Made by a program: the position numbers and the translations under genes
In this document: piece by piece, positions 1 to 45,057 of the stretch
Layout: every line of letters starts with the position of its first letter
Numbering within the stretch: the first letter of the stretch is position 1
NCBI GenBank assembly: GCA_019232625.1
Contig: JAFANP010000031.1
Coordinates: 1-45,057, forward strand
Length of the DNA: 45,057 nt
Reading direction: 5' to 3'
Source: Alphaproteobacteria bacterium
GTDB lineage: Bacteria; Pseudomonadota; Alphaproteobacteria; Sphingomonadales; Sphingomonadaceae
Notes under the pieces: generated by a model
Told to the model about the DNA's origin: nothing
Database searches by the model: none
The model's input: the letters and a program-made list of their open reading frames with translations, nothing else

Positions 1-1
1 G

Positions 2-151
2 ATCGACATGATCCGCTGCGCCAAGGTCGCCAAGGAGCGCGGCATGGCCGGGCCGATCTATCCCGCCGCCGCCTATTTCTGCAAGCACCCGCCCCGCCAG
101 ATCACCGACGACGAAGCCTACGAGCAGCTCGAGGCGTTCATAAGGGGGTGA
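2..151 (+). CDS. ino1: Inositol-3-phosphate synthase, C-terminal end (partial)
   Basis: The first 49 codons in frame 2 form the end of a protein whose 5' part lies outside the window. The tail contains IDMIRCAKVAKERGMAGP followed by a Tyr/Phe stretch, KHPPRQITDDEAYEQ and a final FIRG. This resembles the C-terminus of prokaryotic myo-inositol-1-phosphate synthases, where a helix ending in RG-x-GGP is followed by a small serine/alanine stretch, a K-x-PP motif and a DDEA helix. The enzyme converts glucose-6-phosphate to inositol-3-phosphate, the precursor of inositol lipids. The call rests on recalled family resemblance over only about 50 residues, so it is moderate. The stop TGA at 149-151 is followed within 12 bases by a palindromic repeat. 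Confidence 0.6.
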   Translation: MDMIRCAKVAKERGMAGPIYPAAAYFCKHPPRQITDDEAYEQLEAFIRG

Positions 152-162
152 CCCCTTTGCCT

Positions 163-271
163 CCCCTCCCTGCACGCAGGGAGGGGTCGGGGGTGGGTGC
201 GTCTCCGAACGAGGCACCGCCCTTCATTGACCTACCCACCCCCCAGCCCCTCCCTGCGTGCAGGGAGGGGA
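163..271. repeat. Converging pair of G-rich palindromes
   Basis: Two imperfect mirror copies face each other: a CCCTCCCTGC/GCAGGGAGGGG palindrome followed by a TCGGGGGTGGGT tail at 163-199, and its inverse (ACCCACCCCCC, then the same palindrome) at 233-271. The same architecture recurs at 9163-9277. It is an intergenic palindromic repeat of the REP-like kind and probably forms a hairpin downstream of the inositol-phosphate synthase gene. No coding signal was seen here. Confidence 0.7.
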
Positions 272-333
272 GACCAGGTCAGAACGGAAGCCAGCGGTTC
301 CTTTCCACCGGCTTGAGGCCGATGGGCCGCGCC

Positions 334-663
334 TCACCGACGCGTTTTTTCACCTTTCGACTCGCGCCTCTCCGCGGCGGGCGTTTCGTGCCCGCGTGAG
401 ATCAGCCGGCCGTCGAGCGCGCTGATCTGGACCTCCTCGACGCCGGAGCGGTGCGGGACCTCGATGTCGAAGCTGTAGATCAGCCGGCCCTTCTCGGTCT
501 CGAGCTCGGCCGAGCGGATGCGCCCGTGCGGGACATATCGGAGCGCCCGGTCGCGGGCCGACTGCATCGATATCTTCGGCTGGGGCCCCTTGGCCGACAC
601 TCCGGTCGCGAGCAGGATCGCCGCGACGGCGGCCGAGGCCGCCGGCAGTCGCTTCATGGTCAT
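334..663 (-). CDS. PepSY-domain exported protein
   Basis: A 109-residue protein. Residues 1-24 form a signal peptide (MTMKRLPAAS, a hydrophobic Ala/Leu core, then GVSAKG). The remainder matches a single PepSY domain: a helix (MQSARDRALRYVPHGRI), then a strand pair with ETEKGRLIYSFDIEV and VEEVQISALDGRLI. PepSY domains are periplasmic or membrane-associated and are thought to inhibit peptidases or act as sensors. The ATG at 663 is 3 bases after a GGAAAGG site and a second ATG at 657 has better spacing, so the start is uncertain by two codons. The charged tail (ERRESKGEKTRR) is unusual for a secreted protein. It lies downstream of, and on the same strand as, the TonB receptor operon, but 277 bases separate them. 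Confidence 0.8.
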   Translation of the reverse strand: MTMKRLPAASAAVAAILLATGVSAKGPQPKISMQSARDRALRYVPHGRIRSAELETEKGRLIYSFDIEVPHRSGVEEVQISALDGRLISRGHETPAAERRESKGEKTRR

Positions 664-698
664 GGGCCTTTCCTTCCGTGCGTTCCGGGGCCGGGCCG

Positions 699-717
699 GG
701 GGACGCCCGACGTCCCC
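699..717 (-). terminator. Short hairpin between receptor operon and PepSY gene
   Basis: A perfect 7-bp stem GGGGACG/CGTCCCC closes a 5-base loop. There is no T tract after it on either strand, so intrinsic termination is doubtful. It could be a weak attenuating hairpin or part of the PepSY gene's control region. Confidence 0.25.
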
Positions 718-896
718 TAGCGATGATTGTTGCGCGTCGCGAAGATCAGCAGCCGGACGAACATCTCCCATCCGCCCCATGGCCCGCGCCGCCGGAAGAC
801 CGCCCCCGACTGGATGCCGGCCGGCCTGAGTGCGGGCGGCGGCGGCGGGAAGGGGCGAGGGGTCTCGACACGGCGGAGCTGGGCGATCCTCTGCAT
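717..896 (-). CDS. Possible 59-residue open frame, doubtful
   Basis: A frame in the 277-base gap between the TonB receptor stop and the PepSY gene encodes a Pro-rich stretch and a tail ending EMFVRLLIFATRNNHR. No ribosome-binding site is visible before the ATG at 896 and no family is recognised. In DNA this GC-rich, open frames of this size are common by chance. It is listed only because the gap otherwise holds nothing recognisable. Confidence 0.15.
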   Translation of the reverse strand: MQRIAQLRRVETPRPFPPPPPALRPAGIQSGAVFRRRGPWGGWEMFVRLLIFATRNNHR

Positions 897-940
897 ATCG
901 TCGAGACGGCGCGGCCCGCGAAAACCCGCAGCGCCTTCGA

Positions 941-3304
941 TCAGAAGGCGAGGTCCAGGCCGAGGCGGATCGTTCGCGGCCGGAGCGGAGTGGACTGCGT
1001 CCGGTCGGCGACGGTGAAGGGATTGCCGTAGGAGAAGCGGTTGCCGCGAGCGTCGGTGGCGTTCTCGACGTCGAGAGCGATGCCGAAGCGGCCGAGGCCC
1101 AGCCTCGCCCCCACGTCGCCCACGACATAATCGCCCTGGGGAATATCGAGCGGGGCGCCGACGGCGAGCCTGGACCGGCCGACATAGCGCACCGAGGCAT
1201 CGAGCCCGATCCGGGCCGAGGGTCCGAGCCGCCGCTCCAGCCGGACCCCCGCCCGGCCTCCCGCCTCGGCGATGTCGGGCAGGCTGCGCTCGTCCGCGGC
1301 GACGACAGGAGCGGCCGACGACCGCAGGGCGCTGTCGGCCAGGAAGGCGGCGGCGTCGAGCGCGATCCAGGGCGCCGGCCGCCAGGCCGCGTGCCCCTCC
1401 AGCGCATAGACCCGGCCGCTGCCGATATTGGTGGTGAACGGAAGGCCGTTCCGATCGATGAGGTCGGCCTGGATGTCCGTCCACTTCGTGTAGGAGACGG
1501 CCAGGTCCGCGGAGAAGGGGCTCGTCGGCGCGCCGTAGCGAAGGCCCGCTTCCGCCGATCCGAGCTCATCCGGCTTGAACCTTCGAGCCGCCTGCGGCCC
1601 TGCCGGAGCGACGGCAAGCCCGCCGGCGCGGTAGGCGTCCTGATACCGGGCGTAGAGCAGAAAGCGCCCGGGCAGCCGCCAGCTCAACGCGAGGGTCGGC
1701 GAAAGTCGCAATCCGGTCCGGGTCGGCTCGTTCTCCTCGCGGTCGGGGGCGCTTAGGAGGCTTCCCGCGTTCCTCGACCAGGTCGCCCTGCCGCCGGCGG
1801 TGAGAACGATCCCGGGCGCGACCCCGACGCCGGCCTGGCCGAACAGCGCGCCTTCATCGATGCTGGTCCTGACGCCGGTCGAGGGCGCGGGCGCCGACGG
1901 CGGGCCCAGTCTTCGCTCGATTCGGCTCAAGTCCCGAACGAAGCTGAAGCCGGCGATCCAGCCCCTGCCCTCTCCGGTGGACCGGGAAAGGCGGGTCTCG
2001 TGGGCGATCATCCGGATGTGGACGTCCTCGCCGAAAAGCTGGACGCCCGCGATGCCCGGGCCGCCGGTGGCGTCGAAGCGGCTGTCGAGCGCATGGTCGA
2101 CGACATTGGTGGCGGAGACGAGCTCCAGCCCGTTCCAGCGACGGCGGACGGTCAGCTCGCCCAGCAAATAGTCGTTGTCGAACGGCTGAGGCACATGGCC
2201 GACGCGGGTCAGCGGCGTCAGGCCGCGCTCGGCATATTGCCCGTCCCGGCCGCCGATGAGCTGCGCCACGCCGCCGGCCTCGACCGCCCACCCGCCTCCC
2301 GGCGCGTAGAGCAAGCTCGCGCGCCCGCCGCGGATCCGGGTCCGATTGACGTCGCGCAGGCCCCGGCCGAGGTCGTCGATCCACCCCCCTTCCGAGACGC
2401 TGTAGCCGACCGCCCGCAAGCCCAGGCGTTCGTCGACCAGCGGCAGGTTGAGTGTGAGGGCGGCATCGCCGCCGGCGGCGCCGTGGCGGGTCGACGACGC
2501 GCCTCCCGAAATCGCGCCGCCCAAGGCCGAGAGATCCGGCGGGTTTGGAACGAGACGCAAGATCCCGCCAAGTGAGCCGGAGCCGTAGAGGGTCCCCTGC
2601 GGCCCCTCGAGCAGCTCGACGCTGCGCATGTCGTAGAGGCGCAGGTCGGGGTCCGGCGCATTGAAGGTCAGGCGCACGTCGCCGAGATACTGGCCGACGA
2701 TCGACTGGCTCGGACCGTTGAAGCTGCTGTCGGCGATCCCGCGGATGTAGATCTTGTTGCGGCCGGGCCCGAGACTGGTGGAGGCCAGCATCGGCAGCCT
2801 CGACACGACCGCCTCGCTGCCGCGGCCGCCGCGGCGCGCTCCGTCTTCCTCCGACAGGTCGACGATCCGCGCCGTAGCCGCCAGCTCGAAGAGGGGAACC
2901 CCTTGCTTGCTGGCCGTGACGACGATCTCCTGGGGCGCGGACGGCGGCCCGGAGATAGCGGCCGGCGCGGGCGGCGGGGCGGGGCGCGGCTTCGGGCCGA
3001 GCGGCCGCGGGGCGGCGACGATCCGGATCGCGCCGGAAGCGACCTCGACGAACGTATAGCCGGTGCCGGCGAGCAATCGCCCGAGCGCCGCCCTTGCCGA
3101 CATCCGGCCGCGCACGGGCCGCGACCGCAGCCGCGAAAGCGCGGGGTCGTTCGCGACGATGGTGATGTGCGCCTGCCCTCCCAGCGCGGCAAGCGACCCG
3201 GCCAGGGTGCCGGCGGGAATGTCGAAGCTCGTCTCCCCGGCCGCTGCGGCCGGCGCCGCCAGGGAGAGGAGGGCGAGGGCTAGGAGCGGATCAGCGACGC
3301 GCAC
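941..3304 (-). CDS. TonB-dependent outer-membrane receptor with N-terminal STN signalling domain
   Basis: A 787-residue outer-membrane transporter. Residues 1-22 form a signal peptide. An STN (secretin/TonB N-terminal) domain follows, with FDIPAGTLAGSLAALGGQA and a beta-alpha repeat up to about residue 97. A Pro-rich linker leads to a TonB-box region (QEIVVTASKQG) and a plug domain containing KIYIRGIADSSF and VELLEGPQGTLYGSGSLGG. The beta-barrel runs to a terminal aromatic residue (LGLDLAF), as outer-membrane barrels do. STN-containing receptors pass ligand occupancy to a FecR-type anti-sigma factor. The gene starts 14 bases inside the upstream fecR-like gene, and a sigma-factor gene precedes that, giving a FecI-FecR-FecA type set. 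The substrate (ferric siderophore, heme or other) cannot be read from the sequence. Confidence 0.93.
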   Translation of the reverse strand: MRVADPLLALALLSLAAPAAAAGETSFDIPAGTLAGSLAALGGQAHITIVANDPALSRLRSRPVRGRMSARAALGRLLAGTGYTFVEVASGAIRIVAAPRPLGPKPRPAPPPAPAAISGPPSAPQEIVVTASKQGVPLFELAATARIVDLSEEDGARRGGRGSEAVVSRLPMLASTSLGPGRNKIYIRGIADSSFNGPSQSIVGQYLGDVRLTFNAPDPDLRLYDMRSVELLEGPQGTLYGSGSLGGILRLVPNPPDLSALGGAISGGASSTRHGAAGGDAALTLNLPLVDERLGLRAVGYSVSEGGWIDDLGRGLRDVNRTRIRGGRASLLYAPGGGWAVEAGGVAQLIGGRDGQYAERGLTPLTRVGHVPQPFDNDYLLGELTVRRRWNGLELVSATNVVDHALDSRFDATGGPGIAGVQLFGEDVHIRMIAHETRLSRSTGEGRGWIAGFSFVRDLSRIERRLGPPSAPAPSTGVRTSIDEGALFGQAGVGVAPGIVLTAGGRATWSRNAGSLLSAPDREENEPTRTGLRLSPTLALSWRLPGRFLLYARYQDAYRAGGLAVAPAGPQAARRFKPDELGSAEAGLRYGAPTSPFSADLAVSYTKWTDIQADLIDRNGLPFTTNIGSGRVYALEGHAAWRPAPWIALDAAAFLADSALRSSAAPVVAADERSLPDIAEAGGRAGVRLERRLGPSARIGLDASVRYVGRSRLAVGAPLDIPQGDYVVGDVGARLGLGRFGIALDVENATDARGNRFSYGNPFTVADRTQSTPLRPRTIRLGLDLAF

Positions 3305-4241
3305 GCCGATGCGGCTCGAGCCGCCATCGCCCCTCGCGACCCACGGCGACCACTCCGAGCGCCTCGGCCAGCCGCCGGACGGTCACCGAATGGTCGGGAT
3401 CGATCCGAATGGAGCCGGTGAAGGGCAGTTGGTCGAGCGAGGGGTCGAGCGAGACCGTGGCCCCGGTCGTCCGCGAGAGGTCGCTGATCACCGCGGAGAG
3501 CGGCGCCAGGTCGTAATTGAGCTGGCCGCTGCGCCAGCCGGCCATGATTTTCGGATCCGCCGTCGAGACGCTCCGGCCTTCCCCGTCGCCGCGCAGGGCC
3601 TGGCCGGCGGACAGACGCGTCGGGGTGCCGCCCGGATCATATTCCACCGCCCCCTCGATGACCTCGAGGGAGAAGCGCCCCCGGTCGCTGAGCAGGTTGA
3701 ACACGGTGCCGGCGTCGCGCACGACGCGGCCGTCCACTCGGACCTCGAACGGACGGCGGGAATCGTGGCGGACGGTGAACGTCGCCTCTCCGGAAACCAT
3801 CTCGACCTTGCGGTCGCCGCCGCCGACGCGAAGGCGGGTGCCGCCGTTGAGCGCGACCGCCGTGCCGTCGGCAAGGGTGATCGTGCGATGCTCGCCGGCG
3901 GCGGTGGCGATCTCCGTCGGCGCCGGAGCCTGATCGCCGAGCGTCAGCCCGACGATCCCCGCCACGAGGGCGACCGCCCCGCCGGCGAGGATCCAGCGCC
4001 GGACGGAGCGACCCGTGGGCTGGACGAAGTCGTCATTGGCCGAGAGGCGGGGCGGCGGCACGTCGGCCGCACGCAAGGCTTGGTCGGCCGCCGCTACCGC
4101 GTCATAGGCGGCGGACCGGGCCGGATCCTCCTCCAGCCACGCCGCGAAGGATTCCCACTCCTCGGCGCCGCCGTCGCGAAGACGGATCCGCCAGCCGATC
4201 GCCTCCCTTCGAAGGTCCGCATTCCCGTTGCCCGCCATCAC
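3291..4241 (-). CDS. FecR-like transmembrane anti-sigma factor
   Basis: A 316-residue protein. The cytoplasmic N-terminus (about residues 10-60, AIGWRIRLRDGGAEEWESFAAW) matches the DUF4880 region of FecR proteins. It is followed by one membrane helix (WILAGGAVALVAGIVGLTL, about residues 82-100). The periplasmic FecR domain contains ITLADGTAVALNGGTRLRV and VVRDAGTVFNLLSDRGRFSLEV, and a C-terminal STN-like half runs to the end. It should hold the upstream sigma factor inactive until the receptor signals. The GTG at 4241 gives a GTGA overlap with the sigma-factor stop; the ATG at 4238 gives a TGATG junction. Either start means tight translational coupling. Confidence 0.92.
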   Translation of the reverse strand: MMAGNGNADLRREAIGWRIRLRDGGAEEWESFAAWLEEDPARSAAYDAVAAADQALRAADVPPPRLSANDDFVQPTGRSVRRWILAGGAVALVAGIVGLTLGDQAPAPTEIATAAGEHRTITLADGTAVALNGGTRLRVGGGDRKVEMVSGEATFTVRHDSRRPFEVRVDGRVVRDAGTVFNLLSDRGRFSLEVIEGAVEYDPGGTPTRLSAGQALRGDGEGRSVSTADPKIMAGWRSGQLNYDLAPLSAVISDLSRTTGATVSLDPSLDQLPFTGSIRIDPDHSVTVRRLAEALGVVAVGREGRWRLEPHRRARR

Positions 4242-4768
4242 CGTGAGTCCTCACCGGGAGGACGGCGCGAGGGCGAGGAATCCGCATCCAGCCGGTGCCG
4301 GATATCCGCCACGACCTTGTAGGCGCGCTGGAGATGCTTCTCGACCGCGCTGATGCTGATGCCGAGTTCCGCGGCGATGTCTCGCTGCGTCGCGCCGTCG
4401 AGCCGGAAGCGGCGGAAGACCAGGAGCGTCCGTTCGGGCAGCGCGGACAAGGCCTTCTCCACCGCGCCCAGCTGCCGCCTCGCCGAGACGATCCGCTCGG
4501 GCGTCGGTTCGTCCGCGACCGACCCGTCGGTGAGATCGGCTCCGGCCCAGGCTTCCTCGCGAGCGCCGCGGCGCAGGTCCGCCCGGCGGCGATCCACGAT
4601 CATGTTGTCGAGCGTTCGGTAGAGATAGGCGCGGGCGTCGAGGACCGGTCCGGTCGCCTTGAGCGAAAGCTTCACGTACAGTTCCTGCAGGAGGTCCTCC
4701 GCCTCGTCGGGGGCCACTCGCCGGGCGGCGAGAAAGCGCCGCAGTGCGGGCCCGTTCTCCAGGACCAA
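4238..4768 (-). CDS. ECF RNA polymerase sigma factor, FecI-like
   Basis: A 176-residue extracytoplasmic-function sigma factor. Region 2 is seen as PDEAEDLLQELYVKLSL and ARAYLYRTLDNMIVDRRR. Region 4 carries the helix-turn-helix TQRDIAAELGISISAVEKHL. It heads an operon with the FecR-like gene (4-base overlap) and the TonB receptor, so it probably drives transcription of the receptor in response to the receptor's ligand. The start is uncertain. No ATG exists in frame near the 5' end; TTG at 4768 is used here, with GGAGGAGGG about 14 bases upstream, and the frame stays open further upstream without another ordinary start codon. Confidence 0.9.
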   Translation of the reverse strand: MVLENGPALRRFLAARRVAPDEAEDLLQELYVKLSLKATGPVLDARAYLYRTLDNMIVDRRRADLRRGAREEAWAGADLTDGSVADEPTPERIVSARRQLGAVEKALSALPERTLLVFRRFRLDGATQRDIAAELGISISAVEKHLQRAYKVVADIRHRLDADSSPSRRPPGEDSR

Positions 4769-4940
4769 CGCCCTGAGGCCACCCTCCTCCGGTCTCGATT
4801 CGGCTGCGGTCAGGGAAGCTTCTCTCGCTGCGTCGACGTGTCCGCGGCCCTATCATCCCCGGCGGACACGGTTCAACAATCCTCCCCGGCCGGACGGATA
4901 CTGGCGGACTTTTCCGAAAAGCCCCCGCGTTCCGGCGCGG

Positions 4941-5016
4941 TGGTGACCCCAACGGGACTCGAACCCGTGTTTTCGCCGTGAAAGGGCGACGTCCTAGACC
5001 GCTAGACGATGGGGCC
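4941..5016 (-). tRNA. tRNA-Glu (anticodon TTC), CCA encoded
   Basis: The minus strand folds into a complete cloverleaf. The acceptor stem is GGCCCCA/TGGGGTC with one G-T pair, and the D arm is GTCT/AGGAC. The anticodon stem TCGCC/GGCGA closes loop CTTTCAC, giving anticodon TTC. The T arm ACGGG-TTCGAGT-CCCGT is followed by discriminator A and an encoded CCA. No integrase gene or duplicated tRNA 3' end was seen nearby. Confidence 0.97.
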
Positions 5017-5082
5017 GGCGCGGCGCGGCTTACGTTTTGGGGCGGAGCGGGTCAACTGGCAAGCCCGGGCCCGGGCTTCGGA

Positions 5083-6168
5083 TCAGGCCTTGGCGAGCAC
5101 CTTGCGGATCTGCGCCTGGCAGACGGGGCAGAAACCCCGGTCGGTGCGCTGCATCAGGCATTCCGCGGTCGGCCGGTAGCGGCCGGTGCTGCGGTAGCGA
5201 GCGCCCTCGAACGTGCCGACGACGCCGAGCGGCGAGGGCGGCGAGACGCTCGCGTCGCAGGTCGGGTCGCTCGGCACCCCCGGCGTCCGCAGCGCCGCCC
5301 AGGGCGCCTTGGCGGCGCTTCGCTGGTCGGTGACGTTGGGCTCGAGCTTGGCGGGCTCGGGCACGGTCTGGCTCGAATCCGCATATTCGTCGGCGAGGCC
5401 GAACGAATGGCCGAGCTCGTGGAGCGCCACCGCCTCCCATTTCTCGCCCGGCGCGCTGGTCGTCGTCACCCAGGCCGGCCGGTCCTTCGAGCCGCCGGCG
5501 CCGCCCCGCACCAGCTTGTCGACCAGCACCACGATCAGCCTGCCCTTGGCGCCGCTCGCCTTGACGAAGCGCTTGACGAGCTCCCCGTCTCCGAACACCA
5601 GCCGCCCGTCGACGCGGGTCGAGAACAGGCCCTCCTTGGGGCTCGGCCAGAACAGCGCCTCTATGCGGAAGCGCGCCGAATTGGCCGCCTCGACGAAGGG
5701 CGGCTGGCTTCGGACGAAGGCGTCCAGCCCGGCCGCCGCGGCGAAGAAGACGTCGGCGCTGGCGAAGCCTTCGGAGACGAGCAGCAGGGTCCACTTGCCG
5801 CGGGGGTTGAACACCCGCCGCGCCGTCGGCTTGGCCGGCGCGGGCGCGGCGGCGGCCTCGAGCGGCATCTCCGCGAACACCGCCTCGTCCGAAAAGGCGC
5901 GCAGCGACACCGCTCTGTCGGCGACCTCGCGCCCCGCCAGGCTGAGCGGCGGCGTCACCCGCGCCCAGTCGAGGCGGCCGCGCTCGGCGGGCACCTCCAC
6001 CGGCAGCGGATCGGGCACCGCGACACTGGCGCGGCGGCCGACCCGCCGCCCGCGGGAATCGAGGAACTCGATCGAGAGTCGCGCCGGACGGGCCGGAGCC
6101 TCCACCGCCTCCAGCGCTTCCGGTCCGCCCGGGCCGCTCAGCCATATCGAAAGGTGCCGTTCCGCCAT
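5083..6168 (-). CDS. M64-type (IgA peptidase family) zinc metallopeptidase
   Basis: A 361-residue protein. The zinc site HELGHSFGLADEY begins near residue 250; the HExxH plus downstream acidic residue fits the M64 family. The N-terminal half contains RRVFNPRGKWTLLLVSEGFA and VVLVDKLVRGGAGG, which match the alpha/beta core before the active site. A C-terminal Cys cluster (ECLMQRTDRGFCPVCQAQI) probably binds metal or forms disulfides. No signal peptide is visible at the chosen ATG, which has GGGGGTGG 3 bases upstream, so the protein may be cytoplasmic or the start may be wrong. It lies 66 bases downstream of the tRNA-Glu position and 56 bases from recJ on the same strand. Confidence 0.85.
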   Translation of the reverse strand: MAERHLSIWLSGPGGPEALEAVEAPARPARLSIEFLDSRGRRVGRRASVAVPDPLPVEVPAERGRLDWARVTPPLSLAGREVADRAVSLRAFSDEAVFAEMPLEAAAAPAPAKPTARRVFNPRGKWTLLLVSEGFASADVFFAAAAGLDAFVRSQPPFVEAANSARFRIEALFWPSPKEGLFSTRVDGRLVFGDGELVKRFVKASGAKGRLIVVLVDKLVRGGAGGSKDRPAWVTTTSAPGEKWEAVALHELGHSFGLADEYADSSQTVPEPAKLEPNVTDQRSAAKAPWAALRTPGVPSDPTCDASVSPPSPLGVVGTFEGARYRSTGRYRPTAECLMQRTDRGFCPVCQAQIRKVLAKA

Positions 6169-6224
6169 GCTGCCACCCCCCTGGGAGCGCCGGTCGGCGA
6201 TAAGACGCCCGCGCCGGGCGCGAG

Positions 6225-8000
6225 TCAATCCGCCCAGGCGGCATCCTCGAGGTGGAGCTCGGCGGCGATCCGGTCGCCCCATTCGTCGCGGCGGATCCGC
6301 CCCGCCAGCCACAGCTTGCGGTGCGGCGGCGCGGCGAGCAGCGCCTGCCCGAGCGGGCCGTCGGCCGTGCGGAAGGCGATCGCCTTGATCCGCCGCCCGT
6401 CGTCGCCGGCGACGACCAGGCGCAGATGGCCGTTGCCGACGATGTCGGCCTTGACGATCCGCACCGGCCCCGCCGCGACTCGCGGCGCCGGCCAGCCGAC
6501 GCCGTAGGGGCCGCCCGCCTCCAGCGCGTCGCACAGGTCCGGGCAGACGCCGCCCGGCGCCACCAGCGCGTCGAGCAGCAAGGCGCGGCCGTCGCGGCTC
6601 GTCGCCACGTCGCGCGCCAGCCTTTCCTCCAGGAAGTCGGCGAGCGCGTCGCAGCCGCCGGGCGGCACCGTCACTCCCGCCGCCATGGCGTGGCCTCCGC
6701 CGGCGGCGAGCAACCCCTTGTCCTTGGCCGCGAGCACCGCCGCGCCGAGGTCGACGCCGGGGATCGAGCGGCCCGAGCCCTTGCCGACGCCGTCCTCGCC
6801 GATCGCCACCACCAGCGCCGGCCGCCCGAGCCGCTCCTTGAGACGCCCCGCGACGATCCCGATCACGCCGGGATGCCAGCCCTCGCCCGCCACCAATGCG
6901 ACGGCGCGGTTCGCCTGGGCGCCGCAGAGCCGCTCCGCCGCCTCGCACACCGCCGCCTCGATCGCCCGGCGCTCCTCGTTCAGCCGGTCGAGCTCGGCGG
7001 CGATGGCGGCCGCCTCGGCCTCGTCCTCGGTGGAGAGGAGGCGGACTCCGAGGTCCGACTTGCCGACTCGGCCGCCGGCGTTGATCCGAGGGCCGAGCGC
7101 GAAGCCGAGGTCGGTGCAGGTCGGCGCCCGGGTCAGCCGCGCCGCGTCGGCCAGCGCCGCCAGGCCGACGTTGCGCCGCTGCGCCATCACCTTCAGCCCT
7201 TGGGTGACGAAGGCGCGGTTGAGGCCGCGCAGCTGGGCGACGTCGGCGACCGTGCCCAGGGCGACGAGGTCGAGCAGGTCGGTGAGCCTGGGCTCAGGCC
7301 GCTCCGCGAAGAAGCCCCTCCCGCGCAGCGTCCGAACGAGGGCGGCGGCGAGCAGGAAGCAGACGCCGACGGCGGCGAGGTGGCCGTGCTCGGCGGCGTC
7401 CGCGGCCTCGTCCAGCCGGTTGGGATTGACCAGCGCGTGGGCGGCTGGAAGCGCGCTCGAGCATTTGTGGTGGTCGACGACGATCACGTCGACCCCCGCC
7501 GCGCGCGCCATGTCCAGCGCCTCGAAGGCCTGGGCGCCGCAATCGACGGTGACGATCAGCCGCGCCCCCTCCCGCGCCAGCCGCACCAGCGCCTCGCCCG
7601 AGGGGCCGTATCCCTCCATCAGCCGGTCGGGAATGTAGGCGCGCGGGTCGCTCCCCAGCGCGCGCAGCAGCCGCACCAGCAGCGCCGCCGACGTTGCGCC
7701 GTCGACGTCGTAGTCGCCGAAGACGGCGACCTCCTCTCCCGCCGCCACCGCGTCGGCAAGCCGGGCGGCGGCGAGATCCATGTCGCGGAAGATCGAGGGG
7801 TCGGGCATGAAGCCGCGCAGGGTCGGCCGGCGGTGCCGCTCCAGCACCTCGCGGGCGACTCCGCGCGCCGTCAGCAGCTGGTCGACGAGATCGTCCGGCT
7901 CGAACCCCGCCTCGACCCCGTCCCCGGCCGATCCGCGCCACCGCCAGGGCTGGCCGAGGATCGAATGCGAGACTCCGCAGACATGGGCGGGGGTGAGCAT
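6225..8000 (-). CDS. recJ: Single-stranded-DNA-specific exonuclease RecJ
   Basis: A 591-residue protein, close to the usual RecJ length. The DHH phosphoesterase motifs are in order: DYDVDG at residues 96-101, TVDCG near 152, VDHHKC with DHH at 176-178, then the glycine-rich DHHA1 motif GGHAMAAG in the C-terminal half. RecJ degrades single-stranded DNA 5' to 3' in recombination and mismatch repair. The ATG at 8000 (MLTPAHVCGV) is chosen because the open frame further upstream runs into palindromic repeats and cannot be coding. The repeat cluster at 8069-8289 lies between this gene and the upstream transporter gene. Confidence 0.95.
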   Translation of the reverse strand: MLTPAHVCGVSHSILGQPWRWRGSAGDGVEAGFEPDDLVDQLLTARGVAREVLERHRRPTLRGFMPDPSIFRDMDLAAARLADAVAAGEEVAVFGDYDVDGATSAALLVRLLRALGSDPRAYIPDRLMEGYGPSGEALVRLAREGARLIVTVDCGAQAFEALDMARAAGVDVIVVDHHKCSSALPAAHALVNPNRLDEAADAAEHGHLAAVGVCFLLAAALVRTLRGRGFFAERPEPRLTDLLDLVALGTVADVAQLRGLNRAFVTQGLKVMAQRRNVGLAALADAARLTRAPTCTDLGFALGPRINAGGRVGKSDLGVRLLSTEDEAEAAAIAAELDRLNEERRAIEAAVCEAAERLCGAQANRAVALVAGEGWHPGVIGIVAGRLKERLGRPALVVAIGEDGVGKGSGRSIPGVDLGAAVLAAKDKGLLAAGGGHAMAAGVTVPPGGCDALADFLEERLARDVATSRDGRALLLDALVAPGGVCPDLCDALEAGGPYGVGWPAPRVAAGPVRIVKADIVGNGHLRLVVAGDDGRRIKAIAFRTADGPLGQALLAAPPHRKLWLAGRIRRDEWGDRIAAELHLEDAAWAD

Positions 8001-8068
8001 GGCCCGTCCTACGCCATCGCGGACTCGCCGTGAATCCTCCCGGCCCGAAAAGCTGTGGAAAAAGAAAT

Positions 8069-8289
8069 GGGGACAGTAACTATTTTCCCGCCCATCCCCG
8101 CCGCGATGGGGACAGTAACTATTTTCCCGCCCCGTCCCCGCCGCGATGGGGACAGTAACTATTTTCCCGCCCCGTCCCCGCCACCCCACGGCGGGAAGGG
8201 AAAATAGTTACTGTCCCCATTCCCCATTAACTATTTTCCCGCCCCGTCCCCGCCACCCCACGGCGAGCGGGAAAATAGTTACTGTCCCC
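8069..8289. repeat. Palindromic-element cluster A (six arms of GGGGACAGTAACTATTTTCC)
   Basis: Plus-orientation arms start at 8069, 8108 and 8148, a tandem of left halves with a 39-40 base period. Inverted arms sit at 8198-8218 and 8269-8289, and a truncated plus arm (TAACTATTTTCCC) at 8228-8240. The last two groups make full elements of about 70-71 bases with arms around a GC-rich centre. The cluster fills the 304-base gap between the transporter stop and the recJ start, and its right end is 15 bases from the transporter stop codon. Nothing else was seen in the gap. Confidence 0.95.
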
Positions 8290-8304
8290 ATTCCCCATTC
8301 CCCC

Positions 8305-9132
8305 CTACGCCCGCATCAGCACGATCCCGGCGAGGATCAGCGCCCCCGCCGCCCAGCGCCGCGGCGCGACCCGCTCCTTGAGAAGGAAGAAGGCGATGAG
8401 CAGAGCGAAGAGCACGCTCGTCTCCCTCAGCGCCGCGACCATCGCCAGAGGCGCCTGGGTGAAGGCCCAGATCGCGATCCAGTAGGAGCCCAGCGACATC
8501 GCCCCGGCGCTTGCGCCGCCGCGCCACGCCGGCGCAAGCGCCGCCACCGCCGCCCGCCCCCGCGTCGCCAGCGCGACGGCGAGCATGAGCAGTCCGTCGA
8601 GCGCGAACATCCACATCGCGAAGCCGGAGGCGGAGCCGGCGAGCCGCGCCCCCACCCCGTCGGCCATCGTGTAGGCGGCGGTGAAGCCGGCGGTGCCGAG
8701 CGCCCAGGCCAGGGCGGCGCGGCTCAGCCCGCCCTTTCCCGCCATCAGCATGATCCCGCCGGCGATGGCGAGCACCGCCGCAGCGCGCACCGGCGTCGGC
8801 GCCTCGCCCAGGAAGAGCGCGCCCGCCACGGTGACGATGAGCGGGGCGGTGCCGCGGGCGAGCGGATAGACCTGGCTGAGGTCGCCCTGGCCGTAGGCGC
8901 GGATCAGGAACAATTTGTAGCCGGTGTGGAGGCAGGAGCCGGCCACCACCCACGGCCACGCCGCCGGCGCGGGGGCCGGGAAGAGCGGCGCCAGCAGCAA
9001 GGCGAGCCCGCCCTGCACCAGGGCGAGGAGCAGCACCGAGGAGAAGCGGTCCACCCCCAGCTTCACCACCGCATTCCAGCCGGCGTGAAGCATCGCCGCG
9101 CCCAGCACCGCGAGGAAGACGGCGAGGCTCAT
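8305..9132 (-). CDS. EamA/DMT-family membrane transporter
   Basis: A 275-residue integral membrane protein with about ten hydrophobic helices arranged as two five-helix EamA repeats. The first begins MSLAVFLAVLGAAMLHAGWN and includes YKLFLIRAYGQGDLSQVYPL, the usual motif after the third helix. The second ends LLIAFFLLKERVAPRRWAAG, the EamA E-R/K motif before the last helix. The family exports or imports small metabolites at the inner membrane; the substrate is not predictable. The gene ends 15 bases from repeat cluster A. Confidence 0.9.
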   Translation of the reverse strand: MSLAVFLAVLGAAMLHAGWNAVVKLGVDRFSSVLLLALVQGGLALLLAPLFPAPAPAAWPWVVAGSCLHTGYKLFLIRAYGQGDLSQVYPLARGTAPLIVTVAGALFLGEAPTPVRAAAVLAIAGGIMLMAGKGGLSRAALAWALGTAGFTAAYTMADGVGARLAGSASGFAMWMFALDGLLMLAVALATRGRAAVAALAPAWRGGASAGAMSLGSYWIAIWAFTQAPLAMVAALRETSVLFALLIAFFLLKERVAPRRWAAGALILAGIVLMRA

Positions 9133-9162
9133 GGGCTCAGATCCTCCCCCGCCTCCTCAAAT

Positions 9163-9277
9163 CCTCCCCTCCCGCGAGCGGGAGGGGACCGAGGGGTGGG
9201 CCTCGCCTCGCGCCGCGTCGCCCATCCTCCCCCATCGTCCCCACCCCCCTGCCCCCTCCCGCGAGCGGGAGGGGGAT
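9163..9277. repeat. Converging pair of G-rich palindromes
   Basis: CCCCTCCCGC/GCGGGAGGGG palindromes with a GGGGTGGG tail at 9163-9200 face an inverted copy at 9239-9277. The layout is the same as at 163-271, with different palindrome bases (CGCGAGCG instead of TGCACGCA), so the stem has changed on both sides at once. It lies between the transporter start and the fructose-bisphosphatase stop. Confidence 0.7.
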
Positions 9278-9283
9278 GGGATC

Positions 9284-10267
9284 TCAACCCCGCCCGCCCG
9301 GCTCGTGGCGGTGGAGCCCCTTGACCCGCCGCACCGTGCCGGTGCTCGCCCGCATGACGATGCTCTCGGTGGTGATCGATCCGGGCCGCCTCTTCACCCC
9401 CTCGAGCAGCGACCCGTCGGTCACCCCGGTCGCGGCGAAGATGCAATCGCCCTTGGCGAGGTCCTCGAGGCGGTAGATGCGGTCGAGGTCGGTGACGCCC
9501 CAGCGGTCCGCCCGCGCCCGCTCGGCGTCGTTGCGGAACAGCAGCCGGCCCTGGAACTGGCCGCCGACGCAGCGGAGCGCCGCGGCGGCGAGCACCCCCT
9601 CCGGCGCTCCGCCCGAGCCCATGTAGACGTCGATCGTCGTCTCCGGGTTGGTGACCGCGATCACCCCGGCGACGTCGCCGTCGGAGATGAGCTGGATGCC
9701 GCAGCCCAGCGCCCTCAGCTCGGCGATCAGCGCCTCGTGGCGCGGCCGCTCGAGCACGCAGACGTTGATCTCGGACGGGTCGACGCCCTTCGCCGCCGCC
9801 ACCGCTCGGATATTGTCGCCGGGCGAGCGGGCGAGGTCGATCACTCCGTCCGCATAGCCCGGCCCCACCGCCAGCTTCTCCATGTAGACGTCGGGGGCGT
9901 TGAGCAGGCAGCCCTGCTCGGCGATGGCAAGCACGGCGAGCGCGTTCGGCCCGGCCTTGGCGGTGATCGTCGTCCCCTCCAGCGGGTCGAGGGCGATGTC
10001 GATGCGCGGCCCCGAGCCCTGGGCGGAGCCGACCTTCTCGCCGATATAGAGCATCGGCGCCTCGTCCCGCTCGCCCTCGCCGATCACCACCGTTCCGTCT
10101 ATCTCCAGCGTGTTGAGCGCGGCGCGCATCGCCTCCACCGCTTCGTGGTCGGCGGCCTTCTCGTCGCCGCGGCCGATCAGGCGCGAGGCGGCGACCGCCG
10201 CCGCCTCGGTGACTCGGACCATCTCGAGCACCAGGACTCGGTCGAGGACGTGGCTGGAAAGGACCAT
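9284..10267 (-). CDS. glpX: Class II fructose-1,6-bisphosphatase (GlpX type)
   Basis: A 327-residue enzyme. The metal and substrate motifs are VVIGEGERDEAPMLYIGE (from about residue 60) and ALDPLEGTT (about 92-100). Later motifs are IQLISDGDVAGVIAV and a glycine-rich GGAPEGVLAAAALRCVGGQ, which place it in the GlpX rather than Fbp family. It dephosphorylates fructose-1,6-bisphosphate in gluconeogenesis in the cytoplasm. The ATG at 10267 (MVLSSHVLDR) is the natural start, since sequence upstream is a repeat-bearing intergenic region. An unknown membrane protein gene is divergent from it. Confidence 0.95.
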   Translation of the reverse strand: MVLSSHVLDRVLVLEMVRVTEAAAVAASRLIGRGDEKAADHEAVEAMRAALNTLEIDGTVVIGEGERDEAPMLYIGEKVGSAQGSGPRIDIALDPLEGTTITAKAGPNALAVLAIAEQGCLLNAPDVYMEKLAVGPGYADGVIDLARSPGDNIRAVAAAKGVDPSEINVCVLERPRHEALIAELRALGCGIQLISDGDVAGVIAVTNPETTIDVYMGSGGAPEGVLAAAALRCVGGQFQGRLLFRNDAERARADRWGVTDLDRIYRLEDLAKGDCIFAATGVTDGSLLEGVKRRPGSITTESIVMRASTGTVRRVKGLHRHEPGGRG

Positions 10268-10357
10268 GTTGCGGCGATCTCCCTTGGGTTCGCCGCGGCG
10301 ATAGGCGAGCGCCGCCGCCCCCGCAACGCCCGAGGCCGCTTCGGGCGCGCGCTCGGG

Positions 10358-10419
10358 GGACGCGTACCTTCCCCCGGCAAGGTACGCGTCCGCTTTCCCA
10401 AGGTACGTGTCCCTTTCCC
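10358..10419. repeat. GGACGCGTACCTT inverted and direct repeats
   Basis: GGACGCGTACCTT (10358-10370) and AAGGTACGCGTCC (10379-10391) form a perfect 13-bp inverted repeat around an 8-base loop. AAGGTACGCGTCCGCTTTCC is then followed directly by a near copy, AAGGTACGTGTCCCTTTCCC (10400-10419). The design (GGGGAC start, TTTCCC end) resembles the more abundant GGGGACAGTAACTATTTTCC element but with a different core. It lies between the divergent glpX and membrane-protein genes and could also be regulatory. Confidence 0.75.
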
Positions 10420-10510
10420 AACGCCTCCCGCCCGTTGCAACGCCGCGGCGATGATGATCTATATCGCCCGGCGGCGGCCGGGGGGCCGCGGCGCCTTGGG
10501 GGGAAGAGCC

Positions 10511-11572
10511 ATGGAGATACCGGCGCGCACGATCAACGCGGCCCGCGCGGTCTGGCGGGGCGCGCTCGCCGCCGCGGTCGCCTACGTCTTCGTCACCATC
10601 CTGCTCGTCGCCACCGCCCAGCAGAAGGTGGTCGAGGCGCTCGCCGCCGACAATGTCGGCTACGACTACAACGTCGCGGTGCGCTATTATTTCGGCAAGG
10701 AGAACCTCAAGGCGCTTCGCGACTCCAATAGCGGCCAGATCAAGCAGGCGACCGACCGCCTGCGCCGCGCCAATGACGGCGTCGCCGGCGCCCAGCGCGC
10801 GCTGGCCGGCCAGGCCGCCGACCTCCAGGAGGACCTCGCCCGCCTCTCCGCCGCCGGCTGCGCCGAGGTCCAGATCGCCGTCCAGGCCAATCCCGACCCG
10901 GTTTCGCTCCTCACCGCCGCCGGCACCGCCCAGCATTGCGGCCGCGGCGACGCGGCCGGGGCGATCCGCCCGATCCTCGCCGAGGTGACGCAGGGGGCGA
11001 GCGACGTCCGCCGCAGCCTCGACGACATGGCCGGCTTCAACCGCGACGTCGAGGACGAGAACGACCAGCTGAAGCTGCTCCAGGAGGAGAGGGCGACCAT
11101 CGCCGGCCAGTTCGAGAGCGCCGGCAAGGCGTCGGGCATCATCACCATCCTGCGGGTCTTCGAGGACAGCCGCTGGCCGCTGCTCCGCCAGCTCGTCTAC
11201 ATGCCGCCGTCGCTGACCGCGATCGTGCTCGCCGCCGTGTCGGGCCTGTTCGGCGCGCTGCTCATCACCCTCGTCCTGTTCGTCTATCCCGACAACCGCT
11301 TCAACTTCACCCGCTCGGCCTCCTACGAGGGGCGCATCCTCCTGGGCGGGCTGATCGCGCTCGGAGTCTTCGTCCTCCTCTATTCGGGCGTGGCGATCCT
11401 CGGCGGCGGCGGCGCGAGCGGCAATTCGCACAACCTCATGGCCTATTCCGCCTTCGGAATCCTCTCGGGCATGTTCTCCGACCAGGCGGCGGGCTGGCTC
11501 TCCGACCGCGCCGCCTTCACCAGCCGCCCCGCCGCCGGCCAGGACTCCCCGCCCCCCGACCCTCCCGCCTGA
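10511..11572 (+). CDS. Membrane protein with central coiled coil, function unknown
   Basis: A 353-residue protein. One N-terminal helix (residues about 18-36, ALAAAVAYVFVTILLVATA) is followed by a 180-residue soluble region rich in charged heptads (QIKQATDRLRRANDGVAGAQ; FNRDVEDENDQLKLLQEE), probably a coiled coil with two Cys near its middle. Two hydrophobic segments follow: LTAIVLAAVSGLFGALLITL and ILLGGLIALGVFVLLYSGVA. A C-terminal stretch then reads YSAFGILSGMFSDQAAGWL. No family was recognised. The ATG at 10511 follows a GGGGGGAAGAG site. Four bases after its stop the repeat cluster B begins. Confidence 0.75.
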   Translation: MEIPARTINAARAVWRGALAAAVAYVFVTILLVATAQQKVVEALAADNVGYDYNVAVRYYFGKENLKALRDSNSGQIKQATDRLRRANDGVAGAQRALAGQAADLQEDLARLSAAGCAEVQIAVQANPDPVSLLTAAGTAQHCGRGDAAGAIRPILAEVTQGASDVRRSLDDMAGFNRDVEDENDQLKLLQEERATIAGQFESAGKASGIITILRVFEDSRWPLLRQLVYMPPSLTAIVLAAVSGLFGALLITLVLFVYPDNRFNFTRSASYEGRILLGGLIALGVFVLLYSGVAILGGGGASGNSHNLMAYSAFGILSGMFSDQAAGWLSDRAAFTSRPAAGQDSPPPDPPA

Positions 11573-11576
11573 GAAT

Positions 11577-11873
11577 GGGGACGGTAACTATTTTCCGCAC
11601 TCAGGCCTCCGCGCACTAATGGGGACAGTAACTATTTTCCGCGCGCAGCCGCCGGCGCGCACCGGCGACCGGCGACGCGCACTAATGGGGACAGTAACTA
11701 TTTTCCACGCGCAGGCGCCGGCGCGCACCGGCGACCGGGGAAAATAGTTACTGTCCCCATTTCCCACCGTCCCCATTTTCCACCGCGCCGGGACCGGACT
11801 GGGGACAGTAACTATTTTCCGCGCGCAAGCCTCGGCGCGCCCAGGCGCCCGGGGGAAAATAGTTACTGTCCCC
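11577..11873. repeat. Palindromic-element cluster B (six arms)
   Basis: Plus arms lie at 11577-11596 (variant GGGGACGGTAACTATTTTCC), 11621-11640, 11687-11706 and 11801-11820. Inverted arms lie at 11739-11758 and 11854-11873. Arms 11687 to 11758 form a full 72-base element and 11801 to 11873 a 73-base one. The centres share a pattern of CGCGCA, then GGCGCGC, then ACCGGCG. The cluster occupies the whole gap of 375 bases between the membrane-protein gene and the next gene; a degenerate arm (CCGTCCCCATTTTCC) at 11768-11781 is also visible. Confidence 0.95.
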
Positions 11874-11947
11874 ATCCCCCCGCCGCCGCCAGCCCCTTGC
11901 CCGCAGCCGCTTTTCTGTCATCCTCGCCGCCTCGAGCGAGGCCAGCC

Positions 11948-12325
11948 ATGCCGCGACACGCGTCCCTCTTCGTCCTCCTCGCCCTGGCGCCCGCGCCCGC
12001 GCTCGCCGCCGCCCCGCCGCTCACCGCCGAGGAAGCGATCGAGCGCGAGCGGACCTGGCTCCACGGCGGCGCCGACGCGCTTTGCCCTTCCGACGGCGCG
12101 AGCGGCGACATCGTCGTCTGCGGCCGCTCCGGGCCGGGCCAGCGCATGGAATTCCCGCGCGAGGAAGGCGAGATCGTCCGCCACGCCGGCGAGCCGGTTC
12201 CGGCCGGCGAGGCCCTTGCCGGCGCGGGCTGCACGCGCCTCTGCACGGTCGGGGTGCGAGTGAACGTCGTCAATCTCGTCACCCGCGCCCCCGCCGCCAT
12301 CCGCCGCCTGCTCGGCAAGGATTGA
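11948..12325 (+). CDS. Small exported protein, unknown
   Basis: A 125-residue protein with an obvious signal peptide (MPRHASLFVLLALAPAPALA). The mature part has four Cys, including CPSDGASGDIVVCGRSG; this C-x-DIVVCGR pattern is, from memory, frequent in small exported sphingomonad proteins and may form a disulfide. A second pair occurs in GCTRLCTVGV. No enzymatic motif is visible. The ATG at 11948 is preferred to a start 17 codons upstream because it puts the signal sequence at the N-terminus. It is flanked by repeat clusters B and C. Confidence 0.75.
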   Translation: MPRHASLFVLLALAPAPALAAAPPLTAEEAIERERTWLHGGADALCPSDGASGDIVVCGRSGPGQRMEFPREEGEIVRHAGEPVPAGEALAGAGCTRLCTVGVRVNVVNLVTRAPAAIRRLLGKD

Positions 12326-12351
12326 GGCCGTGGGTGGGGACGGCTGTGTGT

Positions 12352-12423
12352 GGGGACAGTAACTATTTTCCACGCGCAGGCGCCCACGCTCACCGGCGGT
12401 TTGGGAAAATAGTTACTGTCCCC
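12352..12423. repeat. Palindromic-element C (single complete 72-base copy)
   Basis: One isolated complete unit: arm GGGGACAGTAACTATTTTCC at 12352-12371, a 32-base GC-rich centre, and the exact inverse arm at 12404-12423. It sits between two convergent genes, 2 bases from the aminotransferase stop codon. It is the cleanest example of the element in the window. Confidence 0.97.
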
Positions 12424-12425
12424 AT

Positions 12426-13604
12426 TCACCCCTTCGCCAGGAACCGCTTCACCCCCCGCGCCGCCTGCCGGATACGCTGCTCGTTCTCGACGAGGGCGAT
12501 GCGCACGAACCCCTCGCCTTCCTCGCCGAAGCCGACGCCGGGGCTCACCGCCACCCCCGCCTCGGCGAGCAGCCGCTTGGCGAATTCCATCGATCCCAGC
12601 GCCCGGAACGGCTCGGGGATCGGCGCCCAGGCGAACATCGAGGCGGCCGGCGGCGGTATCTCCCACCCCGCCCGGCCGAAGCTCTCGACCAGGCAGTCGC
12701 GCCGCGCCTTGTACAGCCGGCGGTTCGCCGCGACGATGTCCTGCGGGCCGTTCAGCGCCGCCACCGCCGCCGCCTGGACCGGCGTGAACGCGCCGTAGTC
12801 GAGATAGGATTTCACCCGCGCCAGCGCGCCGATCAAGGTCTCGTTGCCGACCGCGAAGCCGATCCGCCATCCCGCCATCGAATAGGTCTTCGACATTGAG
12901 GTGAACTCGATCGCCACGTCCTTCGCCCCCGGCACCTGGAGGATGGACGGCGTCGGCGTCTCGCCGAAATAGATTTCGGCATAAGCGAGGTCGCTGATCA
13001 CCCACAGGCCGTGGGCGCGCGCGAACGCCACCACCTCCGCGTAGAAATCGAGGTCGGCGACATAGGCGGTGGGGTTGGAGGGATAGCCGATCACAAGCAC
13101 CGAGGGCTTGGGCACGGTATAGCGTATGGCGAAGTCGAGCCGGGTGAAGAAATCGGGCCCGGGCGCGGCGGGGATCGAACGGATCGCCGCGCCGGCGATG
13201 ATGAAGCCGAACTGGTGGATCGGATAGGAAGGATTGGGCGCAAGCACCACGTCGCCCGGCGCGGTGATCGCCTGGGCGAGGTTCGCGAGCCCCTCCTTCG
13301 AGCCGAGGGTGACGATCACCTCCCGCTCCGGGTCGAGCTCCACTCCGAACCGCCGGGCGTAATAGCCGGCCTGCGCCCGCCGCAGCCCTCTTATCCCCTT
13401 GGAGGCCGAATAGCCGTGCGCGCGCGGGTCGCGCGCCACTTCGGCGAGCTTCTCCACCACATGGGCGGGCGGCGCCCCGTCCGGATTGCCCATTCCGAGG
13501 TCGACGATGTCCACCCCCCGCGCCCGCGCCGCGGCCTTCATCGCATTCACCTCGGCAAAGACGTAGGGCGGCAGCCGCCGGATGCGGTAGAAATCGGAGT
13601 CCAT
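12426..13604 (-). CDS. PLP-dependent class I/II aminotransferase (AlaC/DapL-like)
   Basis: A 392-residue fold-type I aminotransferase. MDSDFYRIRRLPPYVFAEVN begins the protein. DLGMGNPDG (about residue 35), GSKEGLANL (101), APNPSYPIHQ (122), YPSNPTA (174) and SDLAYAEI (204) are the usual motifs. The PLP lysine is K239 in TSMSKTYSMAGWRIGF. The set resembles alanine aminotransferase AlaC and LL-diaminopimelate aminotransferase-like proteins; which substrate it uses is not decided by the motifs. The ATG at 13604 has GGCGGGGGGC just upstream and avoids a Pro/Gly-rich extension. Confidence 0.9.
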   Translation of the reverse strand: MDSDFYRIRRLPPYVFAEVNAMKAAARARGVDIVDLGMGNPDGAPPAHVVEKLAEVARDPRAHGYSASKGIRGLRRAQAGYYARRFGVELDPEREVIVTLGSKEGLANLAQAITAPGDVVLAPNPSYPIHQFGFIIAGAAIRSIPAAPGPDFFTRLDFAIRYTVPKPSVLVIGYPSNPTAYVADLDFYAEVVAFARAHGLWVISDLAYAEIYFGETPTPSILQVPGAKDVAIEFTSMSKTYSMAGWRIGFAVGNETLIGALARVKSYLDYGAFTPVQAAAVAALNGPQDIVAANRRLYKARRDCLVESFGRAGWEIPPPAASMFAWAPIPEPFRALGSMEFAKRLLAEAGVAVSPGVGFGEEGEGFVRIALVENEQRIRQAARGVKRFLAKG

Positions 13605-13663
13605 GCCCCCCGCCTTGAAGCGCCCCGCCCCGCGATTCAAGGCCGTCTCCGCGCCTGGGCGGC

Positions 13664-14086
13664 TCACGCCGCCGGGCGGCGCTTGCGCCAGTCCCCCGAG
13701 GCGATCCGCCAGCGCCCCGTCGGGCGCCCGTTGAACAGATACACCCAGGCCTCGCCAATCCCCTCGATCGGGACCCGCCGCCGCACGAACAGCGAACCTT
13801 CCGGGTCGGCCTGGTCATATTCCTCGTAGCGGTCGAGCGCCTCGAGGATCTCGGGCCGCATCATCCGGTAGAGCTCGCCTCGCACCCTACCCTCCCCCGC
13901 GACCGCGCCCGGATAGTCGCCGAGGTCGTAGAGCTCTCCGGGAAAATCGACCTCGCCGACGAAGTCGAGCGCCTCCTCGAGCGCGAGTTCGCCGAACATG
14001 GGTTCGCCGCGGCGGAGCGACCCGTACAGAAGCAGGAAGGGCGGCTCTTCGCCGCTCACTCCGGCTTGTCCTTGCTCTTCACGCAT
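13664..14086 (-). CDS. Gamma-glutamylcyclotransferase (AIG2-like) family protein
   Basis: A 140-residue protein. The start of the fold carries FLLLYGSLRRGEPMFGEL, the YGSLR glutamyl-binding motif of this family. VRGELYRM and LDRYEEYDQADPEG follow, with acidic residues where the family keeps its catalytic glutamate, then FVRRRVPIEG and EAWVYLFNG. Members cleave gamma-glutamyl amines or peptides to 5-oxoproline. The gene overlaps the upstream membrane-protein gene by 31 bases, so the two are probably co-transcribed. Confidence 0.85.
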   Translation of the reverse strand: MREEQGQAGVSGEEPPFLLLYGSLRRGEPMFGELALEEALDFVGEVDFPGELYDLGDYPGAVAGEGRVRGELYRMMRPEILEALDRYEEYDQADPEGSLFVRRRVPIEGIGEAWVYLFNGRPTGRWRIASGDWRKRRPAA

Positions 14087-14541
14087 TTCGCCAGTCTCTC
14101 ATAGCCGTAGGCGAGATAGTCCCTCAGCGCCGCATGCTCCGTGTCGCCGACCAGCTCTATCCAATAGGCGAGAAGCGCCTCACGATCGTGTGCGGTGATC
14201 AGCTTCTTGTCCTGCTCCAGGTATAGCACATATTCGATCAGGTTCAGGAAGTCGTCCAGTTCGAGCAATAGCGCCCGTTCCTCCTGTCCCAGCTCGCCCT
14301 CCCTCCCTTCCTTTATCCTGACCAGGATCGGAACTATCTTTGCCTGGAAATCCAGGTCCAGGGCGTGCCGGATGCGCCCGAACCTGCCGCTCAGATAAAC
14401 GTCGTCGAATATCTGCTTCTGCAGCCGCGCGACCTCCACCTTCTTCGCTCGCCGATAGGTGAGAATCGCCCAGAAAGCGGTGAAGAAGGCGACGTAAGGC
14501 GCGAGGGCGTTGGACCATTCCTTTATGGCGTGCGCATCCAT
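14056..14541 (-). CDS. Single-pass membrane protein, unknown
   Basis: A 161-residue protein with one N-terminal membrane helix (APYVAFFTAFWAILTYRRAK, about residues 13-32). A helical cytoplasmic domain follows, rich in charged residues (VARLQKQIFDDVYLSGRFGR; LELDDFLNLIEYVLYLEQDK). No known domain was recognised. Base composition is less GC-rich than its neighbours, with ATA and TTA-type codons more frequent. It overlaps the gamma-glutamylcyclotransferase-like gene by 31 bases. Confidence 0.75.
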   Translation of the reverse strand: MDAHAIKEWSNALAPYVAFFTAFWAILTYRRAKKVEVARLQKQIFDDVYLSGRFGRIRHALDLDFQAKIVPILVRIKEGREGELGQEERALLLELDDFLNLIEYVLYLEQDKKLITAHDREALLAYWIELVGDTEHAALRDYLAYGYERLAKCVKSKDKPE

Positions 14542-14673
14542 CTACGCCTCCCCGTAGCAGGGTTAACAGCAAAAGGCCTGGCACTGAAGAGGCCGGGCCC
14601 GCCGCCCGCGCGCGCCGCGAACCTTTCCCCCGCCCTGCGCATTCCCTAGATTGCGTGCGACAGGAGAAAGCCC

Positions 14674-16467
14674 ATGGCCACCAAGGATAGCGACGCGCCC
14701 GCCGGGGCGGGCGGCGCCGCGGCGCCCGCGCTGCCGACGCTCGAGGAGATGCAGCACTGGACCTGGGTGATGGGCCGGGCGCAGCAGATGATGCTCGAGC
14801 ATGTCGCCAAGGCGATGGGCGAGGCGCCCGCGCCCGATCCCGACGCATGGCGCCAGCTCCCCTGGATGAACCTGTTCGCCGACCCGGCCAAGGTCGCCCG
14901 GCAGCAGGTCGACCTCTGGACCGAGGGCCTTTCCGTCTGGCAGCGCGCGCTCGGGATGGAGGCGCCGCGCACCGCGCTCGAGGAGAAGGCCGATCGCGAC
15001 AGGCGCTTCGCCGCCAAGGCGTGGAAGGACAATCCTCTCTTCGACATGATCCGCCAATCCTATCTCCTCGTCTCCGAGCGGCTGCTCGGCGGCGTCGACG
15101 CCATCGAGGGCCTGGACGAGAGGCAGCGCGAGAAGCTGCGGTTCATGACGAGAAGCTTCGTCGACGCGATGAGCCCGTCCAACTTCGCCCTCACCAACCC
15201 GCAGGTGCTCGAGCGGGCGATGGAGACGAAGGGCGAGAGCCTCCTCAAGGGGCTCGAGCACATGCTCGACGACCTTTCCAAGGGCCAGCTCACCCACACC
15301 GATCCGCGCGCCTTCGAGGTCGGCCGCAACATCGCCGTCACGCCGGGCAAGGTGGTGAAGCGCACCCCGCTCTACGAGCTCATCCAATACGGCCCGACGA
15401 CGGACGAGGTCTACGAGACGCCGCTCGTCATCTTCCCGCCCTGGATCAACCGCTTCTACATCCTCGACCTCAACCCGAAGAAGAGCTTCATCCAGTGGGC
15501 GGTGAGCCAGGGCCTCACCGTCTTCATGGTGAGCTGGAAGTCGGCCGACCAGACGATGGCGAACACCACGCTCGACGATTACGTGCTGCGCGGCCAGGTC
15601 GACGCGATCGACACGATCCGCGCGCTGACCGGCGCGCCGGCCGTCCACGCCATCGGCTATTGCGTGGCCGGCACCACCCTCGCCGCGACCCTCGCCTTGC
15701 TCGAGGCGCGGGGCGAGGCGGACAAGGTGGCGAGCGCCACCTTCTTCACCGCCCAGGTCGATTTCTCCGAGGCCGGCGACCTCAACCTGTTCGTCGCCGA
15801 CGAGACGCTGCAGCTCATCGACCAGGTTGCGGGGCAGAAGGGCTATCTCGACGGGCGCTACATGGCCGCCACCTTCAACCTGCTGCGCGGCCGCGACCTC
15901 ATCTGGAACTACGTCACCAGCAACTATCTGATGGGCGAGGACTACCCGCCGTTCGACCTTCTGCACTGGAACGGCGACACCACCAACCTGCCGGCGGTGT
16001 GGCACCAGAATTATCTTCGCGACTTCTACCGCGACAACAAGCTGGTGCGCTCGGGCGAGATCGTCGTCGACGGCACGCCGATCGACATCCACCGCGTGAC
16101 GACCCCGACCTACGTGCAGGCCGGCCGCGAGGACCATATCGCCCCCGCCCACAGCGTCTGGAAGATCACCCATTATTTTCAGGGCCCGCTGCGCTTCGTC
16201 CTCGCCGGCTCCGGCCATATCGCCGGCGTCGTCAACCCGCCCGAGGCCCGGAAATACCAATATTGGACCAACGAGGAGAAGGTGCCGACCCTGGAGGCGT
16301 TCATCGCCGGCGCGACCGAGCACAAGGGCAGCTGGTGGCCCGACTGGGCCGCCTGGATCGGTGCGCTGTCGCCGAAGAAGGTGGCGGCCAAAGGCCCCCG
16401 CATCCCCGGCCAGGGCAAATTGAAGGCCCTCTGCGATGCCCCCGGCGAATATGTAAGGGCCCGCTAA
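14674..16467 (+). CDS. phaC: Class I poly(3-hydroxyalkanoate) synthase
   Basis: A 597-residue enzyme that polymerises hydroxyacyl-CoA into polyester granules. The lipase-like box is GYCVAG with catalytic Cys330; the triad continues with Asp487 in GREDHIAP and His515 in GSGHIAG. An N-terminal PhaC domain (about residues 70-240) includes the conserved SPSNFALTNPQVLERA stretch, followed by the alpha/beta-hydrolase domain (VIFPPWINRFYILDL). The length matches class I synthases, which need no PhaE or PhaR subunit. A phasin gene lies 205 bases downstream on the same strand, consistent with a granule locus. Confidence 0.97.
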   Translation: MATKDSDAPAGAGGAAAPALPTLEEMQHWTWVMGRAQQMMLEHVAKAMGEAPAPDPDAWRQLPWMNLFADPAKVARQQVDLWTEGLSVWQRALGMEAPRTALEEKADRDRRFAAKAWKDNPLFDMIRQSYLLVSERLLGGVDAIEGLDERQREKLRFMTRSFVDAMSPSNFALTNPQVLERAMETKGESLLKGLEHMLDDLSKGQLTHTDPRAFEVGRNIAVTPGKVVKRTPLYELIQYGPTTDEVYETPLVIFPPWINRFYILDLNPKKSFIQWAVSQGLTVFMVSWKSADQTMANTTLDDYVLRGQVDAIDTIRALTGAPAVHAIGYCVAGTTLAATLALLEARGEADKVASATFFTAQVDFSEAGDLNLFVADETLQLIDQVAGQKGYLDGRYMAATFNLLRGRDLIWNYVTSNYLMGEDYPPFDLLHWNGDTTNLPAVWHQNYLRDFYRDNKLVRSGEIVVDGTPIDIHRVTTPTYVQAGREDHIAPAHSVWKITHYFQGPLRFVLAGSGHIAGVVNPPEARKYQYWTNEEKVPTLEAFIAGATEHKGSWWPDWAAWIGALSPKKVAAKGPRIPGQGKLKALCDAPGEYVRAR

Positions 16468-16470
16468 GAT

Positions 16471-16560
16471 CATCCCCGGAACGGGGAGGGGGACCAGGCG
16501 AAGCCTGGTGGAGGGGCCGGCACGAACTCCGAGCACCCCCTCCCCCACCGCTTAGGGGGG
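16471..16560. repeat. CCAGGC-GAA-GCCTGG palindromic repeat
   Basis: A composite intergenic repeat: CCCCGGAACGGGG, then GAGGGGGA, then a perfect 6-bp hairpin CCAGGC-GAA-GCCTGG, then TGGAGGGG, followed about 15 bases later by an inverted CCCCCTCCCCCACC. It is a third G-rich palindromic type in this window, between phaC and the phasin gene, and may terminate phaC transcripts. Confidence 0.65.
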
Positions 16561-16590
16561 CGTCCTTCCGGTCCCGGGAAGCAACTCTGC

Positions 16591-16651
16591 TGCACCGCAA
16601 CATTTTTACCTTGAAACCCCCGCGCCCCTGCCTTATGTTGCATTGCAGCAT
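16591..16651 (+). promoter_or_regulatory. Putative PhaR operator pair upstream of the phasin gene
   Basis: Two TGC-N3-GCA sites, TGCACCGCA (16591-16599) and TGCATTGCA (16639-16647), are 48 bases apart. The second is the core of a 17-base dyad, ATG-T-TGC-ATT-GCA-G-CAT (16635-16651). PhaR, the alphaproteobacterial PHA-granule repressor, binds TGC-rich CTGC/GCAG sites before phasin genes, so autoregulated phasin expression is the likely role. No phaR gene is in the window; the assignment is by analogy. Confidence 0.5.
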
Positions 16652-16672
16652 AGAACCCAAGGGGTAGTAGAC

Positions 16673-17404
16673 ATGGCCGACAACAACAACACCGACACCG
16701 CGACCGCCCCGAAGGCGGACGCTCCGAAGGCCGCCGCGGCTGCCGCTCCGGCCGTCGCCAAGGCCGCCGAGGCTCCGGCCAAGGCCGCCGCCCAGGCCGC
16801 TCCGGCCGCCGCCAAGGCCGCTCGCAAGCCGCGCGGGGCCCAGGCGCCGCGCAAGGCCGCCGTCCGCCGGACCGCCGCCCAGAAGGCCGCCCCGCAGAAG
16901 GCCGCCGTCACGCGCAGCGTCAACAAGATCAACAGCAACGTGAATGAGGGAACCCGCAAGATGAAGAACGAAGCCAACAAGATCGCCGACCGCGTCCAGG
17001 CCGCCTTCGGCGACGTCAACGAGCGCGCCCGCACCCAGATCGAGCGCAACACCCGCCTCGCCGAGCAGCTGACCGAGCTCTCCAAGGGCAATATCGAAGC
17101 CGTCGTCGCCTCCACCAAGGTCGCCGCCAAGGGCCTCGAGACGATCGGCCAGGAAGTCGCCGAATATAGCCGCAAGAGCTTCGAGGACGCCTCGGCGGCC
17201 CTCAAGGGCTTCGCGGAAGTGAAGTCGGCCACCGACTTCTTCCGCCTTCAGAGCGACTTCGCCCGCACCCAGTTCGACGGCATGGTCGCCGAGACCAGCC
17301 GCCTGTCCGAGACGATGATCAAGCTCGCCGGCGACGTCGCCGAGCCGCTGACCAGCCGCTACTCGGTCGCCGCCGACAAGGTGAAGGCCGCCGTCGCGAT
17401 CTGA
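16673..17404 (+). CDS. Phasin, PHA granule-associated protein
   Basis: A 243-residue protein. Residues 1-90 are an Ala/Lys/Pro-rich low-complexity arm similar to histone-like tails, with many AAKAA-type repeats. Residues about 95-240 are a helical phasin domain (KMKNEANKIADRVQAAFGDV; FFRLQSDFARTQFDGMVAET; KLAGDVAEPLTSRYSVAADK). Phasins coat polyester granules and can tether them to DNA through a basic arm. The ATG at 16673 follows AAGGGG by about 8 bases. A strong terminator lies 22 bases after the stop. Confidence 0.9.
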   Translation: MADNNNTDTATAPKADAPKAAAAAAPAVAKAAEAPAKAAAQAAPAAAKAARKPRGAQAPRKAAVRRTAAQKAAPQKAAVTRSVNKINSNVNEGTRKMKNEANKIADRVQAAFGDVNERARTQIERNTRLAEQLTELSKGNIEAVVASTKVAAKGLETIGQEVAEYSRKSFEDASAALKGFAEVKSATDFFRLQSDFARTQFDGMVAETSRLSETMIKLAGDVAEPLTSRYSVAADKVKAAVAI

Positions 17405-17425
17405 GCGCCGGCACCTTAGGGAACG

Positions 17426-17463
17426 GGGCGGTCTCTCCACGCGGAGCGGCCGCCCTTTTCTTT
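17426..17463 (+). terminator. Intrinsic terminator of the phasin gene
   Basis: GGGCGG (17426-17431) pairs with CCGCCC (17450-17455), with an inner CTCC/GGAG pairing, followed by TTTTCTTT. It lies directly downstream of the phasin stop codon. Confidence 0.8.
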
Positions 17464-17633
17464 AGCCGTCCCCATCCACCCGCGCAGGGGACGGTTACCG
17501 GCCCCGCCGGCCCGCGCGGCCTCGCGATGGCCCGGGCGGGCCGGCAACTGGCCCCATCCCCCCCATTCCGCCCGGTTCGGCCCTTCCGAATCTCTTGCCC
17601 GCCGCCGCGGGCTTGCCATATTGGAGCCCAGCG

Positions 17634-17987
17634 ATGGGACGCGACGACTATCTGATCTTCGCCGCCGGGGAGCGGCGCGGGGACGACGAGGGGACCGGCC
17701 TCGGCGTCGCCACCCGCACGCGCACCCGCACCAAGACGCCCTCGCCCTACAAGGTGCTGATGCTGAACGACGACTACACGCCGATGGAGTTCGTCGTCGA
17801 AGTCCTCCAGAGCATCTTCAAGATGAACATCGAGGACGCGACCCGGGTCATGCTCCACGTCCACCAGCGCGGCGTCGGCGTCTGCGGCATCTTCAGCTAC
17901 GAGGTCGCCGAGACCAAGGTCGCCCAGGTCATCGACTATGCGCGCCAGAACCAGCACCCCCTCCAATGCACCCTGGAGAAAGCGTAG
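17634..17987 (+). CDS. clpS: ATP-dependent Clp protease adaptor ClpS
   Basis: A 117-residue adaptor that delivers N-degron substrates to ClpAP. The core has [20 protein letters not shown] (NDD at 45-47, the ligand-pocket motif), [20 protein letters not shown]-like sequence in the middle and a helix ending [10 protein letters not shown]. Residues 1-35 are a flexible arm with TRTRTRTKT. The ATG at 17634 has GGAG about 9 bases upstream. A clpA gene does not follow; repeat cluster D begins 25 bases after the stop. Confidence 0.95.
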
Positions 17988-18011
17988 GCGGTCGGGGACA
18001 GGGGACTGACT

Positions 18012-18174
18012 GGGGACAGTAACTAATTTCCCACCCGAGGCCGCGGAGCGAATGGGCGGTTGGGGAAATTAGTTACTGTCCCCATTCGGAGACGCCGGGA
18101 CTGGGGACAGTAACTAATTTCCCCCCGAGGCCGCGGGGCGCATAAGCGGCTGGGGGAAATTAGTTACTGTCCCC
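18012..18174. repeat. Palindromic-element cluster D (two complete 72-base copies, variant arms)
   Basis: Two complete units of exactly 72 bases lie at 18012-18083 and 18103-18174. Every arm reads GGGGACAGTAACTAATTTCC or its inverse, so the TATTTT core of the other clusters is replaced by TAATTT in all four arms. Base pairing between arms is therefore kept. The centres (CGAGGCCGCGGnGCG then GCGGnTGG) are alike in the two units. The cluster lies between clpS and murA. Confidence 0.97.
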
Positions 18175-18252
18175 AGTCCCTCCGTACGCGTCTCCCATCG
18201 CCGACCCCGACGGGCCGCTTGCCTCCCCACCCGAATCCCCTAAGACCCCTCC

Positions 18253-19536
<1,284 letters not shown>

Positions 19537-19596
19537 CCCGGCCGCTCGGAGCTTATCCCGAAATGTGCTAGTATAGGCACTCGAGGGAGCAGCTCG

Positions 19597-20478
19597 ATGA
19601 CGGCGCGCCAAGAAGGTTATGACGGCCTCGCCAGGCCATCGGACGGGAATTGGACGAAGTTCAACGAGGGGATCATGGACCGCGTGCGCGAGCGGGAGCT
19701 GGCCGCCATGCGCGACCGGACCTACGGCCCGTCATCCTCGCCGGGTCCGCCCATCTCTCATCAAGGCGCCGCCGCGTCGGGCGGCGGGGATGTGATCGCC
19801 TTTGCGCTCGCCGCCGCCTCGCTCGCGATCCTCTTACTGGGGGGCGGCGGACAAAGCGCATCGATGCGGCGCGCGGCGAGGGATGCCAGGGAGGCGGCGC
19901 TTCAGTCTAGGGCGGAGGCCAGGTGGGGACCGCGTCTGCTGAAAGCCCTCGACGGCTTTAGCCGCCTCCGGGACCTGGAAGCTGTCGTATCTGTGCGGGC
20001 GCTGTCCCCCTGCCACCGCCAGGCCTTCGACGCATTGCTGCGCGGCAGCACGACCGGAGCGACTTGCTTCGGCGAGGGTCCGGAGAGCTACACGCTCCGC
20101 GCCTATCCCAGCTTTGATCACCTCGACGTCACCTACTACACCGTCGATCCGACGATCCGGAACGAGATCTACGTCATGGCGGTGACCCGGAACGCCCTTC
20201 GAGCCACGCCCCGCGGAGAGCCTGACCCCGTCGCGATAGCGTCGCTCGTCCTTGGACCGGGGACCGTCCGCTCGGGCGCTAAGCGGAATTGCATCGCGAT
20301 CGTCGCCCATCGTTATGCCTCCAACGACGCCTTTCGCGAGGACAGGGGGTCCTTCCGCCGAGAGAAGGCGTGGGTGCACAGGAAACGCTCCGACGTTTCC
20401 CTTGCCTGCCCTGACGGCAGGGGTTTCGAGTTGGTCCGCTCGCGGCCCTTCACGCTCGCCGAAGACCCCGCTGAATAG
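19597..20478 (+). CDS. Membrane-anchored protein, unknown
   Basis: A 293-residue protein. A soluble N-terminal stretch (MTARQEGYDGLARPSDGNW) and a Ser/Pro-rich linker precede one hydrophobic segment (VIAFALAAASLAILLLGGGG, about residues 66-85). A basic helix (MRRAARDAREAALQSRAEAR) and a C-terminal domain with five Cys follow. No family was recognised. GGGAGCAG lies about 7 bases before the ATG. Codon use is somewhat less biased than in the flanking genes, which fits a lineage-specific gene. A palindromic repeat follows about 65 bases downstream. Confidence 0.6.
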   Translation: MTARQEGYDGLARPSDGNWTKFNEGIMDRVRERELAAMRDRTYGPSSSPGPPISHQGAAASGGGDVIAFALAAASLAILLLGGGGQSASMRRAARDAREAALQSRAEARWGPRLLKALDGFSRLRDLEAVVSVRALSPCHRQAFDALLRGSTTGATCFGEGPESYTLRAYPSFDHLDVTYYTVDPTIRNEIYVMAVTRNALRATPRGEPDPVAIASLVLGPGTVRSGAKRNCIAIVAHRYASNDAFREDRGSFRREKAWVHRKRSDVSLACPDGRGFELVRSRPFTLAEDPAE

Positions 20479-20543
20479 GCTGTCGGGGTTCAGCCGACGC
20501 CACGACGCCCAGGGCGATGAGGGATTGGATCGGATCGCCCGAA

Positions 20544-20628
20544 CCGTTCGCCCTGAGCCTGTCGAAGGGCTTTCCCTTCCCTTGCGCAAAGGAGAAGGAA
20601 GGGGCTTCGACAGGCTCAGCCCGAACGG
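20544..20628. repeat. CGTTCG...CTGAGCCTGTCGAAG inverted repeat
   Basis: CCGTTCGCCCTGAGCCTGTC followed by GAAGGGC (20544-20570) is mirrored by GGGGCTTCGACAGGCTCAGC then CCGAACGG (20601-20628), with about 30 bases between. The pairing is near perfect over some 28 bases. The CTGAGCCTGTCGAAG motif is a widespread intergenic repeat in sphingomonads and other alphaproteobacteria as far as recalled. Convergent genes end on both sides, so it may serve as a two-way terminator. Confidence 0.85.
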
Positions 20629-20692
20629 CGGAGGCTGTTCGACCGGGGCGCCGACGGCGAGCGCGTGCGCCTGCCCCTCACCGCGCCCGCGC

Positions 20693-21958
20693 TCAGGTCA
20701 GTACTTCGACCGCGTGGATCGCAAGCCCCACCAGGCCGCCGACCAGCGTTCCGTTGACCCGGATATACTGGAGGTCCCGGCCGACGGCATTCTCCAGCCG
20801 GCCGGTGATCGTCCGCGCGTCCCAGCCGCGCACCGTCTCGGAGACGAGCTTGACGATGCCGCTGCCGTAGGTCCTGACCGCGCCGACCACCGCTCGGCGG
20901 GCGAACTGGTTGATCGCGCGCTTGAGCCTCGCATCCTGCTGGAGCGTGTCGCCGAGCTGGCGCAGCGCCTCGCCGAAGCGGCCTGCCATCGCCGCCTCGG
21001 GGTCCCGCGCGGCGCGGAGCAGGGCGGCGCGGCTATTCTCCCACAGGCCCCCGACCCAGTCGGTCACCGCCTTGTTGGCGATCACCTCGTTCTTCCAGCC
21101 GTCGACCCGCGCCTGCATGACGGGGTCGTATTGCAGGTCCCAGGCGAGCGCCGCCAGCGCCTCCTCCGCCTTGGAGCGGAGCGGGTGGCGCGGATCCACC
21201 GCCATGTCGATGGTGAGCTTCCTCAGCCCGTCGATGATCGCCTCGGCGAGCTTCTCGTCGAGGCCCGCCAGCCGCATGATCCAGCCGGCGCGCTGGTGGA
21301 CCATGTCGCGGATCAGGTCCTCGTTGGCGTCGAGGGTGCGGCCGACCCAGGTGACGATCGAATCGAGGATGGGCACGTGCCGGTCGTCGGTGATCGCCGT
21401 CTCTAGGCTTCGGCCGGCGAGCGGCGCCACCTGCAGCGTCTGGAGGCGCGAGGCGACGGCGCTCTTCACCATCCCGCCGAGCCGCTCCTGGTCGAGCGAC
21501 TCGAGCAGGCTGGCGAGCAGGCGCGAGGCGCCCTCGCGCATCCGGCCCTCCGGCGGCGGGTTGGCGAGGAAGCGGCCGATCGCTCCTGCGACGTCGACGC
21601 TTCGCATCCGCCGGGCGACGACCGAGGGGGTGAGGAAATTGTCGCGCAGGAACGCCGCGAGCGTCTCGCCGATCCGGTCCTTGTTGCGCGGGATGATGGC
21701 GGTGTGCGGGATCGGGAGGCCGAGCGGGTGGCGGAAGAGGGCGGTGACGGCGAACCAGTCGGCGAGGCCGCCCACCATCGCGGCCTCGGCGAAGGCCTTG
21801 ACGAAGCCGAGCCACGGATAGGCTTCGTCATAGAGGTTGGCGACGACGAAGAGGACCGCCATCGCCACCAGCATCGAGGTGGCGATCGCCTGCATCCGGC
21901 GCGCACCGCTCTGCGGCGCGGCGTCGCGCGGGGCGGCGGAGCTCTTGGCCGGGTTCAT
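20693..21958 (-). CDS. DUF445 membrane protein
   Basis: A 421-residue protein of the DUF445 family. An N-terminal membrane helix (ATSMLVAMAVLFVVANLYDE, about residues 26-45) leads into the family signature AFAEAAMVGGLADWFAVTAL, then RHPLGLPIPHTAIIPRNKDR. The remainder is helical, and a C-terminal hydrophobic segment (VNGTLVGGLVGLAIHAVEVL) anchors the other end. Function is not established for the family. The ATG at 21958 has GGAGGCGC directly upstream. Confidence 0.93.
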   Translation of the reverse strand: MNPAKSSAAPRDAAPQSGARRMQAIATSMLVAMAVLFVVANLYDEAYPWLGFVKAFAEAAMVGGLADWFAVTALFRHPLGLPIPHTAIIPRNKDRIGETLAAFLRDNFLTPSVVARRMRSVDVAGAIGRFLANPPPEGRMREGASRLLASLLESLDQERLGGMVKSAVASRLQTLQVAPLAGRSLETAITDDRHVPILDSIVTWVGRTLDANEDLIRDMVHQRAGWIMRLAGLDEKLAEAIIDGLRKLTIDMAVDPRHPLRSKAEEALAALAWDLQYDPVMQARVDGWKNEVIANKAVTDWVGGLWENSRAALLRAARDPEAAMAGRFGEALRQLGDTLQQDARLKRAINQFARRAVVGAVRTYGSGIVKLVSETVRGWDARTITGRLENAVGRDLQYIRVNGTLVGGLVGLAIHAVEVLT

Positions 21959-22218
21959 GCGCCTCCAATCGTCCAGCGGCGGGATGGTTCACGCGCCTCG
22001 TGCCGCCGAGTCGCTCGGCGCGGACGGGCGACGCAGCGCACACTATCGGCAAGGTCGCTGCGCAAGACGAGAGGAGAAAAAGCGGACCGCCTCTTGGTCC
22101 CGTGTCTCAAACGCGGCCCAAAAGTCCCCGTTTCCTCGGCTTTTTCATCCCATTGACTCGCGTTTGGAATCTTCGCATCCTCCCCATCGGGCCACGACGG
22201 CCCATTTGGGAGAACGAT

Positions 22219-22380
22219 ATGAAGATGAAGAGGGGGCTCACTGTCGTATCCATGGTCGTTCTGGCGTCTTTGGCTGCGGCAACTCCGGCGCGTGCCGCCG
22301 GCAGCATTTGCGACATCGACCCGAACACCTCTTTTTACTCCTGGTTCGCTCACACGTTCGGCTATTGCAATGGCGCCTGA
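22219..22380 (+). CDS. Very small exported peptide 1, two cysteines
   Basis: A 53-residue product. MKMKRGLTVVSMVVLASLAA followed by ATPARAAG is a clear Sec signal peptide, leaving a mature peptide of about 26 residues with two Cys: ICDIDPNTSFYSWFAHTFGY then CNGA. The ATG is preceded by GGGAG 7 bases upstream, and a textbook terminator begins 11 bases after the stop, so it is an independent transcription unit. Its Trp-Phe-Ala segment before the last Cys resembles that of the next gene (22661-22888). No family is recognised. Confidence 0.7.
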   Translation: MKMKRGLTVVSMVVLASLAAATPARAAGSICDIDPNTSFYSWFAHTFGYCNGA

Positions 22381-22390
22381 GGGGCGAAGT

Positions 22391-22427
22391 GGGAGGGAGG
22401 CGCTACCCGCCTCCCTCCCTTTCTTTT
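22391..22427 (+). terminator. Strong intrinsic terminator after peptide 1
   Basis: GGGAGGGAGGCG (22391-22402) pairs perfectly over 12 bp with CGCCTCCCTCCC (22408-22419) around a 5-base loop, followed by TTTCTTTT. Confidence 0.92.
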
Positions 22428-22660
22428 GCCGGAAGCTACTTCCCGGCAGCCTTTGATTTGCAATATAGTAACAACGTGGCGGAGTTTGCTTTCCGCCGTG
22501 TATAGCGTGCTTATGTCCAAATGAAAGACGTTTAAGCCGCCATGAATTTTCAAGTAATACTTCGCTCTCCGCCGGCTTTTTCCTGCGTCGAGACAATTGA
22601 CTCCCCCCCTTCTCAGTCGCAACTTGCTGCGGGGTAAGCACGCCCCGCAGGGAGAAGGCC

Positions 22661-22888
22661 ATGAACCGGATCAAGCTCATGTCGGCTGTCGTTGTGGGAC
22701 TGTTCGCCGCGTCGTCGGCAATGGCGGCCCCGTCCGCACCCAAGGGGCCGCGCGGCGAGGATTTCTGCTCGGTCGAGTGCGGCAATTTCGAATGCTGGCT
22801 TGCCCAGAAGCTCTTCTGCCCGCGCACCGCCCCGCGGGCCAATCCGGAGATCCAGGGATATCGGGTCGACGGCGCGCCGAAGGACTGA
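22661..22888 (+). CDS. Very small exported peptide 2, cysteine-rich
   Basis: A 75-residue product. Residues 1-23 are a signal peptide (MNRIKLMSAVVVGLFAASSA then MAAP). The mature part has four Cys within 18 residues (FCSVECGNFECWLAQKLFC) and a polar Pro-rich tail. The ATG follows GGGAGAAGG by 5 bases. About 100 bases of unusually AT-rich DNA lie upstream, with a TTGACT at 22597-22602 that may be a -35 element. A 13-bp terminator follows the stop. The C-x-W-L-A-x3-F-C pattern matches the tail of peptide 1, suggesting a pair of related small exported peptides. Confidence 0.7.
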   Translation: MNRIKLMSAVVVGLFAASSAMAAPSAPKGPRGEDFCSVECGNFECWLAQKLFCPRTAPRANPEIQGYRVDGAPKD

Positions 22889-22907
22889 TCGAAGGGGGAT
22901 TGCGGGG

Positions 22908-22940
22908 ATCGCGGCCCGGCGGGCGCCGGGCCGCGATTTT
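22908..22940 (+). terminator. Strong intrinsic terminator after peptide 2
   Basis: ATCGCGGCCCGGC (22908-22920) and GCCGGGCCGCGAT (22925-22937) form a perfect 13-bp stem with a 4-base loop, followed by TTT. Confidence 0.88.
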
Positions 22941-22981
22941 CCGTTCGTGAGCGGCCGGTCCCCGCCTGGGGCCTCCGCGCC

Positions 22982-25900
22982 TCACTCCGCGGGCTGCGGC
23001 AACGGCGCCTTGTCGCCCGGACGATAGGTGAGGATCCTGCCGAACTTGGGCGCCAGCCATCCCTCGAAGCTGTCGGCGAGGCTGAACCCGGCCGGGACGA
23101 TGACGAGCGTGAGCACGGTCGAGAGGATGAGGCCGCCGATCACGACGATTCCCATCGGCGCCCGCCAGCTTCCGTCGCCCGACAGCGAGATGGCGGTGGG
23201 CAGCATGCCCGCGACCATCGCCACCGTGGTCATGACGATCGGCTGGGCCCGCTTGTGGCCGGCATCGGCGATCGCCTCGTTCTTCTCCACGCCCTTCGCC
23301 ATCTCCTCGATCGCGAAGTCGATCAGAAGGATGGAGTTCTTGGCGACGATGCCGAGCAGCATCAGGATGCCGATCATGACCGGCATCGACATGGCGTTGC
23401 CGGTCAGGTGCAGGGCGATGGCGCCCCCCAGCGGCGCGAGCAGCAGCGAGCCCATGTTCACGAACGGCGGCACGATGCGCTTGTAGAGCAGCACCAGCAC
23501 CGCGAAGACGAGGAAGATGCCCGCGACCACCGCGATGAGGAAGTTGGTGACGAGCTCCTGCTCCGCCTTCTGCTGGCCCTGGCGGGCATGCTCCACCCCG
23601 GCCGGAAGGTTGTTGTAGGAAGGCAGCAGCTTGATCTTGCTCATCGCCTCGACGACGCCCGGGGCGAGGTCGGCGCCGACGACGATCCGCCGCTGCTGGT
23701 TGAACCGCTGGATCTGCGTCGGGCCGGCGCCGAAGCCGATGTCGGCGACGACCTTGAGCGGCACCGAACCGCCGTTCGCCGTCGGCACCGGCAGGTTCTC
23801 GATGGTCGAGAGATTCTGCCGCGAGCCCTCGTCGAGCGCCACCCGGATCGGGATCTGCCGGTCCGACAGCGAGAATTTCGCGCTGTTCTGGTCGATGTCG
23901 CCCAGGGTCGCGATCCTGATCGTCTGGCTGAGCGCGGCGGTGGTCACGCCCATGTCGGAGGCGAGGTCGAAGCGCGGCTTGATGGTGATCTCGGGCCGGC
24001 GCAGGTCGCCTTCGATCCGCGGCGCCTTCACCTCGGGCATCTTCTTCATGTCCGCGACGAGCGCGTTGGCGGCCTGGTCGAGCTTCACCGGATCGTCCCC
24101 GGACAGCATGACCGAGATGTCGCGATTGCCGAAGCCCTGCTGCGAGCGGAAATAGACCCGCGCGTCGGCGATGTTCCTGAGCTTGGGCGCCACCGCCCGC
24201 TCGAACTCGGTGCTGGTGCGCTCCCGGTCCTTGTTCAGGGTGATGTAGATGTTGGCGCCGCCGACTCGGATCGACGCGAAGGCCTTCAGCACGTCGGGCT
24301 CGCGGCGGATGATGTTGGCGGCCTGGCTGGCCACCGCCTGGGTCTGCTGGAGCGTCGCGCCCGGCGCCATCTCCACCGCCACCGAGCTGTAGTCGCTGTT
24401 GACGTTGGGCTGGAAGGTGAAGGGCAGGGTGCCGAAGGCGAAGATCGTCGCCACGAAGGCGGCGACGCCGATCAGCATCGTCTTCCAGCGGTGCTTGAGC
24501 GACCACCAGAGCAGGCCCATGTAGCGGTCCATCAGCCAGCCCTCGCCGTGGGAGGCGATGCCCTTGGCGCTGAGGAAATAGGCCGCCATCAGCGGGGTGA
24601 CCAATCGGGCGACGGCGAGGCTGGTCAGCACCGCGACGACGATGGTGAGGCCGAAGCTCTTGAAATACTGGCCGATGAGGCCGCCCATCATTCCCACCGG
24701 AAGGAACACGGCGACGATCGAGAAGGTCGTCGCGACCACCGCGAGGCCGATCTCGTCGGCCGCGTCGATCGCCGCCTGATAGGCGCTCTTGCCCATGCGC
24801 ATGTGCCTGACGATGTTCTCGATCTCGACGATCGCGTCGTCGACGAGCACGCCCGCGACCAGGCTGAGGGCGAGCAGTGTCACCCCGTTCAGGGTGAAGC
24901 CCATCAGGTCCATGAACCAGAAGGTCGGGATCGCCGAAAGCGGGATCGCCACCGCCGAGATCACCGTCGCCCTGAAGTCGCGGAGGAAGAGGAAGACGAC
25001 CAGGACGGCGAGCGCCGCGCCTTCGAGCAGCGCCTCCATGGCGGAGACATATTGGCCGCGCGTATAGTCGACGCTGGTGAAGAGCAGCCGGAACTTGAAC
25101 TTGCCGCCGCTCTCCTTCTCCAGCTTGTCCAGCTCCTTGGCGGCCGCGTCGTAGACGGTGACGTCGGAGGAGCCCTTGGCCTTCTCGATCGAGAAGCTCA
25201 GCACCTGCCGCCCGTTCATCAGCGCCAGGTTGCGCTGCTCGGCATAGAGGTCTCGAACGGTCGCGATCGAGGAGAGCTTGATCGTCCGCCCGTTGCCCAC
25301 CGAGATGTTCTTCTCGCCCAGGTCGTAGGCGTTGGCGGCGTTGCCGAGCACGCGCACCGACTGCTCGGAGCCCGCGATCTCGGCTCGGCCGCCGGCGGTG
25401 TTGAGGTTCATCTGCCGAAGCTGCGCGTTGACCTGGGCGGCGGTGATGCCCTGGGCCTGCATCTTCACCGGGTCGAGGATGATCCGGATCTCGCGGCTGA
25501 CTCCGCCGCCGCGCGACACGTTCGCCATTCCGGGGATGGCGAGCAGGCGCTTGGAGATGGTGTTGTCGATGTACCAGCTCAGCTCCTCGAGCCCCATGGC
25601 GGTCGATTCGACCGCCATGTAGGCGATCGGCCCGCCCTCGGCGTCGACCCGCTCCACCTGCGGCTCGAGGATGCCGTCGGGAAGGTCGGAGCGGATGTTG
25701 GCGATGGCGTCGCGGACGTCGTTGACCGCCCGGTCGACCGGCGTGCCGATGTCGAAGCGGACGAAGGTCGAGCTCGACCCCTCGCGCGCGGTCGATTCGA
25801 TCTCGTCGACCCCGTTGATGCCGCGTATCGCCGCCTCGACCCGCTGGGTGACCTGCGTCTCGAGCTCCGAGGGCGCGGCGCCGGGCTGGACCACCGTCAC

Positions 25901-26041
25901 CTGCGCCGCCGGGAAGCTGATGTCCGGCATCTGGTTGACGTCCATGCGCAGGAAGCTGACGATGCCGAGCAGGCTCAGCGCCGCGAACAGCACCAGCGGA
26001 AACACCGGGTTGCGGATCGCCCAGCTGGAGATGTTACGCAT
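22982..26041 (-). CDS. RND-family multidrug efflux pump inner-membrane transporter
   Basis: A 1019-residue HAE1-type RND pump. Start motif MRNISSWAIRNPVFPLVLFA leads into the first membrane helix. Porter domains follow, then helix 4 with LVAGVLVDDAIVEIENIVRH, whose Asp pair forms the proton relay. Further signatures are TTFSIVAVFLPVGMMGG in the first half and VMIGILMLLGIVAKNSILLIDFAIEE in the second, the duplicated helix-4 equivalent with its Lys. It exports substrates using the proton gradient together with the adaptor encoded 29 bases upstream. No outer-membrane channel gene is present, so a TolC-type partner must be encoded elsewhere. Confidence 0.96.
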   Translation of the reverse strand: MRNISSWAIRNPVFPLVLFAALSLLGIVSFLRMDVNQMPDISFPAAQVTVVQPGAAPSELETQVTQRVEAAIRGINGVDEIESTAREGSSSTFVRFDIGTPVDRAVNDVRDAIANIRSDLPDGILEPQVERVDAEGGPIAYMAVESTAMGLEELSWYIDNTISKRLLAIPGMANVSRGGGVSREIRIILDPVKMQAQGITAAQVNAQLRQMNLNTAGGRAEIAGSEQSVRVLGNAANAYDLGEKNISVGNGRTIKLSSIATVRDLYAEQRNLALMNGRQVLSFSIEKAKGSSDVTVYDAAAKELDKLEKESGGKFKFRLLFTSVDYTRGQYVSAMEALLEGAALAVLVVFLFLRDFRATVISAVAIPLSAIPTFWFMDLMGFTLNGVTLLALSLVAGVLVDDAIVEIENIVRHMRMGKSAYQAAIDAADEIGLAVVATTFSIVAVFLPVGMMGGLIGQYFKSFGLTIVVAVLTSLAVARLVTPLMAAYFLSAKGIASHGEGWLMDRYMGLLWWSLKHRWKTMLIGVAAFVATIFAFGTLPFTFQPNVNSDYSSVAVEMAPGATLQQTQAVASQAANIIRREPDVLKAFASIRVGGANIYITLNKDRERTSTEFERAVAPKLRNIADARVYFRSQQGFGNRDISVMLSGDDPVKLDQAANALVADMKKMPEVKAPRIEGDLRRPEITIKPRFDLASDMGVTTAALSQTIRIATLGDIDQNSAKFSLSDRQIPIRVALDEGSRQNLSTIENLPVPTANGGSVPLKVVADIGFGAGPTQIQRFNQQRRIVVGADLAPGVVEAMSKIKLLPSYNNLPAGVEHARQGQQKAEQELVTNFLIAVVAGIFLVFAVLVLLYKRIVPPFVNMGSLLLAPLGGAIALHLTGNAMSMPVMIGILMLLGIVAKNSILLIDFAIEEMAKGVEKNEAIADAGHKRAQPIVMTTVAMVAGMLPTAISLSGDGSWRAPMGIVVIGGLILSTVLTLVIVPAGFSLADSFEGWLAPKFGRILTYRPGDKAPLPQPAE

Positions 26042-26070
26042 GTCGGATCAACTCCGTCGGGAGGATGGGG

Positions 26071-27276
26071 TCAGCGGGTCGCGGCGGCGGCCGCGGCGCG
26101 TTGCGGCCTGATCTTCTCGCCCTCGGTGAGGAACGGACCGGCCGAGAGGACGACCCGCTCGTTGCCGGTGAGGCCCTCGCCGACGACGACTCCGTCGTCG
26201 GTGACCGCGGCGACCTTGACGGCGCGGCGGCGGACGACGTTCTGGCCGTCGACGATGAAGGCGTAGCTGCCGCCGCCGTCGTTCAGCACCGCCGATTCGG
26301 GCAGCAGCGGCGCGTCGACCGCGCCCGCCTTGATCTCGGCCGTGGCGAAGCCGCCCGGACGCAGGTCTCGATTGTAGGCGACGGCGACCCGGGCGACGCC
26401 CTGCCGGCTCTGCGGATCGATGATCGGCGCGACCTGCCACACCGCGCCCGGATAGGCGCGGTCGGAGCCGACCGGCGTGATCATCGCCTGGACCCCCGGG
26501 GTGATCCGGGCGAGATCGCTCTCGGGCAGCCGGGCCATCATCTCCATCTCGCCGCCGCGGGCGATGTGGAACAGGGCGGAAGAGCCCGCCCCGACCACCT
26601 GGCCCGGCTCGACGCTGCGGGTGAGGACGAGGCCCGCGGCGGGCGCGCGGATGCTGAGGCGGCCGATTCGGGCGCGGCTCTGGCCGAGATTGGCCTGGGC
26701 GACGCGGACTCGGGCATTGGCGGCGTCGCGGGTGGCGATGCGCCGCTCGACGTCCGCCTTGGAGACGAAGCCGCGGCCGACCAGCTTCTGCGCCCGGTCC
26801 AGCTCCTGCTGGGCGAGCCGGGCGTCGGCCTGCGCCACCTGGATCTGGGCGGCGAGCTGCGCCGCCTCCTGGGTCTGGAGCGAGCGGTCGATCACCGCCA
26901 GAGTCTGGCCCGCGCCGACCCATTGTCCGGCCTCGACGAGGACCTGGACGATCTGGCCGCCTTCGCCCGGCACGCCGACCGGCATGTCGTGGCGCGCGGC
27001 GAGCTGGCCGGTGGCGGAGATGGTGCGGGCGATCTGCTGCCGCCCGGGGACGACGACCGTCACGGCGGGCGCGGCCTCGGCGGCGCCGCCCTTGGCGTTC
27101 ACGGTCACCGCCGTCTTGTCGGAGCCGCGGCCCATCATGAGGAAGGCGGCGACAGCGACGGCGAGCACCGCGACGACGGCGAGGATGATGTTGCGCCGGC
27201 GCCGGCGCGCCGCGCCGTCGTCCGCCACCTCAACGTCGAGAGCGCTGCGGCGCCATTTCGGCGACTCGAAATTCAT
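26071..27276 (-). CDS. RND efflux periplasmic adaptor (membrane fusion protein)
   Basis: A 401-residue adaptor. A short cytoplasmic arm with RRRRRN precedes one membrane helix (IILAVVAVLAVAVAAFLMMG). A lipoyl half (QIARTISATGQLAARHDMPV), an alpha-helical hairpin (QLAAQIQVAQADARLAQQEL through RIATRDAANARVRVAQANLG), the second lipoyl half (IRAPAAGLVLTRSVEPGQVV) and a beta-barrel follow. It links the RND transporter to an outer-membrane channel. The ATG at 27276 is preferred because GGGGAAG lies about 9 bases upstream; alternatives are ATG 27285 and GTG 27294. It is the first gene of a two-gene operon. Confidence 0.93.
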   Translation of the reverse strand: MNFESPKWRRSALDVEVADDGAARRRRRNIILAVVAVLAVAVAAFLMMGRGSDKTAVTVNAKGGAAEAAPAVTVVVPGRQQIARTISATGQLAARHDMPVGVPGEGGQIVQVLVEAGQWVGAGQTLAVIDRSLQTQEAAQLAAQIQVAQADARLAQQELDRAQKLVGRGFVSKADVERRIATRDAANARVRVAQANLGQSRARIGRLSIRAPAAGLVLTRSVEPGQVVGAGSSALFHIARGGEMEMMARLPESDLARITPGVQAMITPVGSDRAYPGAVWQVAPIIDPQSRQGVARVAVAYNRDLRPGGFATAEIKAGAVDAPLLPESAVLNDGGGSYAFIVDGQNVVRRRAVKVAAVTDDGVVVGEGLTGNERVVLSAGPFLTEGEKIRPQRAAAAAATR

Positions 27277-27316
27277 AGCTTCCATCTTCCCCACACCGAC
27301 AAGGCGGCCCGGCCGC

Positions 27317-27338
27317 TTCGGCTGCTGTATTAGCCGAA
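27317..27338. promoter_or_regulatory. 22-bp perfect palindromic operator TTCGGCT-N8-AGCCGAA
   Basis: TTCGGCT (27317-27323) and AGCCGAA (27332-27338) are perfect 7-bp inverted half-sites with an 8-base spacer, overlapping the -10 element of the efflux-operon promoter. Position and symmetry are those of a dimeric repressor site; a TetR- or MarR-type regulator would fit, but none is encoded in the window. Confidence 0.65.
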
Positions 27339-27355
27339 TAGGTCACCTGCCTCAA
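27327..27355 (-). promoter_or_regulatory. Sigma-70-type promoter of the RND efflux operon
   Basis: On the minus strand TTGAGG (27355-27350), 17 bases and TAATAC (27332-27327) give a near-consensus promoter. Transcription would start about 45 bases before the adaptor ATG. This is one of the few near-consensus promoters visible in this GC-rich window. Confidence 0.7.
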
Positions 27356-27387
27356 GCCCCATTTCCCGCCCGCGCCCCCAGCGCGAC

Positions 27388-27412
27388 GGAACCCCGCTGT
27401 ACAGGGAATGTT
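27388..27412 (+). promoter_or_regulatory. EcfG-type general stress promoter (GGAAC-N17-GTT)
   Basis: GGAAC at 27388-27392 and GTT at 27410-27412 are separated by 17 bases, the arrangement reported for the alphaproteobacterial general stress sigma factor EcfG (GGAAC, 16-17 bases, CGTT). It is about 68 bases upstream of the GlsB-family start codon. Confidence 0.6.
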
Positions 27413-27479
27413 GGGCGATTGCCACCGCGTAAGTGGCGGCGCATGCTGTGCCGGCCTTAAAATGAGCAAGGAGGGCCAA

Positions 27480-27746
27480 ATGAACCTGCTGGCGGATCAT
27501 GGCTGGATCATGTGGATCATCATCGGCGCCGTCGCGGGCGCCGTCGCCAAGGCCCTCATGCCGGGTCGCGACCCGGGCGGGTGCATCGTCACCATCCTCC
27601 TCGGCATCGGCGGCGCGGTGCTCGCCGGCTATCTCGGCCACGCGCTCAACATCTACCCGCCGAGCCGCGGCGCCGACTGGATCGCCGCCATCATCGGCGC
27701 GATGATCATCCTCGGCGTGTGGCGGCTGATCGCCGGACGCCGCTAG
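27480..27746 (+). CDS. GlsB/YeaQ/YmgE family stress membrane protein
   Basis: An 88-residue protein with three hydrophobic segments: WIMWIIIGAVAGAVAKALMP, GCIVTILLGIGGAVLAGYLG and WIAAIIGAMIILGVWRLIAG. The pattern, with a GRDPGG loop between the first two, is typical of this transglycosylase-associated family. The ATG at 27480 has GGAGG 6 bases upstream; an in-frame ATG at 27462 lacks a site. Its last 4 bases overlap the convergent trpA stop. An EcfG-type promoter precedes it, matching the stress induction known for the family. Confidence 0.92.
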   Translation: MNLLADHGWIMWIIIGAVAGAVAKALMPGRDPGGCIVTILLGIGGAVLAGYLGHALNIYPPSRGADWIAAIIGAMIILGVWRLIAGRR

Positions 27747-28528
27747 AGCCTCGTCGCCGCCTTCATCGCCGCGACGAACCCCCGCACCGCCTCCGGCCCC
27801 CGCTCGGCGGCCAGCGAGACGATCGCCGAGCCGGAGATGACTCCCGCGGCGCCGGCCTCGATCGCCTGGCGGACGTGCTCGGGGCGGGAGATGCCGAAGC
27901 CGAGCACCGGCGGCGGCGCGTCGAGGGCGCGCAGCCTGGCGATCAGCGCCGCGTCGAAGCGGACCTCCGCGTCGGCGCCGGTCACTCCGGCGCGGGCGAC
28001 GCAATAGGTATAGCCGCGCCCCGCCGCGGCGATCGCGGCGAGCGTCGGCCCGGGCGTGTTCGGCGCGGCGATCAGCACCGGGTCGACCGACGCCGACGCG
28101 GCCGCCGCGAGGAACGGCGCCGCCTCGGCGCAAGGCACGTCGGCGACGAGGACGCTGTCCACCCCGGCCGCGGCGGCGGAGTCGTAAAAGGCCTGCCGGC
28201 CGCGCGCGACGACGAGGTTGGCGTAGGTGAGGATCCCGACCGGTATGTCCGGATGCCGGGCGCGGAACGCCGCAAGCAGGCCGAAGCAGCCCGCCGGAGT
28301 CGCCCCCGCCGCAAGCGCCCGCACCGCCGCCGCCTGGATCGCCGGCCCGTCCGCCACCGGATCGGAGAAGGGTATGCCGACCTCGATCATGTCGGCTCCG
28401 CCGGCGACCAGGGCGTCGAGCAGGGCGTCGCCGGCCTCCAGGTCCGGATCGCCGAGCATGGCGAAGCCGCCGAACGCCGCCTCCCCGCGGTCCGCGAGCC
28501 GGGCGAACATCGCCGCGTAGCGGCTCAT
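27743..28528 (-). CDS. trpA: Tryptophan synthase alpha chain
   Basis: A 261-residue protein that cleaves indole-3-glycerol phosphate to indole and glyceraldehyde-3-phosphate in the TrpA2B2 complex. The catalytic acids E49 and D60 fall at the standard numbers in [29 protein letters not shown] and [10 protein letters not shown] follow, and the phosphate loop is [11 protein letters not shown]. The start ATG overlaps the trpB stop as ATGA. It is the last gene of the trp operon and ends in a 4-base overlap with the convergent GlsB-family gene. Confidence 0.97.
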
Positions 28529-29700
28529 GCGCTCGGCCCAAGCAGGCGCTGCGCCTGGCCCATGTCCTTGTCGCCGCGTCCCGAGAGGTTGGCCACGAGC
28601 ACCGTCTCCTCCGTCGCCGCCTCCGCCATCTTGAGGGCGTGGGCCAAAGCGTGGGCCGATTCGAAGGCGCAGATGATTCCCTCGCGCCGGGCGAGCAGGG
28701 CGAAGGCGTCGAGCGCCTCCCGGTCGGTCGCGCCGACATATTCGGCCCGGCCGCTGTCCTTGAGATAAGCGTGCTCGGGCCCGACGGCCGGATAGTCGAG
28801 CCCCGCCGAGACCGACCAGCTTTCGGCGATCTGCCCGTCCGCGTCCTGGAGCACGTAGGTCTCCGAGCCGTGGAGGATCCCGGGCCGGCCGCGCAGCAGG
28901 GTGGCGCCGTGCTCCGCCCCGTCCAGACCCCGCCCCGCCGCCTCGACCCCGATCAGCCGCACGCCCTCGTCGCCGACGAAGTCGGCGAAGGCGCCCATCG
29001 CATTGGACCCTCCGCCGACGCAGGCGATCACCGCGTCGGGCAGGCGCCCTTCCTCCTCCAGCACCTGCGCCCGCGCTTCCTTGCCGATCACCCGCTGGAA
29101 CTCGCGGACCATCAGCGGGAAAGGATGCGGCCCGGCGACGGTGCCGAGCAGATAGTGGGTGTCGGCGAAGCTCGCCGCCCAGTCCCTCAGCGCCTCGTTG
29201 ATCGCATCCTTGAGGGTCCGGCTGCCGCTCTCGACGGGCACCACCTCGGCGCCCATCAGCTCCATCCGGAAGACGTTCAGCTGCTGCCGCTCGACGTCGT
29301 GCGCGCCCATGTAGATTCGCGTCTTCAGCCCGAACAGCGCGCCCGCCAGAGCCGTCGCGACCCCGTGCTGGCCGGCGCCCGTCTCGGCGATCAGCCGCGT
29401 CTTGCCCATCTTTCTCGCGAGCAGCGCCTGGCCCAGCACCTGGTTGGTCTTGTGAGCGCCGCCGTGGAGCAGGTCCTCGCGCTTCAGGTAGAGCCGGACC
29501 CGTTCCGAGCCGAGGTTGCGGCAGCGGGTGAGCGGAGTCGGCCGCCCGGCATAATTGGCGAGCAGCTCGGCGAGCTCGGCCTGGAAGGCCGCATCCTCCA
29601 TCGCCGCGAGGAAGGCCGCCTCGAGCTGCTCCAGCGCCGGCATCAATATCTCCGGCACATAGGCGCCGCCATAGGCGCCGAACCGGCCCGACATCAGCAT
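28525..29700 (-). CDS. trpB: Tryptophan synthase beta chain
   Basis: A 391-residue PLP enzyme that joins indole and serine. The PLP lysine is K84 in [12 protein letters not shown]. The phosphate-binding GGGSNAMG, the ammonium and COMM-domain region [12 protein letters not shown], and the C-terminal [12 protein letters not shown] are intact. The start [20 protein letters not shown] resembles the enterobacterial TrpB more than the usual alphaproteobacterial version, which has a longer N-terminus. It overlaps trpCF by 7 bases and trpA by 4, so translation is coupled. Confidence 0.97.
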
Positions 29701-31091
29701 GGCAGCGCCTCCCCCCGCGCCGGCAGGCGCAGGGCCTCGAAAAAGGCCTGGAGCTTGCCGGGGTCCTTGCGCCCGGGCGCGCTCTCCACGCCGGAGCCGA
29801 CGTCCAGCGCATAGGCGCCGACCCGCGCCGCCGCCGCCGCATTGGCGGGAGAGAGGCCGCCGGCGAGCACCGCCGTTCCCAGGTCCGGCCGGCCTTCAAG
29901 GCGCGTCCAGTCGAACGCGACGCCGGTGCCGCCGGAGCGGCCGTTCGCCTTCGTGTCGTAGAGCATGCGGTCGGCGCCCGGCCGCGGCTCCGGGAGGTCG
30001 CGATCGACGGCGCCCGCCGCCCAGATCTCCGTTCCCTCCGGCAGCAGCGCCCTCAGGCCGCTTATGTAGAGGCCGTCCTCCTCGCCGTGGAGCTGGACCG
30101 CGGCGAGGTCGAGCCGCCGGGCGGCGGCGGCGACCCGGTCCGGTCTCTCGTCGCGGAAGACGCCGACCAGCGGGATCGAGGCCGCCGCGGCGATCGGCGA
30201 AGCCTCGTCCACGGTCACCGCGCGGGGCGTATCCGGCACCATCACCATGCCGGCGAAGGAGGCGCCCTGCGCCGCGGCGATCGCCGCGTCGCCCGCGTCG
30301 GTGAGGCCGCAGACCTTGACCCGGCCGAAGGCGAGCGCGCGGGCCGCCAGCCCTGGGTCCGGAGCGCGCATCAGCGACGAGCCGACGAGGAAGGCGTCGG
30401 CATGAGGCGCGAGCCGCGCCACGTCGGCGCGGTCGGCGATCCCCGATTCGGAGACCACCAGGGTCCCCGCCGGGACCAGCCGGGCGAGCCGCTCGGTCGC
30501 TGCGAGGTCGACCTTCAGCGTCTTGAGATCGCGGTTGTTGATTCCGATCATCGGCGCGCCGAGGGCCACCGCGCGGCGCACCTCCGCCTCGTCATGCGCC
30601 TCGACCAGCGCGTCCATGCCGAGCCGACGCGCCTCCTCGATCGCCTCGACCGCCTCGGCGTCGCCCAGCACCGCGAGGATGACGAGCACCGCATCGGCGC
30701 CATGAAGCCGCGCCTCGGCGACCTGGCGGGGATCGACGACGAAGTCCTTGGCGAGGATGGGGCCGTCATATTCGCGCCGCACCGCCTCGAGGTCGGCGAA
30801 GGAGCCGCCGAAATAGGGGCCGTCGGTCAGAACGCTGATCGCGTCGGCCGCGCCGCGATAGGCCCGCGCCATCGCCGCCGGGTCGACGCTTCCGCGCAGC
30901 GCCCCCTGGGAGGGGGAGACGCGCTTCACCTCCATGACGAAGCGGGCGCCGGGGCGGGCGAGGGCGGCGCGCAGGCTGCGCCGCGTCGGCTCCGCCCGCG
31001 CCCGGAGCGAGGCGAGGTCGATGCCGCGCAGCCGCTCGGCCACGTCGACGCGCTTTCGGGCGACGATCTCGCCCAGCACGCCTTCAGCCAT
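29694..31091 (-). CDS. trpCF: Fused indole-3-glycerol-phosphate synthase / phosphoribosylanthranilate isomerase
   Basis: A single 465-residue frame carrying both enzymes of steps 3 and 4 of tryptophan synthesis. The first domain, residues 1 to about 253, is [15 protein letters not shown] (53-63), ILAKDFVVD (112-120), [13 protein letters not shown] (183-195) and ESGI (215-218). The second, from about residue 257, is [12 protein letters not shown] with catalytic C261, [12 protein letters not shown] and LDVGSGVES. This is the E. coli TrpC architecture, where the domains are also fused in this order and of similar length. In most alphaproteobacteria trpC and trpF are separate genes. It overlaps trpD by 8 bases and trpB by 7. 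Confidence 0.96.
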
Positions 31092-32151
31092 GCGTCGCCT
31101 CCACGAACAGGGCGAGGCGGCGGCGCGCCTCGCCGGAGCGCAGCGCGTCCAGGGCCCGCTCGACGCCCTCCGCCAGGTCGGCGGCGAGCCCCGCCGTCAT
31201 CAGCAAGGCGCCGGCGTTGAGCGCCACCGCGTCGGTCTCGGCGGCGAGGCCGTAGCCCATCAGGAGCGCGGAAAGCCGCTCCGCATTCTCCTCCGGGCTG
31301 CCGCCCTTCAATTCGGCGAGCGGCCGGCGGGCGAGCCCGGCCGCCTCCGGCGCCAGGGTCATCCGCTCGACGGCGCCGCCGCGGACGCTGGCCGCCTCGG
31401 TCTCGCCGTGGAGGGCGATCTCGTCGAGGCCCGCGCCGTGGACGATGAGCGCGCGTTCCGTGCCGAGCGCCGCCAGCGTGTGCGCCACCGGCTCGACGAG
31501 GCGCGCGTCGGCGACTCCGAGCAGCTGCACCGGCGGCTCCGCCGGGTTCACGCAGGGACCAAGCACGTTCATGACGGTGCGCACCTTCAGCGCCCGGCGC
31601 ACCGGCCCGGCATGGCGCAGCCCCGGATGATATTGCGGCGCGAACAGGAAGCAGAAGCCGGTCTGGTCGAGCGCCCGCCGGGACTCGGCCGGCGAGATGT
31701 CGAGCCTGGCGCCGAGCCGCTCCAGCACGTCCGCCGAGCCGCAGCGCGAGGTGACCGAGCGGTTGCCGTGCTTGGCCACGGGAAGGCCGGCGGCCGCCGC
31801 GACGAACGCCGCCGCCGTCGAGACGTTGATCGTCCCCGATCCGTCGCCTCCCGTGCCGCAGCTGTCGGCGAACAGATAATCGGGCCGTTCGAAATCGAGG
31901 TCGGCGGCGCGAAGCGCGCGGGCCGCGCCGATCAGCTCGTCGGTCGTCTCGCCCTTGAGGCGGAGCGCGATCAGCATCGCGGCGATGGCGGTCTCCTCCA
32001 GCCGCCCGTCGACGAGCGCGGCGAAGAGCCCCTCCGCCGCCTCCATGTCCAGCGACTCCCCCCGGTAGAGGCGGGCGAGGGCGGCGTCCGCCGCGTCGTC
32101 GGCCGCCGTCCGGGCGGGGATGAGAAGGGCGAGGTTGCTGTGGGAATTCAT
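31084..32151 (-). CDS. trpD: Anthranilate phosphoribosyltransferase
   Basis: A 355-residue enzyme that joins anthranilate and PRPP. The PRPP-binding DSCGTGGDGSGTINVST (about residues 96-112) and KHGNRSVTSRCGSADVLE are intact, as are PGLRHAGPVRRALKVRTVMN and NVLGPCVNPA. It is not fused to a TrpG glutaminase domain. The ATG at 32151 has AGGAA 8 bases upstream and sits 25 bases after the T tract of the attenuator terminator. It is the first structural gene of the trpD-CF-B-A operon; trpE and trpG are not in the window. Confidence 0.97.
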   Translation of the reverse strand: MNSHSNLALLIPARTAADDAADAALARLYRGESLDMEAAEGLFAALVDGRLEETAIAAMLIALRLKGETTDELIGAARALRAADLDFERPDYLFADSCGTGGDGSGTINVSTAAAFVAAAAGLPVAKHGNRSVTSRCGSADVLERLGARLDISPAESRRALDQTGFCFLFAPQYHPGLRHAGPVRRALKVRTVMNVLGPCVNPAEPPVQLLGVADARLVEPVAHTLAALGTERALIVHGAGLDEIALHGETEAASVRGGAVERMTLAPEAAGLARRPLAELKGGSPEENAERLSALLMGYGLAAETDAVALNAGALLMTAGLAADLAEGVERALDALRSGEARRRLALFVEATHG

Positions 32152-32175
32152 GACGCAGGTTCCTGGCGACGAGGG

Positions 32176-32210
32176 TGAAAAAAGAAAGGCCCGCCGGAGG
32201 GGCGGGCCTT
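32176..32210 (-). terminator. Attenuator terminator before trpD
   Basis: AAGGCCCGCC and GGCGGGCCTT (32210-32201 and 32195-32186 on the minus strand) form a perfect 10-bp stem with a 5-base loop, followed by TCTTTTTT. It lies between the leader peptide and trpD, where it would stop transcription when tryptophan is plentiful. Confidence 0.92.
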
Positions 32211-32242
32211 CTTGGAAGATCGGACCTGGGATTAGATCCGCG

Positions 32243-32359
32243 TCACCATCGATGCTGCGCCGCCGCCGGAATCTCGTTCCGCCACCAGAGCCAAGCCTGC
32301 TGGGCCGCCGCGGCGGGGGCCGCGACGTCGAAGCGGGAGAAAGGCGCGAACTGCGTCAT
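32243..32359 (-). CDS. trpL: trp operon leader peptide, 38 residues, four Trp
   Basis: The frame reads MTQFAPFSRFDVAAP, then AAAAQQAWLWWRNEI, then PAAAQHRW and stop. Trp is at residues 23, 25, 26 and 38. Four Trp in 38 codons, three of them within four consecutive codons, is far above chance and is the hallmark of a Trp attenuation leader. GAAGGGTG lies directly before the ATG as a ribosome site. The peptide itself probably has no function beyond stalling. It is too short to be caught by length-based gene finding. Confidence 0.88.
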   Translation of the reverse strand: MTQFAPFSRFDVAAPAAAAQQAWLWWRNEIPAAAQHRW

Positions 32360-32499
32360 CACCCTTCAACTCACAGCAAAACGCCGCCCCGTCAAGCCCT
32401 TGGAAGCCCGGCGATGCGGCGTGCCGGTCTCCATTCAGCAAGCGTCCAGCCCGTGCGGGGTCTACAAAGGGTCGATCGCAACCCCTCAGGGAGCCCGTC

Positions 32500-33210
32500 A
32501 TGAAGCCTCTCCTCCTCGCCGCCGCCCTCCTCGCCGCGGCGCCGCTCGCGCCCGCCGCCGCCCAGGCGCCCGAGCCGCCGCTGCGCGGCACGCGGCTCGA
32601 CGTCGTCGCCACCGGCGAGGTTCAGCGCGTCCCCGACGTCGCCCGCATCTCCGCCGGCGTGGTGACCAGCGCCCCCACCGCCACCGCCGCGCTCGAGCAG
32701 AATGCGCGGCGGATCGCCGCGGTCCGCGCCGCACTGAAGCGCGCCGGCATCGCCGACCGCGACATCCAGACCAGCGCCATCAACCTCTTCCCGGATTATC
32801 GGCAGGACGAGCATGGCGGCAATCCGCAGCTCATCGGCTACCGCGCCTCCAACGAGCTCGCGGTCCGGTTCCGCGACCTCGCGAACACCGGCAGGATATT
32901 GGACGCGCTGGTCGCCGTCGGCGCCAACCAGATCAGCGGCCCGACCCTGGCGGTCGACAAGCCGGAGGCGGCGCTCGACGAAGCGCGGACCCTGGCGGTC
33001 GCCAACGCCCGCGCGCGCGCCGAGCTTTACGCCCGCGCCCTCGGCAAGCGGGTCGGCCGGGTGGTGGCGGTGAGCGAGGCGGGGCCGGTCTTCTCGCCCT
33101 ACGGCAAGGTCGCGATGCAGGCGATGGCGCGCGACTCGGCGACCAATCTGATCGAGCCCGGCGAGCAGGCGCTGGCGGTCAGCCTCAACGTCACGTTCGA
33201 GCTGGAATGA
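32500..33210 (+). CDS. SIMPL-domain (DUF541) exported protein
   Basis: A 236-residue protein. A signal peptide (residues 1-21, MKPLLLAAALLAAAPLAPAA) precedes a SIMPL/DUF541 domain. Its start is VVATGEVQRVPDVARISAGV, followed by ALKRAGIADRDIQTSAINLFP and YRASNELAVRFRDLANTGRI, and near the end ARARAELYARALGKRVGRVV. The family includes periplasmic proteins of poorly known role, some linked to oxidative stress. The ATG has GGGAG about 6 bases upstream. A hairpin terminator follows the stop. Confidence 0.92.
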   Translation: MKPLLLAAALLAAAPLAPAAAQAPEPPLRGTRLDVVATGEVQRVPDVARISAGVVTSAPTATAALEQNARRIAAVRAALKRAGIADRDIQTSAINLFPDYRQDEHGGNPQLIGYRASNELAVRFRDLANTGRILDALVAVGANQISGPTLAVDKPEAALDEARTLAVANARARAELYARALGKRVGRVVAVSEAGPVFSPYGKVAMQAMARDSATNLIEPGEQALAVSLNVTFELE

Positions 33211-33215
33211 AGCGA

Positions 33216-33247
33216 CGAGGGGACCGCCGTGGCGGGCGGTCCCCTCG
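33216..33247 (+). terminator. Hairpin between convergent SIMPL and GlsB-family genes
   Basis: CGAGGGGACCGCC (33216-33228) pairs perfectly over 13 bp with GGCGGTCCCCTCG (33235-33247). The T tract is short (CGGTTT), so efficiency is uncertain. Its place between two convergent genes suggests it serves both. Confidence 0.65.
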
Positions 33248-33290
33248 CGGTTTCCGGATGGGAAGGCCGCCTGGGCGGCCCGCCCGGGCC

Positions 33291-33545
33291 TTAGCGGATG
33301 CTGCGGCGGGTGAAGAGGTTGACGATCGCGAGGAGGATCACCGCGCCGACCAGCGACACGAGGAAGGACATCACCGTGATGCCCTCGTTGATGTCGCCGT
33401 GGTTCATGATGAAGCCGCCGATGGCGGCGCCGACGATTCCGACGACGATGTTGAGCAATATGCCCTGCTGCGCGTCCCGGCGCATGATGATGCTCGCCAG
33501 CCACCCGACGACGCCGCCGACGATCAGCCAAATGATGATACCCAT
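33291..33545 (-). CDS. GlsB/YeaQ/YmgE family stress membrane protein (second copy)
   Basis: An 84-residue protein with three hydrophobic segments: IIIWLIVGGVVGWLASIIMR, ILLNIVVGIVGAAIGGFIMN and FLVSLVGAVILLAIVNLFTR. It is the same family as the gene at 27480-27746 but diverged in sequence. AGGAGG is 8 bases before the ATG at 33545. Like the other copy it sits behind a GGAAC-N17 promoter, so both are probably part of the EcfG general stress regulon. Confidence 0.92.
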   Translation of the reverse strand: MGIIIWLIVGGVVGWLASIIMRRDAQQGILLNIVVGIVGAAIGGFIMNHGDINEGITVMSFLVSLVGAVILLAIVNLFTRRSIR

Positions 33546-33602
33546 GTTACAACCTCCTGTTGGATGCCGCCGGAGCCCGGCTCGCGCGACGGTCACGCGG
33601 AA

Positions 33603-33628
33603 TACGCCCGAGCCCCGCGGGTTGTTCC
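33603..33628 (-). promoter_or_regulatory. EcfG-type general stress promoter (GGAAC-N17-CGTA)
   Basis: On the minus strand GGAAC (33628-33624), 17 bases, then CGTA (33606-33603). It lies about 58 bases upstream of the GlsB-family ATG, in the same relation as the promoter at 27388-27412 to the other GlsB-family gene. Confidence 0.6.
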
Positions 33629-33687
33629 TGAGGCGAAATGCTTCGAAAGCGCTGTACTTCGGCGCCCCGTCCCACCATAGCCCGGCG

Positions 33688-34131
33688 ATGCTCAGAATCT
33701 CGTTTCTGCTCATTGCCTTGGCCGCCGCCGCAGCGCCCGCCGCTGCCCCCGCCGATCCTCTCGGGAAGCGCACCGCGGAGCCCGAGAAGCTGCTCTCCGG
33801 CATCGGCGAGGCCTCGTCCGACGCGGCGCTCGAGGCGGAGATCGCCGCCGCCGCCGCCTTCCCGCTCGGAAGCCTCGCAAACCCGGTCCGGGTCGGCGGG
33901 CCGGAGGGGGAGCGGGCCTATGTCCGACGCCTGCGCTGCGCGGACGGCAAGCCGCCGAGGATCGGCGACAGGCGGCCCGGCGGCGTCGGCGCCTTCGGCA
34001 GCCTGGTCGATCTCTTCCCGCTCGATTGCGGCGCCGCCGCGCCGGGCCGAGTCGAGCTGATGATGGACATGTATTTCGAGGAGCAGGCGGAGCAGCGCGC
34101 GCCGGCGGGCTTCACGCTCGCCCCCCGCTAG
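33688..34131 (+). CDS. Small exported protein, unknown
   Basis: A 147-residue protein with a signal peptide (MLRISFLLIALAAAAAPAAA). The mature region has EPEKLLSGIGEASSDAALEA, then GSLANPVRVGGPEGERAYVR and two Cys that could pair (RLRCADG and FPLDCG). It ends with an acidic MDMYFEEQAEQRAP. No family is recognised. There is no good ribosome-binding site before the ATG at 33688. The metallohydrolase gene starts 14 bases after its stop, suggesting co-transcription. Confidence 0.7.
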   Translation: MLRISFLLIALAAAAAPAAAPADPLGKRTAEPEKLLSGIGEASSDAALEAEIAAAAAFPLGSLANPVRVGGPEGERAYVRRLRCADGKPPRIGDRRPGGVGAFGSLVDLFPLDCGAAAPGRVELMMDMYFEEQAEQRAPAGFTLAPR

Positions 34132-34145
34132 GGCAGGAAGGGAGG

Positions 34146-35273
34146 ATGCGCACCCTCCTGCGGCGCCTCGGCACCGCCCTCCTCTTCCTCGCCGTCGCGC
34201 TCTGCTTCGCTCCGGCGCTCGTCCCGCCCTTCCTCGACCGGATCTATTATCGGGGGCCGCCGACCGGCCATTTCGACGGCAAGCGCTTCTTCAACCCCGA
34301 GGATCGGGCGCGTCCGGCTCCGGCGGCGAGCCCGGGCCGCTTCCTCAATCGCTGGGCCGGCGGCGAGGGCCGGGCGAAATGGCCCGGGCGCGTGCCCGTC
34401 CGCACCGCCGTCCCGCCCCGCAGGGTCCGCGGCGAGGCCATGCGGGTCACCTGGATCGGCCATTCGACCGTGCTCGTTCAGACCGCCGGGCTCAACATCC
34501 TCACCGATCCGATCTGGTCGGACCGCGCCTCGCCTTTCTCCTTCGTCGGCCCGCGCCGCGTCCGCCGGCCTGGCGTCCGCTTCGAGGACCTGCCGAAGAT
34601 CGACCTCGTCCTCGTCAGCCACAACCATTACGACCATATGGACCTCCCGACCCTCAAGCGCCTCTGGGACCGGGACAGGCCCACCATCGTCACCAGCCTC
34701 GGCAACGACACCATCCTCGCGAGGGCGGGGATCCCCGCGAAGGCGCTCGACTGGGGCGGCGCCGCGCCCCTGACCTGCGACTGGGTCGCGCCGCCCGGGA
34801 GCGAGGCGACGCTCCACGCCTCCCCCTGCGCCGCCGTCGTCGAGCGGGTCCACCATTGGGGCTCGCGCTGGGGCACCGACCGCAACCGCGCCTTGTGGTC
34901 CGGCTTCACCGTGCGGCTGCCGGGCGGCAACCTCTTCTTCGCCGGCGACACCGGCTTCGGCGACGGGAGCTGGGCGACCGAGGCGGCGCGCCACGGCCCC
35001 TATCGCCTCGCCATCCTGCCGATCGGCGCCTATCTGCCGCGCGACGTGATGAGCGGCAACCACATGGACCCCGACGAGGCGGTCGAGGTCTTCCGCCGCC
35101 TCGGCGCAAGCAGCGCGCTCGGCGTCCACTGGGGCACCTTCCAGCTCACCTTCGAGGCGATCGACGACCCGCCCCGCCGCCTCCGCTCGGCCCTGGCCCG
35201 CCGCGCCATCCCCCCGAACCGCTTCCTCGCCACCGAAGTTGGCCAAGCCTGGGACGTGCCGAGGGGACAGTAA
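34146..35273 (+). CDS. MBL-fold metallo-hydrolase (NAPE-PLD/UlaG-like)
   Basis: A 375-residue protein with an N-terminal membrane anchor (ALLFLAVALCFAPALVPPFL) then GHFDGKRFFNPED, a motif of membrane-anchored NAPE-phospholipase-D-like hydrolases. The metallo-beta-lactamase core has VTWIGHSTVLVQTAG and the zinc motif SHNHYDHMD (H159, H161, D163, H164). Later ligands lie in FFAGDTGFGD and ALGVHWGTF. The substrate is unknown. The last codons and the stop (GGA CAG TAA) come from the first arm of repeat cluster E, so the repeat defines the protein's C-terminus. Confidence 0.9.
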   Translation: MRTLLRRLGTALLFLAVALCFAPALVPPFLDRIYYRGPPTGHFDGKRFFNPEDRARPAPAASPGRFLNRWAGGEGRAKWPGRVPVRTAVPPRRVRGEAMRVTWIGHSTVLVQTAGLNILTDPIWSDRASPFSFVGPRRVRRPGVRFEDLPKIDLVLVSHNHYDHMDLPTLKRLWDRDRPTIVTSLGNDTILARAGIPAKALDWGGAAPLTCDWVAPPGSEATLHASPCAAVVERVHHWGSRWGTDRNRALWSGFTVRLPGGNLFFAGDTGFGDGSWATEAARHGPYRLAILPIGAYLPRDVMSGNHMDPDEAVEVFRRLGASSALGVHWGTFQLTFEAIDDPPRRLRSALARRAIPPNRFLATEVGQAWDVPRGQ

Positions 35274-35449
35274 CTATTTTCCCGCGCCGGCCTCGCCCAA
35301 TGGGAACAGTAACTATTTTCCCGCGCCGGCCTCGCCCAATGGGGACAGTAACTATTTTCCCGCGCCGGCCTCGCCGCTCCCCAGACGGCAGGGGAAAATA
35401 GTTACTGTCCCCATTCCCGCGCAGGCGGCGGAAAATAGTTACCGTCCCC
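35263..35449. repeat. Palindromic-element cluster E (five arms)
   Basis: Plus arms start at 35263, 35302 (variant GGGAACAGTAACTATTTTCC) and 35341, an exact 39-base period made of the left half plus CGCGCCGGCCTCGCCCAAT. Inverted arms lie at 35393-35412 and 35430-35449 (variant with ACCGTCCCC). Arms 35341 to 35412 form a complete 72-base element. The cluster separates two convergent genes and overlaps the stop codon of the metallo-hydrolase. Confidence 0.96.
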
Positions 35450-35468
35450 ATTCCCCAACCCTTCCCCT

Positions 35469-36371
35469 TCACGGCACCAGCAGCTTGAGGGCCCCGGCCC
35501 GCACCCGGTAGCGCAGCGGGGTGTCCATCGGCTGGGCCTCGCCGTCGGTGGCGACCATCAGTCGGGGGCGCGCCGAATCGATCTCCGCCGCCTGGATGCC
35601 GTCGACGGTGAGGAAGTCCGCCTGCTCGTCCGGCCGCCCGAGCAGCGCGCGAAGCGAGATGGCGACGAACTGCCACGCGCTTCTCGCCAGCGGCGCGTAG
35701 AGGCACAATTCGCCGCGGTCGATCCTCTCGCGCTTGCCCAGGCTGAGCAGCCCGGTCTCGTAGCGATTGTTGCCGACGAACAGCAGCGGCGTCTCGATCG
35801 CCCCTTCCCGCCCCGCGATGCGGATGGCGAGGCGGTGGTGACGGAAGCGCCACAAGGTCCTCAGCGCAGCGCTCGCCATGGCGACGCGCTTAGAGCGGCC
35901 GAGATGCTTCTGCTGCGCCTCCCGCTCGCGGACCAGCCGCGGATAGAGGCCGACCGCGCTGTTGTTGATGAACACCCGCCCGTTGACCTCGGCGACGTCG
36001 ACCTGCCGCGTCCGGCCGCCGGCGATGGCCGCCACCGCCTCGCCGAGGTCGAGCGGGATGCCGGCGTCGCGGGCGAAATGGTTGAGCGTCCCGAGCGGCA
36101 GGATTCCAAGCGCGACCTCGGTGCCCGCCACCGCCGCCGCCGCCGTTCCGATCGTCCCGTCGCCCCCGGCGGCGACGAGGGCGTCGACGCCGTGCGCCCT
36201 GGCCGCCTCGCCGCAATGGCGGTCGAGGTCGCCCGGCTCCACCGCCAATATCTCCGCGGCGATTCCCTTCGCCTCGAACAGGGTCTCGAGCTCGGCCGCC
36301 TTGCCCTCGGCGAACGAGCCTCCGCCCCGGTTGACGACGACCTTGATCTTTCTCGGCGGGTTCCGGCTCAC
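35469..36371 (-). CDS. Diacylglycerol/sphingosine kinase-like lipid kinase (YegS family)
   Basis: A 300-residue protein with the nucleotide-binding motif AAGGDGTIGTAAAAVAG (GGDGT at 69-73) and LGILPLGTLNHFARDAGIP, both diagnostic of DAGK_cat proteins. VFINNSAVGLYPRLVRERE and LLFVGNNRYETGLLSLG follow, then a C-terminal domain with VDGIQAAEIDSARPRLMVAT. It phosphorylates a membrane lipid such as diacylglycerol, or, given sphingomonad membranes, possibly a sphingoid base. GTG at 36371 is the start. Confidence 0.92.
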   Translation of the reverse strand: MSRNPPRKIKVVVNRGGGSFAEGKAAELETLFEAKGIAAEILAVEPGDLDRHCGEAARAHGVDALVAAGGDGTIGTAAAAVAGTEVALGILPLGTLNHFARDAGIPLDLGEAVAAIAGGRTRQVDVAEVNGRVFINNSAVGLYPRLVREREAQQKHLGRSKRVAMASAALRTLWRFRHHRLAIRIAGREGAIETPLLFVGNNRYETGLLSLGKRERIDRGELCLYAPLARSAWQFVAISLRALLGRPDEQADFLTVDGIQAAEIDSARPRLMVATDGEAQPMDTPLRYRVRAGALKLLVP

Positions 36372-36447
36372 CCGCGCCCGACGCGGGAGGCGCGGCGCTT
36401 GTTCCCCTCCCCGTCCAGCGGGTCGGACGCGGGGGCGGCCCGGCCGC

Positions 36448-37005
36448 TCACTTCGACTCGTCCGATCCGGGCGCGCAGTCGCCGACCCGACGGCCCGTCG
36501 CCTTCATGCCCATCGTCATGTTCACGCCGCGTGCCTCGGTCGTCATGCTCGCCGCATAATCGTAGCTGCGCGCGCTGAAGGTGCCGTTCATGGTCAGGGC
36601 GACCCGTGCGGTCTTGGCGTTGCCGCAGGTGATCGTCCCGCTCATCCGGCCGCCGCCCATGCTGAACTTGGAATAGTCGCAGTCCTTATTCTCCTCGCCG
36701 TTCATCTTGATCGGCTTGCGCGCTTCCTCGGGGGTGATGCACTCGCGCCGGGTCTCCTTCTGCCCGCGCATCGCGGCGATGGCCGCCGGCGGAAGGCCGC
36801 TGCCGCTGACGTCGGTCGTCTCGAACGCCACCTCCCATTCGCCCGGGTCGATCTGGGCCGCCCCCGCCGCCCCCGCCGACGCCGCCGGCGCGCCGCCGCT
36901 CTGCCTGGCGGCGGCGGCGTTGCCGCCCGCGCCGCCGTCGCCCGATTTGCCGCAGCCCGCCAGCATGACGAGGCCGAGCGCCGCCGTGAACCTTGAAACC
37001 CGCAT
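36448..37005 (-). CDS. DUF3617 lipoprotein (copy 1)
   Basis: A 185-residue lipoprotein. The signal peptide ends in a lipobox (GLVMLAGCGKSG). An Ala/Gly-rich linker precedes the DUF3617 domain, which begins IDPGEWEVAFETTDVSGSGL and continues through RRECITPEEARKPI and CDYSKFSMGGGRMSGTITCG to a final DCAPG. The conserved Cys pairs fit a periplasmic disulfide fold. It has the same length as the gene at 38179-38736 and lies on the other side of the class V aminotransferase. Function is unknown. Confidence 0.9.
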   Translation of the reverse strand: MRVSRFTAALGLVMLAGCGKSGDGGAGGNAAAARQSGGAPAASAGAAGAAQIDPGEWEVAFETTDVSGSGLPPAAIAAMRGQKETRRECITPEEARKPIKMNGEENKDCDYSKFSMGGGRMSGTITCGNAKTARVALTMNGTFSARSYDYAASMTTEARGVNMTMGMKATGRRVGDCAPGSDESK

Positions 37006-37036
37006 CGATCGTCTCCCCCTTCGGTTTGTCCCAGCC

Positions 37037-38179
37037 TTAGCCGCCCTGCAGCGCCGAGGCGAGATGGCGGATCAGCCGCTCCGCGTCGCCCTCGTGATTG
37101 TAGAGATGGGCGGTGATCCGCATTCGGTCGCCGCGGAGGCTGACATGGACGCCTTGCGCGGCGAGCCTCGCCTCGATCCCCTCCGGCGGGCCGCCCTCGA
37201 AGCCGACCGACAGGTAATGGGGGGCGCGGCCCGAGGCCGCGCGCACCGCCACCGCCGCCAGCCTCGCCTCCAGCGCGGCGTTGAACGCGTCGAGCGTCTC
37301 GCGGATATTCTCGACGCCCCAGTCGAGTAGCTGGGCGATGGCGGCGCCCGCGACGGGAAGAAGGGCGAAGTTCGAGCGCTCGCCCATGTCGAAGCGGCGG
37401 GCGTTGGGCTCCAGCGCCTCCCCGTAGGCGGCGAGGCTTCGAAAATCCTCGGCGCCCTTGCGGGTCACCCAGCCCTCCTCGATCGGCACCCCCTGCTGGT
37501 GGCGCGGCGCGACGTAGAGGAAGCCGACGGAATAAGGCCCCATCATCCACTTGTACGAAGCGGCGACGAGATAGTCGGGGTCGACCGCCTGGAGGTCGAG
37601 CGGCAGGGCGCCGATCGACTGGGTCGTGTCGAGGACGAGGATGGCGCCCACCGAGCGGCAGCGCCGCGCCAGCGCCTCGACGTCGATCCTCGTGCCGCAG
37701 ACCCAGTGGACGTGCGGCGCGCAGACCAGGGCGGTGGCGCCGTCGATCGCCTCCAGGATCGCCGCCGTCCAGTCGCCCTCCGCCGGCCGCGCCACCGTCA
37801 CAAGCCGCGCCTCCTCGCGCGCCGCCAGGGCGCGGCAGGCATAGATGGTGGACGGGAAGTCCTCGGCCAGGGTCACCACCGTCTGGCCGGCGGCGACGCG
37901 CGCGTTTCGAAGCGCGGTGGCGAGCCCGTAGCTCACCGACGGGATGATCGCCACGTCCTCGGCGGCGGCGCCGATCAGCCGTGCGGCGAGCCCCCTCACC
38001 CGCTCGGACTCGTCGAACCAATGCTCGGCCTTGAGCTCCCACGGATGGGCCTTGCGCATCAGCCCCTCGCGCCCCGCCTCGCCGGCCGCGACGAGCAGCG
38101 GCGACATCTTGGCGCAGTCGAAATAGGCGACCTCCTCGGGGATGTCGAAGAGGTGCCTCTGGCACGGGATGAGCGTCAT
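37037..38179 (-). CDS. Class V aminotransferase-fold PLP enzyme
   Basis: A 380-residue enzyme. The PLP lysine is K210 in LVAASYKWMMGPYSVGFLY, and the pyridine-nitrogen Asp is D184 in ILVLDTTQSIGALPLDL. Also present are VSYGLATALRN and the active-site His of CAPHVHWVCG. The family includes cysteine desulfurase, kynureninase and isopenicillin-N-epimerase types; which one applies is not clear. The ATG at 38179 overlaps the stop of the upstream DUF3617 gene, so it is translationally coupled to it. Confidence 0.9.
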   Translation of the reverse strand: MTLIPCQRHLFDIPEEVAYFDCAKMSPLLVAAGEAGREGLMRKAHPWELKAEHWFDESERVRGLAARLIGAAAEDVAIIPSVSYGLATALRNARVAAGQTVVTLAEDFPSTIYACRALAAREEARLVTVARPAEGDWTAAILEAIDGATALVCAPHVHWVCGTRIDVEALARRCRSVGAILVLDTTQSIGALPLDLQAVDPDYLVAASYKWMMGPYSVGFLYVAPRHQQGVPIEEGWVTRKGAEDFRSLAAYGEALEPNARRFDMGERSNFALLPVAGAAIAQLLDWGVENIRETLDAFNAALEARLAAVAVRAASGRAPHYLSVGFEGGPPEGIEARLAAQGVHVSLRGDRMRITAHLYNHEGDAERLIRHLASALQGG

Positions 38180-38736
38180 CAGCCTCCCGCTTTGGCCTTG
38201 CCGCCCGCCGGCGCCGCGCCCGCCGGCGCCGCGACGGGCTCGCAGGCGCCCGGAGTCACCTTGCCCTTTACCTTGCGGCTCATCACGAAATCGCCTGGGC
38301 CGGGCAGGTAGCTGGCCTCGTCGACCGTGACGTCGAAGCTGTCGGCGTCGAAGCTGCCCGTCACCGTCATGTTGATCTGCCCCTTCAGCTCGGGACGGGT
38401 GCAGGTCATCGAGGCGTTGATCATGCCGCCGCGGAAATAGCTGTTCGCATAGGTGCATTGATAGCCCGCGCCGGCGAACAGGCCGGGGGAGGGCTTGCTG
38501 CGCTCATTGGCGGCGACGCAGCCCCGGGCCTCCTCCTTGTCCCCGGGCTTCGCCTTGAGGGCGGGCGTGGTCTGGTCGGCGGAGCGGAAGCTCTTCACCT
38601 CGAAATCGGTCTTCCAGCTGCCGGCCGGAAGCGTGTCCGGAGTCTCGGCGGCGGCCGCCTTGTTCTCCCCCTCCCCGCCCGAACAGGCCGCGGCGGCCAG
38701 GCACAGAGGCACGACCCACAAGTTGCGCATATCCAT
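38179..38736 (-). CDS. DUF3617 lipoprotein (copy 2)
   Basis: A 185-residue lipoprotein. The lipobox is in [15 protein letters not shown]. The domain reads [15 protein letters not shown], then [36 protein letters not shown] and a final GACEPV, the same Cys layout as copy 1 but with low identity. A Pro/Ala/Gly tail ends the protein. It is the first gene of a coupled pair with the class V aminotransferase. Confidence 0.88.
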
Positions 38737-38794
38737 CTCCCCCCGATCTTTCTGTTATCCGCGCAAGCTAGCGCGGAGGCGCCGCAATAGCCAT

Positions 38795-41008
38795 ATGCAC
38801 GCCATGGCTATCGCGATCAGGACCGGCCTCGAAGAGCCGGATACGGGGCAGGCTTTCGTTCCCCATCGCCCGCAGCGCCCGGCAAAGGCCGAGGGCGGCC
38901 GCAGGTTCAAGATCGTCTCCGACTATGAGCCCGCGGGGGACCAGCCGGCGGCGATCGCCGAGCTCACCGACTCCGCGCGCGACGGAGAGCAGACCCAGGT
39001 GCTGCTCGGAGTCACCGGCTCGGGCAAGACCTTCACCATGGCGAAGGTGATCGAGGCGCTGCAGCGCCCGGCGCTCGTCCTCGCGCCCAACAAGATCCTC
39101 GCCGCCCAGCTCTACGGCGAGTTCAAGAGCTTCTTCCCCGACAACGCGGTCGAATATTTCGTCAGCTATTACGATTACTACCAGCCCGAGGCCTACGTCC
39201 CCCGCTCGGACACCTACATCGAGAAGGAAAGCTCGGTGAACGAGGCGATCGACCGGATGCGTCACTCGGCGACCCGCTCGCTGCTCGAGCGCGACGACGT
39301 CGTCATCGTCGCGTCCGTCTCCTGCCTCTACGGCATCGGCTCGGTCGAGACCTATTCGGCGATGACCTTCAGCCTCAAGAAGGGCGACACCGTCGACCAG
39401 CGCGAGATCATCCGCAAGCTCGTCGCCCTCCAGTACAAGCGCAACGACCAGGCCTTCGCCCGCGGCAACTTCCGCGTTCGAGGCGACAATCTCGAAGTCT
39501 TTCCCTCGCATTACGAGGACATGGCCTGGCGGATCAATTTCTTCGGCGACGACATAGAGGAGATTGTCGAGTTCGACCCGCTCACCGGCAAGAAGATCGC
39601 CGCGCTCGACTACGTCAAGGTCTACGCGAACAGCCACTACGTCACGCCGGGGCCGACCCTGAAGCAGGCGATGGAGGCGATCCGCCACGAGCTGTCCGAG
39701 CGCCTCAAGGAGCTTCACGCCGAGGGCAAGCTGCTCGAGGCGCAGCGGCTCGAGCAGCGCACCAATTTCGACCTCGAGATGATCGCCGCGACCGGCTCGT
39801 GCGCCGGAATCGAGAACTACTCCCGCTTCCTCACCGGGCGCCTTCCCGGCGAGCCGCCGCCGACCCTGTTCGAATATCTGCCCGAGAACGCCCTCCTCTT
39901 CGTGGACGAGAGCCACCAGACCGTGCCGCAGATCGGCGCGATGGCGCGCGGCGACCACCGCCGCAAGATCACGCTTGCCGAATATGGCTTCCGCCTCCCC
40001 TCCTGCATCGACAACCGGCCCCTGCGTTTCAACGAATGGGACGCGATGCGCCCGCAGACGGTCGCCGTGTCGGCGACGCCCGGCCCCTGGGAGCTGGAGC
40101 AGACCGGCGGCGTCTTCGCCGAGCAGGTCATCCGCCCGACCGGGCTCATCGACCCGCCGGTCGAGATCAAGCCGGTCGAGGACCAGGTCGACGATCTCAT
40201 CAACGAGGCGCGGATCACCGCCCGCAAGGGGTACCGCACGCTCGTCACCACCCTCACCAAGCGGATGGCGGAAGACCTGACCGAGTTCATGCACGAGGCC
40301 GGCCTCAAGGTCCGCTACATGCACTCGGACGTCGAGACGCTGGAGCGCATCGAGCTGATCCGCGACCTGAGGCTCGGCGTCTACGACGTCCTCGTCGGCA
40401 TCAACCTGCTGCGCGAAGGCCTCGACATCCCCGAATGCGGCCTGGTCGCCATCCTCGACGCCGACAAGGAGGGCTTCCTTCGCTCCGAGACCAGCCTCAT
40501 CCAGACGATCGGCCGCGCCGCCCGCAACGTGGAAGGCCGGGTCATCCTCTACGCGGACCGCATCACCGGCTCGATGGAGCGCGCGCTCAACGAGACCGGC
40601 CGCCGCCGCGACAAGCAGGTCGCCTACAACGAGGCGCACGGCATCACGCCGACGACGATCAAGCGCAACATCCAGAACATCCTCGCCGACGTCAGCCAGC
40701 GCGACGGGGTCGTCGTTGAGACCGGCGACGAGGACCGTCCCCACCTCGTCGGCCACAACCTCAAGGCCTATATCGCCGACCTCGAGCAGCGCATGCGCAA
40801 GGCCGCCGCCGACCTCGAGTTCGAGGAGGCCGGGCGCCTGCGCGACGAGATCCGCCGCCTCGAGGCCGACGAGCTCGGCATCCCCGACCACGAGAAGAGA
40901 GCCCCGCTCCTGGGCAACTCGACGGAAGGCAAGCCCGGCACCCGAAAGACCCGCTTCGGCAAGCAACAGGCGATCCGCCTCGGCAAGAGGATGGGCGGGC
41001 GGCGCTGA
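38795..41008 (+). CDS. uvrB: Excinuclease ABC subunit B
   Basis: A 737-residue DNA-repair helicase. Walker A is GVTGSGKT (72-79), followed by the beta-hairpin region [20 protein letters not shown]. Walker B is [15 protein letters not shown]. Motifs IV-VI include [35 protein letters not shown] and [15 protein letters not shown]-terminal UVR motif ([20 protein letters not shown]) contacts UvrC, and a basic tail of about 50 residues is typical of alphaproteobacterial versions. ATG 38795 (MHAMAI) and ATG 38804 are both possible starts. No LexA-type GTTC/GAAC repeat was seen upstream. Confidence 0.97.
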
Positions 41009-41105
41009 ACGAAAACCGATAATCGGGAGCTGTTTTTAGTTGATTTTAGCTCATTCCGCTGCTCAACCGCGCAGGTTCCGCGGGAGACAGTTCGAGGGTG
41101 GAGGA

Positions 41106-41341
41106 ATGACCGAGCCCCGTTACCATATCAACCTCTTCTGGTCCGACGAGGACGCTTGCTGGATCGCGGACATTCCAGATCTTCGCTATTGCACGTCGCA
41201 CGGCGATACGCCGCGGAGGCATTGGATAATGTGCGCGACGCCATGCAGGGCTGGCTGGCCGTCGCGCGGGACCAGGGTCTTCCGATCCCCGAGGCGCGGT
41301 ACACCGCCGCCAAGCCTGATGACCGCGCTGCAGCCGCCTGA
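41106..41341 (+). pseudogene. HicB-family antitoxin, disrupted by a one-base frameshift
   Basis: The frame starts MTEPRYHINLFWSDEDACWI and continues to HGDTP at about 41213, closely matching the intact HicB at 43247-43477. It then shifts: AEALDNVRDAMQGWLAVARD and PIPEARYTAAKPDDRAAAA continue in another frame. Restoring one base between the P and E codons yields a full-length HicB of 78 residues. GGAGG stands 5 bases before the ATG. No hicA gene lies upstream, so it was an orphan or lost its partner. A sequencing error cannot be excluded. Confidence 0.8.
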
Positions 41342-41363
41342 CCGGCAGGAGAACCCCTTCCGC

Positions 41364-41400
41364 CGCCGCCTGATTCCGCCGCTTGCGGAAGAGGAGTGCG
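41364..41400. repeat. 37-bp direct repeat, left copy, before higB
   Basis: CGCCGCCTGATTCCGCCGCT followed by TGCGGAAGAGGAGTGCG. It contains the hairpin TTCCGC-CGCTT-GCGGAA (41374-41390). It matches the copy at 41971-42007 in 34 of 37 positions and ends 3 bases before the higB start, so it also supplies higB's ribosome-binding site (GGAAGAGGAG). Confidence 0.9.
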
Positions 41401-41403
41401 TCC

Positions 41404-41691
41404 GTGATCCGCGACTTCAAAGACCCAGAAACCGGGCGCATCTTCCGCGGCGAGCGCAGCCGCAAGCTCCCGCCCGATATTCAGAACGTCGCCCGCCGCA
41501 AGCTGCGTCAGATCAACCGTGCCCAAAAGCCCGACGACCTTCGTGTGCCGCGTGGCAACCGGCTGGAAGAGTTGAAGGGCTTGCGCAAAGGGACATATAG
41601 TATCCGCATCAACGACCAGTGGCGCATCTGCTTCCGCTGGGTCGAGGGAGACGCGCTCGATGTCCGGATCGAGGACTACCATCGCGGATGA
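41404..41691 (+). CDS. higB: HigB-family (RelE/ParE superfamily) toxin
   Basis: A 95-residue protein. VIRDFKDPETGRIFRGE at the start and LEELKGLRKGTYSIRINDQWRICFRW in the C-terminal half match HigB-type mRNA interferases, which cut mRNA in the ribosome; length fits the family. The C-terminus DVRIEDYHRG is the usual end. The GTG at 41404 has GGAAGAGGAG 5 to 13 bases upstream. The antitoxin gene starts 32 bases before this gene ends, the toxin-first order characteristic of higBA. Confidence 0.9.
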   Translation: MIRDFKDPETGRIFRGERSRKLPPDIQNVARRKLRQINRAQKPDDLRVPRGNRLEELKGLRKGTYSIRINDQWRICFRWVEGDALDVRIEDYHRG

Positions 41692-41980
41692 GGACCGGCT
41701 GGACAACGTCCATCCGGGGGACATCCTGCGTGAAGATTTTCTGATCGGCTCCGACATTCCGGTTGCGGAAGTCGCGCAAGGCACGGGGATCGCTTCCGCG
41801 CGCCTTAGCGCAATTCTCGCCGGGGCGGAGCCGGTCGATGCCGACGTCGACCTAAGGCTCGCCCGCTACTTCCGAATGTCGGAAGGCTTTTTCCTGGGTC
41901 TTCAGAACGATTTCGACCTTGAGGAAGTCCGCCGCGGGCGCGGTAGCGAACTCGATCGCATCGTCCCCCGCGCCGCCTGA
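41660..41980 (+). CDS. higA: HigA-family antitoxin (XRE helix-turn-helix)
   Basis: A 106-residue protein. The helix-turn-helix region is HPGDILREDFLIGSDIPVAE, then VAQGTGIASARLSAILAGAE, followed by DLRLARYFRMSEGFFLGLQND. This matches HigA/VapI-type antitoxins, which bind the toxin and the operon's own promoter. It starts inside higB. Its stop codon lies within the right-hand 37-bp direct repeat. Confidence 0.9.
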   Translation: MSGSRTTIADEDRLDNVHPGDILREDFLIGSDIPVAEVAQGTGIASARLSAILAGAEPVDADVDLRLARYFRMSEGFFLGLQNDFDLEEVRRGRGSELDRIVPRAA

Positions 41981-42007
41981 TTCCGCCGCTCGCGGAAGAG
42001 ATGTGCG
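41971..42007. repeat. 37-bp direct repeat, right copy, at the end of higA
   Basis: CGCCGCCTGATTCCGCCGCT followed by CGCGGAAGAGATGTGCG. It includes the higA stop TGA at 41978-41980 and the same TTCCGC-N5-GCGGAA hairpin as the left copy, so the higBA pair is bracketed by the two. Confidence 0.9.
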
Positions 42008-42055
42008 GGGCGCGGCCGTACTTTCCGGTCAAGTCCCGTGGCTTCGCGTCGCGGT

Positions 42056-42076
42056 CCGGGGCATTCAACGCCCCGG
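42056..42076 (+). terminator. CCGGGGC-N7-GCCCCGG hairpin
   Basis: A perfect 7-bp stem (42056-42062 with 42070-42076) and a 7-base loop. It lies between higA and the membrane-protein gene and has no T tract, so it may be a protein site or weak terminator. Confidence 0.35.
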
Positions 42077-42147
42077 ATAGAGGGCGGCGCGGCAAAGGGC
42101 GCCCGCCCGTGGCGGCGCTGCCGCCATGCTTGGGGAAGGGAAAATCG

Positions 42148-42924
42148 ATGGCAACTCTGGCGACGCAGGTCGCGCCGCGCCGCGCGACCGCGGAAGAGCG
42201 CTTCTTCATGACCTCGGCGGTGGCGATGGCGGTCGTCATCGTCGCGGGCTTCTCGCTCAACGCGATCATGGGCCGCTCGACGATCCACTCGCCGGTCTCG
42301 GTCCACGTCCACGGGCTTCTCTTCATGGGCTTCCTCGCGCTCTACGTGACCCAGAACGCCCTCGTCGCCACCGGGAACGTCGCCGTCCACAAGCGGCTCG
42401 GCTGGCTTTCGGCCGGCCTCGTCCCGGCGATGATCGTTGCGGCGCTCTACGTGATCGTCGCCATGGTGCGGCGCGGCGCCGTGCCCTTCTTCTTCACGCC
42501 GGTCTACTTCCTCGTCATGGACACGATGATCCTGGCGAGCTTCGTCGCGCTCGTCGTCGCGGCGATCCGGATGCGCCGCCGCAACGACTGGCACCGGCGG
42601 CTGATGTTCTGCGGCATGGCGGCCTTCACCGGCAATGGCCTCGGCCGCCTGCTGCCGATGCCGCTCCTCATCCCCTATGCCGGCGAGGCCGCCGTCGCCG
42701 CCTCCCTCGTCTTCCCGATCTGGGGCCTGCTCTCCGACCGCCGGCGCACGGGCAGGGTCCATCCGGCCTGGCTCTACGGTCTCGCCGTCGTCGTCGGCGG
42801 CCAGCTCGTCGCCGAGACGTTCGTTCGCACTCCGGTCGCCCTCTCCCTCTACGACTGGGTCGCCGCCGGCTCCCCCGGCGCCCACGTCTCCCCCACCGCC
42901 TACCCCGCCCTGCCGCCGGCGTGA
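42148..42924 (+). CDS. Polytopic membrane protein, unknown
   Basis: A 258-residue protein with about seven hydrophobic helices: SAVAMAVVIVAGFSLNAIMG, HGLLFMGFLALYVTQNALVA, WLSAGLVPAMIVAALYVIVA, FFTPVYFLVMDTMILASFVA and others. Several His lie at helix ends (HSPVSVHVHGLLF, AVHKRLGWL, DWHRRLMF), which might bind heme or metal. No named family was assigned. The ATG at 42148 has GGGAAGGG about 7 bases upstream. It separates the higBA and hicAB toxin-antitoxin pairs. Confidence 0.75.
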   Translation: MATLATQVAPRRATAEERFFMTSAVAMAVVIVAGFSLNAIMGRSTIHSPVSVHVHGLLFMGFLALYVTQNALVATGNVAVHKRLGWLSAGLVPAMIVAALYVIVAMVRRGAVPFFFTPVYFLVMDTMILASFVALVVAAIRMRRRNDWHRRLMFCGMAAFTGNGLGRLLPMPLLIPYAGEAAVAASLVFPIWGLLSDRRRTGRVHPAWLYGLAVVVGGQLVAETFVRTPVALSLYDWVAAGSPGAHVSPTAYPALPPA

Positions 42925-42934
42925 GCCGGAGACG

Positions 42935-42962
42935 TTGACATTTCCGTGGTTTCTCATAGCGT
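42935..42962 (+). promoter_or_regulatory. Putative hicAB promoter
   Basis: A consensus TTGACA (42935-42940) is followed after 16 bases by TAGCGT (42957-42962), 31 bases before the hicA start. The -10 match is poor. A TCTCA/TGAGA pair around 42952-42978 could be a weak operator. Confidence 0.4.
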
Positions 42963-42992
42963 CTTTGGCTGGTTTGAGACGAATCCGCCACC

Positions 42993-43247
42993 ATGTCCAA
43001 AGCGAGCCGAACCTACGAACGACTGCTGAGCGTCTCGTCGCGCCCCATCTCGTTCCGGGAGTTCGAGCGATGCGTCCTGGGCTTCGGCTTCGTCCATCGA
43101 CGTAGCCGGGGCAGTCACCGCTCCTATCACCACCCGCGGGTGAAGGAGGTCCTGACCCTGCAGCCGCGTGGGAAGGACGCTCAGCCGTATCAAGTGAGGC
43201 TGTTTCTCGCTATGGTCGCCAAGTACAAGCTGGAGCCGGGTGATTGA
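42993..43247 (+). CDS. hicA: HicA-family mRNA interferase toxin
   Basis: An 84-residue protein of the HicA double-stranded-RNA-binding-like fold. The catalytic His is H42 in FVHRRSRGSHRSYHHP, the usual G-S-H motif, followed by a strand (EVLTLQPRGKDAQPYQV) and a C-terminal helix (RLFLAMVAKYKL). It is somewhat longer than minimal HicA proteins because of a 15-residue N-terminal extension. Its stop overlaps the hicB start as TGATG, the standard toxin-first hicAB arrangement. Confidence 0.88.
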   Translation: MSKASRTYERLLSVSSRPISFREFERCVLGFGFVHRRSRGSHRSYHHPRVKEVLTLQPRGKDAQPYQVRLFLAMVAKYKLEPGD

Positions 43248-43477
43248 TGGAACCGCGTTATCACATCAATGTCTTCTGGTCCGACGACGACGGATGCTGG
43301 ATCGCGGATGTGCCGGACCTGCGTTACTGCTCCGCGCACGGCGACACGCCCCAGCAAGCGGTCGCGGAGGCTGGCGTGGCGGTCGAGCTGTGGCTCGAGA
43401 CGGCGCGCGAAAGCGGCATCGCCGTGCCCGACGCCCGCTACAAGCCGGTTAGCCTGGAGGATCGCGCCGCCGCTTGA
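43247..43477 (+). CDS. hicB: HicB-family antitoxin (short form)
   Basis: A 76-residue protein with the partial RNase H-like fold of HicB: EPRYHINVFWSDDDGCWIAD, then VPDLRYCSAHGDTPQQAVAE, then a helix with ELWLETARESGIAVPDARY. It lacks the C-terminal DNA-binding domain of longer HicB proteins, so autoregulation may be absent. GGAGCCGGGTG precedes the ATG within hicA. A frameshifted close relative lies at 41106-41341. Confidence 0.88.
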   Translation: MEPRYHINVFWSDDDGCWIADVPDLRYCSAHGDTPQQAVAEAGVAVELWLETARESGIAVPDARYKPVSLEDRAAA

Positions 43478-43546
43478 GCCGCGCGTTCCACCCCTTCGCC
43501 GGCCGGGGGTGACGGCGGGCCCGTCGGCCCCTATCTCCCCCCGACC

Positions 43547-45057
43547 ATGGCTGCTCCCGTTCTCGCTTATGAAGGCCTCGGCCTCGTCCAGGGCTCCGGC
43601 TGGCTGTTCCGCGGGCTCGACCTGTTCGTCGGCGCGCGCGACCGGCTGGCGCTGATCGGGCGCAACGGCGCCGGCAAGACGACCCTGCTCAAATGCCTCG
43701 CCGGCCTGGTCGAGACCGACGAGGGCCGCCGCACCATCCAGCCGGGAACGAAGGTCGTCCTGCTCGAGCAGGACCCGCCGGTCGCCGATTTCGCCACCCT
43801 GCGCGACTTCGCCCTCCACGGGGCCGGCGCGCCGGCCGCGCACGAGGTGGACGCGATCGCCCACCAACTCGGGATCGACCTCGACCGCCCGGCGGCCACG
43901 GCGAGCGGCGGCGAGCGGCGCCGCGCCGCCATCGCCCGGGCGCTGGCGCAGGACCCGGACGTGCTCCTGCTCGACGAGCCGACCAACCATCTCGACCTCG
44001 CCGCCATCGACTGGCTCGAGGACTGGCTCGGCCGCTTCACCGGCGCCTTCATCGTCATCAGCCACGACCGCACCTTCCTCAAGCGCCTCACCCGCTCGTC
44101 CCTGTGGCTGGAGCGCGGCAATTTGAGGCGCGCCGAGATCGGCTTCGGCGGCTTCGACGCGTGGACCGAGGCGGTCTACGCGGAGGAGGCGCGCGCCGCC
44201 GAGAAGCTCGACGCCCGGCTGAAGCTCGAGCTCCACTGGCTGCAGCGCGGAGTCACCGCGCGCCGCCGCCGCAACCAGGGCCGCCTCACCAAGCTCCACG
44301 AGATGCGCGCGGCGCGCGCGGCGATGCTCGGCCCGGCGGGCGCCGCCAGGCTCGGTCTCGAGAATGACGACGTGAAGACCAAGATGGTGATCGACGCCGA
44401 CCGGGTCACCAAGCGCTTCGGCGAGCGCGCCATCGTCCGGGACTTCACCTTGCGCATCCAGCGCGGCGACCGGATCGGGGTCGTCGGCGCCAACGGCACG
44501 GGCAAGACCACCCTCCTGAGGCTCCTCACCGGCGAGCTCGAGCCGGACGAAGGCAGGATCGTCCGCGCCAAGACGCTGCAGGGGATCATGATCGACCAGC
44601 AGCGCCGCCTGCTCGACCCCGACAAGAGGGTCCGCGACGTCCTCGCCGACGGCGGCGACTGGATCGAGGTGCGCGGCCACAAGAAGCACGTCCAGGGCTA
44701 TCTGAAGGAATTCCTGTTCGAGCCGACGCTTGTCGACGCGAAGATCGGCACGCTGTCGGGCGGCGAGCGCTCGCGCCTCCTCCTCGCCCGCGAGTTCGCC
44801 CGCCGCTCCAACCTCCTCGTCCTCGACGAGCCGACCAACGACCTCGACCTGGAGACGCTCGACCTGCTCCAGGAGGTGATCGCCGACTATGACGGCACCG
44901 TCCTCATCGTCAGCCACGACCGCGACTTCCTCGATCGGACGGTGACGATCACGCTCGGCCTCTCAGGGTCGGGCAAAGTCGATATCGTTGCCGGCGGCTA
45001 CGAGGACTGGGTTCGAAAGCGCTACGAAATGCAGCGTGCTCCTTTAAAAGCAGGAGC
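43547..45057 (+). CDS. uup: Uup-type ABC-F ATPase (partial, runs off the window)
   Basis: 503 codons are present with no stop before the window end. Two ABC domains are seen. The first has Walker A IGRNGAGKTTLLKCL, signature ASGGERRRAAIARAL and Walker B LLLDEPTNHLD; the second has VGANGTGKTTLLRLL, LSGGERSRLLLAREF and LVLDEPTNDLD. The linker ELHWLQRGVTARRRRNQGRL is the Uup-type linker (basic arm) rather than the EttA type. ABC-F proteins act on ribosomes, and Uup has also been tied to replication and stalled-ribosome rescue. The C-terminal coiled-coil domain lies outside the window. No good ribosome-binding site precedes the ATG. Confidence 0.92.
   Translation, partial: MAAPVLAYEGLGLVQGSGWLFRGLDLFVGARDRLALIGRNGAGKTTLLKCLAGLVETDEGRRTIQPGTKVVLLEQDPPVADFATLRDFALHGAGAPAAHEVDAIAHQLGIDLDRPAATASGGERRRAAIARALAQDPDVLLLDEPTNHLDLAAIDWLEDWLGRFTGAFIVISHDRTFLKRLTRSSLWLERGNLRRAEIGFGGFDAWTEAVYAEEARAAEKLDARLKLELHWLQRGVTARRRRNQGRLTKLHEMRAARAAMLGPAGAARLGLENDDVKTKMVIDADRVTKRFGERAIVRDFTLRIQRGDRIGVVGANGTGKTTLLRLLTGELEPDEGRIVRAKTLQGIMIDQQRRLLDPDKRVRDVLADGGDWIEVRGHKKHVQGYLKEFLFEPTLVDAKIGTLSGGERSRLLLAREFARRSNLLVLDEPTNDLDLETLDLLQEVIADYDGTVLIVSHDRDFLDRTVTITLGLSGSGKVDIVAGGYEDWVRKRYEMQRAPLKAG

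Follow-up and report, generated by a model that had tools for sequence, protein, structure and literature searches.

Why is a tryptophan operon that begins with trpD preceded by a short reading frame rich in Trp codons and by an intrinsic terminator, and how might these govern the genes behind them? The locus lies on the minus strand of a 45,057-nucleotide stretch of Sphingomonadaceae DNA (contig JAFANP010000031.1), here called the window. Its parts, in the order of transcription, are as follows.

32367..32395, minus strand: predicted promoter, with -35 TTGACG (32395-32390), a 17-nt spacer and a -10-like GAGTTG (32372-32367), placed by the spacing in relatives.
32360..32367, minus strand: GAAGGGTG, probably the end of the -10 element up to the transcription start, judged by its position relative to the conserved TTGAC.
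32243..32359, minus strand: leader open reading frame of 38 codons, MTQFAPFSRFDVAAPAAAAQQAWLWWRNEIPAAAQHRW, from the ATG at 32359 to a TGA ending at 32243 (translation; Trp cluster kept in relatives).
32282..32293, minus strand: the putatively regulatory Trp cluster W-L-W-W, with Trp at codons 23 (32293-32291), 25 (32287-32285) and 26 (32284-32282).
within 32280-32268, minus strand: small hairpin GGAA/UUCC just after the Trp codons (fold).
32257..32267, minus strand: predicted 5' strand of the antiterminator, GGCGGCGGCGC, inside the leader frame, its partner in the minimum-energy fold for a stalled ribosome being the terminator's 5' arm.
32248-32246, minus strand: second, distal Trp codon (codon 38).
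32221..32240, minus strand: hairpin 3' of the leader stop codon, nested in the predicted antiterminator (fold of the window RNA).
32186..32210, minus strand: intrinsic terminator AAGGCCCGCC-CCTCC-GGCGGGCCTT, 10 bp with a 5-nt loop, its 5' arm (32210-32201) common to the antiterminator.
32178..32185, minus strand: T tract of the terminator (sequence).
31084..32151, minus strand: trpD, anthranilate phosphoribosyltransferase (Pfam PF00591, PF02885).
29694..31091, minus strand: trpCF fusion (Pfam PF00218, PF00697).
28525..29700, minus strand: trpB, PALP family (Pfam PF00291; place in the operon).
27743..28528, minus strand: trpA (in-frame translation; matches in relatives).

We read this arrangement as a ribosome-mediated tryptophan transcription attenuator before trpD-CF-B-A, with a probability of about 0.93; the promoter and start of transcription, the stalling of the ribosome and the response to Trp are the parts that we infer. 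The frame of 38 codons with Trp at positions 23, 25, 26 and 38 is present as originally predicted and lies on the minus strand, and the 10-bp terminator with its T tract is likewise in place, the trpD ATG at 32151 following 26 bases past the tract and not the 25 first counted. We scanned for frames that have an open start, hold three or more Trp codons in a run of five, reach a stop shortly after and are closely followed by a terminator. Both strands of the window together gave one match, and 30 Markov-shuffled windows gave none. In 577,876 bases from relatives (some loci overlap), every match stood immediately in front of either trpD or a DAHP synthase gene; the criteria are strict, and some leaders known from other inspection escape them. 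The combination of leader and terminator is beyond chance. The bulk folding energy of the leader is unremarkable (z -1.32, with 17 of 200 shuffles as low), and its signal is the arrangement of its parts. Other terminators of the GCCCGCC type occur at two more places in the genome, one just behind a tRNA-like sequence and the other where a gene ends, and neither looks like an attenuator; the pattern is a strict one that the window's own terminator escapes.

The original prediction staked itself on related genomes keeping the Trp codons of the leader. The same-genus sample comprised 26 genomes, 22 of them with a TrpD match, one of which was a contig-edge fragment. A Trp-cluster leader and a terminator precede trpD in all 21 with readable upstream DNA, the genome under study included, and in eight of nine further distinct Sphingomonas loci; in the ninth (L017), trpG lies ~30 nt before trpD with no leader between. 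Counted as distinct trpD loci, 29 of 30 carry both elements (the window, 20/20 same-genus and 8/9 further Sphingomonas), and across them the Trp codons are retained while the flanking leader codons change, so that the refuting condition did not arise. Attenuation by the ribosome is the best reading of the control of trpD-CF-B-A. By eye, the leader peptides have little in common beyond the Trp cluster and the end, where 28 of 29 trpD leaders have a Trp among the final six residues. Two genomes from another family of the order (L250 and L251) also have a Trp leader and a terminator before trpD, with the same promoter spacing. An attenuator of this kind at trpE of other genera and families was set aside, as the strict scan, which asks for Trp at three of five codons and a terminator, was empty before trpE in 19 loci (L228-L246). 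A looser scan gave Trp-pair frames lacking a terminator in three of these loci, the gene start being mostly extrapolated from matches that begin well inside TrpE.

The leaders also share a promoter layout. Of 49 leaders, 36 have TTGAC at 33-38 nt upstream of their ATG, a placement seen at 1 of the 277 other ATGs in these stretches; among the 31 leaders with only one candidate start, 23 have it. When TTGCC and TTGTC are counted too and the spacing is extended to 39, the figure is 45 of 49. The second position of the -10 is A in 28 of the 36 at the 17-nt spacing, and one of the two loci from the other family reads TTGACA, 17 nt, CATATT, 6 nt, ATG (counted by hand). A scan with an E. coli-type consensus gave no promoter in the window; the one proposed here is predicted from the spacing in relatives. 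The conserved spacing places the predicted transcription start at or beside the leader AUG, and the leader of the window is probably leaderless. The GAAGGGTG noted before the leader in the original prediction is present at 32367-32360, but its role as a ribosome site was set aside because of the conserved TTGAC spacing; given this -35/-10 layout, it is probably promoter DNA between the -10 and the predicted start.

Under the proposed mechanism, transcription would begin at or beside the leader AUG, and a ribosome would trail the RNA polymerase through the leader. When charged Trp-tRNA is scarce, the ribosome would stall at the WLWW codons and leave the GGCGGC codons ~15-23 nt downstream free to pair with the 5' arm of the terminator, the second hairpin being nested inside. 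With this antiterminator formed, no terminator would arise and trpD-CF-B-A would be transcribed. With ample Trp, the ribosome would reach the stop codon and cover the antiterminator strand, upon which the GGCCCGCC/GGCGGGCC terminator would fold and transcription would end before trpD.

This switch was modelled in two states that differ in where the unoccupied RNA begins: 8 nt past the last Trp codon (the assumed ribosome edge) when the ribosome is stalled, and 8 nt past the stop codon in the stop state. Over the 49 leaders, which are related loci and not independent, upstream pairing of the terminator 5' arm averaged 0.81 in the stalled state, 0.56 with the upstream part shuffled and 0.24 at the stop. 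The pairing was above its own shuffle mean in 49/49 leaders and was reached by at most 5 of 100 shuffles in 17 of them; the high shuffle mean indicates that GC-rich codons easily pair with a GC-rich arm. The leader codons that serve as pairing partner have their centre 15-23 nt beyond the Trp cluster in 48 leaders and 12 nt beyond it in the remaining one. At equilibrium, the terminator probability rises from below 0.5 when stalled to above 0.9 at the stop in 26 leaders and is at least 0.5 in both states in 21, the window among them; in two (L016, L059) not even the stop state brings it to 0.6. Taken by itself, the window has an arm pairing of 0.81 when stalled and of 0.60 at the stop; the stalled value is equalled or exceeded in 15 of 100 shuffles, and the 10-bp terminator wins at equilibrium in both states (0.96). 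The antiterminator of the window must therefore act kinetically, with the order of transcription mattering. The mutually exclusive structures for which the original prediction proposed a folding test appear in the models as an alternative pairing available at a Trp stall over the 49 leaders, but the window's switch taken alone is weak in silico and 21 leaders have no equilibrium switch.

The switch helix in these models is the pairing of the downstream leader codons with the terminator arm. The small hairpin singled out at first, directly after the Trp codons, does exist in the window, but it is not the switch, and as a conserved part it was rejected, being absent from the folds of many relatives. 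Nor is a 1:2 protector hairpin conserved, the antiterminator strand being sequestered at above 0.5 in 13 of 49 leaders. The distal Trp codon may have a structural role besides a sensing one. The variable middle of the leaders aligned poorly in MAFFT, only the outer antiterminator stem was recovered, and the arms of that stem hardly vary; no covariation count is therefore claimed for the nested helices.

The thermodynamic weakness of the window's switch invites the thought that the Trp frame is a leftover and that the terminator merely insulates trpD from transcription upstream. We consider this very improbable: at 21/21 same-genus loci the Trp cluster and terminator have persisted through changes in the remaining leader codons, the spacing of the promoter box is kept in 36/49 leaders, and the gene upstream of the leader, of the SIMPL family, is divergently oriented, which leaves little to insulate from.

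The attenuator reading, which we retain, can be compared with known systems. As in the Escherichia coli trpL-trpEDCBA leader (RF00513), whose attenuation combines Trp codons, a terminator and an alternative antiterminator, all three elements have counterparts here. Unlike E. coli trpL, the locus heads a trpD-first operon, has no conserved 1:2 hairpin and scores below threshold: the Rfam Trp_leader family gave 21.6 bits (E 0.045) against a gathering cut-off of 41 bits and was not listed at gathering, and the assignment was rejected on that score. T-box, TRAP-type and Trp-binding RNA systems control trp genes in other organisms, so a different Trp sensor could be imagined. The T-box covariance model had no match in the window at gathering or in 32100-32500 under permissive settings; the window likewise gave no match at cut-off to any other Trp-sensing family, and the permissive search of 32100-32500 gave only sub-threshold Trp_leader matches. 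To our knowledge, in-frame Trp clusters have no role in such systems, and a sensor of this type seems improbable in the extreme. By the sequence tests made, the locus appears to belong with the ribosome-mediated trp attenuators, though it falls below the Rfam Trp_leader cut-off. The mechanism is classical; what is unusual about the locus is its location, its pairing with a second attenuator and a design that appears to be leaderless.

The original prediction saw no trpE or trpG, and both are indeed absent from the window, but the genome has them on contig 47 behind a leader of their own. There are two chorismate-binding genes in the genome, one PabB-like, a name suggested by its low identity to TrpE, and one a TrpE that adjoins trpG behind the gene for a 338-aa DAHP synthase. 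The DAHP synthase gene is preceded by the leader MATAILLSSNARWWRWPTDVAAARPHRMT, with a WWRW cluster, and by the terminator GGCCCGCC-CTTCC-GGCGGGCC with a T run. A Trp leader and a terminator stand before the long DAHP synthase in 20/20 same-genus genomes that have the gene, 19 of them with WWRW. Four more distant loci (L227, L247, L248, L249) have a Trp leader before DAHP synthase too, and in two of these the scan found no perfect-stem terminator. The trp pathway is thus split, with each half behind its own Trp leader. The second attenuator, of the same build, would act likewise on DAHP synthase-trpE-trpG, so that both halves of the pathway would obey one signal.

The nearest described counterpart is trpL-trpE(G) of Sinorhizobium meliloti (rnTrpL), which is also an alphaproteobacterial leader and combines tandem Trp codons with a terminator. 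According to the published account (PMC7298713), only trpE(G) of the three S. meliloti trp operons is attenuated, the leader has 14 aa and the attenuator RNA starts with the ATG of trpL, a 5' end that is reported there and predicted here from the promoter. The present system differs from it in that trpD-CF-B-A and DAHP synthase-trpE-G would each be attenuated, the leaders are longer and the predicted antiterminator strand lies inside the reading frame. The same account reports that the attenuated trpL RNA (rnTrpL) destabilises trpDC mRNA and that the leader peptide acts on a multidrug efflux operon (PMC7298713). By analogy with rnTrpL and peTrpL, the terminated leader RNA or its peptide might also act in trans on other mRNAs, the cis attenuator being half of its job. 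The promoter layout, which predicts a leaderless leader like S. meliloti trpL, and the RND efflux pair downstream of trpA here and in five relatives are in keeping with such a role. We nevertheless hold it to be unlikely: with one attenuator at trpE-G and another at trpD-A, a link in trans would be superfluous, and the peptides share by eye little beyond the Trp cluster and the end.

The cis attenuator stands on an operon that may not be native to the lineage. In a TrpD tree of 62 rows, 30 Sphingomonas rows form a group (support 100/99) that falls outside a clade in which nine TrpD of other genera within the family and of other families within the order are united. The group lies on the side of Alteromonadales, Gemmatimonadota and others, as do L250 and L251; the forks on that side are unsettled, and the tree singles out no donor. 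The simplest reading is that the trp operon looks horizontally acquired. Resemblance to Alteromonadales-type trp operons extends to many of the closest TrpD outside Sphingomonas, which are from Alteromonadales, and trpCF is fused here as it is in gammaproteobacteria; unlike in Alteromonadales-type operons, trpE-G is split off with the DAHP synthase gene.

Gene order among these relatives is fluid. The split layout is that of the window, of Sphingomonas parva, a cultivable relative, and of the larger part of the genus, L018 has the order trpG-leader-trpD, and L227 and L248 have DAHP synthase-trpE-G-D-CF with one leader at the head. In G005 (L186) and G013 (L194), DAHP synthase-trpE-trpG-[leader]-trpD-CF-B-A forms a single row that holds two Trp attenuators in series. 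We offer, at somewhat less than even odds, the conjecture that the acquired pathway carries a portable leaderless attenuator cassette on each half, back to the first shikimate step, and that the in-series pair of G005 and G013 gives the late genes a steeper response to Trp. The proposed cassette would consist of a TTGAC promoter, an AUG at the transcription start, the Trp cluster, an antiterminator strand in the reading frame and a GCCCGCC terminator.

Among the literature matches listed, which come mostly from outside subscription papers (a 2004 survey of proteobacterial attenuators being one of the latter), there was no report of such attenuators in Sphingomonadales or at trpD-first or DAHP synthase-trpE-G genes. 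The findings place classical Trp attenuation in this lineage and at these genes, a trpD-first operon and DAHP synthase-trpE-G, and provide some fifty naturally occurring variants of a single switch. With split, one-row and trpE-less states among close relatives, one can study how regulation accompanies the genes of an operon that breaks up, and whether trp attenuators of Alphaproteobacteria commonly have leaderless leaders.

Some further observations concern the gene content around these loci. A HlyD-type adaptor and an AcrB-type pump lie at 22982-27294 of the window (minus strand), on the same strand as trpA and ~450 nt past it; matches to both occur at 5 of 20 same-genus trpD loci, or 5 of 17 informative ones, as L192, L200 and L201 end by trpA. 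G017 (L212), which is 95% complete, has DAHP synthase-trpE-trpG with a leader and no TrpD match, and G036 (L250; L251 being from G054), which has a trpD leader, shows no TrpE match of any kind. In G002, G009, G016 and G018 (L183, L190, L197, L198), four genomes that are each at least 99% complete, trpD-CF-B-A is kept with its Trp leader, and the only chorismate-binding gene seen is PabB-like, with 37-40% identity to TrpE. A kynureninase match over the cut-off is found in all four, as in 24 of the 26 genus genomes overall, and this enzyme could supply their anthranilate.
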